Program-made: the position numbers and the translations under genes
Part shown: positions 1 to 47,855 of the stretch, in pieces
Position numbering within the stretch: the stretch's first letter is position 1
Layout: each line of letters opens with the position of its first letter
The notes under the pieces: model-generated
The model's input: only the letters and a program-made list of their open reading frames with translations
Database searches by the model: none
Told to the model about the DNA's origin: nothing
Assembly: GCA_012728785.1 (NCBI GenBank)
Contig: JAAYEK010000191.1
Location: forward strand, 1-47,855
Direction of reading: 5' to 3'
Origin: Bacillota bacterium
GTDB lineage: Bacteria > Bacillota > UBA4882 > UBA8346
Length of the DNA stretch: 47,855 bases

Positions 1-1
1 A

Positions 2-1030
2 GTCTGGTTAAGACCTGAAAATATCAATAAGGCATACCAAGAAGCCGGAAGACCGCCCAAAAGCGGTAGGGCATTTGCAATACTAAAAATGGTGCTGGGA
101 CTCAAGGAGAATATTTCACAATCTTGGATTAGAAAATATCTTGAAGATATTGAAGCAAATATTGAGATTAAAAAAAGCGCATCCCCATTTTTGCCTGATG
201 ATGAAAAAGGCGCTCAAGCAGTATTAAACGCTTTGAAGGCCATTAATGACCAGAATAACGAAGAATACCTTGAAAGAGTCTTTAGCTTAAAGTGCTTTGG
301 GGATTCTAAGTTCTTTGAAAAGCATGTCAGAAAAAAGGTAGTAAATATTATCAAAAAATATCTTTTATATGATTTTGACTACATTGAACCTCTTACTGAT
401 GATGAAATATTAGCTCAGGTGGGAATTGTGAGATCACCGGAGCAGGTTGATTTTTGTGGAGGGATTGTAGGTAAGTTGGCAGGGGAATATGTTGATTTTT
501 CAATATTTACAAAAGGTATAACGATAAACTCTTATACCGTTAAGGAAATCGAAATTATAGAGTTAAAGTCAATTCAAAAGGTATTATTTATTGAAAACAA
601 AGCTAATTATATCGACTATATTTTAAAAAAGAGAAAAGAAAACGAATTAGTAATATTCCATGGCGGCTTTTATAGTCCGGTTAAAGGTCTGTTTTTTAAG
701 AAGATATCTGAAATAGGCAATAGGGATGAAATAACATTTTATCACTGGAGCGATATCGATGTTGGAGGGTTTAGGATTTATAACCGACTTAAAACAAATA
801 TCATTCCAGAACTAAAACCGTTTTTAATGGACAAAGAAGCTTTTTTGTCTCAAAAACAATATTGGATAAAATTTGATGAAAAGTATGGCTCCATTCTTGA
901 AGGAATGCTTAATAAAGATGAATTCACGGAATTTCATGATGTAATTTCCAATATGCTAGAAGTGAAGTCAAAGCTGGAACAAGAGGCTTTTTTATTTCAA
1001 TCCGTGGATTGGGAAAGGACGGGCAGTTAG
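2..1030 (+). CDS. JetD-like Wadjet nuclease subunit (5' end outside window)
   Basis: The frame is open from the left edge, so the gene starts upstream; 342 residues are visible. The C-terminal half resembles the DUF2220 Toprim-like domain of JetD, the nuclease subunit of Wadjet plasmid-defence systems. Seen: the acidic strand VLFIENKANY followed about 50 residues later by HWSDIDVGGFRIYNRL, which supplies the Toprim Glu and DxD pair. The N-terminal part (RPPKSGRAFAILK, then WIRKYLEDIE) is consistent with the DUF3322 DNA-binding half. JetD is usually the last gene of jetABCD, so the SMC-like partners would lie just left of this window; that is inference. No partner gene follows: the next gene is an unrelated membrane protein. 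It could instead be a stand-alone DUF2220 protein. Confidence 0.72.
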   Translation, partial: VWLRPENINKAYQEAGRPPKSGRAFAILKMVLGLKENISQSWIRKYLEDIEANIEIKKSASPFLPDDEKGAQAVLNALKAINDQNNEEYLERVFSLKCFGDSKFFEKHVRKKVVNIIKKYLLYDFDYIEPLTDDEILAQVGIVRSPEQVDFCGGIVGKLAGEYVDFSIFTKGITINSYTVKEIEIIELKSIQKVLFIENKANYIDYILKKRKENELVIFHGGFYSPVKGLFFKKISEIGNRDEITFYHWSDIDVGGFRIYNRLKTNIIPELKPFLMDKEAFLSQKQYWIKFDEKYGSILEGMLNKDEFTEFHDVISNMLEVKSKLEQEAFLFQSVDWERTGS

Positions 1031-1091
1031 AGTTATAGTAGGTGTTTTGAAGTATTGCCAAGGAGGTTCAAGTAAAGGAGGTAAACGAAAT

Positions 1092-2201
1092 ATGAAAAAG
1101 ATGTTGCTAAATTTCCGGGATCGAATGTTTCGATTAAGTGATGATGAACCGCTCAGCCCTTTATCTGTGTTTGTCCTTATTTTATTGGATATTTTCTTGT
1201 TAACCGTATTATTTCAAGGCTTGAATGCCCAATCCAGATTACTAACAACTCCTGATGAGTATGTCCCTTATATTTGCCAAAGAATTATTATTCATCGGGA
1301 TTGGACCGAGAATAACCGTTTGGATAAACTAAGTGATATCGTAATTGGCTATCATCGTTCAACCTATCGAGAAGAAAGCCCTTCGAAAGTAGATCCCCTT
1401 TGTAAAGAAGTTTTGGATGCGATTAATCGGGTTAAAACTGATCAAGCCGTTACCCAACTATTTGAAGAACGGGATCAACTTATAACGTTGCAAGATGATA
1501 TAGAAAAAAGCCTGAAAGATGTCGGTTCTTTGGCGGAGGTTAGAAACAATCCGAGATATATTGGGTTAGCCAATGAAATCCTCGGAATCAATCAAAAAAT
1601 TAACTCCAACCCAAAAGTAACCAACCTTTGGAGTATTATCGCCAAAGCTTCGGCCCAACAAGAAGCAGTTATCAAAACCTTACGCAATTATCGTTTCATC
1701 TTCCCAATCTATGAAGTTTTACTCCAATTCCTATTTTTACTCCCATTACTGGTGATATTTTATATTTGGTACAAGAAGAGTGTCAATAACAGGTTTCAAA
1801 GCCTGATCTCAACTCATTTATTAATCGTAGTATCGATACCGATCTTTTTAAAAATTATCAAACTTATACTAAATATTATCCCGGAACAGATTATTAAAAA
1901 TTTTATTGATCTATTAGACTCTTTAAAATTGATTGCCATCTGGTATTACATTGTAATCGCCATCGCGATTGGTGTTGCCGTTTTACTGATTTATCTGCTC
2001 CAAAAACATCTCTTTAACCGGGAAAAAATTATCGGAAAAAGGATTCGAAATCGGAATTGTGTGGGCTGCGGTAAAAAACTGCCGGTCAATGATGAACATT
2101 GTTTTGAATGTGGAACCGGTCAATATCAAGTTTGCCCGGAATGTGGACGGTTAACCTATGTAAATAGTAAGTATTGCCGGGTGTGTGGTAAAAGGATCTA
2201 A
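1092..2201 (+). CDS. Membrane protein with C-terminal double zinc ribbon, function unknown
   Basis: I do not recognise the family. An in-frame TTG lies at 1047, but AAAGGAGGT at 1074-1082 sits 9 nt before the ATG at 1092, so I use 1092 (369 residues). One hydrophobic segment is near residues 28-45. A long polar, probably coiled part follows (to about 195), then three or four more membrane segments (about 205-310). A cytoplasmic-looking tail holds four Cys pairs: CVGCGKK, HCFECGTG, VCPECGR and YCRVCGKR, typical of two zinc ribbons. The part starting FQGLNAQSRLL is repeated in the decayed copy near 5430-5645. It lies between the JetD-like gene and a lipid cassette; nothing seen links it functionally to either. 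Confidence 0.7.
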   Translation: MKKMLLNFRDRMFRLSDDEPLSPLSVFVLILLDIFLLTVLFQGLNAQSRLLTTPDEYVPYICQRIIIHRDWTENNRLDKLSDIVIGYHRSTYREESPSKVDPLCKEVLDAINRVKTDQAVTQLFEERDQLITLQDDIEKSLKDVGSLAEVRNNPRYIGLANEILGINQKINSNPKVTNLWSIIAKASAQQEAVIKTLRNYRFIFPIYEVLLQFLFLLPLLVIFYIWYKKSVNNRFQSLISTHLLIVVSIPIFLKIIKLILNIIPEQIIKNFIDLLDSLKLIAIWYYIVIAIAIGVAVLLIYLLQKHLFNREKIIGKRIRNRNCVGCGKKLPVNDEHCFECGTGQYQVCPECGRLTYVNSKYCRVCGKRI

Positions 2202-2358
2202 TAAATTTTATATGGCTACCGGTAGCGACATTTGGGTGAAAGTTGGCGCGGATAAACGAAAAGAGATGCTAAGGTTTTTCATGTTACAGGAATTTAGTAA
2301 AAAGTGGAGAAATGAACTTAACAAGATAAATTTTGGAATCTTAATGGGGGTTTAAATA

Positions 2359-2997
2359 ATGGTATCCGTCTATGACCTTAAGCCGAAATTCCAACAACTA
2401 TTGGCGCCATTGCTTGAATTGTTAATAAAAAGGAAGTTTACCCCCAATAGCATCACTTTACTGGCTTTGTCCGGCTCAATCTTGGTCGGGGCAGTTATTT
2501 GGCTAACCCGGCAACAGCCAAGTTGGTTAATTATTGTGCCGGTTTGGCTTTTTATCCGAATGGCGTTGAATGCCATTGACGGGATGATGGCCCGGAAATA
2601 TGACTTAGGAACGCCCTTGGGGTGTATTTTGAATGAATTGGGTGATGTTTTATCGGATTTGGCTCTTTATCTTCCTTTGGGTTTTGTTATGATGGAAAGC
2701 CTTGGGATAGTCGTCCTGTTTTGTATTGGAGCAATCCTGACTGAGTTTTGCGGAGTTTTAGGCTATGCCCTGGGAGTAAAGCGTCATTATGAAGGGCCTA
2801 TGGGAAAAAGCGATCGGGCTTTCTTGGTAGGCGCTTTGACCTTGGCAACTGTCTTTTGGAACGGCCTCAAAGCGTATTGGCAGTGGATCTTTTTGATTGC
2901 AGCTATCTTTACTGTTTGGACTTGTCACAACCGGATCAAGGCCATTCTAAAAGATACTAAGGAGGGTCAGAGGACGGATGCTACAAGAGTTCAATAA
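2359..2997 (+). CDS. CDP-alcohol phosphatidyltransferase family protein (YnbA-like)
   Basis: An integral membrane enzyme of the CDP-alcohol phosphotransferase family, which moves a phosphatidyl group from CDP-diacylglycerol to an alcohol. The signature is seen as NAIDGMMARKYDLG followed by GCILNELGDVLSD. Two of the four usual aspartates (first and third) read Asn here, while the second and fourth are Asp. From memory E. coli YnbA has the same pattern (ALNALDGMLAR, ILNETGDVISD), so this may be a subfamily trait. Length 212 is normal for the family. RBS-like TGGGGGTT precedes the ATG. It overlaps the next gene by 20 nt, and the YnbA-YnbB order matches the E. coli ynbAB pair. The alcohol substrate is unknown. 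Confidence 0.82.
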   Translation: MVSVYDLKPKFQQLLAPLLELLIKRKFTPNSITLLALSGSILVGAVIWLTRQQPSWLIIVPVWLFIRMALNAIDGMMARKYDLGTPLGCILNELGDVLSDLALYLPLGFVMMESLGIVVLFCIGAILTEFCGVLGYALGVKRHYEGPMGKSDRAFLVGALTLATVFWNGLKAYWQWIFLIAAIFTVWTCHNRIKAILKDTKEGQRTDATRVQ

Positions 2998-3940
2998 ACT
3001 TTCCGCCATTAACCAAGCCGGGGTTTTAATATTGGCGATCTTGATTGGGGCCACATTAATAATCTGGATGCTAAAAAAGGTTCAGCCCCAAAATAACTGG
3101 GATGAACTGGTGAACCGGGTTAAATCATGGTGGATTATGGCGCTGGTATTTTTTGGCGCAGTATCGTTGAACAAAAATATCTCACTGATCTTCTTCGCCT
3201 TATTAAGCTTTTGGTCGCTCAAAGAATATGTGACCATCTTAAAAACGCGGCGGGCGGATCATTGGGCATTGATACTGGCATTTTTGGCTGTACCATTACA
3301 GTTTTATTGGATCTACACCGGTTGGTACGGGATGTTTTTAATCTTTATCCCGGTTTACATGTTCCTGTTTTTGCCGATTTCATTGATTCTAGCCCAAGAA
3401 CCTTCCGGTTTTCTGGAGTCATCCGCTAAGATTCAATGGGGCTTGATCGCATTTGTTTATGGCCTGAGCCATCTGGGATTTTTATTAATCTTACCGAATG
3501 TTAGCGCTAAACTCATCAGTGGACAGGCTTTGTTATTGTTTCTGGTGATTATTACGGAAATGAACGATGTCTTCCAATATCTCTGGGGAAAAACCATCGG
3601 CGTTCACAAGATATTACCGAAGATCAGCCCCAAAAAGACTTGGGAGGGGTTTGTCGGTGGTGTGCTGACCACAACGGGCTTCAGCATCTTTTTGAAGTTT
3701 CTGACCCCCTTTACTAACGGGCAGATAATGTTAATCTCGTTTACTCTGGCTATCGCCGGATTCTGTGGCGATGTGGTAATGTCCGCGGTAAAAAGGGATG
3801 TGGGGATTAAAGATTTCAGCACAGTGATACCAGGCCACGGTGGGATGTTGGACCGGGTGGACTCGCTCTGTTATACAGCTCCGGTATTCTTTCATATCAC
3901 GGCCTACTTTTACTTCCAGGGGATTATCCCTCATTTCTAA
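2978..3940 (+). CDS. Phosphatidate cytidylyltransferase (CdsA/YnbB-like)
   Basis: Predicted to make CDP-diacylglycerol from phosphatidate and CTP in the membrane. The C-terminal CdsA signature is complete: SAVKRDVGIKD, then PGHGGMLDRVDS, with the conserved K-R, K-D, H-G-G and D-R-x-D residues. Many hydrophobic segments fill the rest of the 320 residues. GGAGGGT about 10 nt ahead supports the ATG, which lies inside the end of the upstream gene, so the two are probably translationally coupled. The product would feed the neighbouring CDP-alcohol phosphotransferase, and its substrate would come from the acyltransferase that follows. A general cdsA elsewhere in the genome is likely, making this a second, dedicated copy; that is inference. 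Confidence 0.88.
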   Translation: MLQEFNKLSAINQAGVLILAILIGATLIIWMLKKVQPQNNWDELVNRVKSWWIMALVFFGAVSLNKNISLIFFALLSFWSLKEYVTILKTRRADHWALILAFLAVPLQFYWIYTGWYGMFLIFIPVYMFLFLPISLILAQEPSGFLESSAKIQWGLIAFVYGLSHLGFLLILPNVSAKLISGQALLLFLVIITEMNDVFQYLWGKTIGVHKILPKISPKKTWEGFVGGVLTTTGFSIFLKFLTPFTNGQIMLISFTLAIAGFCGDVVMSAVKRDVGIKDFSTVIPGHGGMLDRVDSLCYTAPVFFHITAYFYFQGIIPHF

Positions 3941-3996
3941 GCCATCTTGTGGCAATTTTAATGTGAAATCACTAATGACCAAATGCGGAGCGGCTG

Positions 3997-4629
3997 ATGT
4001 TTCAGAAACTTTTTTTCTTGCTAGTGGTCAAACCATTTATGAAGATCTTTATTGGGCTTAGGGTTTATGGGAGGCAAAACTTGCCCAACAGCCACCCGTT
4101 TATTATTGTCGCCAATCATTCAAGTCATCTTGATACCCTTTCCTTACTGAGTGTTTTTCCAATCAAGGATCTGTCAAAGATCCAGCCGGTGGCCGCCGGG
4201 GATTATTTTGACCGTAATAAAGCGCTCTCATTTTTAACCCATCATTTGTTTAATATTTTAACCATTCCCCGTTCCGGTATTAACCGGGAAAACAATCCGG
4301 TGGATATTATGAAAAAGGCTATCGATGAAGGAAAGTCGTTAATTATTTTTCCGGAAGGCACCCGTTCGTTAACCGGGGAAATCGGGCATTTTCGAAGGGG
4401 AATCGCCCATTTAATCATGGAAATCCCGAGTCTAAAAGTGATTCCGGTTTTTTTGGCAAATATGGGCCGTTCCTTGCCTAAAGGTGAGTACCTGCCAATC
4501 CCCTTTTTTTGTGAGATTGTGATTGGAGAGCCCCCATTATTGCAGGGTGAAAAATCCGAGATGGTACAGGCGTTGGAAAATTCGGTCAGAGGGTTGAAAC
4601 AAAGTTATGAGCAATATTATCGAGAATGA
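3997..4629 (+). CDS. 1-acyl-glycerol-3-phosphate acyltransferase family protein (PlsC-like)
   Basis: Lysophosphatidate acyltransferase-type enzyme, expected at the cytoplasmic membrane. All main PlsC motifs are visible: the catalytic H-x4-D as NHSSHLDTL, the glycerol-phosphate site IPRSGINRE, the FPEGTRS motif, and VIPVFLANMG as block IV. Length 210 is usual. A GGAG lies about 7 nt before the ATG. It is third in the phospholipid cassette, 56 nt after the CdsA-like gene and overlapping the next gene by 23 nt. Together with its neighbours it could take acylated glycerol-phosphate to a finished phospholipid. The acceptor (lysophosphatidate or another lyso-lipid) cannot be read from sequence. Confidence 0.88.
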   Translation: MFQKLFFLLVVKPFMKIFIGLRVYGRQNLPNSHPFIIVANHSSHLDTLSLLSVFPIKDLSKIQPVAAGDYFDRNKALSFLTHHLFNILTIPRSGINRENNPVDIMKKAIDEGKSLIIFPEGTRSLTGEIGHFRRGIAHLIMEIPSLKVIPVFLANMGRSLPKGEYLPIPFFCEIVIGEPPLLQGEKSEMVQALENSVRGLKQSYEQYYRE

Positions 4630-5203
4630 GAATGTAATTAAAGAGCGGTTTCAAGCGTGGCAAGTCCCCATCGCTTTTCTGTGGGGCTTGGCTGAGGCGT
4701 CCTTTTTTTTCATCGTGCCGGATGTATGGCTGACTATCATTTCCCGTCATAAACTGGATAAAATGAAATACCGTTCCATCGGATTCGCGATTTTGGGAGC
4801 ATTGGTTGGCGGAACTCTCATCTATTGGTTGGCGCGCTTCTATCCCCGGCTGGTAACAGATCTCCTCGCTCAGGTTCCCGGAATAAATTCGATATTGGTC
4901 CGGAAAGTTCAGGTCCAGGTTAAAAACAAAGGGTTATTAGCGCTGATTTTCGGGCCGCTACAGGGGATACCTTATAAAATCTATGCAGCCCAGTGGGGGA
5001 TTGACTATGGTAATCTGGCCTGGTTTTGGCTGGCCTCCGTTCCGGCCCGGGGAATTCGTTTTCTGGTTACGGCGGTTTTAACCAGATTTATTTGGATTTA
5101 CGCAGCAAAATGGGTTAAATTTTGGAATAAGATCGATTTATACTTATTAATTTCATTTTGGATCTTGTTTTATCTTTGGTATTTCCGCCGTTTTGGCTGG
5201 TAA
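4607..5203 (+). CDS. DedA/VTT-like membrane protein
   Basis: A 198-residue membrane protein with about four or five hydrophobic segments. The middle reads FGPLQGIPYKIYAAQWGI, resembling the G-x-x-x-G-x-P re-entrant region of DedA/VTT proteins, some of which are lipid scramblases or flippases. The similarity is partial: the canonical Arg is replaced by Lys, so the family call is tentative. The start overlaps the end of the acyltransferase gene by 23 nt, so it belongs to the same transcription unit. A transport or flipping role for the product lipid would fit the neighbours but is inference. Confidence 0.55.
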   Translation: MSNIIENENVIKERFQAWQVPIAFLWGLAEASFFFIVPDVWLTIISRHKLDKMKYRSIGFAILGALVGGTLIYWLARFYPRLVTDLLAQVPGINSILVRKVQVQVKNKGLLALIFGPLQGIPYKIYAAQWGIDYGNLAWFWLASVPARGIRFLVTAVLTRFIWIYAAKWVKFWNKIDLYLLISFWILFYLWYFRRFGW

Positions 5204-5347
5204 CACAGACACTAATCCGCGTAACAAATATGAAATGAAGTTGCCCAAATTTGAAAAAGGGATTATTTAAACTCTATGGAAAATATGGCGTGATACGGAT
5301 TTATCCTATACTTTTGTTATAACGCTTGGCGGGTAGTCGCCAATGCC

Positions 5348-5416
5348 GCCACGAAGAGCACGAAGACGGGGGGAAGAAAATCTATTCTTCCGTTCCCCTT
5401 CGTGTCCTTCGTGGTG
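5348..5416. repeat. Imperfect palindrome of the CACGAAG type
   Basis: The left arm has CGCCACGAAG then CACGAAG (from 5348) and the right arm has CTTCGTG then CTTCGTGGTG (to 5416), separated by a short spacer of about 10-15 nt. The arms are near-complementary with small gaps, so a hairpin of roughly 25 bp per arm can form. Similar CACGAAG/CTTCGTG intergenic elements occur in many environmental bacterial genomes (recalled, not checked). Here it abuts the 5' side of the decayed zinc-ribbon gene copy and is read in frame with it. Confidence 0.75.
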
Positions 5417-5427
5417 AATATCTCATT

Positions 5428-5649
5428 TTCATCCTTATTTTACTGGATAGTTTTTTGTTGACCGTATTATTTCAAGGCTTGAATGCCCAATCAAGATTAC
5501 TAACAACTCCTGATGAGTATGTCCCTTATATATGCCAAAGAATTATTATTGATCGGGACTGGACTGAGAATAACCGATTGGACAAATTAAGCGATCGTGT
5601 AATAGACTATCACCGTTCAAAAGTAACCAACCTTTGGAGTATCGGGTGA
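5428..5649 (+). pseudogene. Decayed partial copy of the zinc-ribbon membrane protein gene
   Basis: This stretch repeats the early coding part of the gene at 1092-2201 (copy region about 1168-1362 and 1613-1637) at roughly nine bases in ten, in the same orientation. The N-terminal codons are replaced by the palindrome. An internal 252-base piece (84 codons, in frame) is missing, with a short shared CAA/AA at the junction near 5618-5622. After KVTNLWSI the reading diverges to GG and a TGA at 5647, so the membrane domain and zinc ribbons are gone. About 19 base changes give only four or five residue changes, so most divergence probably arose while the copy was still functional. No RBS is visible. 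Confidence 0.85.
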
Positions 5650-5728
5650 CTATGGTAAATTTGTGCAACTAGTGACGGGGTGTGTCGAAACAAGTCTCGA
5701 TTTATGGTTAAGTATCTAGTCGTCTCGC

Positions 5729-6346
5729 TTACATAAACATTTCCCGATAATCCTCAATAGCATTATTGATTACCTGATAAGCACCATTAACCCCATAGAT
5801 ATCGATGATCTCAACCTGGCGGCTACCGCCGGGAAACTGTTTATAGGTTAAAAAATAGTGTTTCAGGCGTTCCAGCAATCCGTCAGGCATCGCCGTCAGG
5901 TCGGTGCAAGCGTTATACACGGGATCGTCTTGGAGGACTGCGATTATTTTATCGTCCACTTCTTCAGTGTCGATCATTCGAAAACCTCCGATGGGCCGGG
6001 CAGAGACGATAATGTTACTACGGGTAATAGTTGCTTCGGTTAATACGCAGATGTCTAGCGGGTCCTTATCGCCCTCGATCAGCCGGCCGCATTTTTCCAC
6101 CGCCAGCTCGGCTACTTTTGGACCGCAATAGGTACGAGGGATAAAACCGTATAAGGTTGGGCAAAGACTAGAGTATTTGTGGGGCCGGTCTACTTTTAAG
6201 TGACCGGTTAATTTATCGATTTCGTATTTAACAGTATCCAGTGGGACCAGCTCAATAAAAGTGTTGACTACTTCGGGAGCTTGGCTTCCGGCGGGAATGC
6301 CATGCCAAGGATGGGCTTGGACCAGATGGTTATGGAATTTTTCCAT
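5729..6346 (-). CDS. ppa: Inorganic pyrophosphatase, family I
   Basis: Soluble cytoplasmic enzyme that hydrolyses pyrophosphate to phosphate with Mg2+. The family I signature is visible as GDKDPLDICVL, with the three metal-binding aspartates. Upstream, KYEIDK and YGFIPRTYCG match the conserved Glu/Lys and Tyr/Arg active-site segments. Length 205 residues is slightly above the usual bacterial 175-180, with extra residues at both ends. AAGGAGT lies just ahead of the ATG on the minus strand. It is transcribed alone and converges on the pseudogene region. A membrane pyrophosphatase is also encoded in the window. Confidence 0.93.
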   Translation of the reverse strand: MEKFHNHLVQAHPWHGIPAGSQAPEVVNTFIELVPLDTVKYEIDKLTGHLKVDRPHKYSSLCPTLYGFIPRTYCGPKVAELAVEKCGRLIEGDKDPLDICVLTEATITRSNIIVSARPIGGFRMIDTEEVDDKIIAVLQDDPVYNACTDLTAMPDGLLERLKHYFLTYKQFPGGSRQVEIIDIYGVNGAYQVINNAIEDYREMFM

Positions 6347-6398
6347 GATGACTCCTTACTTGGCGTTGTATTCTTCTTGGATAATGCAATTCGGCAGT

Positions 6399-6428
6399 TT
6401 GATTATATTTGATTTGAAAGGATATAAT
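6399..6428 (+). promoter_or_regulatory. Candidate sigma-A promoter for the GH13 gene
   Basis: TTGATT (6399-6404) and TATAAT (6423-6428) are separated by 18 bp, facing the glycosidase gene that starts at 6584. The resulting leader would be about 150 nt. The match is by eye only. Confidence 0.5.
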
Positions 6429-6583
6429 GTATAAATAATGGTTAACTTTGTTTCTCTGATGAAAAAGACACTATTTCTGGTGGGGGCTAATTCAAGCTTT
6501 TTGCTACGATGTTAATTATAGATTGCCGCAACAGCGAAAGAATATCCATATATGGGTTGAAGTTTTAAAAGGAGTAAGTCTGA

Positions 6584-8446
6584 ATGGCTAGTAAATTATT
6601 GGAACAGATTAAGCTAGCGGAATTAACCAAGCGGAAGTTTCACCAATCGCCTGCTGCCTGGGAAGACCAGACATTGTACTTTATGATGTTGGATCGGTTC
6701 TCCGACGGGAAGGAGGACGGTTACAGAGACATCCACGGTAATCCGGTTTCCGGTAAAACTCCTTTATATCAAAATGAAGATAACGGGAATGGGGTTAAAA
6801 CCGAAGCGGATACCAGGTTATGGAGAGAAACGGGTCAAAAATGGGTAGGTGGCACCCTTAAAGGGTTAACCAGTAAGCTTGGATACTTGAAACGCCTTGG
6901 AATAACCGCCGTCTGGGTAAGCCCTGTTTTTAAACAAGTATCTTTTAAAGAAACCTATCATGGTTATGGGGTTCAGAATTTTCTTGAGGTGGACCCCCAT
7001 TTCGGGACCAAAGATGACCTAAAGCAAATGGTGCGGGTCGCCCATGAAAACGGAATTTACGTAATTTTGGATATCATTCTGAACCATTCCGGCGATGTCT
7101 TTCGCTACCGCCCCAAATTCTGCTGTTGCCGGAAAGGAGAGAATTCGTTTCCCTGTTGGAACGGGACCCAATTTGAGGTGCAGGGTTTTAACAATGCCTA
7201 TGGAGAACCGGTGATTGAGTTCAAACCGGTAACTTCCGATAAAGAAGCCGGGGTTTGGCCAAATGGGGCTATCTGGCCGAAAGAGTTTCAACAGCCGGAG
7301 ATATTTTCCCGCAAAGGGGCCATTAAAAACTGGGAGCATTACCCCGAATATTTGGAGGGAGACTTTTTTGAACTTAAAGACTTGATGCTGGGGACCGGGG
7401 ATGTGGATCATTATCAGGATTATCCGGCCCTGCGGGCGCTGATTGATGTTTATAAATATTGGATAGCCGAAGCCGATTTGGATGGGTTCCGGATCGATAC
7501 GGTCAAGCATATGGACCCTGGGGCGGTTCGATATTTTGCCGGTGCAATCCATGAATTTGCCCAAAGCCTCGGGAAGGAAAAGTTTTACCTGATCGGCGAG
7601 GTTGTTGGTGAACGGAGGCATGCCTTTCATATCTTGGAAATAACCGGTATTGACGCAGCTTTAGGAATCGCCGATATCCCTGACAAACTGGAACAAATGG
7701 TCAAAGGATATCAAAATCCCATTGAATACTTTAATAATTTTCGCAACTCGTTGCTGGTGGATAAGGAATCCCATACTTGGTTTAATAATAAGGTAGTAAC
7801 CATGTTCAACGATCATGACAATATCCGGCAGGGTGATTATAAATCCAGATTTTGCGCCGATGAAGAAGGAGCTAGACAAGTCTTAAACGCGCTGGCTTTG
7901 AACGTTACCACTCTCGGTATTCCCTGTATTTATTATGGGACCGAACAAGGTTTTGACGGCCATGGTAGTGATGATCGTTATATCCGGGAGGCGATGTTCG
8001 GCGGTGGGTTCGGGGCGTTTTGCAGTAAAGAAAGGCATTTTTTTAACGAGGATACTTTCGTTTATCGAGAATTAGCCGAGATTTTACAAATTCGAAAGGA
8101 AAAGATCCCTTTAAGGAGGGGCCGCCAATACTTGAGGCCTATTTCAGGCGATGGAGTAAACTTTGGTTTGCCGGAGATGGTCGGGGGCCGGATCCATTCG
8201 ATTATTCCCTGGTCGCGGGTATTTAGCAATAAAGAAATTTTGGTGTTGATTAATACCGATTATCAAAACTCCAAAACCGCTTGGGTAACGGTTGATAATA
8301 GTTTGCATCGGGCCGGCGATAGGATGCGGTGTATCTATTCTTCCCAAGATAAGAGCCGGATTGGCCAGGAGGTAACCGTTGAAGAACGTAATGAAAAATC
8401 GGTCAAAATAACCGCCCCCGCCTGCGAGTTTGCCATTTATGAATAA
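6584..8446 (+). CDS. Glycoside hydrolase family 13 (alpha-amylase family), cytoplasmic
   Basis: Retaining alpha-glucan-active enzyme with a (beta/alpha)8 barrel. The catalytic triad can be placed: nucleophile Asp305 in DGFRIDTVKH, acid/base Glu339 in LIGEVVGE, and Asp412 in FNDHDN. The calcium-type Asn is in DIILNHSGD. There is no signal peptide, so it should act inside the cell on glycogen or maltodextrins. An unusual cluster C180-C181-C182 plus C191 sits in domain B. The last 100 residues look like the usual all-beta C domain. RBS AAAGGAGTAAG precedes the ATG. Exact specificity (amylase, neopullulanase, glucosyltransferase) cannot be read. Length 620 is normal. Confidence 0.9.
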   Translation: MASKLLEQIKLAELTKRKFHQSPAAWEDQTLYFMMLDRFSDGKEDGYRDIHGNPVSGKTPLYQNEDNGNGVKTEADTRLWRETGQKWVGGTLKGLTSKLGYLKRLGITAVWVSPVFKQVSFKETYHGYGVQNFLEVDPHFGTKDDLKQMVRVAHENGIYVILDIILNHSGDVFRYRPKFCCCRKGENSFPCWNGTQFEVQGFNNAYGEPVIEFKPVTSDKEAGVWPNGAIWPKEFQQPEIFSRKGAIKNWEHYPEYLEGDFFELKDLMLGTGDVDHYQDYPALRALIDVYKYWIAEADLDGFRIDTVKHMDPGAVRYFAGAIHEFAQSLGKEKFYLIGEVVGERRHAFHILEITGIDAALGIADIPDKLEQMVKGYQNPIEYFNNFRNSLLVDKESHTWFNNKVVTMFNDHDNIRQGDYKSRFCADEEGARQVLNALALNVTTLGIPCIYYGTEQGFDGHGSDDRYIREAMFGGGFGAFCSKERHFFNEDTFVYRELAEILQIRKEKIPLRRGRQYLRPISGDGVNFGLPEMVGGRIHSIIPWSRVFSNKEILVLINTDYQNSKTAWVTVDNSLHRAGDRMRCIYSSQDKSRIGQEVTVEERNEKSVKITAPACEFAIYE

Positions 8447-8488
8447 GGGTCTATGGGTGTTATTATTTAAAAAATATTATTAGGTCAA

Positions 8489-8818
8489 CTACTTCTCATC
8501 ATAAATACCGAACTCCGCCCATTTTTCTTTAGGCATTTCCTGTTTCACTATTTTGCGGGCTTTATGGTATAATTTGGCTATTTCTTTCATTGTCCGGCGT
8601 TTTTCAATTTCAAGCTTCCGTAAACGGGCTTCTTCAGTCTTAATCGCAATAAAGGAAGCGACAAAAGACTGGTACTCCTGTTCCAGTTCGGCGACTAATT
8701 CATTATTCATAGTCATTTTGGCGATGATTGTGGTAAGAAGCCATTCATGAACGGGATATCCGGCTGTGATAAGTTTGATTGCCATTAGCAGGCTGGATCG
8801 GTTCCTTATCTTTTTCAT
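8489..8818 (-). CDS. Hypothetical protein, charged and helical
   Basis: Not recognised. 109 residues using the ATG at 8818, which has GGAAAGGA upstream on the minus strand; a longer frame from a TTG at 8836 would swallow that RBS. The middle is acidic and likely helical (MNNELVAELEQEY), the second half is very basic (LRKLEIEKRRTMKE, YHKARKIV), and the end is EKWAEFGIYDEK. No membrane segment or Cys motif. It converges on the GH13 gene 42 bp away. It may be a small coiled-coil or nucleic-acid-binding protein; no function is claimed. Confidence 0.55.
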   Translation of the reverse strand: MKKIRNRSSLLMAIKLITAGYPVHEWLLTTIIAKMTMNNELVAELEQEYQSFVASFIAIKTEEARLRKLEIEKRRTMKEIAKLYHKARKIVKQEMPKEKWAEFGIYDEK

Positions 8819-8959
8819 TGCAAAAATCCTTTCCAATATTCAGAGTCTACTTCTATAATTTTCCTAGAATTCCTTTAATACTAATTTTTTAGAAGGAAAA
8901 AAATCAAAGCGCGAAAATTTTATTTATTTCTCGAAAGCAGAGAGGCTTTTTACAAAAAA

Positions 8960-9100
8960 ATGGTGAAATATAACTTAATAAACCGGCTTCTTACTTCAAT
9001 CAAAAAACTAGACTATCGGAGCAAATCTCAAAGAGATTTTTATTATATGTGTAAAGGCGCGGTCAATTTATACCATGATCGTGACTATCAATTAGCTTAA
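8960..9100 (+). pseudogene. Short TPR-like remnant ahead of the exported TPR protein
   Basis: In the 311-base gap before 9148 a frame of 46 codons runs from ATG 8960 to TAA 9100. Its end reads YYMCKGAVNLYHDRDYQLA, and the frame continues after the stop as ENINKANIS. This looks like one TPR helix pair broken by a single TAA. No good RBS is visible. It may be the broken 3' end of a TPR gene related to its downstream neighbour. A real 46-residue peptide is the alternative. Confidence 0.35.
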
Positions 9101-9147
9101 GAAAATATCAATAAAGCAAATATAAGCTTGGCGAGGAGGCCCAAATA

Positions 9148-10440
9148 ATGCGCAACGAGAAATTTTCTAAAATTATGTTGTTCTTTGTTTTGTTGTCATT
9201 GTTTTTTTCGGTGATTGCCAATGCCAAAGTTGATCAGATCAACCCCAAAAAAGGAATGCCCCGCAAAGAACTGACCAAAATTAGAAAAGAGATTGAAAGA
9301 TTGGAACCGATGGTGGTTAATTGGACTCCTACCTGGAGTTATAATGTTCCCAAGGAAGATATTGAAAAGAAGCTCATCGCTTATTATCAGGAGTTGGATA
9401 ATTATTCCTCCCAATACCCGGATAATCTGGAATTGGCGTTATTTAAGGGATTGGTGGCCCATTATGCTTATAATCTGGATCTAAAGGAATATTATCAATT
9501 AGCAATCAAATCTTTTCAACAAGCTGCCGCCATCGACTCCACCGACTATCGGGTGGACTGGTATTGGGGAGTTCACCTTGTGAAATCTAATAATATCAAG
9601 GCCGGAATGGAAAAATTACAATCGGTGAAGAATATCGAACCAAATCCTAAAAAACTACCGTTTTCCTATTGGGAAGACTTTGCCTATTGTTCATTGATCG
9701 CCAGGATGCCGTCCCATGTTTTGTTAGGAGTTGAACGGGCTAAACAAACTAAAACCAAAAGATCAAAGGATATGCTTAATACCCTAGCGCAGCATGCCGC
9801 GAACCAACTTAAAGAACCGCCCCAAGATTCACAATTGGGACCGGACCAAGTCTGGACGGTTTATCAAGATTCCGACCATATTAACTATCGTAATCGGATC
9901 TTTGGTTTTACTTTACAAGTTCCGGCAAGTTGGTTGGCGGAACCCACCGGTTGTCAGAATAATAGCGCTGCCATATTCATTATACCACCTACTAAGAAAG
10001 GTTTAACCGGTGAAGTATCTTCAACAATGTTGCTTTTAGCCCGCTGGATGAAAGCGGGAGAGGATATCAATGACTTTTTGTCAGAAGTATTAGACCCACG
10101 CTATTCTTTTAAAGAAGTACAGTCCGACCTTAATTGGGAGGGGGTTAAGGCTTATCAAGGAACGGCTGAAGATGTCTATTCGGATGAAGCAGGCGCTCGT
10201 AACTGTTTGATCGCTTTTTCACGAAAAGAACCGGAACAACCGGGGTTATTATTAGAATTCCCGGTTGAATTGAATCAGTCGGACTCAGAAGCTGTGGTCT
10301 CCTATTACCGGAGCGAGGATGAGTATACCCGGTTTTCGGGAGAGATCTACTATCTATTGATTTTGGATACAACCGATTCAGTCTATGAAGAGGCTAAAGA
10401 AGAATTTGATTTAGTAATCAAGAATTTAATTGTAGAGTAA
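9148..10440 (+). CDS. Exported protein with TPR-like N-terminal part, function unknown
   Basis: 430 residues. The N-terminus is a clear signal peptide (KIMLFFVLLSLFFSVIANA, cleavage likely after ANA near residue 26). Residues about 70-200 look like tetratricopeptide helices (LALFKGLVAHYAYN, YYQLAIKSFQQAAAID). The remaining half, from about 240, reads as a mixed alpha/beta domain with IFGFTLQVPASWLAEP, a pattern seen in secreted proteins of the PsbP/DUF1795 kind; this is a resemblance only. RBS GAGGAGG precedes the ATG. The gene is monocistronic and ends at a strong hairpin shared with hppA. Probably acts outside the membrane. Confidence 0.68.
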   Translation: MRNEKFSKIMLFFVLLSLFFSVIANAKVDQINPKKGMPRKELTKIRKEIERLEPMVVNWTPTWSYNVPKEDIEKKLIAYYQELDNYSSQYPDNLELALFKGLVAHYAYNLDLKEYYQLAIKSFQQAAAIDSTDYRVDWYWGVHLVKSNNIKAGMEKLQSVKNIEPNPKKLPFSYWEDFAYCSLIARMPSHVLLGVERAKQTKTKRSKDMLNTLAQHAANQLKEPPQDSQLGPDQVWTVYQDSDHINYRNRIFGFTLQVPASWLAEPTGCQNNSAAIFIIPPTKKGLTGEVSSTMLLLARWMKAGEDINDFLSEVLDPRYSFKEVQSDLNWEGVKAYQGTAEDVYSDEAGARNCLIAFSRKEPEQPGLLLEFPVELNQSDSEAVVSYYRSEDEYTRFSGEIYYLLILDTTDSVYEEAKEEFDLVIKNLIVE

Positions 10441-10490
10441 TGACGGTTATAATAGCAGCACTGATTGACTAGCTTAATTCCAGTATAAAT

Positions 10491-10537
10491 AAAAACAGAT
10501 TGCGCAGCCCTCGGAGGAAGCGCAATCTGTTTTTTTA
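10491..10537. terminator. Bidirectional Rho-independent terminator
   Basis: Perfect 15-bp stem (10491-10505 with 10520-10534): AAAAACAGATTGCGC pairs with GCGCAATCTGTTTTT, with a 14-nt loop. It has T-runs on both strands. It sits between the convergent exported-protein gene and hppA and should stop both. Confidence 0.9.
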
Positions 10538-10560
10538 CTGTGGATTATTCCTTAATATTA

Positions 10561-12651
10561 TCAACCGAATAATGATACGGTTAAGAAGATTGATGCCATT
10601 AATGAAGCAACCAGTGAAACGACGGTAATTTGAGTGTTGATAGAAGGTCCCGCCGTATCTTTAAAAGGATCGCCTACCGTATCGCCTACCACGGCAGCTT
10701 TGTGGGTTCGGGAACCTTTACCGCCATTATTTCCGGCTTCGACATATTTCTTGGTGTTATCCCAAAGACCGCCGGAGTTGGACATGAATAGAGCAAATAA
10801 CAAGCCACTGATGATATTTCCAGTTAAAAATCCACCAATAGCTTGAACACCGCCGATAAATCCTATGGCTAAGGTTGAGATAATCGCAAATAATCCAGCG
10901 GGAATCAGTTCTTTAATTGCGCCATTAGTGGCGATTTCAATGCATTTGTTATATTCAGGCGTAACACCTGGTTTGCCTTCTTTAAGACCAACAATTTCTT
11001 TGAATTGGCGATGAATCTCCGCTACCATCCGTTGGGCGTTCCGATCGACACCCAGCATTAACATAGCCGAAAAGACTGCGGGAATGGCTGCGCCCACTAA
11101 CAGGCCGAAGAATACTAGGGGATTCATAATATCAAAACCAGTGATTGTGGCTTTTCCAATTTCAACTGCAGCGATATTTACTTCACTAATAAAAGCGCCC
11201 AGTAAAGCAATTACCGTTAGACCGGCGGCACCAATGGCAAATCCCTTGGTCACCGCTTTAACTGTATTACCAGCGCTATCAAGTGAATCAGTAATTTCTA
11301 ACGCTTTGTCACCAAGACTACCCATTTCCACCAAACCCCGGGCATTATCAACGATTGGTCCATAAGCATCATTGGAGATGATCATGCCGACGATGGATAA
11401 CATACCCACGGCAGCCATGGAGATACCAAACATAGGATATCCGGCGCCTAAAGGCTCGCAGATTTTAAAAGCCACTAAAGCGGAGATGGCAATTCCTATA
11501 ATGGCCGGAAGGGCACTGATCAAACCATAGGAGACACCGGATAAAATAGTAAATGCCGGTCCGGATTCGGAGGCTTTGGCTACGGCATGAACCGGTGGTT
11601 TGGAGTCATCCGTAAAGTAGTCGCTAGTAATACCGATTACCACGCCAACAATCAGACCGACTATGCTAGCGAACCAGATCCGCCATTCAAAACCAAAAGT
11701 AAAGGTTGCAATCGCGGTTAATATTGCAAAGATAGCGGTTGTAACATAGGTACTACTGTTCAGGGCTTTGGTAGGGTTATCACTTTTGCCCATTCGCGCC
11801 GTAGCCACTCCGATAATCGAAGCCAAAAGACCAATTGCTGCGTAACAAAAAACCATACTGGCGTTAATTGAGCCACCGGTTGCCTTGTCCAAAGGAACCG
11901 CCATAACAAGAGCAGCTGCCATTGATGCCACATTGGAGTCGAATAAATCAGCGCCCATTCCGGCCACATCACCAACATTATCTCCAACGTTATCGGCGAT
12001 CACTGCCGGGTTGCGCGGATCATCCTCCGGAATTCCAAGTTCAACTTTACCGACAAGGTCGGCGCTGATGTCTGCGGTTTTAGTAAAGATACCGCCGCCG
12101 GCTTTAGCAAAAAGCGCTAACGAACTGGCGCCAAAACTAAATCCCAACAAAACCATGGTATTGTTGGTTAAGAGCAAAAGCAAAGTTACTCCCAGTAAAC
12201 TGCTGCCAACAACGGCCATACCCATGACCGCGCCGCCACGAAAACCAGACATGAAGGAAGGCTTAATTCCTCTGGTGGAGGCTTCCGCCGCTTTGATATT
12301 GGCGATGGTAGCGATACTAATGCCGATCTTTCCGGCGACTGCTGAAAAAATTGTTCCGCATAAGTAAGATAAAGCCATCATAATGTTAGTTGCCGGATTA
12401 CCATTCCAGATAGGGGAGGGTAAGAAAAGAAGAATTAAACCGGCAACAACTGTAGAGAAACGGGCCAGAATCAAATACTCCTTTTTCAAAAAAGTGCCGG
12501 CGCCTTTGCGGATTAAAAGGCCGATTTCAGCAATTCGCTCATTGGATGACGGTTGCGCGACTACCCATTTGTAGAGCCATGCCGCTAGGCCAAAAGCTAA
12601 AACTGAAACCACGATCGATCCGATTTGAAAAAAACCAATTCCAGTATTCAT
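10561..12651 (-). CDS. hppA: Membrane-bound pyrophosphatase, K+-independent type
   Basis: Ion-pumping pyrophosphatase that uses PPi hydrolysis to energise the cytoplasmic membrane. 696 residues with about 16 hydrophobic segments. The substrate-binding loops are intact: GGGIFTKTADISADLVGKVE, then DNVGDNVGDVAGMGADL and near the C-terminus GDTVGDPFKDTAGPS. The cation-selectivity site reads GNTVKAVTKG with Lys465 and Thr468; Lys and Thr there mark the K+-independent class, as established for the family, whereas Ala marks K+-dependent enzymes. Most K+-independent members pump H+. RBS ATAGGAGAAG lies ahead of the ATG, and a good promoter lies at 12698-12726. Confidence 0.95.
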   Translation of the reverse strand: MNTGIGFFQIGSIVVSVLAFGLAAWLYKWVVAQPSSNERIAEIGLLIRKGAGTFLKKEYLILARFSTVVAGLILLFLPSPIWNGNPATNIMMALSYLCGTIFSAVAGKIGISIATIANIKAAEASTRGIKPSFMSGFRGGAVMGMAVVGSSLLGVTLLLLLTNNTMVLLGFSFGASSLALFAKAGGGIFTKTADISADLVGKVELGIPEDDPRNPAVIADNVGDNVGDVAGMGADLFDSNVASMAAALVMAVPLDKATGGSINASMVFCYAAIGLLASIIGVATARMGKSDNPTKALNSSTYVTTAIFAILTAIATFTFGFEWRIWFASIVGLIVGVVIGITSDYFTDDSKPPVHAVAKASESGPAFTILSGVSYGLISALPAIIGIAISALVAFKICEPLGAGYPMFGISMAAVGMLSIVGMIISNDAYGPIVDNARGLVEMGSLGDKALEITDSLDSAGNTVKAVTKGFAIGAAGLTVIALLGAFISEVNIAAVEIGKATITGFDIMNPLVFFGLLVGAAIPAVFSAMLMLGVDRNAQRMVAEIHRQFKEIVGLKEGKPGVTPEYNKCIEIATNGAIKELIPAGLFAIISTLAIGFIGGVQAIGGFLTGNIISGLLFALFMSNSGGLWDNTKKYVEAGNNGGKGSRTHKAAVVGDTVGDPFKDTAGPSINTQITVVSLVASLMASIFLTVSLFG

Positions 12652-12697
12652 GATGTTCTTCTCCTATTATAATTATTTTAAATAAAAAAATTAAGCC

Positions 12698-12726
12698 ATG
12701 ATACCATACTACCACTAGCAGGTCAA
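12698..12726 (-). promoter_or_regulatory. Candidate sigma-A promoter for hppA
   Basis: On the minus strand TTGACC (12726-12721) and TATCAT (12703-12698) are exactly 17 bp apart, about 45 bp before the hppA ATG. Both hexamers match the consensus well. Confidence 0.68.
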
Positions 12727-12898
12727 TTCTACAATACTTCATAAGTTAATTTTTTGTATCGTTAAAGTTACAAAAAGGTAATCAAGAGGTTGGCTTTGTT
12801 AGGCTATTGGGGTTATTAGAATTATTCAATAACGGTTTCCTTTGTCCTTTGCTTACTTGTGTAATAAACTACAATTAATTTATAAAAAGACATTTGTA

Positions 12899-13927
12899 TT
12901 ACATAATGACATCCTTAACTTGGGGAAACTTTCTCAAAAATTCTTCCCTTTCCAGGCGATCTTTGATCTTGCCTTCCAGCTTTTTGAGGAACCTTTCTTT
13001 AGACCAAGGCAATTTTTCATAATAATATTGCAATCCCACCTGCCAAAAGTCATGGGGCCAAAGGAGTAAGATTTGCATTACCTCAAACTCTTCCAAAGTC
13101 AAGGGTGCGACTAGATGGTATTCGTTTAGAATAAACCGACAAAGATCGGAATTCCAATGATTGTGTTTCAGGTTTCGGACCATCAAATTGATCAGGTCAT
13201 GGATACGGAGATCTTGTAAGGAATAATCAAAATCGATCAAGAATAACCGGTTGTCGAAAGCGCGGAGCAAATTTCGACCTGAATAATCATGGTGGCAGAA
13301 ACTTTTGACTGTAGCAGCGGCGGTTGCAACTTCCCAATAAGGTGACACTAATAAAGCTTGATAAGCGGCTTCTCCTTGGTGGCGGTAGTATTCAAAGTAA
13401 GACAGATAGAGCCGGCTAAAGGCTGAATTTTCTTGCTCGGCCAGAGCCAATTCCCGAAAATGGTTCATTTGTCTAAGGCGAAGTTTCATTTTCTCCGGCC
13501 AAGCCAGCCACAATCTACGGGCTGGGAGATTGACCAACGGGGAAAAACCCTGGCTTTTTAAATGGAATTCCGCCAGGAAACGGGAAGCCTGCTTTAGATC
13601 CATCAGGATGCCGTAATCCATTTCCCGACTGAAGATCCAGTCGGTCATAACATACAATTCACCTCGGTCTTCCACAAAAGGGAGACCGTTTTTACTTAAC
13701 GCCATCCGTAAAACTCCGGGGAATGATTCAAAGTAAAGATACTCCAAAACCTCAAAGATGAATTCTAATTCTACCGGATTGAGTTTTGACTTTTTAAGAT
13801 ATTTATACCCGGCGTTGGTTTTGATCCGCCATATTTTGCGGATCTCTTGGATGCTTTGGAGTTTCAAACCAAATTGTTCAATCACATCGGCAATATCGTC
13901 CCGGACGGCAAGAGCTGATTCAGACAT
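12899..13927 (-). CDS. CotS-family spore coat kinase-like protein (copy 1)
   Basis: Aminoglycoside-phosphotransferase-fold protein resembling the CotS/CotI/YutH family of spore coat proteins. The catalytic loop reads CHHDYSGRN (His212, Asp214, Asn219) and the metal-binding DFD is in FLIDFDYS (Asp232). The N-lobe Lys is in a YKYLKKSK segment. 342 residues, normal for the family. The start overlaps the end of the preceding kinase gene by 8 nt. With the motifs intact, kinase activity is plausible. The substrate is unknown; a role in the spore coat is inferred from the family and from the sporulation genes in this genome. Confidence 0.78.
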   Translation of the reverse strand: MSESALAVRDDIADVIEQFGLKLQSIQEIRKIWRIKTNAGYKYLKKSKLNPVELEFIFEVLEYLYFESFPGVLRMALSKNGLPFVEDRGELYVMTDWIFSREMDYGILMDLKQASRFLAEFHLKSQGFSPLVNLPARRLWLAWPEKMKLRLRQMNHFRELALAEQENSAFSRLYLSYFEYYRHQGEAAYQALLVSPYWEVATAAATVKSFCHHDYSGRNLLRAFDNRLFLIDFDYSLQDLRIHDLINLMVRNLKHNHWNSDLCRFILNEYHLVAPLTLEEFEVMQILLLWPHDFWQVGLQYYYEKLPWSKERFLKKLEGKIKDRLEREEFLRKFPQVKDVIM

Positions 13928-14951
13928 CTCGGTTCAACCCCGGACCGGAATGGTAACTGTCGAATAAAACCGGAAACCTATAAAAAGCTTCTTTATTTTG
14001 AAGGCATTTTTGGAGTTTCCGGAATAAGCTGTCGGGATAAAAGTCCCCATGCCGATGAAAGTAGCGGGTTGAAATCCGCCAAAACTTTTGGGGGAAATAG
14101 AAGACCGCCTTTATTACTCCTAATTCGTCCTCGGTAAGCGGATTGACATCTTGATAGGCATCCATGATCACCTGTGCGGTCGGATAAGACCAATGATGTT
14201 TTTTCATAACTCGGCGGATGAATTTGACCAAGTCCATGATGGGCATATCCAAACGGCAACTGTCAAAATCGATTAAAAAGACCTGCCCCTCCGGGGTCAG
14301 GATAAAATTGCGGGCTGCCGGATCGCCATAGCAAAATGATTCTTCAATACCGGCCTTGATTACCAATTCCTGATAATGGCTTTGTTTTAATTTGGCAATG
14401 GCTTGGGCGGCAAGGGAGATAAAATGATCACAATTTTCTAGGTAAACTTGGGCAAAGTGATCGTTGGGCATCCGGCGGGCCGTCTGTTGGTATTCTTGTA
14501 AGTTGTAAAAACGTTCTTTATAATGTTCGAGGCATTTGCCCAATTGTCGGCGCATGTTGGAATGAGGTGGAGGGCTAAAACCCAAAGTGTGCCGGTGCAT
14601 TTCTGCCAAGATCCGTGTGGCGTCAACCAGCTCCAATTGATTATCAAAAACACATTGACGGCCTTCGATCCAATCAAATAAAGTGTAAGCGTAGCGTCCG
14701 TCACTAACATAGGTTTCCCCATTGATAGCAGGAATTATCGGATTCATTCCGTTAAAACCGCTTTTGATAAGGTGCCGGATCGCATGATGGACAAAGATCA
14801 ACCTGTTGGGCTTAAGCGGGGAGACCTTTAAGTTTTTGATCCCATCGGTAGTTTTAACTTTAAAAACATCCTTAATCATTTCCGCTTGAAGCGGTTTTAG
14901 TCCCCAATTGGCAAGGATTTTTTCCAAATCCGGCCGGTATCCCTTAAGCAT
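13920..14951 (-). CDS. CotS-family spore coat kinase-like protein (copy 2)
   Basis: Paralogue of its neighbour with the same fold and length (343 residues). The catalytic loop is CYGDPAARN, so Asp210 and Asn215 are kept but the usual His two residues before the Asp is Tyr208. DFD is present in FLIDFDSC (Asp228). The N-lobe has KNLKVSPLKP. AGGAGGAAG lies directly before the ATG on the minus strand. It is first in a two-gene overlap with copy 1, and 135 nt of degenerate repeat separate it from copy 3. Whether the Tyr affects activity cannot be told; copy 4 has the same change. Confidence 0.78.
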   Translation of the reverse strand: MLKGYRPDLEKILANWGLKPLQAEMIKDVFKVKTTDGIKNLKVSPLKPNRLIFVHHAIRHLIKSGFNGMNPIIPAINGETYVSDGRYAYTLFDWIEGRQCVFDNQLELVDATRILAEMHRHTLGFSPPPHSNMRRQLGKCLEHYKERFYNLQEYQQTARRMPNDHFAQVYLENCDHFISLAAQAIAKLKQSHYQELVIKAGIEESFCYGDPAARNFILTPEGQVFLIDFDSCRLDMPIMDLVKFIRRVMKKHHWSYPTAQVIMDAYQDVNPLTEDELGVIKAVFYFPQKFWRISTRYFHRHGDFYPDSLFRKLQKCLQNKEAFYRFPVLFDSYHSGPGLNRDV

Positions 14952-14970
14952 TTCTTCCTCCTAAAGATAG

Positions 14971-15078
14971 TTATAAGGCTAAAGGCTAAAAGTCTAAAGA
15001 CTTTTCCAACATTTGAACTTTTGACATTCACCTTTCAACATTCACTCTTTCGACTTTTGACATTCGACATTCGACTCT
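14971..15078. repeat. Degenerate short tandem repeats between kinase genes
   Basis: Two simple arrays fill the gap. The first (about 14980-15003) repeats AAGGCTAAA/AAGTCTAAA. The second (about 15014-15077) repeats variants of ACTTTTGACATTC, ACCTTTCAACATTC and CGACATTCGAC with a period near 7-14 nt. No coding potential is evident. Confidence 0.65.
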
Positions 15079-15086
15079 TAAACTGG

Positions 15087-16061
15087 TTATAGTCCCGGTA
15101 AGATGGATTTCAAAAAAAGCAGCCGTTGCGGTTCCTCGGTGGTAACCTTCCATAACTTAGCCGCAAACCGCCGTTCGCTCCAGTTGAGTTTTTCCTCCCA
15201 GCGTTGACTGGAAATTCTCCAAAATTGGCTTGGGAAACAAAGCAGATAGGGCAGGATTCTCTGCTCCCATTCGACTAATGGTCTTTCCTGGGAGTAAGCG
15301 TCAATTACTAAATCAAATAATTCCGGCTGCCAATTATTGGCTTGGAGGACTCGCGTGGTCAATTTAGCCGCTTCGGTTATGAGTAAGCCCCAAGCGGACA
15401 ATTCAAAATCGATTAAAAAGAATGCGCCATTTTTAATTATGATATTACGAGGAGCCGGATCGTTGTGACAAAATCCCAACAAAGAGCTGTAATTCGGTGG
15501 TTGCTTGACATTTTGCAAACCGACCAAACAGTATTGGGCTTGGGTTAGATAATACTCGCTCCACTTAAGGATGGTCCGGTCGATTCGGTTTAAATGGGGT
15601 TGACTTTTTAAACCAAGAAATATTCCTTCAAGAAAAGTAGCTCGTTGTTCCAAGTTAGCGATTAAGTCCGGTGGTTCACAATCTTGCGGCTTGACAAACT
15701 CCGCCGAAGACCGGTGCAACCTAGCGAAAAGGGAGGCGCTGTTTTGAATTAAGGCTGGGTCTAAGAACGAGGGATGGTAACCTTCCTGCCATTTAAATAA
15801 CTGATAGATATGATTCTTAAATCGAAAAAAAGGTAAATTTTCAAGGGAGATTTCCGGGAGAACCAGTGCCAAAAAACCTGCCTGCTTCAGTTGAACAAAT
15901 GTTTCAAAGATACATGACAATGCTGTAGTCGACTTCCCTGTTTTTTTTAAAGCAAAGCATCCTTTGGCCGAATCAACTCGCCAAATCGGGCCAAATGGTT
16001 TTATCGCTGTAGCTGAGATGGAATATTGTTGGTTTAGAATTTGCAGTAAATCTAGAGTCAA
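15087..16061 (-). CDS. CotS-family spore coat kinase-like protein (copy 3)
   Basis: 324-residue paralogue. The catalytic loop is intact as CHNDPAPRN (His199, Asp201, Asn206). The metal site reads LIDFELS, with Asp218 kept and the second acidic residue Glu. The N-lobe lysines are in CFALKKTGK. The likely start is TTG at 16061, with AAGGCGG about 7 nt upstream on the minus strand; no better ATG is nearby. It is the first gene of the leftward kinase group and is divergent from the small membrane gene and copy 4. The coat role is inferred from the family. Confidence 0.76.
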   Translation of the reverse strand: MTLDLLQILNQQYSISATAIKPFGPIWRVDSAKGCFALKKTGKSTTALSCIFETFVQLKQAGFLALVLPEISLENLPFFRFKNHIYQLFKWQEGYHPSFLDPALIQNSASLFARLHRSSAEFVKPQDCEPPDLIANLEQRATFLEGIFLGLKSQPHLNRIDRTILKWSEYYLTQAQYCLVGLQNVKQPPNYSSLLGFCHNDPAPRNIIIKNGAFFLIDFELSAWGLLITEAAKLTTRVLQANNWQPELFDLVIDAYSQERPLVEWEQRILPYLLCFPSQFWRISSQRWEEKLNWSERRFAAKLWKVTTEEPQRLLFLKSILPGL

Positions 16062-16068
16062 GTAAAAC

Positions 16069-16103
16069 CGCCTTATCTTCCGTTACGCTTTAAACATAAG
16101 GCG
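16069..16103. other. Inverted repeat in divergent intergenic region
   Basis: CGCCTTAT (16069-16076) and ATAAGGCG (16096-16103) form an 8-bp stem with a 19-nt loop. CGTTACGC also occurs twice, at 16081 and 16102. It lies between leftward kinase copy 3 and the rightward genes. It could be an operator or chance. Confidence 0.3.
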
Positions 16104-16244
16104 TTACGCGTAATGGTTAGTTAAGCTAGCTTGAAATTTATTCTGCTTTTATCCTATGAAATCCCCAAGGAAAATGTTATTTTATTACCTCGGTTCCCAT
16201 CATTAGGCAAAGTGAATACCATAGATCCGGGAGGTGTTTTCCGG

Positions 16245-16409
16245 ATGTGGAGCCCGTTCAAACATATCAAATGTTGGGAGCAGAAAATTTTAATAGTTGT
16301 GATCGCTCTGGAACTGCTAAAAACTTTGGTCATCCCCAATCCAATTGATGTCTTGATTTTAATTGGATTGATCATTATCTTCTTTTGCTGGTACGGCAAT
16401 GGGTGGTGA
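16245..16409 (+). CDS. Small membrane protein (54 residues)
   Basis: A longer frame opens at 16131, but GGGAGGTG at 16229-16236 lies 8 nt before the ATG at 16245, which I take as the start. The peptide has a basic N-terminus (KHIKCWEQK) and two hydrophobic stretches, ILIVVIALELLKTLVI and VLILIGLIIIFFCW, with a short PNPID turn: a two-helix hairpin. It overlaps the start of kinase copy 4 by 11 nt, suggesting translational coupling. No family is recognised. The RBS, overlap and composition argue against chance. Confidence 0.6.
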   Translation: MWSPFKHIKCWEQKILIVVIALELLKTLVIPNPIDVLILIGLIIIFFCWYGNGW

Positions 16410-17373
16410 TAATTTAGCTGAACTAAGAGTTCCGGAGGTTATCTCCGGGTTAGGCGATGATTTGATTGAGTTCAAAAGGCCTAATGTGTATTTGGTCACT
16501 GGACCGGACGGTCCCAAAGTTTTAAAAGAGCTCCGCATCGGAGCGGAGCAAGCTAAGCTAATCGGAGAATTATTAACATATTTGAAGGGCTCCGGTTTGA
16601 CTCCTGAATTGATCCGACCAGGTTCGAAGAGGTTTTACTTTTGGATTAAAGGAGCTCGTTATTTTCTAACCCGATATCTACCCGGTCGGGTTGCTGATTA
16701 CTATCAACTCCAAGATTTGCAGGCGGCGATTCGGGCGATGGCTTCCTTACATCAACTTACCGGCAGGTTTCTCGCATCCCATCCGCTAAACCGTTCGATT
16801 ATAAAATTTGATCCAGCCCGGATTTGGCGAAAGCGACTCCGAGAAATGGAGATCTGCCGTAATCGGGCGATTAGGCTTCGTAATCATTGGAGCCGACAAT
16901 ATTTACATTTCTGGTATCACTATTGGAACCAGGCGCTTAACGCCATTGAGGAAATCGAAACGTTAGGCGCGGGACAAACAGAAGTCGTCTGCTATCATGA
17001 TTGGGCCTATCATAACCTGATCATTAATGATCATCGCGCCGCTTTATTTGATTTTGACGATATGATTGTCGATCACCCGGTCCATGACCGGGTAAATTTA
17101 ATTAGCCGCTATTTACGAATTCACCAATGGTCCAGAGAAGCTTTATTTAAAGCTCTTTGGAACTTCGACCGTTATTACCCATGGAACTTGGGGGAACTGC
17201 GTAAACTAAGAGTTTACTTGACCTTTCCTTATGAATTCTGGATTTGGGGGAGGCAGTACTTTTTAGAACGGCAACCATGGCCGGAAAAGTATTACCAGGA
17301 TCAGTGGGACCGGAAAGTGGCCCTTTTCGAACAGCGGATTAAAATTCTGAAATTAATCGAGTTTTTTGAGTGA
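16399..17373 (+). CDS. CotS-family spore coat kinase-like protein (copy 4)
   Basis: 324-residue paralogue on the opposite strand from the other three. The catalytic loop is CYHDWAYHN, giving Asp201 and Asn206, with Tyr199 where copies 1 and 3 have His. The metal site reads LFDFDDM (Asp218, Asp220). The N-lobe has PKVLKELRIG, with Lys where ATP binding is expected. No strong RBS lies before the ATG; coupling with the small membrane gene that overlaps it by 11 nt is likely. It is followed after 9 nt by the PHP-domain gene. Confidence 0.76.
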   Translation: MGGDNLAELRVPEVISGLGDDLIEFKRPNVYLVTGPDGPKVLKELRIGAEQAKLIGELLTYLKGSGLTPELIRPGSKRFYFWIKGARYFLTRYLPGRVADYYQLQDLQAAIRAMASLHQLTGRFLASHPLNRSIIKFDPARIWRKRLREMEICRNRAIRLRNHWSRQYLHFWYHYWNQALNAIEEIETLGAGQTEVVCYHDWAYHNLIINDHRAALFDFDDMIVDHPVHDRVNLISRYLRIHQWSREALFKALWNFDRYYPWNLGELRKLRVYLTFPYEFWIWGRQYFLERQPWPEKYYQDQWDRKVALFEQRIKILKLIEFFE

Positions 17374-17382
17374 GGTATATTA

Positions 17383-18294
17383 ATGGCAATCTCCACATTT
17401 GGTCTTAACGATAGAAAGCCCAGTCAAAAAGGGCGCTGGGTAACGGTAGATCTTCACATTCATAGTATTTATTCCGACGGCGGTTTTACCCCGGCCCAGA
17501 TCTTAAAGTACGCTACAGCACATTTTTTAGATGCAGTTGCAATTGCCGATCATTCAGAGATTAAAGGGGCCTTGGAAGGTAAAACCCTGGCGGAGAAAGA
17601 ACTCAAAGCACCTTTAGTTTTGACGGCCCAAGAGGTTTCGGCTGGAAATCGGTTTCATTTTCTTTTGGTCAATTGCAACACTCCCCAGTCGGATTTTAAT
17701 AAAGAAAATATCCTGGCTCGTTTGACTGAACACCGCCGCCAAGGGGGAATAACAATTCTGGCCCATCCCTGGACAATGCCTAATACCAAATGGGCCAGGA
17801 GCTGTTTGCGGGATTTAATCGCTGACGATTTGGTCGATGGAATTGAACTTTTTAATTCGGCTGCTTTGGAAATCTCCGATGTCCGCGAACTTTGGCAAAG
17901 GATATGGGAGGAATGGATTGATCCATATCATTTGGCTGTTTTGGGAGGGTCGGATTTTCATCATTTGCATAAAGGCCGTTATATCGGGACCGGCCGGAGT
18001 TATCTCAAAGTATATTCCCCCGGGGAACAGGGCATTATCGACGCTTTACGCGCCAGACGTTGCGTGGCGGGTTTATTCGGCATTAAAAATGAGAACGAAT
18101 TCGGCCTATTATGGGGCGAGGAACCTTGGTCCACCGAACTGCAAAGTTTGCGTGATAACCTTCAAAAAAAATTGTCCTGTTTGAATCGGTTTTCCCCCGA
18201 TTACTTGCGTTTATTTTTGACTCTTTTTGAAGCCGGTCATTATCAATGCTTAACTGATTTACTGGAAACATCAATTTATTCAGATAGGAGATAG
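17383..18294 (+). CDS. PHP-domain metal-dependent phosphoesterase
   Basis: Polymerase-and-histidinol-phosphatase family protein, 303 residues. Metal-binding motifs are seen in order: DLHIHSIYSDG (Asp23, His25, His27, Asp32), IADHSE, the Glu in TAQEVS, ILAHPW and GGSDFHH. This is the layout of stand-alone PHP phosphoesterases acting on nucleotides or sugar phosphates. The last 60 residues form a helical tail of unknown role. TGAGGT overlaps the stop of the kinase gene upstream and gives the RBS. The substrate is unknown. Confidence 0.83.
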   Translation: MAISTFGLNDRKPSQKGRWVTVDLHIHSIYSDGGFTPAQILKYATAHFLDAVAIADHSEIKGALEGKTLAEKELKAPLVLTAQEVSAGNRFHFLLVNCNTPQSDFNKENILARLTEHRRQGGITILAHPWTMPNTKWARSCLRDLIADDLVDGIELFNSAALEISDVRELWQRIWEEWIDPYHLAVLGGSDFHHLHKGRYIGTGRSYLKVYSPGEQGIIDALRARRCVAGLFGIKNENEFGLLWGEEPWSTELQSLRDNLQKKLSCLNRFSPDYLRLFLTLFEAGHYQCLTDLLETSIYSDRR

Positions 18295-18465
18295 GAGTCA
18301 AGAGTGACAGCTATTTTAGATGATAGTTAAGGCATAGAAGACGGGAACGACTATAAGAATTAGTAGAATTAGTAGAATTGCAGCGGTGAAGGATATCAAA
18401 AAAATTCCAAAAAGGGACTTATTAAAAAGAGGAAATTGGTCGATAATGGAGAATAGGAGAACAAT

Positions 18466-18504
18466 AGTGGAGTGAAGTGGAGTAAAGTGGTATAAAAAGA
18501 GTGG
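18466..18504 (+). promoter_or_regulatory. Candidate MraZ operator: phased AGTGG direct repeats
   Basis: AGTGG occurs at 18466, 18476 and 18486, exactly 10 bp apart, and again at 18500, ending 12 bp before the mraZ GTG. A TATAAA at 18491-18496 falls between the third and fourth copies. E. coli MraZ is known to bind direct TGGG-type repeats of 10-bp period ahead of its own gene, so these are probably its boxes here. Confidence 0.7.
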
Positions 18505-18516
18505 GGTGTTTCCACC

Positions 18517-18948
18517 GTGTTTATGGGAGAATTTCAACATTCTCTAGACGAAAAAGGGCGTTTGATCATTCCGGCTAAATTTCGGGAAGACTTGGGCGAA
18601 AAGTTCGTTCTCACCCGAGGTTTGGATAGCTCTTTATTCGTTTACCCAATAAGCCAGTGGAAAATCTTAGAGGAAAAAATCAAGGAACTACCAACTTCTC
18701 AAGCTGATACCCGGGCTTTTGTCCGTCTTTTTTTTTCAGGGGCGGTTGAAGCCGAACCGGACAAGCAGGGGCGGATGGTTCTACCCCAACATTTACGGGA
18801 GCACGCTAAAGTTGAACGGGATGTCTATATTATCGGGGTTTCTACCAAGATCGAAATCTGGTCCAAACAAATCTGGGAAGAATATACCAACCATGCCCGG
18901 CAATCTTATGAAGAAATTGCGGAAAATATTATCGATATCGGAATTTAA
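18517..18948 (+). CDS. mraZ: Transcriptional regulator MraZ
   Basis: AbrB-fold, ring-forming DNA-binding protein that controls the dcw cluster. 143 residues with two MraZ repeats: the first has HSLDEKGRLIIPAKFREDLG near the N-terminus, the second AEPDKQGRMVLPQHLREHA around residues 75-95. The D-x-K/Q-G-R core is present in both. GTG start, as the family's usual MF(M)GE beginning fits. It is first of the cluster, and rsmH follows in the usual order. The AGTGG repeats just upstream suggest autoregulation. Confidence 0.96.
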   Translation: MFMGEFQHSLDEKGRLIIPAKFREDLGEKFVLTRGLDSSLFVYPISQWKILEEKIKELPTSQADTRAFVRLFFSGAVEAEPDKQGRMVLPQHLREHAKVERDVYIIGVSTKIEIWSKQIWEEYTNHARQSYEEIAENIIDIGI

Positions 18949-18991
18949 AACAGTAATCACTGATAACTGTTCACTGTAAAGGGTGGTTATT

Positions 18992-19933
18992 TTGTCCGAA
19001 TTTAAACATCAATCAGTTTTAGTGAAAGAAGCAATTGATTATTTAAATATTAAGCCGACCGGAGTTTATGTAGACGCCACTCTCGGAGGGGCGGGGCACG
19101 CTAGTCAAATAGCATCAAGGTTGAATGAAGATGGTCTGTTAATTGGGATTGATCAAGACCAAACAGCTATTCAGGCGGGACGGGAAAAGCTAAAAACCGC
19201 TATTCCCTATGTAAAGCTGGTACGAAGTAATTTTACGGCGCTCCCGGAGATCCTTGATGATTTAAAAGTCACAGATATTGATGGTATTTTGTTTGACTTA
19301 GGAGTTTCTTCACCCCAACTGGATGAGGAAGAACGGGGTTTCAGTTATAAATATGAGGCTCCGCTTGACATGAGGATGGACCGGAGTCAGCCCTTTTCTG
19401 CGGCCCATTTGGTCAATACGGCTTCTGTTGAGGAATTGACCCGGATTATCAGTGATTATGGCGAAGAACGGTGGGCAAAGCGGATTGGGGTCTTTATTGA
19501 ACGATATCGTCGTGAAAAGCAGATTGTAACTACAAGTCAATTAGCGGAAATTATCAAAGCGGCGATTCCGGCTTCGGCTCGTAGAACTGGGCCTCATCCG
19601 GCCCGCCGTACTTTTCAGGCGTTACGAATTGCAGTCAACAATGAGCTTAAGGCATTGGAAAAAGTTTTGGAAGAAGCGATCCCCCTATTAAGGCAGGGGG
19701 GAAGAATTGTGGTTATCTCCTTTCATTCTCTGGAGGATCGAATTATAAAAAATTTTTTTGCCAAGGAAGCTAAAGGTTGTCAATGCCCAAAAGAATTGCC
19801 GGTTTGCCAATGTAATAATCAACCACGGCTCAAAATTTTAACTAAAAAACCGGTGGTTCCGACTCCGGATGAGATCAGTCAAAACGCTCGCGCGCGCAGT
19901 TCAAAACTTCGATCAGCCGAGAAACTGGTCTAA
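18992..19933 (+). CDS. rsmH: 16S rRNA (cytosine1402-N4)-methyltransferase
   Basis: SAM-dependent methyltransferase acting on C1402 of 16S rRNA. Seen: HQSVLVKEAIDYL at the start, the SAM motif VDATLGGAGHAS, FDLGVSSPQLD, and the C-terminal RIVVISFHSLEDRI and RARSSKLR that mark the family. Length 313. AAAGGGTGG (18978-18986) places the TTG at 18992 at normal spacing; a GTG at 18983 would lie inside that RBS. Second gene of the dcw cluster. Its 3' end is followed by ftsL after 22 nt. Confidence 0.95.
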   Translation: MSEFKHQSVLVKEAIDYLNIKPTGVYVDATLGGAGHASQIASRLNEDGLLIGIDQDQTAIQAGREKLKTAIPYVKLVRSNFTALPEILDDLKVTDIDGILFDLGVSSPQLDEEERGFSYKYEAPLDMRMDRSQPFSAAHLVNTASVEELTRIISDYGEERWAKRIGVFIERYRREKQIVTTSQLAEIIKAAIPASARRTGPHPARRTFQALRIAVNNELKALEKVLEEAIPLLRQGGRIVVISFHSLEDRIIKNFFAKEAKGCQCPKELPVCQCNNQPRLKILTKKPVVPTPDEISQNARARSSKLRSAEKLV

Positions 19934-19955
19934 TGGTAAGGGATGGTGCGTAAAA

Positions 19956-20405
19956 ATGTTAGTGGCTGAACGCTACTCAATTGAAAAATCAGATTTGAAT
20001 ACCGGGGCTGAAATTAAGCGAAAAGTCCGGATTCGATGGAAACGGGCTGTTTTAATCAAAACAGTCTTGGTCTTTGTTGGATTAGTCTTTTTGAATTCGT
20101 TAATTCAAGCTCTAGTCGTTCAAAAAAATTACGAAATTACAGTCCAACGCAATGAAATTCAAGCGTTGGATCGGGAAATAAATAAATTACAAATCGAGAT
20201 TGCCGGTTTGACTTCATATGATCGAATTCAAAATTTGGCCAAAACCGAACTGGGTATGAAATTGGCGACTCTAGAAGACTATCGCCGGATTACCGCCGTC
20301 CCGTCGGTGGACCGTACGGCGCCCGATTCTTACCGGCAAAGTCTTTGGAGCAGAGTAGCAGCTTGGGTTGGAGGAGCCGGTGAGACCATGGCGAATACTC
20401 CCTAA
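19956..20405 (+). CDS. ftsL: Cell division protein FtsL
   Basis: Bitopic septum protein that joins the FtsB/FtsQ (DivIC/DivIB) complex. 149 residues from the ATG at 19956, which follows an AAGGGATGG-like RBS; upstream codons belong to the rsmH end. A basic cytoplasmic part (KRKVRIRWKRA) is followed by one membrane helix (about 35-55). A coiled coil with heptad-like IQALDREINKLQIEIAGL comes next, then the family-like YDRIQNLAKTELGM. The tail of about 40 residues is longer than usual. Its place between rsmH and the PBP gene supports the call. Confidence 0.85.
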   Translation: MLVAERYSIEKSDLNTGAEIKRKVRIRWKRAVLIKTVLVFVGLVFLNSLIQALVVQKNYEITVQRNEIQALDREINKLQIEIAGLTSYDRIQNLAKTELGMKLATLEDYRRITAVPSVDRTAPDSYRQSLWSRVAAWVGGAGETMANTP

Positions 20406-20466
20406 AGTTTTGGGCTTTTCTCCTCAAGCGTCTTGTGATAAATTAGACTAGATAACTGTCCTCGGT

Positions 20467-20499
20467 TTCTAACCTGAACGGGTTGGATTCAGTTTAGAA
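20467..20499 (+). other. Hairpin just upstream of the PBP gene RBS
   Basis: TTCTAACCTGAA (20467-20478) and TTCAGTTTAGAA (20488-20499) are complementary at 11 of 12 positions with a 9-nt loop. The hairpin ends 12 nt before GGAGGAAAG of the PBP gene. No T-run follows, so it is not a typical terminator. It may be an operator or an RNA structure affecting translation. Confidence 0.5.
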
Positions 20500-20523
20500 T
20501 CAGACCTTTGTGGAGGAAAGATC

Positions 20524-22713
20524 TTGAATTACGAAGTTCAATCAAAAAAAAGAATTGTTTGGCTGTTATTAATCGTCCTGATTATTATGGGCGGTTTAAT
20601 TTTGCGTTCATTATATATTCAAGTTTTTATGGCCGGTTGGTTAAAGGAGGCTGCGGAACAACAGAGGTTTCGCGCTTTACCGATCGTTCCTCGCCGGGGT
20701 GCGATTTATGACCGTTCGGGTAATGAATTCGCTACTAGTATCGATGGAGAGTGTATTTACGGACTTCCTGCCGAAGTAGGAATAGAAATAACCGATCCGG
20801 AAAAAAAACAGGTTACAGATTTAAAAGATGCTGCCACCTTGAAAAAGATTGCCCAAATAGTTGGCGGTGCGCTCGCAATGGAACCGGTTCAGATCGAACA
20901 GGTTCTGTCAAAGCGGGCTTCTTTTGTTTGGATCAAACGAAGGGCTTCTTTTGAAGAGGTTGATAAGCTTCGAAAAGCCCTGAGTTGGACCGAGAACGCT
21001 AAACGTATCGAAATACACGGGATCGAGGTTGGACAAAGGCCTCGTCGGTTTTATCCTCAGACCTTTTTGGGATCGCAGCTTATCGGTATCGCCGGCATCG
21101 ATAATCAAGGTTTGGAAGGACTGGAAAAACATTATGAGCGTAATTTAGCAGGAGTTCCCGGAAGCGATCAAGCTGAGTTCGATACCGCCGGCCATTATAT
21201 CCCTCAAGGAGAAAGGCGTTACCTGGCTCCGGTGGATGGGGATTCTCTGTATTTGACAATCGATCAAAATATCCAATATATTGTGGAAAGAGAATTGGAA
21301 AAGGCAGTTCACGATACAGGTTCGAAACGCGGGATGGGTATCGTGGCGGACCCTCGTAATGGAGAAATATTAGCAATTGCCGGTTACCCTAGATTTGACC
21401 CTAATGAGTATTCGAAATACCCATCACAATCCCGGCGTAACCCTTTGGTCACCGATATGTACGAACCCGGCTCTACTTTCAAAGTATTTACGGCTGCAGC
21501 AGCGTTGGAAGAAGGTAAGGTCAGTCTGGATTCGGAATTTTTTGATCCTGGTTTCATAGTAGTTGATGATCGCCGGATTAAATGTTGGAAAGCGGGCGGC
21601 CATGGTAGTCAAACTTTTACCGAAGCCGTTGAGAATTCTTGCAACCCTGTTTTTGCTACTTTGGCGTTGCGTTTGGGAAAAGATACTCTATATAAATATA
21701 TCAAAGCCTTTGGTTTTGGAACTATTACCGGAATCGATTTCCCCGGGGAAACCCCTGGCCGGTTGCAACCGTTTAATCAAGTCAAAAATGTGGAAGTTGC
21801 CAATATTGGATTTGGGCAAGGGATCGCCGTGACACCAATTCAAATGGTTATGGGAGTATCAGCGATCGCTAATGGTGGTTCTTTGCTCCGACCCTATTTA
21901 GTTAAAAAAATAGTCTCTCCCGGAGGAAAGGTAGTTTTAGAGAATAAACGGCAGGTGATTCGGGAGGTAGTATCTAAAGAGACCTCAGAAATAATGAGGG
22001 ATTTAATGCGTTCAGTCGTAACTAACGGTTCTGGAGTCAGGGCTTATTTGGATGGCTTGCGGGTAGCTGGAAAAACCGGGACCGCCCAAAAAGTAGTTCA
22101 AGGACGTAGGGGGTATTCCCAATTGATCGCTTCTTTTATTGGGTTTGCGCCGGCTGATGATCCCCAGTTGGTTGGGATGGTTATTTTGGATGAACCCAGT
22201 TGTCCGGTGAAGTATGGCGGAGTTATCGCGGCGCCGGTGGTTGGCGGGATTTTTCGGGACTCCCTTCGTTATCTGGGGGTGAAACCGGTCTTTGAGCCGC
22301 AAAACCTTGATAAACTTAACGCTGAAGAAGTAATTGTTCCAAATTTACTAAATAGGCCGATTGCCGAGGCTTTAGCTATTTTACAGAAAAATCGAGTTAA
22401 TTATCGTTTAATTGGCAAGGGAAGTTATGTTTATGACCAAGTCCCCAAACCGGGCATAAAAATTAAGCGCCAGGCAAAAGTCTTGATTTATTTTGATCCC
22501 GAAGAAAAATATCAATCGGGTAAAGTCAAATTATTACTGCCGAACCTTCAAGGTCTGTCTGTCGCCAAAGTGGAACAAATGTTAAGCGAGCTAGGTCTCA
22601 ATTTGAAGGCTTTAGGAAACGGCGCCGCCACAGAGCAACAGCCCCCAGCGGGGACGGTGGTCGAATCCGGCAGCACTATTAATGTACTATTTAAACCCGG
22701 ATCTCAAAAATAA
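20524..22713 (+). CDS. Class B penicillin-binding protein (FtsI/SpoVD type) with PASTA domains
   Basis: Membrane-anchored transpeptidase that cross-links septal or spore peptidoglycan. 729 residues: one N-terminal helix (about 12-32), the PBP dimerisation domain opening with PRRGAIYDRSG, then the transpeptidase domain with EPGSTFKVF (active Ser), ENSCNP (SxN) and GKTGTAQK (KTG). Two C-terminal PASTA domains follow (IVPNLLNRPIAEALAILQK and LLPNLQGLSVAKVEQMLSEL). The start is TTG with GGAGGAAAG 3 nt upstream. This is the only such gene in the cluster, so it could serve division (PbpB-like) or sporulation (SpoVD-like); two PASTA domains favour neither decisively. Confidence 0.93.
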   Translation: MNYEVQSKKRIVWLLLIVLIIMGGLILRSLYIQVFMAGWLKEAAEQQRFRALPIVPRRGAIYDRSGNEFATSIDGECIYGLPAEVGIEITDPEKKQVTDLKDAATLKKIAQIVGGALAMEPVQIEQVLSKRASFVWIKRRASFEEVDKLRKALSWTENAKRIEIHGIEVGQRPRRFYPQTFLGSQLIGIAGIDNQGLEGLEKHYERNLAGVPGSDQAEFDTAGHYIPQGERRYLAPVDGDSLYLTIDQNIQYIVERELEKAVHDTGSKRGMGIVADPRNGEILAIAGYPRFDPNEYSKYPSQSRRNPLVTDMYEPGSTFKVFTAAAALEEGKVSLDSEFFDPGFIVVDDRRIKCWKAGGHGSQTFTEAVENSCNPVFATLALRLGKDTLYKYIKAFGFGTITGIDFPGETPGRLQPFNQVKNVEVANIGFGQGIAVTPIQMVMGVSAIANGGSLLRPYLVKKIVSPGGKVVLENKRQVIREVVSKETSEIMRDLMRSVVTNGSGVRAYLDGLRVAGKTGTAQKVVQGRRGYSQLIASFIGFAPADDPQLVGMVILDEPSCPVKYGGVIAAPVVGGIFRDSLRYLGVKPVFEPQNLDKLNAEEVIVPNLLNRPIAEALAILQKNRVNYRLIGKGSYVYDQVPKPGIKIKRQAKVLIYFDPEEKYQSGKVKLLLPNLQGLSVAKVEQMLSELGLNLKALGNGAATEQQPPAGTVVESGSTINVLFKPGSQK

Positions 22714-22970
22714 TGACCTACACCCGTTAAGTAACCAATTACTTACGGATTGAGGATTAACTCAAGATAGATTTAAATGGAGATTTTTGGATACAATATT
22801 AGCTAATGTGTTGATTTGGTGTTTTTTTCTGAAGGATTACATTTTCATTAACTGCTTGATCCGGCAGGATTGTCCGTCTCAAAAGCGAATAACAGATTGG
22901 CGATAGCTTAAACTAGAGCATATTTAACTGGTTACTAACTGATATGACAACTGTTCAAGGGGGCGAGTCG

Positions 22971-24452
22971 GTGAATTTAGCTAATATTTTCAGCAACATT
23001 GAATTAATTAAAGTTGACGGTAAAATGGCAGTGGAGATCAACGGGATCAACCAGGACTCGCGCTTGGTAACTAGCGGTGACTTATTCATCTGTATCAAAG
23101 GCTCGAAAGTTGATGGGCATCAATATCTGAAACAAGCGGCCGAACGGGGCGCGTTAGCCGCTGTCGTCCAGGATTGGCCGGAAGATACTTATGGGTTGAC
23201 CATTATTCAAATTAAAGATGTCACCGGTTCTTTAAAAGAAATAGCCGGGGCTTTTTACGGTTATCCCGACCTTCATTTGAAATTAATCGGAGTGGTAGGT
23301 ACCAACGGGAAAACCACTTCAACTTATTTAGTGAAAAGTGTTCTAGAAAACGCAGGTTATCAGGTTGGATTGATTGGAACGATCAACCATCTGATTAAAG
23401 ACAAAGCATTACCGGCCGGCAATACTACTCCAGGATTGTTAGAGCTCCAGAAGCTATTCGCCCAAATGGTAGCCACCGGAGTTGAATATGTGGTAATGGA
23501 GGTATCCTCCCATTCAATTGATCAAGGTCGCATCTCCGGCCTTAACTTTGAAGGGGGCATTTTTACGAATATCACTCAGGACCATCTTGACTATCATAAG
23601 ACTTTTGAAGAATATTTAAGAGTCAAGGCCAAGTTTTTTAAAGATTTGCCTTCGGATGCTTGGGCCATAATTAATATAGATGATCCCCATGCCGGTGCTA
23701 TTATTGCCCAAACCAAGGCTAAGGTTTATACATACGGGATCACTAATCGAGCATTGGTTCGGGCTGAGGATATCCAAGTGGTTCAAGCCGGGGTTTCCTA
23801 TAAGGCCATTACCTTCCAAGGAAATTTTGAACTTAAACTCAAATTGACCGGTTTTTTTAATGTTTATAACAGCCTGGGAGTTTTAACCGCCGGTTTGGCT
23901 GAGGGGTTAGATCCAGCCAAGATTAAAATAGGTTTGGAATCGATCTCAATAGTTCCCGGTCGGTTTCAAATGGTCCCCGAATCCAAAACTTTCGGAGTAA
24001 TCGTTGACTATGCCCATACTCCCGATGGCCTTGAAAATATATTAAAAACTGCCCGGAAATTGACGTCCCGGCGGTTACTGTTGGTATTCGGTTGCGGCGG
24101 TGACCGGGATCGGGTTAAAAGACCGATCATGGGCGAAATAGCGGCCCGGATGGCTGATTATACAATTATTACTTCCGATAACCCCCGTTCTGAAGATCCC
24201 TTGGAAATCATCAAAGAGATTGAAGTGGGATTTCAAAATGTTATTCCAGCGCCTGCATATCAAAGGGAAGTTGACCGGGCTGCAGCCATCCGGGAAATAA
24301 TTGAGATGGCGGGAGATGAAGATTTAGTACTGATCGCCGGTAAAGGACATGAGACCTATCAGGATTTTGGAGATCATCGGATCCATTTTGACGATCAAGA
24401 AGTAGCCCGGGAAGCACTAAAGGAGAAATTTAATGGTCAACTTCAAGCTTAG
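22971..24452 (+). CDS. murE: UDP-MurNAc-tripeptide synthetase (meso-diaminopimelate-adding)
   Basis: Cytoplasmic Mur ligase that adds the third residue of the stem peptide. Seen: N-terminal INQDSRLVTSGDLFICIKG, the ATP loop GVVGTNGKTTSTY, and the substrate motif DNPRSEDP, which specifies meso-diaminopimelate rather than lysine. I chose the GTG at 22971 because AAGGGGGC lies just upstream; an ATG at 22944 would add nine residues not typical of MurE. It overlaps murF by 20 nt. The 257-base gap before it shows only short AT-rich sequence with no clear element. Confidence 0.95.
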   Translation: MNLANIFSNIELIKVDGKMAVEINGINQDSRLVTSGDLFICIKGSKVDGHQYLKQAAERGALAAVVQDWPEDTYGLTIIQIKDVTGSLKEIAGAFYGYPDLHLKLIGVVGTNGKTTSTYLVKSVLENAGYQVGLIGTINHLIKDKALPAGNTTPGLLELQKLFAQMVATGVEYVVMEVSSHSIDQGRISGLNFEGGIFTNITQDHLDYHKTFEEYLRVKAKFFKDLPSDAWAIINIDDPHAGAIIAQTKAKVYTYGITNRALVRAEDIQVVQAGVSYKAITFQGNFELKLKLTGFFNVYNSLGVLTAGLAEGLDPAKIKIGLESISIVPGRFQMVPESKTFGVIVDYAHTPDGLENILKTARKLTSRRLLLVFGCGGDRDRVKRPIMGEIAARMADYTIITSDNPRSEDPLEIIKEIEVGFQNVIPAPAYQREVDRAAAIREIIEMAGDEDLVLIAGKGHETYQDFGDHRIHFDDQEVAREALKEKFNGQLQA

Positions 24453-25800
24453 CGAGATTCTCCAGATAATCGGCGGACGTTTGCTACAAGGAGACCCGGA
24501 ACTGCCTGTCACCGGGATCAGCACCGATTCTAGAAAAATCAAACAGGGAGATTTATTTTTAGCCCTAAAAGGGGAACGATTTGACGGGCATCAATTTTTA
24601 TCCGAAGCAGTAAAGGCCGGCGCTGCCGCTCTTTTGGTCATGGAAGATCCCGGTTTGGATTTGGAAACGCCGGTAATATCCGTTGACGATACTTTAAAGG
24701 CTTTAGGATCCATCGCTAGCGCTCACCGTCAGAAGTATAAGGTTCCGATAATAGGGATAACCGGCTCAAATGGCAAAACTACTACTAAAGATTTAGTGGC
24801 CGCGGTATTATCACAAAAATACTCGATTGTCAAAACCAAAGGAAACTTCAACAATGAAATCGGTCTTCCCCTCACTTTGCTGGAGATGGATGAAAATACC
24901 GAAGCGGTTGTGGTGGAGATGGGGATGCGAGGTTTGGGACAAATCAGCTATCTGTCCTCACTAGCTCAACCGGAAATAGGAATAATTACCAATGTCGGAC
25001 AAGCGCATCTTGAACTATTAGGTTCCCAAGCCAATATCGCTAAGGCAAAAGCGGAATTAATCGAGGCGCTCCCACCTCACGGGACGGCAATTTTAAATGG
25101 GGACGACCCTTTGATCCGTCAAATGCCGGTTCCTGACCAAGTAAACCTGATCCGGTTCGGAATCGATCATCAGGAATTGGATTACCAGGCCGCTGTCATT
25201 AAGACAAACAATGAGGAAACATTGTTTCGGGTTAGTAGTGGCGGGAAAGAATTTGACATTTCTTTACCCCTCCCTGGGCGGCTTAATGTTTATAACGCCT
25301 TAGTCGCGATTATTATCGGGCTTTCTTTCAATTTGACCCTATCCGAGATTCAACAGGGTCTAGCTGTGCCCAAATTAACCGAACGCCGACTTAAAATTTT
25401 TAAACATAATCAAATGCTGATTATTGATGATACTTATAATGCCAGTCCGGCTTCGGTAAGAGCCGCTCTAGAGGTCTTGTGTCAAACGGTCGGCTCCGGA
25501 AGGAAGATCGCTATATTGGCCGACATGTTGGAATTAGGTGATTCTTCCAGCGTTTGTCATCGAGAAGTTGGCGAGTATGCGGCAAAACTGGGAGTTGATT
25601 ATTTATTCGCCTATGGCAATTTGGCTGAAAATTATGTTTCTGGGTTTAATAGCATAACTCCAGAAAAGGCAGAATATTTTTCAAATAAAGCGAAATTGGT
25701 ACGGGAGATGAAGAATTTTATGCTTCCCGGTGATTCGGTTTTAATTAAGGGTTCACGGGGGATGAAGATGGAGGAGATAGTTGAAGCTCTATCCATATAG
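24433..25800 (+). CDS. murF: UDP-MurNAc-tripeptide:D-alanyl-D-alanine ligase
   Basis: Cytoplasmic Mur ligase adding D-Ala-D-Ala to the UDP-MurNAc tripeptide. Seen: TGISTDSRKIKQGDLFLALKG at the N-terminus, the ATP loop GITGSNGKTTTKD near residue 115, NFNNEIGLPLTLL, and LIIDDTYNASPASVRAAL typical of MurF. 455 residues. The ATG lies inside the end of murE, with AAGGAG ahead, so the two should be co-translated. mraY follows within 25 nt. Confidence 0.96.
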   Translation: MVNFKLSEILQIIGGRLLQGDPELPVTGISTDSRKIKQGDLFLALKGERFDGHQFLSEAVKAGAAALLVMEDPGLDLETPVISVDDTLKALGSIASAHRQKYKVPIIGITGSNGKTTTKDLVAAVLSQKYSIVKTKGNFNNEIGLPLTLLEMDENTEAVVVEMGMRGLGQISYLSSLAQPEIGIITNVGQAHLELLGSQANIAKAKAELIEALPPHGTAILNGDDPLIRQMPVPDQVNLIRFGIDHQELDYQAAVIKTNNEETLFRVSSGGKEFDISLPLPGRLNVYNALVAIIIGLSFNLTLSEIQQGLAVPKLTERRLKIFKHNQMLIIDDTYNASPASVRAALEVLCQTVGSGRKIAILADMLELGDSSSVCHREVGEYAAKLGVDYLFAYGNLAENYVSGFNSITPEKAEYFSNKAKLVREMKNFMLPGDSVLIKGSRGMKMEEIVEALSI

Positions 25801-25824
25801 GAACTATCTGGGAGGCTTTTGAAA

Positions 25825-26805
25825 ATGACTGAAATAGCTAAACTTCTTTTTGCCGCGCTCACTTCCTTTGTAACTAGTTTACTGATTGGTCCTCCGACCA
25901 TCAAACTATTACGGCGTTTAAAATTCGGCCAGAGCATTAGGAACGATGGGCCTCAAACTCATTTGAAAAAGGCAGGAACTCCAACCATGGGTGGGGTTAT
26001 GATTCTGTTTTCCTTAGTCGTTTCCTTGGGCGCCGTTGGGACTTTTAGCCGGGAAGTTCTCTGGGTCCTTTTTCTAACGATGGGGTTTGGATTAATCGGT
26101 TTGATCGATGATCTGATTATTATTGTATTCAAACGTTCCCTTGGACTCAAAGCCCGACAAAAGATATTCGCTCAATTGGTAATTGCGGGGATTGTAATAA
26201 CCGTCCTTATTAATAGTGATATTTCAACTTCTCAATTGATACCGTTCACCGATTTTAAACTTGCTTTTCCTGAATTTGGATGGGGCAATCCTCTGTTTTT
26301 TTTGTTTGCTCTTTTTGTGTTGCTTGGCGGAACCAATGCCGTAAACCTGACCGACGGGTTAGATGGTTTAGCAGCAGGCACAATGGCAGTTGCTTCTTTG
26401 GCAATGGCCGGATTATTACTTCTCCAGCAACAAACTGATTTAGCCATATTTGCCTTGGCTTTAGCCGGAGCTTGCTTCGGATTTACTTGGTTTAATGGGC
26501 CTCCTGCCCAAGTTTTCATGGGGGATACCGGTTCATTAGCTTTAGGTGGGGCCTTAGGCGGTATGGCACTTTTCGGACAATTAACTCTTTTTTTGCCGAT
26601 AGTCGGGGGCGTATTTGTAGCGGAAACGCTCTCCGTGATCATTCAGGTAATCTCTTTTAAAACAACGGGAAAAAGAGTGTTTAAAATGAGCCCGTTGCAT
26701 CATCATTTTGAATTGGGCGGGATGATGGAACCTCAAATTATGCTCCGTTTCTGGATGGCCGGAGTAGTCTTAGGCGTTTTGGGGATACTGGGTTACCTAA
26801 TTTGA
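25825..26805 (+). CDS. mraY: Phospho-N-acetylmuramoyl-pentapeptide transferase
   Basis: Polytopic membrane enzyme that makes lipid I from UDP-MurNAc-pentapeptide and undecaprenyl phosphate. Seen: KKAGTPTMGG, the catalytic pair in GLIDDLI, NAVNLTDGLDGLAAG, FMGDTGSLALGG and the C-terminal HHHFELGG. GGGAGG at 25810-25815 supports the ATG at 25825; the in-frame TTG at 25819 would sit too close. 326 residues, normal. In most clusters murD follows; here ftsW follows directly. Confidence 0.96.
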   Translation: MTEIAKLLFAALTSFVTSLLIGPPTIKLLRRLKFGQSIRNDGPQTHLKKAGTPTMGGVMILFSLVVSLGAVGTFSREVLWVLFLTMGFGLIGLIDDLIIIVFKRSLGLKARQKIFAQLVIAGIVITVLINSDISTSQLIPFTDFKLAFPEFGWGNPLFFLFALFVLLGGTNAVNLTDGLDGLAAGTMAVASLAMAGLLLLQQQTDLAIFALALAGACFGFTWFNGPPAQVFMGDTGSLALGGALGGMALFGQLTLFLPIVGGVFVAETLSVIIQVISFKTTGKRVFKMSPLHHHFELGGMMEPQIMLRFWMAGVVLGVLGILGYLI

Positions 26806-26860
26806 TTTTGGTAGTCGGATTATCAAATGTTCATTGAACACTGTAATAGGAGGCGCGCCA

Positions 26861-27946
26861 TTGAAACGAAATCCTCATGATTTGTTTCTTTTTATGGTTG
26901 TTTTGACCCTAGTTATGATCGGTTTGGTCATGGTATCAAGCGCTGGAGCCCCAGAGGCTTTGAAAAACGGCTGGAGCGTGTTTCACTTTGGCTTAAAACA
27001 GTTATTATTTGCGGGAATTGGTTTAGTTTTAATGTTAATCATGATGAAGGTCCCCTACAAAACTTTAAAACGAACCACTATTCCTATAGCTGTCGCAGCG
27101 ATCTTCTTTTTAATTTTAGTTTTGGTAGTAGCCGAAGTGACTAAAGGTTCACGGCGTTGGATCAACTTGGGTATTTTCCCGTTTCAACCGTCGGAATTTG
27201 CTAAGTTGGCAATGATTCTTTTTTTAGCTCATTATTATGCGGAGATCAAGAAAGGGATCGGTAACTTTTTCATCGGCATATTGCTTCCCGGTATTTATGT
27301 CGCAATAATTTGTCTTTTAATATTAATGGAACCGGATTTGGGTACCACTATTGTAATCTTTGGGACTTTTATTATGATGCTTTTTGCCGGTGGCGCCAAA
27401 TTGATGCATCTGTCCATTTTAGGTATATTTATGGTTGGAGTCAGTTTTTTGGAGATCAGAATGAAAGCATACCGCTTTGAAAGGTTGATTGCGTTTTTAA
27501 ATCCCTGGCGTGATCCACAAGGGACCGGCTGGCAGATAATTCAATCTTTGTATGCTTTGGGTTCGGGCGGGCCCTTAGGACTTGGTTTAGGCATGGGGAG
27601 ACAAAAATTTAATTATCTTCCTGAAGCTCACACCGACTATATTTTCTCCATTCTTGGCGAAGAATTGGGCTTGTTGGGGACTATGACCGTAATTGTCTTA
27701 TTTTTCTTTTTAGCCTGGCGTGGGTTTAAAATAGCAGTCTCAGCCAAAGATGCTTACGCTCGAATGCTTGCGGCAGGAATCACTGCTTATCTTATTTTTC
27801 AAGCGATCATCAACATTGGTGTTGTTACTTCTTCTCTTCCGGTAACCGGTGTCCCATTGCCTTTTTTAAGTTACGGAGGGTCTTCGTTGCTGGTTAGTAT
27901 GTTTGGAGTCGGAATTTTATTAAACATCTCCAAAAGCGTGGAATAG
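26861..27946 (+). CDS. SEDS-family lipid II polymerase FtsW/SpoVE
   Basis: Polytopic glycosyltransferase that polymerises lipid II with its partner PBP. 361 residues from TTG 26861, which has TAGGAGG 7 nt upstream; an ATG is not available nearby. Seen: GSRRWINLGIFPFQPSEFAK (the conserved extracellular motif), LMEPDLGTTIV, LPEAHTDYIFSILGEELG and LPFLSYGGSSL near the end. These match the FtsW/SpoVE branch more than RodA. It should work with the PBP encoded three genes upstream. murD and murG are missing around it. Confidence 0.93.
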   Translation: MKRNPHDLFLFMVVLTLVMIGLVMVSSAGAPEALKNGWSVFHFGLKQLLFAGIGLVLMLIMMKVPYKTLKRTTIPIAVAAIFFLILVLVVAEVTKGSRRWINLGIFPFQPSEFAKLAMILFLAHYYAEIKKGIGNFFIGILLPGIYVAIICLLILMEPDLGTTIVIFGTFIMMLFAGGAKLMHLSILGIFMVGVSFLEIRMKAYRFERLIAFLNPWRDPQGTGWQIIQSLYALGSGGPLGLGLGMGRQKFNYLPEAHTDYIFSILGEELGLLGTMTVIVLFFFLAWRGFKIAVSAKDAYARMLAAGITAYLIFQAIINIGVVTSSLPVTGVPLPFLSYGGSSLLVSMFGVGILLNISKSVE

Positions 27947-28081
27947 AGTGGAGACTTAAATCCATGTTATTTTTAATTGCCTAACTTATCTATTGGGACA
28001 AACTATTAGATGGTATGCGTTTGTCACATTCTACTAACCATGAGAATAAGATGGGTTTGAACTCTTAAAAAGGATTAAATT

Positions 28082-28129
28082 ATGGTGGGCGATTTATTAC
28101 TAGGTAAATATAATATCAAAGAATGTTGA
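28082..28129 (+). CDS. Possible 15-residue leader peptide before murA
   Basis: In the ftsW-murA gap, AAAAGGA (28068-28074) lies 7 nt before an ATG opening a 15-codon frame that ends at TGA 28129, 23 nt before the murA ATG. The peptide reads MVGDLLLGKYNIKEC. It may be a leader peptide or chance; nothing else supports it. Confidence 0.25.
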   Translation: MVGDLLLGKYNIKEC

Positions 28130-28152
28130 TTGAACATCGGGAGGCCGGTTCA

Positions 28153-29472
28153 ATGGCTGATATGGAAACAATGGTACAGGCTAGGTCGAATGTTGTCGAG
28201 CAGGTGGAGATTGTTGGAGGTGAAAAACTACAAGGAGTCATTAGTGTTAGCGGTGCTAAAAACGCGGTTTTAAAACTAATGGCCGCTTCGTTGTTATCAA
28301 ACTCCCAATGTTTAATTAGAAATGTGCCAAGGATTCGGGATGTCGATACCATGTTAGGGGTATTACGAAGCATAGGGGTGGAGATCGACTGGGCTGACGA
28401 ACACTCATTGCTTATCAGAGTCGACAATTATTTAAACGATACCGCTTCCGATGATCTGGTGAGGCAAATGCGCGCTTCGGCCCAGGTCATGGGACCGCTT
28501 TTAACCAGAATCGGGCGAGTCAAACTCTTTCAACCAGGTGGGTGTGTAATAGGTCAACGTCCCTTGGATTTACATCTAAAGGGATTTCAGGCTATGGGCG
28601 CTAGTATTTTGGAGGAACATGGATATATCATTCTCGAAGCCCGCCGCAAATTGAGGGGGGCAGAGATTTTACTGGATTTTCCCAGTGTTGGGGCTACCGA
28701 AAATATTATGGCGGCAGCTATTTTAGCAGAAGGTGTTACAGTAATTAGAAATGCCGCCAAAGAACCGGAAATCATTGAGGAGCAAAACTTTTACAACCGG
28801 CTCGGAGCAAAAATCAGAGGCGCCGGGACCGATACAATTAGGATCGAAGGCGTCACCAGCTTAAATGATCGAATGATTGATTATACCGTAATACCGGATC
28901 GGATTGAAGCCGGGACCTTCATGATCGCTGCGGCGATTACCGGTGGTGAGGTCGAAATTGCCAATGTCATCCCTGAACATATTGAAGCTTTGATTTCAAA
29001 GCTAAAAGAAGTCGGAATTGATGTGGATGTAAGAGAAGACTCGGTTTTAGTCAAGTCAAAGGGGAGATTTAGAGGGGCTGACGTAATGGTTCTGCCCTAT
29101 CCCGGTTTTCCGACCGATCTCCAACCGCAGATTACGGCATTATTAGCAATTGCCGATAGCACCAGTGTTATTACGGAAAATGTATTTGGAAGCCGTTTTC
29201 GTTATGTCGATGAATTAATTCGGATGGGAGCTTCCATAAGAGTGGAGAGTAGAAGCGCAATTGTTAAGGGAAACGCGAAATTAAGCGGCGCTCCGGTATA
29301 TGCCCCGGATTTACGCGCCGGCGCGTCATTAGTAATTGCCGGGTTGGCTGCGGAAGGAAAGACAATAATCGAAGGAGTCCAATTTTTAGAGCGGGGTTAT
29401 GAACGATTAGAGCTAAAATTAGCCAATCTTGGGGCTGATATAAAAAAAACCATTACTGTTTCTAGTATCTAG
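28153..29472 (+). CDS. murA: UDP-N-acetylglucosamine 1-carboxyvinyltransferase
   Basis: First committed enzyme of peptidoglycan synthesis, transferring enolpyruvate from PEP to UDP-GlcNAc in the cytoplasm. Seen: VSGAKNAVLKLMAASLL near the N-terminus, the catalytic loop PGGCVIGQRPLDLHL with Cys131 present (the fosfomycin-reactive residue), and PTDLQPQITALLA. 439 residues from ATG 28153, which has GGGAGG upstream; a longer frame from 28123 would include that RBS. It is unusual to find murA directly after ftsW. The MITE-like element starts right at its stop codon. Confidence 0.95.
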   Translation: MADMETMVQARSNVVEQVEIVGGEKLQGVISVSGAKNAVLKLMAASLLSNSQCLIRNVPRIRDVDTMLGVLRSIGVEIDWADEHSLLIRVDNYLNDTASDDLVRQMRASAQVMGPLLTRIGRVKLFQPGGCVIGQRPLDLHLKGFQAMGASILEEHGYIILEARRKLRGAEILLDFPSVGATENIMAAAILAEGVTVIRNAAKEPEIIEEQNFYNRLGAKIRGAGTDTIRIEGVTSLNDRMIDYTVIPDRIEAGTFMIAAAITGGEVEIANVIPEHIEALISKLKEVGIDVDVREDSVLVKSKGRFRGADVMVLPYPGFPTDLQPQITALLAIADSTSVITENVFGSRFRYVDELIRMGASIRVESRSAIVKGNAKLSGAPVYAPDLRAGASLVIAGLAAEGKTIIEGVQFLERGYERLELKLANLGADIKKTITVSSI

Positions 29473-29587
29473 GCGGTTTCATAATTACATTTAGTAAGAT
29501 TTCGATACAATATATGGTGTCCAGCCCAGATGTATCTATCAATATATTGTATCGAAATGATAAATTTAGGAATTATGAAACTCGCTC
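29472..29587. mobile_element. 116-bp MITE-like inverted repeat with 8-bp target duplication
   Basis: Long inverted arms: GTTTCATAATT (29476-29486) pairs with AATTATGAAAC (29571-29581), and ATTTCGATACAATATAT (29499-29515) pairs with 29542-29558, around a 26-nt loop. The ends extend imperfectly (GGCG against CGCTC). AGTATCTA stands at both flanks (29464-29471 and 29588-29595), as a target-site duplication would. There is no coding sequence inside. The insertion leaves the murA stop intact. The parent transposase family is unknown. The hairpin might also reduce read-through past murA. Confidence 0.72.
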
Positions 29588-29715
29588 AGTATCTAAAAAC
29601 GAAAAGCTGGTTCGTTACTGATCCACCAGTTTTATTTTGAAAAAAGCCCTCAACGGGGAGGAATTTTTGTTAATATTTCCAATTAGCTATTTGCCGAAGG
29701 TGGTTAAATATTTAG

Positions 29716-29744
29716 TTGCAAATATTTTTATTTTGGTTTATGAT
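29716..29744 (+). promoter_or_regulatory. Candidate sigma-A promoter for fapR
   Basis: TTGCAA (29716-29721) and TATGAT (29739-29744) are 17 bp apart, about 40 bp ahead of the fapR ATG. The sequence around it is very AT-rich. Confidence 0.65.
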
Positions 29745-29761
29745 TATTATCAGGTAATAAT
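29743..29761. promoter_or_regulatory. Candidate FapR operator
   Basis: A 19-bp palindrome with 7-bp arms, ATTATTA and TAATAAT, around TCAGG. It overlaps the -10 box and the expected start site, where a repressor would block transcription. On the other strand the centre reads TACCTGATA, close to FapR boxes as I recall them. Autoregulation by malonyl-CoA-sensitive FapR is known in Bacillus. Confidence 0.6.
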
Positions 29762-29785
29762 AATATTAACTAATAAAAGGTAGCA

Positions 29786-30388
29786 ATGGCTGGTAAACCT
29801 GTTAAAAAAACTGAGCGGCATCGTTTGTTAATAGAAGCGATTGAAAAAAATCCGTTCATTACCGATGAGGAGCTGGCGGAGTGTCTTCGGGTGAGTATTC
29901 CCACCATTCGTCTTGATCGCTTGGAATTATCCATCCCTGAGGTTAGAAAACGTACTCGGGAGATGGCGTCCCATTTTTTTGGCGCTTCTCAATCCTTGGA
30001 TGTTCGGGAGATTGTCGGTGAACTAATTGAGATTGAACCGGGAAAACGCGGGCTTTCTTTATTGGAGACCGACCATTCGATGTGTTTGGAAAAATGCGAC
30101 ATTATTCGGGGACATATTATCTTTGCCCAAGCTAATTCCCTAGCTAATGCTATAGCCGATGTTCAAGTTGCTTTAACCGGTAAAACTGAATTTACCTTTT
30201 TAAGAACCGTACGGACCGGGGAAAAATTAATCGCCAAAGCTCAGGTTTTGGAAAAACAAGGCCATCGCTTTTTAATCGAAGTTATTGTCCGTTCCAAAGA
30301 AGCGATAGCTGCTAAAGGGATCTTTGTAATCTATGGGATGACTTTAGAGATGGCTAATTACCTGAACTTATTAAAAGATGTGGAATAA
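29786..30388 (+). CDS. fapR: Fatty acid biosynthesis transcriptional regulator FapR
   Basis: Repressor of fatty acid and phospholipid genes, released by malonyl-CoA. 200 residues: an N-terminal winged-helix part (KNPFITDEELAECLRVSIPT, with recognition helix PTIRLDRLELSIPEVR) and a C-terminal hot-dog fold carrying IIRGHIIFAQANSLANAIAD, the ligand-binding region. AAAAGGTAG lies before the ATG. It is followed by fabH after 27 nt; plsX and fabD, common next genes in Bacillus, are not here. A palindrome over its promoter suggests it controls this operon. Confidence 0.92.
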   Translation: MAGKPVKKTERHRLLIEAIEKNPFITDEELAECLRVSIPTIRLDRLELSIPEVRKRTREMASHFFGASQSLDVREIVGELIEIEPGKRGLSLLETDHSMCLEKCDIIRGHIIFAQANSLANAIADVQVALTGKTEFTFLRTVRTGEKLIAKAQVLEKQGHRFLIEVIVRSKEAIAAKGIFVIYGMTLEMANYLNLLKDVE

Positions 30389-30415
30389 TTCCAATTCAAC
30401 ACTAGGAGGATGAAG

Positions 30416-31372
30416 ATGGAAGTAGGTATTTCCGGAGTTGGTTTTGCGGTTCCCTCAAAAATACTAACCAATCAAGACTTGGAGAAGATGGTAGAGACTA
30501 ATGATGAATGGATAGTCACTCGGACTGGAATTCGGGAAAGGCATCTTATGCAGCCTGGTGAAACTATTACTAAATTGGTGATTGACGCAGCTCAAACAGC
30601 ATGTAAAACAGCTAACGTTGATTCTCGAAAATTGGATTTTGTAATCAGTTCAACTTTGACCCCGGACCGGATTAGTCCGGCTCAATCTTTCGAAATCGCC
30701 AAAGCCCTTGGTTGTGAGCAAACGTTTTGTTTTGACTTAAATGCGGCTTGTTCAGGATTAATGTATGGTTTAGCAACTGCCGATAGTTTTTTAAAAACTC
30801 GTTCGATCAAGAATGGGATAGTTACTGCAGGCGAGCATATTTCCAGGTTGGTAGATTACACGGACCGGAATTCTTGTATTTTGTTTGGAGATGCCGCATC
30901 AGCAATAACTGTCACCAATGATCATCCCGAACATTTGATATTAGCTACGGAGCTTGGGTCTGACCCAACCTTGGCTGAGGAAGTAACTATCGGTGGCGTC
31001 TCCGATTTGTTAAACGATCGGAAACAAGACTTCTATTTCAATCAAAACGGCAAGGTTGTCTTTAGATTTGTTGTAAACATTATCAAACATCTTTTTGATA
31101 GTGTCCCTCGTCAGGCTGGAATCAAACCGGAACAAATCAGATATATCATTCCGCATCAGGCAAATAACCGACTCATTGAGGCTGCCGCTAAAGAAATCAA
31201 ATCGGATAAAATTGAATTTATTTCAAATATTGAGCGTTACGGTAATACCTCATCGGCATCCATAGGAGTAGCTTTAGCCGAGTCTTGGAATCGTTTTCAA
31301 AAAGGCGACTATATATTGATGATGGGTTTCGGTGGTGGATTAAGTTGGGGAGCAACATTGCTTGAGTGGTAA
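30416..31372 (+). CDS. fabH: 3-oxoacyl-ACP synthase III
   Basis: Condenses acetyl-CoA (or branched acyl-CoA) with malonyl-ACP to start fatty acid synthesis. The catalytic triad is placed at Cys112 (NAACSGL), His247 (IPHQANNRL) and Asn277 (RYGNTSSAS), nearly the E. coli numbering. 318 residues. AGGAGG at 30404-30409 sets the start at the ATG at 30416; the ATG at 30410 is too close to it. It follows fapR and probably lies in its operon, so control by FapR is expected. Acyl preference cannot be read from sequence. Confidence 0.95.
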   Translation: MEVGISGVGFAVPSKILTNQDLEKMVETNDEWIVTRTGIRERHLMQPGETITKLVIDAAQTACKTANVDSRKLDFVISSTLTPDRISPAQSFEIAKALGCEQTFCFDLNAACSGLMYGLATADSFLKTRSIKNGIVTAGEHISRLVDYTDRNSCILFGDAASAITVTNDHPEHLILATELGSDPTLAEEVTIGGVSDLLNDRKQDFYFNQNGKVVFRFVVNIIKHLFDSVPRQAGIKPEQIRYIIPHQANNRLIEAAAKEIKSDKIEFISNIERYGNTSSASIGVALAESWNRFQKGDYILMMGFGGGLSWGATLLEW

Positions 31373-31449
31373 TAAATTGTTCTACTATTCTAATTAAACC
31401 ATTCTTTTGTTACTGCCGATAAAAGGAATAACGAAGGGTGGTTTTTTAT

Positions 31450-32625
31450 TTGGGTTCTAACCTCCTTTACTTCTTAATGTTGCTTATAATTCCGGTTGGA
31501 TGGCTAGTTATCGGCTGTTGCTTAAAGCTGAGCCTTTACCGGCAAGTATATGAATTGGAAAAATCCTTTGAGGTTGAGTTGGATGAAGTCCATTTAACGA
31601 AGAACATCCTTCGCCAAGTAATGAAAGCGACTAAAGCTTCAGCTGGGATTATCTATTGGTTTGATGAAAGTCGGAATAAATTTAAATTAAAGTCCATTGA
31701 GGGGATACCAACCGATCAATTAAATCAAGTCACCCAATTATTAACCAGAAAAGCCGGCCTACTGGAACGGATCTATAATGAACAGAAGGGTTTTTTAATT
31801 AGAAATATCGCTACCCATCCTCTAACTAGTGGGAATGCCGCTAATGAACTTGCTAAATTATACACCAGTATCTTGGCGCTTCCCTTAGATGCTAATCATA
31901 AAACCATTGGTATTTTAGTTATTATCAAAAAGAGTTCTGCTTTTGGAAAACGGGACCGGTTGTTGTTGGATCTTTTTGCGCCTCGAGTTGGGATTAATTT
32001 GGACCATTCCCGCCTCTATCGTTTGGCTTCGGATACCGCCTTAGAAAATGCTAAGTTATATGTGAATATTTCCAAACTTTATCATAAAGTCATTTTAGAC
32101 GGTCTTACCGGCTTATATAACCGGCATTTTTTAATGCAACGTTTAAAAGAAGAGATTAAAAAGGCTTATCGTTTTAAACAACCGCTTTCACTCATATTTA
32201 CCGATATAGATCTTTTTAAACAAATTAATGATCAGTACGGGCACTCCACTGGAGACCAAGTATTAATAGAATTTAGCGACTTATTAAAAAAATCCATCCG
32301 GGAATTTGATTTAGCGTGCCGTTTTGGTGGAGAGGAATTTGTTATTTTACTACCGCAAACTGATCTGGATAGTGCTTTTCTTTTAGCGGAAAGGTTAAGA
32401 GAAAAAACAGCCGCTACTTTTTTTTGTATGGATAGTATCAGAACTAGAATCAGCGCCAGTTTCGGTATCAGCTCTTTAGCAAATACCGAGGACTGTGTAA
32501 TAAGTAATCTGGATGACGAGGCTTTGAATAAAATTGGTGAAAATTTACTAACTTGGGCTGATAAGGCATTGTATCGCGCCAAAAAGGCCGGACGTAATAA
32601 AGTGATCACCTATGAAATCAGCTAA
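31450..32625 (+). CDS. Diguanylate cyclase with GAF domain
   Basis: Makes c-di-GMP from GTP. 391 residues: one N-terminal membrane helix (about 3-25), a GAF-like sensor (about 50-195), then GGDEF (about 225-390). The active-site motif is GGEEF at 293-297, and the inhibitory RxxD site (REFD, 284-287) is exactly five residues before it, so product feedback is likely. DGLTGLYNRHFL opens the domain. TTG 31450 is chosen because AAGGGTGG lies 8 nt upstream and covers the GTG at 31438. No EAL domain. A PilZ protein is encoded 4.4 kb downstream. Confidence 0.9.
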   Translation: MGSNLLYFLMLLIIPVGWLVIGCCLKLSLYRQVYELEKSFEVELDEVHLTKNILRQVMKATKASAGIIYWFDESRNKFKLKSIEGIPTDQLNQVTQLLTRKAGLLERIYNEQKGFLIRNIATHPLTSGNAANELAKLYTSILALPLDANHKTIGILVIIKKSSAFGKRDRLLLDLFAPRVGINLDHSRLYRLASDTALENAKLYVNISKLYHKVILDGLTGLYNRHFLMQRLKEEIKKAYRFKQPLSLIFTDIDLFKQINDQYGHSTGDQVLIEFSDLLKKSIREFDLACRFGGEEFVILLPQTDLDSAFLLAERLREKTAATFFCMDSIRTRISASFGISSLANTEDCVISNLDDEALNKIGENLLTWADKALYRAKKAGRNKVITYEIS

Positions 32626-32711
32626 AACCATTAGAAAAATGGATATTTTTTAAGTGTCGGTAAAGGATAAAGCAAAGCAGCGTCGAATAATTCTGTTGAG
32701 GTGTCCATATT

Positions 32712-33983
32712 TTGTTTTTAGATCAAACTAAGATATTTATTAAGTCAGGTAATGGTGGTTCGGGAGCGGCCAGTTTTCGACGGGAAAAATATGTTCCGCG
32801 GGGCGGCCCTGATGGCGGGGACGGGGGGCGGGGCGGCGATATAATTATGGCAGCTACCCAAGATTTAAACACATTAAGTAATTTCCGTTATCAACAGCGT
32901 TTTCGGGCCGGACACGGCGAATCCGGCAGTGGTGCTAATCGTTTCGGAAAAGCCGGTGAAGATATACTGATTAAAGTACCGGTTGGCACATTAATCAAAA
33001 ATGTGGATACTGGTAAGATTATCGCCGACTTAAATGAGTCCGGCCGAGAAATTGTAATCCTAAAAGGAGGTCGCGGAGGCAGAGGCAATACTCATTTTGC
33101 GACTTCCACCCGTCAAACCCCACAATTTGCCGAAAAAGGCGAACCTGGAAGGGAATTAACCCTGGAATTGGAGTTAAAACTTTTGGCCGATGTAGGTTTG
33201 ATCGGGTTTCCTAATGCGGGAAAATCATCTCTCTTGACCAGAATTTCAGCAGCTCGGCCCAAAGTGGCTGATTATCCCTTTACTACTCTAGAACCTAATT
33301 TAGGAGTTGTTGATCATAAATCCGAAAGCTTTGTAGCGGTAGATATTCCGGGATTAATCGAGGGCGCTCATCAAGGGATCGGTTTGGGGCACCAGTTTTT
33401 AAGACATATTGAAAGGACTAGGCTTTTAGTTCATATAGTGGATTTATCAGGATTGTCAGGGCGTGATCCTTATCAAGACTATTTGAAGATCAACGAGGAA
33501 TTAAGATTGTATAATCCTCAATTGGCCGATAAGGAACAAATTATTGTCGCCAATAAAATTGATTTACCGGAATCCCGGGTTGCTTGGGAAACCTTTAAAT
33601 CTCAAGTTTCGGTAGGAAAGGTAATTCCAATCTCCGCCGCAACCGGTGAGGGAATAGATATACTGCTTGATCTGATAATTGAGAAATTGGCGACTATTCC
33701 CAAATATCTAACCGAGTATTCTATGGAAAGCTGGAAAACCGATGACCGTCAGGAGACGGCTGTAACTGAAATTGTTAAAGAGGATCAAACATATCGGGTT
33801 AAAAATACAGCGTTGGAAAAGAGAATTCTACGTTATGATTTAGAAAACGAGTATTCCTTGCAAAGCTTTCAAAGACTTCTAAAAAGATGGGGTATTCCGG
33901 AGGCATTAGTTGAAGCGGGTATTAAAGAAGGTGATTTGGTTCGGATTGGCGATTTTGAATTTTCATTTTTAAGCGATGATTAA
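32712..33983 (+). CDS. obg: GTPase Obg
   Basis: Ribosome-associated GTPase involved in 50S assembly, stress and sporulation control. 423 residues in three domains: the glycine-rich Obg fold (GPDGGDGGRGGDII, GGRGGRGNTHFA), the G domain (GFPNAGKSSLL, the VDIPGLIEGA switch, NKID) and the C-terminal OCT domain (about 345-423, ending in the IGDFEFSF type). TTG start with GAGGTG 8 nt upstream. The usual rplU-rpmA partners are not upstream; the diguanylate cyclase is. A clear terminator follows. Confidence 0.96.
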   Translation: MFLDQTKIFIKSGNGGSGAASFRREKYVPRGGPDGGDGGRGGDIIMAATQDLNTLSNFRYQQRFRAGHGESGSGANRFGKAGEDILIKVPVGTLIKNVDTGKIIADLNESGREIVILKGGRGGRGNTHFATSTRQTPQFAEKGEPGRELTLELELKLLADVGLIGFPNAGKSSLLTRISAARPKVADYPFTTLEPNLGVVDHKSESFVAVDIPGLIEGAHQGIGLGHQFLRHIERTRLLVHIVDLSGLSGRDPYQDYLKINEELRLYNPQLADKEQIIVANKIDLPESRVAWETFKSQVSVGKVIPISAATGEGIDILLDLIIEKLATIPKYLTEYSMESWKTDDRQETAVTEIVKEDQTYRVKNTALEKRILRYDLENEYSLQSFQRLLKRWGIPEALVEAGIKEGDLVRIGDFEFSFLSDD

Positions 33984-34020
33984 ATCGAAAAGTATTAAAG
34001 ACACATACCTGAAAATTTTA

Positions 34021-34043
34021 GTGAAGCTTAGCTTCACTTTTTT
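34021..34043 (+). terminator. Rho-independent terminator after obg
   Basis: GTGAAGC (34021-34027), a TTA loop and GCTTCAC (34031-34037) form a 7-bp stem, followed by TTTTTT. It separates obg from yhbY. Confidence 0.85.
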
Positions 34044-34073
34044 AGTTCTTTAAAACAAATTTTTTAAACTGTC

Positions 34074-34102
34074 TTATCGAAAGTAGACCGATATGCTATA
34101 AT
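34074..34102 (+). promoter_or_regulatory. Candidate sigma-A promoter for yhbY-proB-nadD
   Basis: TATAAT at 34097-34102 with a weak TTATCG (34074-34079) 17 bp upstream. The -10 box contains the first two bases of the ATG at 34101, which argues for the TTG at 34134 as the real yhbY start. Confidence 0.55.
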
Positions 34103-34133
34103 GTTTCCAAAATCTGATGAGAGAAGGTATGAA

Positions 34134-34439
34134 TTGCTTACCAATAAACAACGGAATATTTTAAGGGCGATTGGAAATAGCTTAGAGCCGATTTTAATTA
34201 TTGGGAAAAGTGGAATCACTGCAAACATTCTTAATCAACTTGATGAGGCCTTAACCGCCCGGGAGTTGGTCAAAGGAAGGATCTTACCCCGGCAGGGTTT
34301 GGATGTTAAAGAAATCGCCGCAGAATTGGCTGAACAAACCGGGGCCCTCATTGTCCAAACCATTGGGTGCAATTTTATCCTTTATAGAGCTCCCCAGGAT
34401 GGCGCCGCCAGTAAAATCGATTGGGGACAGGAGCGCTAA
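34134..34439 (+). CDS. yhbY: YhbY-family RNA-binding protein (CRM domain)
   Basis: Small ribosome-assembly factor with a CRM RNA-binding fold that associates with pre-50S particles. 101 residues from TTG 34134. Seen: LTNKQRNILRAIGN at the start, the GxxG loop in LIIGKSGITANI, then LVKGRIL and CNFILYR at the end. GAGAAGGT lies 5 nt before the TTG; an ATG at 34101 overlaps the promoter. It is followed at once by proB (TAA then TTG). The place after obg is a common order in Bacillota. Confidence 0.9.
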   Translation: MLTNKQRNILRAIGNSLEPILIIGKSGITANILNQLDEALTARELVKGRILPRQGLDVKEIAAELAEQTGALIVQTIGCNFILYRAPQDGAASKIDWGQER

Positions 34440-34440
34440 A

Positions 34441-35565
34441 TTGGACTATCTAAAAGATTTAAAAGCTGCCAGACGCATTGTGGTTAAAGTAGGAACCAGC
34501 ACACTAACCCATAATACCGGTAAGTTGAATATAAACCGGATGGAAATATTAATCCGGCAATTAGCTGATCTGCGAAACCAAGACCGGGAAGTAGTTTTGG
34601 TAACCTCCGGCGCGGTGGGGGTCGGGATCGGCCGGTTAGGTTTGGCCCAACGGCCGGCCACAATAGTGCAACGCCAGGCTTTAGCCGCTATCGGCCAAGG
34701 TTTATTAATGCAGATATATGAAAAATTATTTTCGGAGTACGGCCAAACTGTCGCCCAAATATTGTTGACCCGCAGTGATATTAGCGACCGAAAACGTTAT
34801 TTGAACGCCAGAAATACAATTTTAGCGTTATTGGATTACAATGTGATCCCGATTATTAATGAGAACGATACGGTTGCCACTGAAGAATTAAAGATCGGAC
34901 AAAATGATACCTTATCCGCTTTAGTAGCGGGATTGATCGAAGCCGATCTCTTGGTTTTATTATCCGATGTTGATGGTCTCTATTCGGCAGATCCTAAAAA
35001 GAATAAAGATGCACAACTAATCCCGTTAGTCACGGAGATAACGCCTGAAATATCCTCCATGGCAGAGGGCGCCGGTTCCCAATTTGGCACCGGTGGCATG
35101 ATTACCAAACTGGAGGCGGCCAAAATGGCTACCGCTGCTGGAACTTCTATGGTTTTAATGAACGGCAGCAAGCCGTCACGGATTCAACATGTTTTTCACG
35201 GCAAGCCGGTTGGGACCGTTTTTTTAAGTTCACCGACTGTTGTTTCTAGCCGTAAACGGTGGATCGCTTATGGGCCTCAAGTTGCCGGAGAGCTTGTTGT
35301 AGATTCTGGAGCTGAGCAAGCCTTAATCAAACAAAGTAAGAGTTTATTACCTTCAGGAGTGATCAAGATTAACGGCAATTTTGAAGAAGGCGATCTAGTT
35401 AAGATCGTCAACAACGAACACCGGGAATTGGGACGTGGCTTAACCAATTATGGGAGAGAACAACTTTTAAAAATTATTGGGAAAAAATGCGCGGAAATAG
35501 AAACGATCCTCGGTTTTAAAACCGCTGACGAAGTAGTGCATAGAGATAATTTAGTAATTACTTAA
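34441..35565 (+). CDS. proB: Glutamate 5-kinase
   Basis: Phosphorylates glutamate in the first step of proline synthesis. 374 residues. The amino-acid kinase domain shows RRIVVKVGTSTLT, VTSGAVGVGIGRL, INENDTVATEE and GTGGMITKLEAAKMA. The last 75 residues or so form the PUA domain (GELVVDSGAEQALI onward). TTG 34441 is the start, with ACAGGAGCG upstream and one base after the yhbY stop. proA, usually next, is absent; nadD follows. The proline pathway would need proA elsewhere. Confidence 0.95.
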   Translation: MDYLKDLKAARRIVVKVGTSTLTHNTGKLNINRMEILIRQLADLRNQDREVVLVTSGAVGVGIGRLGLAQRPATIVQRQALAAIGQGLLMQIYEKLFSEYGQTVAQILLTRSDISDRKRYLNARNTILALLDYNVIPIINENDTVATEELKIGQNDTLSALVAGLIEADLLVLLSDVDGLYSADPKKNKDAQLIPLVTEITPEISSMAEGAGSQFGTGGMITKLEAAKMATAAGTSMVLMNGSKPSRIQHVFHGKPVGTVFLSSPTVVSSRKRWIAYGPQVAGELVVDSGAEQALIKQSKSLLPSGVIKINGNFEEGDLVKIVNNEHRELGRGLTNYGREQLLKIIGKKCAEIETILGFKTADEVVHRDNLVIT

Positions 35566-35583
35566 GTTTTACGGAGGTAAAAA

Positions 35584-36186
35584 ATGTTCGGAATCTTAGG
35601 CGGGACCTTTGACCCTATTCATTGTGGACATTTAGTTTTGGCAGAAAAAGCTAGAGAAGCTTTTCAATTGGAAAAAGTGATTGTGGTCCCTGCCGCTATT
35701 CCCCCTCACAAAATCGGGGAGGTAGCTACGGAAGCCTGTCATCGTTTGAAAATGGTTGAATTGGCCATTCGGGGAAATCCCTGGTTTGAAGTATCAACAG
35801 TAGAATTAGACCGGGAAGGACCTTCCTATTCCATTGATACTATTTACGAATTGAGGAAGACTTTTGGTAGTTCCGAAACAGCTCTAATAATGGGCTTTGA
35901 TTCGTTATTAGAACTTTACTCCTGGAAAAATTATCGGTCGATTTTAGCAGAAACCAAAATTATTACCGCTTTTCGCCCCGGTTATCCTATTTTGTCAGAT
36001 GATCAAAACTGGCCTTCATTTTTAGAAGATTATCGTAGTCAAATCTTAAAATTAGAAGCTCCGTTACTGGATATTTCTTCAACTTGGCTTCGAGTAGAAC
36101 TGATGTTGGGACGTTCTGTAAAATATCTAGTTCCTGACCTTGTGATTGATTATATTAACTCCAACGGATTATATCGGGATTTATAG
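35584..36186 (+). CDS. nadD: Nicotinate-nucleotide adenylyltransferase
   Basis: Makes nicotinic acid adenine dinucleotide from NaMN and ATP in NAD synthesis. 200 residues with the GILGGTFDPIHCGHL nucleotide-binding motif (G-x-F-x-P-x-H-x-G-H) at the N-terminus and ISSTWLR near 160, the family's SxTxxR-like motif. VVPAAIPPHK matches the substrate-binding loop. GGAGG precedes the ATG. It lies between proB and an RRM gene, with yqeK and rsfS further down, as in many Bacillota but with two genes inserted. Confidence 0.95.
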   Translation: MFGILGGTFDPIHCGHLVLAEKAREAFQLEKVIVVPAAIPPHKIGEVATEACHRLKMVELAIRGNPWFEVSTVELDREGPSYSIDTIYELRKTFGSSETALIMGFDSLLELYSWKNYRSILAETKIITAFRPGYPILSDDQNWPSFLEDYRSQILKLEAPLLDISSTWLRVELMLGRSVKYLVPDLVIDYINSNGLYRDL

Positions 36187-36371
36187 ACCGTTAAACACAC
36201 TTTATTTTTACTGGTGGCTATATTTTACATAACGACCGGCTTGAGAGCTTCGGTCAAAGGTAAATGGTATAGCCTTTTTTTTTTGACGCAAACTATAATT
36301 AAAGTTTTTAAGTTGGACTGAAAGATCATGATTAGACCAACTTTGTCCGAAGAAAGAGAGGTGAAAATGGG

Positions 36372-36629
36372 GTGACTAAAACACTTTACGTCGGCAATCT
36401 ACCATGGTCCACTACAAAGGAGGACTTGGCCGCTTTTTTTGCGGATTTTGCTGAAGTAAAAGCCAGTCGGGTAATTACCGACCCCATTAATGGTCGTTCA
36501 AAGGGTTTTGGCTTTATTGAAGTCGAAGATCAAGATGTGGAACGAGTGATTGATGCGGCGAACGGCAAAGATATGGGTGGCAGAGAGATAATTGTTAATG
36601 AGGCCAAACCAAGGCAGCCAAAAATGTAA
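36372..36629 (+). CDS. Single-RRM RNA-binding protein
   Basis: 85 residues forming one RNA recognition motif. RNP2 is LYVGNL (residues 4-9) and RNP1 is SKGFGFIEV (about 43-51), both with their aromatic residues. GTG start with GAGAGGTG 8 nt upstream; a 185-base leader separates it from nadD. Small RRM proteins occur in cyanobacteria and scattered other bacteria, some linked to cold response; the role here is unknown. It sits inside the nadD-yqeK block and has its own terminator, so it looks like an independent gene. Confidence 0.9.
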   Translation: MTKTLYVGNLPWSTTKEDLAAFFADFAEVKASRVITDPINGRSKGFGFIEVEDQDVERVIDAANGKDMGGREIIVNEAKPRQPKM

Positions 36630-36994
36630 TTATTTCGGTGAAATCATTTGACTTCCAAACCCATATGTTTCATAAGTGCTAGCGTTTAGCCAAAAAGCAT
36701 TTGATTTTAAAAAGAATACACTTGCGGATATTATTATTGATGGAATAAGGTGATAACGCTAACACCTTATTCTTTTTATAAATTAAGAGCAAAATGGTCT
36801 TATGATAATCAATAAAAATTTTTTAATTTTTTTTTAAAAGAGGAGGGTATTCCTGTTAATTAGCGAAATATAAAATAATACCAAATCATCTTTATCATCT
36901 GTCAACCAACGAAAAAAGCTTAAAATCAAAAGATTAAACCGATTTTTGACTTCTTTTATAATTAGGAACGGTCAACATTCAAGTTTATATTGTT
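36630..36994. other. 365-base gap between RRM and PilZ genes
   Basis: Apart from the terminator at 36743-36777 this gap is AT-rich and shows no gene. GAGGAGGG at 36840-36847 looks like an RBS but only tiny frames follow. A TATAAT near 36958 has no convincing -35 partner. Confidence 0.5.
36743..36777 (+). terminator. Rho-independent terminator after the RRM gene
   Basis: GAATAAGGTG (36743-36752) pairs perfectly with CACCTTATTC (36763-36772) around a 10-nt loop, followed by TTTTT. Confidence 0.9.
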
Positions 36995-37378
36995 ATGGAA
37001 AGGAATGTGGCTACAGTGATTGAAAAGCGTAATTTTTCCAGGGTAGACTTTAAAAAGGAAGTTGAAATCCATGTTAGCGGAAGAAAATATTCCGGTTTTA
37101 TTGAAAATTTGAGCTTGAAAGGGGCATATATTAAAACACCCCATAAATTGCAAGCTGGAGACCAAGTGGAGATTGTGATCCATTTAGCGGGTGATGACGA
37201 CTTTGATATTTACCTACAAGGTAAAACCGTCCGGTTAACCGAGGATGGCGCAGGAATCCTCTTTGAAAAGCTGGATTTAGGTTCTTTTTCACACCTTAGA
37301 AATATAATCGCATATAATTATGGAGACGATGACGCGGTGATGGAAGAATTTTTTAATTACCATAAAGGTGAATCCTAA
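36995..37378 (+). CDS. PilZ-domain protein, candidate c-di-GMP receptor
   Basis: 127 residues, almost all PilZ domain. The two c-di-GMP motifs are intact: RNFSR (RxxxR) near residue 13 and ENLSLKGAYIKT (NxSxxG) near 38. Length and lack of other domains suggest a small adaptor. The start is uncertain: no RBS precedes ATG 36995, whereas GAAAGGA (36998-37004) would serve a GTG at 37016 (MIEKRNFSRVDF), which keeps the whole domain. It could read c-di-GMP made by the cyclase upstream. It is followed after 24 nt by yqeK. Confidence 0.82.
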   Translation: MERNVATVIEKRNFSRVDFKKEVEIHVSGRKYSGFIENLSLKGAYIKTPHKLQAGDQVEIVIHLAGDDDFDIYLQGKTVRLTEDGAGILFEKLDLGSFSHLRNIIAYNYGDDDAVMEEFFNYHKGES

Positions 37379-37402
37379 CAAACTTTTAGAAAGGTCTTAT
37401 TA

Positions 37403-37978
37403 ATGCAGCGGACCGAGATCATCAATTTGTTAAGTAAAACCCTCTCTAAACCCCGTTTTGACCATTGCCTAAGTGTGGAATCCATGGCTCTTGAACTTGC
37501 CGATCACTTTCATATATCCTCGGAAATCCTATCTCCTGCTGCCTTACTTCATGATTTGTGCCGGGAATATAGCCGGGAGAAACTCTTGAAACTAGCAGCC
37601 GGTTTTGATATAGTAGTAGACGATATTGAAAAGGCAGAGCCATTATTGCTCCATGGTTCTATAGCAGCAGCGATAGCTGAAAAAAATCTCAACATTAACA
37701 ATAGTTTAGTTTTAGAAGCGGTTCGGTTCCATATCACCGGAGCCCCGAACATGGCTCCTTTAGCTAAATTAATTTTTATTGCTGATTTCATCGAACCCGG
37801 CCGGACTTTCGAACAAGCGCGAATCTTAAGGGAAATGGCTTTCAAACTTTCTCCGGATCAATTACTATTAAAGGTCTATAATCGTTCTATTGAGTTTGTA
37901 ATTAGACAAGGTTACCTAATCCATCCTAGAACGGTTGCGGGGAGAAACGAATTAATTATGAAAGGTGTTACCGATTAA
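37403..37978 (+). CDS. yqeK: YqeK-family HD-domain hydrolase
   Basis: HD-fold metal-dependent phosphohydrolase; YqeK proteins are known to cleave diadenosine tetraphosphate (Ap4A) symmetrically. 191 residues. Seen: FDHCLSVESMALELA, the HD pair in AALLHDLCREYS, the later His in LLHGSIAAAIAEK and AVRFHITG, and FIADFIEPGR. Its place after nadD and just before rsfS is the conserved order. The stop is 2 nt before the rsfS ATG. Confidence 0.9.
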   Translation: MQRTEIINLLSKTLSKPRFDHCLSVESMALELADHFHISSEILSPAALLHDLCREYSREKLLKLAAGFDIVVDDIEKAEPLLLHGSIAAAIAEKNLNINNSLVLEAVRFHITGAPNMAPLAKLIFIADFIEPGRTFEQARILREMAFKLSPDQLLLKVYNRSIEFVIRQGYLIHPRTVAGRNELIMKGVTD

Positions 37979-37980
37979 TA

Positions 37981-38313
37981 ATGGATCCTTTATTAAAAAT
38001 TGCTTTTGAAGCAGTGAACGAAAAAAAGGCCATTAAGCCTGTAATTTTGGATTTAAGAAATTTATCGGGCGTAACTGACTTTTTTTTAATTTGTTCCGGT
38101 CAAAACCAGGTACAGGTAAGAGCGATCGCTGATAATGTTCTGGATAAGATTGAAGAAGAAGGGCTAAAGCTCCCTCTAAAGGAAGGATATCAAGATGGGA
38201 TATGGGTTTTACTTGACTTTGGTAATTTAGTGATTCACGTTTTACAAGAATGGGAAAGGGAATTTTATGCATTGGAGCAACTATGGCATGATGCTGAGGT
38301 TGTTCAATTATAG
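37981..38313 (+). CDS. rsfS: Ribosomal silencing factor RsfS
   Basis: Binds ribosomal protein uL14 and blocks subunit joining under starvation. 110 residues. Family motifs: LDLRNLSGVTDFFLICSGQN, then VRAIADNVLDKIEEEGL, DGIWVLLDFGNLVIHVLQ and the C-terminal EFYALEQLWHDA. The ATG is two bases after the yqeK stop. leuS follows 31 nt downstream, so all three are probably co-transcribed. Confidence 0.95.
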   Translation: MDPLLKIAFEAVNEKKAIKPVILDLRNLSGVTDFFLICSGQNQVQVRAIADNVLDKIEEEGLKLPLKEGYQDGIWVLLDFGNLVIHVLQEWEREFYALEQLWHDAEVVQL

Positions 38314-38344
38314 ATAACGGTTAGGCAAATTGGAGGCAACTACA

Positions 38345-40795
38345 ATGAGTAAGAACGCAAAGTATCATCCCCAGGAAATCGAAGCCCGTTGGCAAAAAAA
38401 ATGGGAAACTGATGGGCTTTATCGCTCGGTAATTAAGAATGGTCAACCTAAATACTACGCCTTAACAATGCTCCCTTACCCCAGCGGGGATCTTCATATC
38501 GGCCATTGGTATGCCATCACCCCATCCGATACCCATGCCCGTTATAAAAGGATGAAAGGATATAATGTATTATTTCCGATGGGTTTTGACGCCTTCGGAT
38601 TACCAGCGGAGAATGCCGCTATTAAGCGGGGGATTCATCCTTTCAATTGGACTATTGGCAATGTTGAAAAGATGCGGGAACAAATGAAATCAATGGGAGC
38701 TATTTTCGATTGGAACCGGGAAATTATCTCCTGTTTACCTGATTATTATAAATGGACCCAATGGTTTTTCTTAAAATTTTACGAAAAAGGGATTGCTTAT
38801 AAAAAATTTTCACCGGTTGATTTTTGCCCGAATTGCAATACTACCTTAGCCCGGGAACAGGTATGGGGGGAAGATCGTCATTGTGAACGTTGTGAAACTC
38901 CGGTAATGAAAAAAGAGCTCAATCAATGGTTTTTTAAGATCACTGATTATGCTGAAGAATTATTGGACTTTTCAGGTATCGACTGGCCGGAACGGGTTAT
39001 TACCATGCAACAGAACTGGATCGGCCGGAGTGAAGGCGCTGAAGTCAATTTTAAGACTGAAGCCGGTAAGGAAATTAAGATCTTTACAACCAGACCGGAT
39101 ACTTTATGGGGGGTTACTTTTATGGTGCTCGCCCCTGAACATCCTTTGGTCCAAGAAATTACAACACCTCAGTATCGGGAGGCAGTTACCGATTATGTAT
39201 CGAAAGCAAGCCGCCAAAGTGAAATCGAGCGTTTAGCGGCTAATAAGGAAAAGACCGGTGTTTTTACTGGCGCATCAGCCATTAACCCGGTTAACGGCGA
39301 ACGGATTCCAATTTGGATCGCCGACTATGTGATGATGGGTTATGGAACAGGGGCGATTATGGCGGTTCCAGCCCATGATGAACGGGATTTTGATTTTGCG
39401 GTTAAATTTCAATTACCAATCAAAATAGTAATTGCTCCTAATACCAATATGATCCCGGAAACATTGTCCGCAGCTTATACTGAAGTTGATGAGGGAGTAA
39501 TGGTTAATTCCGGCGCCTTTAACGGTGTAAGCGCTAAGGAAGGTAAGGCGAAGGTCACTAAATGGCTTGAAGAAAAAGGAATCGGATCAAAGTCGGTTAA
39601 CTATCGTTTACGGGACTGGTTAATCAGTCGGCAGCGTTATTGGGGCGCTCCAATCCCAATTATTTATTGTGAAAAATGCGGGACAGTTCCCGTTCCTTAT
39701 GAGGATTTACCAGTTTTATTACCGGAGAATGCCGAATTTCTACCTACTGGGGAATCGCCTCTCAAGTATCACGATAGTTTTTATCGAACAACTTGTCCGA
39801 AATGCGGCGGTCCGGCGGAACGGGAAACAGATACCATGGATACTTTTATGTGTTCTTCATGGTACCAATATGGTTACTTAAGCCCCTACTATCCGGGAGA
39901 TACGCCGTTTGATATGAAGGAAGCGGCATATTGGCTCCCGGTGGATCTTTACACTGGTGGAATCGAACATGCTTGTATGCATTTAATTTATACCAGATTC
40001 TTCACCAAGGCTATGCGAGACTTGGGTTTGGTTAATTTTGCGGAGCCAATGGTAAAATTGAGAAATCAAGGGATCATTCTCGGGGAAGACAGTGAAAAAA
40101 TGAGTAAGTCCCGGGGTAATGTAGTAGCTCCGGATGATTTGGTGAACCGCTATGGGGCTGATGCGGTAAGGGCTTATTTAATGTTTGGATGGCGTTGGGA
40201 ACAAGGAGGTCCTTGGGATAATCGCGGTATTGAGGGAATGTACCGTTTCTTAAATCGTTTATGGGAATTATCTTTAGAGTCGGTACCGAACCATTCAAAT
40301 CCAGAAGCGGAGAAGATTGTTCTTCGTAAGACCCATCAAACCATCGCCAAAGCTTCACGGGAAATTGAGACTTTCTCCTTTAACACTTATTTGGCTTCTT
40401 TAATGGAGCTGTTAAATGTAATTGCCAAACATAAAGAGGATATATATGGAACCCAGGCTTGGACCGATTCGGTAAAAAATATTTTATTGTTGATCGCACC
40501 AGCCTGTCCCCATTTTGCGGAAGAAGTTTGGAATACCTTGAATTACGGGTATTCAATCCATAATCAAGCCTGGCCGGTTTTTGATCCGCAACTTGCCGCT
40601 GAAGATAGTGTAGAGATAGTAATCCAAGTTAATGGGAAAATCAGGGAAAAAATGATAGTTCCCGTAGGCGGCAAAGAGGAAGAGCTTAAAGAGTTAGCCT
40701 TGAACAACCCTGATGTTGAAAAACATTTAGCTGGTAAGTCTATTCGGAAAGTAATCGTGGTGCCGGACCGTTTGGTTAATATTGTAGTTGGGTGA
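38345..40795 (+). CDS. leuS: Leucyl-tRNA synthetase
   Basis: Class I synthetase charging tRNA-Leu. 816 residues. HIGH motif at 51-54 (GDLHIGHW), KMSKS at 585-589, a Cys set in CPNCNTTLA and HCERCETP, a second one in CPKCGGPAE, and the editing domain between with TTRPDTLWGVT and PAHDERDFD. The ATG at 38345 follows TTGGAGGC; an in-frame TTG at 38330 belongs to that RBS. No T-box leader is visible, as the gene sits inside the rsfS operon. Confidence 0.97.
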   Translation: MSKNAKYHPQEIEARWQKKWETDGLYRSVIKNGQPKYYALTMLPYPSGDLHIGHWYAITPSDTHARYKRMKGYNVLFPMGFDAFGLPAENAAIKRGIHPFNWTIGNVEKMREQMKSMGAIFDWNREIISCLPDYYKWTQWFFLKFYEKGIAYKKFSPVDFCPNCNTTLAREQVWGEDRHCERCETPVMKKELNQWFFKITDYAEELLDFSGIDWPERVITMQQNWIGRSEGAEVNFKTEAGKEIKIFTTRPDTLWGVTFMVLAPEHPLVQEITTPQYREAVTDYVSKASRQSEIERLAANKEKTGVFTGASAINPVNGERIPIWIADYVMMGYGTGAIMAVPAHDERDFDFAVKFQLPIKIVIAPNTNMIPETLSAAYTEVDEGVMVNSGAFNGVSAKEGKAKVTKWLEEKGIGSKSVNYRLRDWLISRQRYWGAPIPIIYCEKCGTVPVPYEDLPVLLPENAEFLPTGESPLKYHDSFYRTTCPKCGGPAERETDTMDTFMCSSWYQYGYLSPYYPGDTPFDMKEAAYWLPVDLYTGGIEHACMHLIYTRFFTKAMRDLGLVNFAEPMVKLRNQGIILGEDSEKMSKSRGNVVAPDDLVNRYGADAVRAYLMFGWRWEQGGPWDNRGIEGMYRFLNRLWELSLESVPNHSNPEAEKIVLRKTHQTIAKASREIETFSFNTYLASLMELLNVIAKHKEDIYGTQAWTDSVKNILLLIAPACPHFAEEVWNTLNYGYSIHNQAWPVFDPQLAAEDSVEIVIQVNGKIREKMIVPVGGKEEELKELALNNPDVEKHLAGKSIRKVIVVPDRLVNIVVG

Positions 40796-41328
40796 TGAAG
40801 GTTTTTGAGATTCCGTTACGGATTGTTCCGGAAGAACGTAAAACAGTAACCGCTTCTTTTGATGGCTCTGTTTGTTTGATCAGAATACCGATTATATTAA
40901 GCCGTCAAAAAAAACGGAGTGTCGAATACGTTGATCGGATTTATTGGAAGATGCTCGGTCAAATTTTGGAGCCGAAATTAAAAGCCCGGACTAATGAGTT
41001 GAACTGTACTTTTTTTGGGTTTGAGTATCAAAAAGTCCGTTATCATCGGCAATTCCGGAGATGGGGTTCCTGTTCCTCCCTGAGGAATATAAATTTGTCC
41101 CATCGATTGATCGGCGCTCCTCAATCTTTAGTCGATTACGTTATCATTCATGAACTGGCTCATTTAAAATTTTTAGATCATAGCCGAGCTTTTTGGGAGT
41201 TGGTGGTTGGGACCGGTTATGACCCCCGATCCTGTCGGAAAGAGATTCAGCAATATGGTTCTAAGTGGTATCTTGATTACCAAAGATGGCTCAACGAAGT
41301 TAAGCTTATAATCGAGGGTTCGAATTGA
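40795..41328 (+). CDS. YgjP-like (DUF45) zinc metallopeptidase family protein
   Basis: 177 residues. The zinc motif is clear: VIIHELAHLKFLDHS (HExxH with a third His five residues on). RRWGSCSSLRNINLSHRL upstream is the family's second conserved block. A cytoplasmic protein with no signal peptide. The ATG overlaps the leuS stop by one base (TGATG), so it is coupled to leuS. The biological substrate is not established for this family. A strong terminator follows. Confidence 0.88.
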   Translation: MKVFEIPLRIVPEERKTVTASFDGSVCLIRIPIILSRQKKRSVEYVDRIYWKMLGQILEPKLKARTNELNCTFFGFEYQKVRYHRQFRRWGSCSSLRNINLSHRLIGAPQSLVDYVIIHELAHLKFLDHSRAFWELVVGTGYDPRSCRKEIQQYGSKWYLDYQRWLNEVKLIIEGSN

Positions 41329-41411
41329 ACTTGAGTCGATTTGAATATCCATCTTAATTGATTAATAAATGAGGAAGAAATATTTAGCAACAGAATACCT
41401 ACCAAAAAAGT

Positions 41412-41438
41412 AAGCCCGGGGAAATCCCGGGCTTTTTT
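41412..41438 (+). terminator. Rho-independent terminator after the YgjP-like gene
   Basis: AAGCCCGGG (41412-41420) and CCCGGGCTT (41426-41434) form a 9-bp GC-rich stem with loop GAAAT and a T-run. It ends the yqeK-leuS unit. Confidence 0.92.
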
Positions 41439-41507
41439 GTTTGAATAAAACCCCAGTTAAAAGGGGAATTTATTCTTCAGGATGCTAAAAAACTCTGGGG
41501 TGAAAAA

Positions 41508-42818
41508 ATGAAAAGATTAAGCTTATTAGTAACAATTTTTGGAATTATTTTTATTTATTTAATTGTCTCCAGTCTAATTCAATTATCGGCTTTGCCCGAG
41601 ATCTTAAGGATCACACCGGGGCAAGAATTCATTCTTTCGGCGCGTTATCCATTGAGTTTTCATCAAAATTCCCAACTGAACCTAAAAGACAAATCCGAAG
41701 GTAAAGTAACTAATATTTTAACGAACCGATTAATTTTAAATTCAAACGGTAGTAATCATTTCAATGTTCAATTGCGGCTCTTTGGAGCGATACCTTTAAG
41801 AAAAGTAAGAGTTGAGGTTTCCGATCCTCTAAAAATAATTCCGGGAGGGCAAGCCATTGGGGTCCTTTTTTCAAGCACCGGGGTAGTTATAGTAGGTCAT
41901 ACGTCCGTAAAAGGGATGGATCGAAAACAATATTATCCGGCTCGGGATGCAGGGTTAAAAGTTGGGGATATTATCTTAAAGGTAAATAATCAACCTATTA
42001 AACGGATAAATGATGTTGAAAAAATTATTCAAGGGTACCAACCGGAAGAAAAAAAAGTAAAGCTTCAAGTCAGTCGAGACGGTAAAATTATAGACGTAAG
42101 GATCAAACCTGTTCTATGCCCTGGTTTACAAGGGGAGGCTGATGTTAAATATCGATTGGGTATTTTCATTGAAGATCCGGCGGCTGGGGTTGGCACGTTG
42201 ACTTTTATTGAACCTAATTCCTTTCGATTTGCCGGGTTAGGCCATCGTATTTCCCACTATGCAGGAAAGCAAAATATCCCTTTTAAACAAGGAGAAATTG
42301 TTTTAGCTGATATTAGTGGGGTACGGAAGGGACAACCTGGTGAACCCGGTGAAAAAATTGGAATTTTCGGAGTAGCTCAAACTCCGATTGGTAAAATTAC
42401 GAAAAATAGCCGATTCGGCATTTATGGAACTTTAATAAAGAGTTTTCAAATTTCGAAAAAACCAATCCCAATCGCTTATAATTCCCAAATCAAACTTGGA
42501 CCGGCAGAAATATATACGGTTATCAAGGATCGCCAAGTTCGAAAGTTCCAGGTGGAAATCATTAAAATTTTCCGTCAAGATATACCCAAAGATAAAGGGA
42601 TCGTAATCAGGGTGACTGATCCCGAACTATTGAAAGAAACAGGAGGGATTATTCAAGGAATGAGCGGTAGCCCGATTATCCAAGAACAAAAATTGGTTGG
42701 AGCAGTGACTCATGTTTTCGTAAACGATCCAACTAAAGGATATGGGGTTCTGGCTGAATGGATGGTTAATGAATTAAAGACCATAAATAATACTGATCAA
42801 GAAGACAAAGCATCTTAA
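41508..42818 (+). CDS. spoIVB: SpoIV B peptidase
   Basis: S55-family serine peptidase made in the forespore; it signals across the membranes to activate pro-sigma-K. 436 residues: an N-terminal membrane anchor (about 5-27), a PDZ domain (about 135-205, with AGLKVGDIILKVNNQPI), then the peptidase with FAGLGHRISH (catalytic His) and IIQGMSGSPI (catalytic Ser, about 384-391). AVTHVFVNDPTKGYG follows, as in Bacillus. spo0A comes next, the usual order in sporulating Bacillota. The ATG has GGGGTG upstream. Confidence 0.96.
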   Translation: MKRLSLLVTIFGIIFIYLIVSSLIQLSALPEILRITPGQEFILSARYPLSFHQNSQLNLKDKSEGKVTNILTNRLILNSNGSNHFNVQLRLFGAIPLRKVRVEVSDPLKIIPGGQAIGVLFSSTGVVIVGHTSVKGMDRKQYYPARDAGLKVGDIILKVNNQPIKRINDVEKIIQGYQPEEKKVKLQVSRDGKIIDVRIKPVLCPGLQGEADVKYRLGIFIEDPAAGVGTLTFIEPNSFRFAGLGHRISHYAGKQNIPFKQGEIVLADISGVRKGQPGEPGEKIGIFGVAQTPIGKITKNSRFGIYGTLIKSFQISKKPIPIAYNSQIKLGPAEIYTVIKDRQVRKFQVEIIKIFRQDIPKDKGIVIRVTDPELLKETGGIIQGMSGSPIIQEQKLVGAVTHVFVNDPTKGYGVLAEWMVNELKTINNTDQEDKAS

Positions 42819-42835
42819 AAAGGTGCTTTCTCTTT
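42807..42835 (+). terminator. Weak terminator at the end of spoIVB
   Basis: AAAGCATCTT and AAGGTGCTTT form an imperfect stem that includes the spoIVB stop codon, followed by a short pyrimidine run (CTCTTTT). Confidence 0.45.
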
Positions 42836-43012
42836 TATCCCAGTATGAGGTTTTTGCGAAATATTTGTTTAAAACTTGTCATCTTACTTGCCGTTAGGGT
42901 TAAAATGAATTTATCAAAGTTAAAGTCGATGTTACAAATGAAAAATAAAAATAAAAAGGTATTTTATCCTACGTAGCGAAAATAGAGATCTTATGATTCG
43001 GAGGTGTAAAAT

Positions 43013-43783
43013 TTGGATCTGTTGAGACTCGGGATTGCCGATGACAATCTAGAGTTTTGTATGCTGTTACGCGACTATTTCTCGGAACAACCGGGGTTTA
43101 AAATTGAAATAATCGCTTATAACGGACAGGAGTTAATCAGAGCTCTACGTCAAACTAAAATTGACGTATTGTTGCTTGATATGATTATGCCGGAAATTGA
43201 TGGTTTGGGTGTTTTAAAATGGTTAAAAGAACATCCTATGATCAAAAAGCCGAAAGTAATTATTTTTTCGGCCTTTGCTAAGGAGGAGGTTGCTCAAAAG
43301 GCGGTGGAACTTGGGGTTGATTATTATATTTTAAAGCCTTTTGATTTGACAACATTGAAACAACGGATCCTAGAAATTGCCTCTAACCCTTCTTTAAGTG
43401 GGATAATTGTCATGAAACATCAATATCGAGATCTTGAAAAAAAGGTAGCCGATATTATTGAAAAATTAGGTATTCCGCCTCGTTTTAAAGGTTATTCATA
43501 TTTAGAAGCCGCTATCATTTCAACTGTCCAGGAACCAAGCTTGATCAATGAGGTTACTACAAAATTATATCCTACCATCGCTAAACTTTTTGATACTAAT
43601 GAACAAAGGGTTGAAAGAGCGATGCGCTTTGCGATTGAAACAGCTTGGAACAAAGGCGATGTCCAAGTAATTCATGATTTGTTTGGATATTGCGTCGACG
43701 ATCAAAAAGGGAAACCCACCAACGCTTCTTTCATTGCCATAATTGCCGACAAAATTCGATTAGATGTTAACCAGGCCGTTTAA
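43013..43783 (+). CDS. spo0A: Sporulation master regulator Spo0A
   Basis: Response regulator that starts sporulation when phosphorylated. 256 residues. The receiver has Asp10-Asp11, phospho-acceptor Asp56 (LLLDMIMPEIDG, same number as B. subtilis) and the Lys in ILKPFD. The effector domain has the conserved helices ERAMRFAIETAWNKGD and FGYC, then PTNASFIAIIADKIRLD. TTG start with GGAGGTG 6 nt upstream. The 194-base gap before it shows no clear sigma-H promoter or 0A box. steA follows after 14 nt. Confidence 0.97.
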   Translation: MDLLRLGIADDNLEFCMLLRDYFSEQPGFKIEIIAYNGQELIRALRQTKIDVLLLDMIMPEIDGLGVLKWLKEHPMIKKPKVIIFSAFAKEEVAQKAVELGVDYYILKPFDLTTLKQRILEIASNPSLSGIIVMKHQYRDLEKKVADIIEKLGIPPRFKGYSYLEAAIISTVQEPSLINEVTTKLYPTIAKLFDTNEQRVERAMRFAIETAWNKGDVQVIHDLFGYCVDDQKGKPTNASFIAIIADKIRLDVNQAV

Positions 43784-43797
43784 CGGAGGAATCAATA

Positions 43798-44919
43798 TTG
43801 GAATTAAAAGCAAAAGCCCGGATTGATTCCCGTACTAAGAATTTGGTAAAGCGGATTAAGTCGGGTGAAATAGCAGTAATAGATCATGCCGATCTCGATC
43901 AAGTAGCGGCGGATTCTTTAATACAAGCCAAAGTCAAACTGGTGATTAATGCCAGCCCTTCAATAACCGGGAAATATCCTAATCCTGGACCGTCTAAATT
44001 ACTCGAAGAAGGCATAAATATCTTAGATAACGTCGGGAAGAAGATTTTTAACAAAGTCCATGAAGGCGATTATTTAGAAATCAAAGGAAACCAGATCTAT
44101 AAGGGTAATGAATTAATCGGGACCGGTGTGTTTCTTCATTTAAAAAATGTCAATCGACAACTGAAAGAAATTCGGCATAATTTAGTCTCGGAATTGGATA
44201 AGTTTTTACATAATACCTTAGAATATGCAATGAAAGAAAAAGATCTTATTTTAGGGTCTCCAAACATTCCACAGCTCAGAACTAGATTTGATGAAAAGCC
44301 GGTGGTGGTTGTAGTCAGAGGCCAAAATTACCGTGAGGATCTTTCGATAATTAAATCATATATTGATAATATTCATCCGGTTTTAGTCGGAGTTGACGGT
44401 GGAGCCGACGCTCTAATCGAGTTTGGATATAGGCCAAATTTGATCATTGGTGATATGGACAGCGTTTCCGATCACGCTCTACAATGCGGAGCGGAATTAA
44501 TTGTTCATGCGTATCCTAATGGAAAGGCTCCTGGATTGGAACGGATTAATCAACTAAATCTTAAATCCGAAATTTTTCCGGCACCCGGGACCAGCGAAGA
44601 TATTGCCTTATTAATGGCCTATGAAAAGGGAGCGGACCTTATTGTCGCCGTGGGCACACATTCCAATATGGTTGATTTTCTAGAAAAAGGCCGTCCCGGT
44701 ATGGGAAGCACCTTTTTAGTGCGTTTAAAAGTTGGCTCGATTTTAGTTGACGCTCGCGGTGTTAGTAAAATCTATCAACGCCGAATTAAACTCCGTTATT
44801 TACTTCAGATTTCATTAGCGGGCATCATGGTAATTGGAGTTGTTTTATACCAAACCCAATGGTCCCGAGATTTTCTCCGGGCTTTTTGGCTGCAAATGAA
44901 AGTGTTGTTGGGTTTATGA
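43798..44919 (+). CDS. steA: Putative cytokinetic ring protein SteA (thiamine pyrophosphokinase-like fold)
   Basis: 373 residues. The middle has a thiamine-pyrophosphokinase-like catalytic fold (LVGVDGGADALIEFGYRPNL, IIGDMDSVSD, GTSEDIALLMAYEKGADLI). One membrane helix near residues 337-358 is followed by a short tail. This architecture matches SteA, which with SteB acts at the division site in Corynebacterium; the family is also common in sporulating Bacillota, where its role is not settled. TTG start with GGAGGA upstream. The gene after it encodes the SteB/MctB-like partner. Confidence 0.82.
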   Translation: MELKAKARIDSRTKNLVKRIKSGEIAVIDHADLDQVAADSLIQAKVKLVINASPSITGKYPNPGPSKLLEEGINILDNVGKKIFNKVHEGDYLEIKGNQIYKGNELIGTGVFLHLKNVNRQLKEIRHNLVSELDKFLHNTLEYAMKEKDLILGSPNIPQLRTRFDEKPVVVVVRGQNYREDLSIIKSYIDNIHPVLVGVDGGADALIEFGYRPNLIIGDMDSVSDHALQCGAELIVHAYPNGKAPGLERINQLNLKSEIFPAPGTSEDIALLMAYEKGADLIVAVGTHSNMVDFLEKGRPGMGSTFLVRLKVGSILVDARGVSKIYQRRIKLRYLLQISLAGIMVIGVVLYQTQWSRDFLRAFWLQMKVLLGL

Positions 44920-44968
44920 AAAGCCGACAGCTAAATGCCAAAAGCGAATTTTTAATGTGGAGGCTTCT

Positions 44969-45862
44969 ATGATTGTAGATTTACGCTATCATGTGGTTTC
45001 GATAGTATCTATTTTTTTTGCCTTGGGATTAGGTATAATCATTGGTGTTAATCTGGGTCACTCAGCTAATCGCCAAATGGAGAAGCAATTAGAAAGACTT
45101 GAGGTTACCTATGAAAAAATCCGTGAAGATCAAAAATTATTACAAGCTTCCATTGAAACTAAAAATATCGAGCTGGAAGTAGCTAATCAATTTCAGAAAG
45201 CGATTCTTCCTACTTTAACCGTCAACCGGCTCCTTGGGAAAAGAGTAGCCATCATCCGCACCAATAATTCAGTTGATTTCAAATATGCTCGTAAACTGGT
45301 AAATTTGTTACGTCAGTCTGGGGCGGAAGTAACTTCGATTACTACCATAGCCAAAGTTTTCGATCTTTCCAAGCAGCAATTTCGAACTGAATTATTAGAT
45401 GCCTTTGATCTTCCTTCAACTGATGATAAAATGGTTATTGGGGCTTTAAGTTCAAGAATAATCCAAATTATTTTAAAAGGACAAGGTGGTTCCCAATTAT
45501 TATATTTACAGAACCAAAACTTAGTCCAATTATGGGGCGACTATAGTCGAGGACCAGTGGATACCCTGGTGTTTTTAGGTGGTGGGACTCGATCTGAAAG
45601 TAATTTTCAACGTGAAATCGATCTTCCTTTGTTGGATGCGGTCCGAAAAACAGGGACAACCGTGGTTGGAGTGGAACCTAGCTTTGTTACCGAATCTTAT
45701 ATGGGAACCTATCAATCTAAATGTCAAGGAACAGTGGATAACATTGAGACTCCACCTGGTGAAGCAACCTTGGTATATCTTTTAGCTTCCGGTAAAAAAG
45801 GGTTTTATGGGATTAAAGATACCGCTCGGGCATTAATTCCCGAATTTAAACTTAATTATTAA
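44969..45862 (+). CDS. SteB/MctB-like membrane protein
   Basis: 297 residues. The N-terminus is MIVDLRYHVVSIVSIFFALG followed by a Gly-rich continuation of one membrane helix (to about 28), typical of the family annotated as copper transporter MctB or SteB. A coiled coil follows (about 32-75, with KQLERLEVTYEKI), then an alpha/beta outer domain. The ATG at 44969 has TGGAGG ahead. SteB is known to bind SteA; a partnership here is inferred from adjacency. A copper role is the alternative, with no metal-rich motif seen. Confidence 0.75.
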   Translation: MIVDLRYHVVSIVSIFFALGLGIIIGVNLGHSANRQMEKQLERLEVTYEKIREDQKLLQASIETKNIELEVANQFQKAILPTLTVNRLLGKRVAIIRTNNSVDFKYARKLVNLLRQSGAEVTSITTIAKVFDLSKQQFRTELLDAFDLPSTDDKMVIGALSSRIIQIILKGQGGSQLLYLQNQNLVQLWGDYSRGPVDTLVFLGGGTRSESNFQREIDLPLLDAVRKTGTTVVGVEPSFVTESYMGTYQSKCQGTVDNIETPPGEATLVYLLASGKKGFYGIKDTARALIPEFKLNY

Positions 45863-45902
45863 TGTTTTTTTGTACCGCTGAAGCGGATAGGAGGAATCTT
45901 GA

Positions 45903-46586
45903 GTGGAAGTACAAACCCAACAAGTAACAATTATTATTCCGGCTTATAATGAAAGCGGTTCGATCCAAGATACGATTCTAGCCTTAAGAAGTATCCAGTC
46001 TATCGCTGAAGTTATTGTGGTGAACGATTGTTCCACGGACAATACCGGAGAATTGGCAGAAGTGGCTGGAGCTAAAGTACTTACCTTAGCTAAGAATGTT
46101 GGAAAAGGTGGGGCGATCAATTTTGCATTGAAATATGTTCAAGGGGGAATAATTGGCTTTATTGACGGGGATTTAGGTAAATCTGCCGTTGAAGTTGAGA
46201 AACTTATTATTCCGGTACTTGAAAAAAAAGCGGATATGACCATTGGCAGATTTCCTTCCGCTACCAAAAAAGGCGGGTTTGGCTTAGTAACCAATCTAGC
46301 CAAAAAGGGGATTAAATGGTTTACCGGCTTACATGTAGCCAGTCCGCTGTCGGGCCAAAGAATAATGCAACGGGAGATTATTGAAAAGGTTGGTCCTTTG
46401 GAAGCCGGATTCGGAGTTGAAGTAGGTTTGACAATTGACGTTTTACGACTTGGATATAGGGTCAAGGAAATTCCGGTTCAAATGACTCACGCGGAGACTG
46501 CCCGTGATTTGGCAGGTTTTCTCCACCGGGGGAATCAGTTCTTAGATGTTTTGGTGGTATTGACTAAAAGATTATTTATGAGGTGA
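45903..46586 (+). CDS. Family 2 glycosyltransferase
   Basis: GT-A fold enzyme, 227 residues, resembling polyprenyl-phosphate sugar synthases. Seen: IIIPAYNESGSIQ, VVNDCSTDNTGE, KNVGKGGAINFAL, the metal-binding DGD in IGFIDGDLG, and SPLSGQRIMQRE for the acceptor side. No membrane helix is present except possibly at the very end. GTG start with TAGGAGGA 6 nt upstream. It overlaps or abuts the GT4 gene, and both could act on a lipid-linked sugar. Sugar and polymer are unknown. Confidence 0.85.
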   Translation: MEVQTQQVTIIIPAYNESGSIQDTILALRSIQSIAEVIVVNDCSTDNTGELAEVAGAKVLTLAKNVGKGGAINFALKYVQGGIIGFIDGDLGKSAVEVEKLIIPVLEKKADMTIGRFPSATKKGGFGLVTNLAKKGIKWFTGLHVASPLSGQRIMQREIIEKVGPLEAGFGVEVGLTIDVLRLGYRVKEIPVQMTHAETARDLAGFLHRGNQFLDVLVVLTKRLFMR

Positions 46587-46590
46587 TCCC

Positions 46591-47478
46591 GTGGATGAAC
46601 TGATTGAGTTTTTTAGCGTTAATTTAAGAATTTTTTTAAGATATTTTGTATTGTTATTAGTTTCAATATTGTTTACAATTTTTTTCAGGCCCTATTTAAA
46701 CAATCTTTTGATCGATTCCAAATTGGTAAAACCAAATTATCGTGGGGAGAATATTCCGACCGCAGCCGGACTATTATTTGTTATTGCCCTACCTTTGACA
46801 GTTGTTGTCGGTTTTATATTGAGGGTTGATAGTTTTGACTCCAAATATGCCGTTCTTTATCTATTGGGCGTTTTGGGAATGGGGTTGACCGGATTAGTTG
46901 ATGATTGTTTAGGAAGTCATCAAGTTAAAGGTTTTCAAGGGCACCTCAAGGCTTTGTTTAAAGAGCGCAAGCTTACAACCGGAGCTTTAAAAGCGCTATT
47001 CGGAGGGATCATCGCTATAGTATTTAGTATTGCTAAAGCTAGGATGATTGGCAGTGGACGTTATCCATGGATGTTTATAGTCGATTTTCTCTTAGTAGCC
47101 TTGACAGCAAATATTATCAATCTATTTGATCTTCGCCCGGGCCGGGCCGGGAAAGTATTTACGTTAATTTTTATTATAATTATCTTATTAAGCAAAAATT
47201 TTATTAATTTTATCGGCTTATTTTTTCCGGTATTAATCATTTTATTACTATATTTACCCTATGATCTAAAAGCTAAAATGATGTTGGGCGATGTTGGTTC
47301 TAATTTTTTAGGGGCAACTTTGGGAATAATGATGGTTTGGATGCTAAGTGATTTTGGAAAAATAATTGCTTTAATAATTTTATTGCTATTACAATTGGCC
47401 GCTGAAAAGTTTTCTTTTTCAAAAATTATTGATAAATATCGACCGCTTAGATATTTAGACCAATTAGGACGTGATTAG
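46591..47478 (+). CDS. MraY/WecA-like family 4 glycosyltransferase
   Basis: Membrane protein of 295 residues with about nine helices, of the polyprenyl-phosphate sugar-phosphate transferase family. Seen: NIPTAAGLLFV (PxxGG-like), the Asp pair in GLVDDCLGS, the NIINLFDLRPGRAGK region where MraY has NxxNxxDG, and MMLGDVGSNFLGA. It lacks the HHH motif of true MraY, so an alternative substrate (for example WecA-like) is likely. GTG start with GAGGTGA. It follows GT2 with only 4 nt between, and nfo comes next. Confidence 0.82.
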   Translation: MDELIEFFSVNLRIFLRYFVLLLVSILFTIFFRPYLNNLLIDSKLVKPNYRGENIPTAAGLLFVIALPLTVVVGFILRVDSFDSKYAVLYLLGVLGMGLTGLVDDCLGSHQVKGFQGHLKALFKERKLTTGALKALFGGIIAIVFSIAKARMIGSGRYPWMFIVDFLLVALTANIINLFDLRPGRAGKVFTLIFIIIILLSKNFINFIGLFFPVLIILLLYLPYDLKAKMMLGDVGSNFLGATLGIMMVWMLSDFGKIIALIILLLLQLAAEKFSFSKIIDKYRPLRYLDQLGRD

Positions 47479-47482
47479 ACTG

Positions 47483-47855
47483 ATGCGATTGGGAGTGCAT
47501 GTTTCGATCGGAAAGGGTTTGGCGGGAGCAGTCGAACAAGCCCAAAATCTTGGTTGTGATGGATTTCAGATGTTTGTGGCCAATCCCCGGGGTTGGGCCA
47601 GAAAACCACTGGCCGAAGAGGATATCGCCTTGTTTAAACAAAGAAGAAAAGCGGCCCGGCATTGGCCGGTCGTAATTCATTTAGCTTATCTTCCCAATCC
47701 GGCTTCGGAAGATCCGGAACTGTATGAAAAGTCCGTTATTACTTTAGCCGAAGAATTTAGACGGGCTAATCTTTTGGAAGCGGACTTTTTGGTATTGCAT
47801 CCCGGCAAAAACAAGGCTCGGCAAGTAGGAATCGAGCGAGTGATTAAAGCGGTAA
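47483..47855 (+). CDS. nfo: Endonuclease IV (3' end outside window)
   Basis: AP endonuclease for base-excision repair; the first 124 residues are present and the frame is open at the right edge. Seen: LGVHVSIGKGLAGAVEQAQ, DGFQMFVANPRGW, VVIHLAYLPNPAS and FLVLHPGK, with the His and Glu positions of the family's metal sites. The start is uncertain: ATG 47483 lacks a well-spaced RBS, and GTG 47471 is in frame. It lies 4 nt after the GT4 stop. Confidence 0.9.
   Translation, partial: MRLGVHVSIGKGLAGAVEQAQNLGCDGFQMFVANPRGWARKPLAEEDIALFKQRRKAARHWPVVIHLAYLPNPASEDPELYEKSVITLAEEFRRANLLEADFLVLHPGKNKARQVGIERVIKAV

Follow-up and report, generated by a model that had tools for sequence, protein, structure and literature searches.

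A miniature inverted-repeat element beside murA in a Bacillota bacterium, with a predicted tandem NrdR-type operator at its centre that may serve in end pairing

NrdR has been described as a specific repressor of ribonucleotide reductase (RNR) genes, and the consensus of its binding sites, the NrdR boxes, is ACACWATATATWGTGT. The boxes are 16-bp palindromes, with best binding and repression at a spacer of 15–17 bp (PMC12051234), and their C and G are required for binding; in the NrdR–DNA structure each box is kinked by ~90 degrees, and the DNA as a whole makes a sharp turn of 180 degrees (PMC9110341). In Neisseria, the Correia repeat enclosed elements (CREE) are miniature inverted-repeat transposable elements (MITEs) with a core that is bound by IHF, a host protein that bends DNA (PMC2649163, PMC10969869). 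The element described here is a functional analogue of CREE in that its core is predicted to be such a site, for NrdR; unlike CREE it belongs to Bacillota and has other termini, and the predicted binder is a metabolic repressor that senses nucleotides and acts at a tandem operator. Like the NrdR operators of RNR genes (PMC12051234, PMC9110341), it has two 16-bp boxes that keep the C and G and are separated by 15–17 bp. Unlike them, its pair does not lie 5' of RNR genes and occurs, as part of a mobile element, in many copies per genome. Matching terminal repeats and a 4-bp duplication, which is the norm of the family, are also found in an insertion sequence (IS) of the DDE_Tnp_1/DUF772 type from the same genome; this IS, the likely source of the transposase, differs from the element in that it encodes a transposase and lacks NrdR boxes.

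The element lies in contig JAAYEK010000191.1 (GCA_012728785.1; Bacillota, UBA4882, UBA8346), positions 1 to 47,855 of which are here called the window. It spans 118 bp on the plus strand (29470..29587, from the family alignment and the duplications), contains no open reading frame of at least 80 aa, and is bounded by terminal inverted repeats that are kept across copies, TAGGCGGTTTCATAATT on the left (29470..29486, plus strand) and GAGCGAGTTTCATAATT on the right (29571..29587, minus strand). A preliminary description had reported a non-coding inverted repeat behind murA, flanked by the same eight bases, and was accurate as to its coding status, its arms (29476-29515 and 29542-29581) and the two copies of AGTATCTA (29464-29471 and 29588-29595). 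The target duplication, however, is really 6 bp, AGTATC (29464..29469 and 29588..29593); the remaining two bases, TA, are assigned to the element by the family alignment, because other copies likewise open with TA (TAGGCGG...). The start of the element is therefore the first base of the stop codon of murA, not the last as had been thought. The TAG stop codon of murA (28123..29472, plus strand; Pfam EPSP_synthase and orthologues) thus comes from the element. The filled site is TCT AGT ATC TAG; before insertion it would have been TCT AGT ATC TAA, with a stop in the same codon, so that the MurA protein would be unchanged. The RNA fold of the element stretch has −40.3 kcal/mol (z = −6.3 against shuffles); the effect of the hairpin on the murA message that had been suggested was not found, a role as murA terminator was ruled out, with no terminator-like site at the element, and an Rfam search of the window gave no match. 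The downstream gene (29786..30388, plus strand; a weak Pfam 4HBT match), which is followed by fabH, is probably fapR, to judge from its N-terminal sequence. A stretch 5' of this gene (29735-29775, TTATTATCAGGTAATAAT..) is conserved with the same-genus genome G001 and is possibly a FapR operator.

At the centre of the element are two 16-bp NrdR-type boxes with a 16-bp spacer (29521..29536), a distance within the range of NrdR operators (PMC12051234). Box 1, ATACAATATATGGTGT (29505..29520, plus strand), has 2 mismatches to ACACWATATATWGTGT; box 2, TATCAATATATTGTAT (29537..29552, plus strand), has 4, in outer letters only, and is conserved in all relatives. Both boxes have the conserved C and G.

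Further copies were found, as had been predicted; the element is one of about 14 in its own genome (14 places, E 5e-64 to 5e-6), several of them 95–99% identical, and diverged relatives are present in six other genomes of the class, namely G001 and the more distant G007, G010, G023, G025 and G027; the genomes compared are mostly draft metagenome-assembled genomes with masked stretches. With ends aligned, exact 4-bp duplications flank 15 of 32 copies in the terminus class to which the window copy belongs (1.2 on average and at most 5 in shuffled pairings), compared with which the window copy duplicates 6 bp, and 5-bp duplications flank 15 of 47 copies of a second terminus class, AAGCTTTTTGCGTTGT (shuffled: mean 0.6, maximum 4). 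An empty site in relatives had also been anticipated. The murA–fapR gap of G001 (L211) is indeed without the element, but it is too diverged for an exact single target to be aligned. Copies lie between two genes in 86 of 101 cases, mostly in tandem gaps, and inside open reading frames in 3; the median distances are 99 bp to gene starts and 52 bp to gene ends.

A full-length IS with matching ends, likewise predicted, occurs in the same genome (L363, G000:C243). It codes for a 413-aa DDE transposase, has ends GAGCGAATTTCATA.. and a 4-bp duplication, AAGT, and its ends show 1-2 mismatches to GAGCGAGTTTCATAATT (1 for the right end of each). Most likely the MITE uses, in trans, the transposase of such an IS. 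Relatives of this transposase elsewhere are fragments only (G000, G007, G025), without convincing ends, and the pairing of ends in G023 and G027 brought no autonomous partner to light, the pairs inspected having host genes or masked sequence between them. An IS1595-type element of G007 is bounded by the same ends as the MITE; 5' of its transposase it keeps box 1 together with the MITE arm next to it, and it lacks box 2. An IS1595-type transposase promoter of that genome (L351, G007:C3, ~1313-1390, minus strand) has GAACGTATGTTTG and CGAACGTTTGTTTG flanking TATAAT, with an NrdR-type box adjoining; these two sites resemble Gram-positive LexA (SOS) boxes. Taken together, copies, duplications and the IS with matching ends bear out the original view of the window element, which is almost certainly a MITE.

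What had been overlooked in describing a plain MITE is the conserved tandem NrdR-type core, which is common to elements with different termini. Across genera the centre is kept (CAATATATNGTG, ~19 bases, TCAATATATTG) while termini and arms drift. A regulator is at hand, as in the element's own genome, the one examined in this respect, nrdR adjoins nrdD and its product has the Zn_ribbon_NrdR and ATP-cone domains; 5' of these genes are two weaker boxes, with 3 mismatches each and the same 32-bp centre distance as in the element. The spacer of this nrd operator is by eye unlike the loop of the element, and capture of an nrd promoter was dismissed as its origin. A scan with the core pattern over one genome per species gave, among the matches listed, copies of the element, a Clostridial repeat family and single matches. 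An RNR gene lies downstream of 9 of the 16 single matches examined among those listed, and Pfam analysis of 8 of these 9 proteins found RNR catalytic domains in 7 and an ATP-cone only in the eighth, the fragment L124. Thus the pattern does detect NrdR operators. Another single match (L137) lies 5' of what appears by eye to be a pyruvate formate-lyase-like gene and not an RNR gene. The element's own genome has 7 exact pairs, as against ~6e-6 expected from a Markov estimate; the reversed pattern had no match in 29 genomes of the class, and the core pattern had one match in the viral collection. Some resemblance to the boxes comes cheaply, because their consensus is AT-rich and the element is palindromic, and the case for an operator is carried, on the level of sequence, by the spacing, by the RNR promoters found with the same pattern and by the second family. 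We thus regard the core as very probably a genuine NrdR operator. The papers searched, a set that excluded subscription journals and preprints, contain no description of NrdR boxes linked with MITEs or repeats.

The search left room for 5-35 free bases between the boxes, yet the centre-to-centre distance is 31-33 bp in 131 of 133 exact pairs. Many copies were gathered with the core pattern itself, and only the G027 set and the sets found by BLAST are unbiased with respect to conservation. In the former, 17 copies picked by their ends alone, the deviation from the consensus is 0.8% in the box cores, 16% in the loop and 19% in the arms. In the stem next to the boxes, 6 pairs have changed on both sides in a compensatory manner, and it follows that the hairpin is maintained too; the inner box halves are conserved though hardly paired. 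Exact pairs number up to 44 per genome (G025), and just 6-7 in several genomes. In G025 there are 211 end sites versus 44 cores, and boxless and single-box relatives exist; with many same-ended elements lacking the pair, it is not strictly required. Single-box derivatives (the 79-bp elements L412, L348 and L139, and 66-bp forms in G061) are exactly 32 bp shorter than two-box elements, and such forms occur in both families, as if the boxes had recombined. In L045, L341, L126 and L416 the boxes are separated by an extra palindrome (GGTAATTGTCTAA..TTAGACAATTACC), in the manner of a nested element.

The second family, from Clostridiaceae, has unrelated ends and the same core and spacing. BLAST with one of the family's own sequences as query gave 28 copies, and the spacing is 32 in 25 of the 25 measured; 20-56 matches were obtained in each of six genomes, numbers in which one copy may appear more than once, through partial matches or matches on the opposite strand. 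Conservation in this family extends over the whole element, so that the boxes are not set apart from the rest. Its dispersal points to mobility, and a target duplication was looked for in its copies and not detected. The arms are 28 bp long, compared with 39 bp in the element beside murA, or about one helical turn less. That relatives and an unrelated Clostridial family carry the same core suggests recruitment of a host regulator by mobile DNA. Cultured carriers exist, among them Clostridium hydrogeniformans.

The box pair occupies the centre of these elements, between arms whose lengths agree to within 1-2 bp, and this, together with the 180-degree turn in the NrdR–DNA structure and arm lengths of 28 and 39 bp, has led us to propose an architectural role. 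At high dATP a host NrdR tetramer would bind both boxes and turn the element DNA by 180 degrees, which, with a central pair and equal arms, would place the two ends side by side. NrdR would then be an architectural, nucleotide-state-sensing cofactor for the synapsis of DNA too short to bend easily, and end pairing, hence transposition, would depend on dATP. This is our leading mechanism for NrdR in transposition, and a tentative one. The combined statement, namely a MITE with a trans-acting transposase, a central tandem NrdR-type operator as conserved cargo and NrdR-assisted end pairing, is put forward at slightly less than even chances, and more speculative still is the generalization that unrelated miniature transposon families recruited NrdR as a DNA-turning, end-pairing clamp that ties transposition to the dATP level. 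Against the architectural model stand the absence of boxes from the IS in L363 and of the pair from many same-ended elements, and the fact that a palindromic build alone would also give a central placement. The 4 mismatches of box 2 to the full consensus and the lack of a detectable target duplication in the Clostridial family weigh against the combined statement.

Other explanations of the core have to be set beside this one. Copies might be kept as mobile operators, at which NrdR represses or tunes the neighbours and brings scattered genes under dNTP control. One could cite for this that the core is a full predicted operator, that most copies are intergenic (86/101) and that the window copy has murA on one side and the fapR-like gene's start on the other; yet promoters are not preferred, given the medians above, and neighbouring genes differ between genomes by inspection, with no shared targets found among them, which leaves this an unlikely account. 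No more credible is the notion that the operator was selected 5' of the transposase in a full-length ancestor, the MITEs being deletion derivatives that inherited it. Here the IS1595-type element of G007, which keeps box 1 and a MITE arm 5' of its transposase, would be a welcome intermediate, were it not without box 2 and the IS of the element's own genome without boxes; moreover, many MITEs conserve the box pair as their arms drift, and a promoter remnant would not be expected to have equal arms.

Still less probable, in our estimation, is titration, by which many copies would soak up NrdR and thereby increase RNR expression and the supply of dNTPs, an advantage for replication or for the element itself. 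The maximum of 44 exact pairs, in G025, for a repressor normally serving few operons, would be in keeping with it; the 6-7 pairs of several other genomes are not, and central placement would be unnecessary. Similarly remote is an accidental likeness to NrdR boxes in a hairpin part kept for RNA or DNA structure, or in a subterminal site of the transposase. While the compensatory changes in the stem beside the boxes speak for structure, the inner box halves, hardly paired, are conserved as well, the boxes are spaced as in NrdR operators, RNR promoters are found with the same pattern, and the core is common to elements with unrelated ends.

With tens of NrdR operators distributed by mobile elements, the set of NrdR sites would be larger, and regulon predictions could be misled. 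Along with the architectural role proposed above, the gating of transposition by nucleotide pools via a metabolic repressor, rather than IHF or HU, becomes directly testable.
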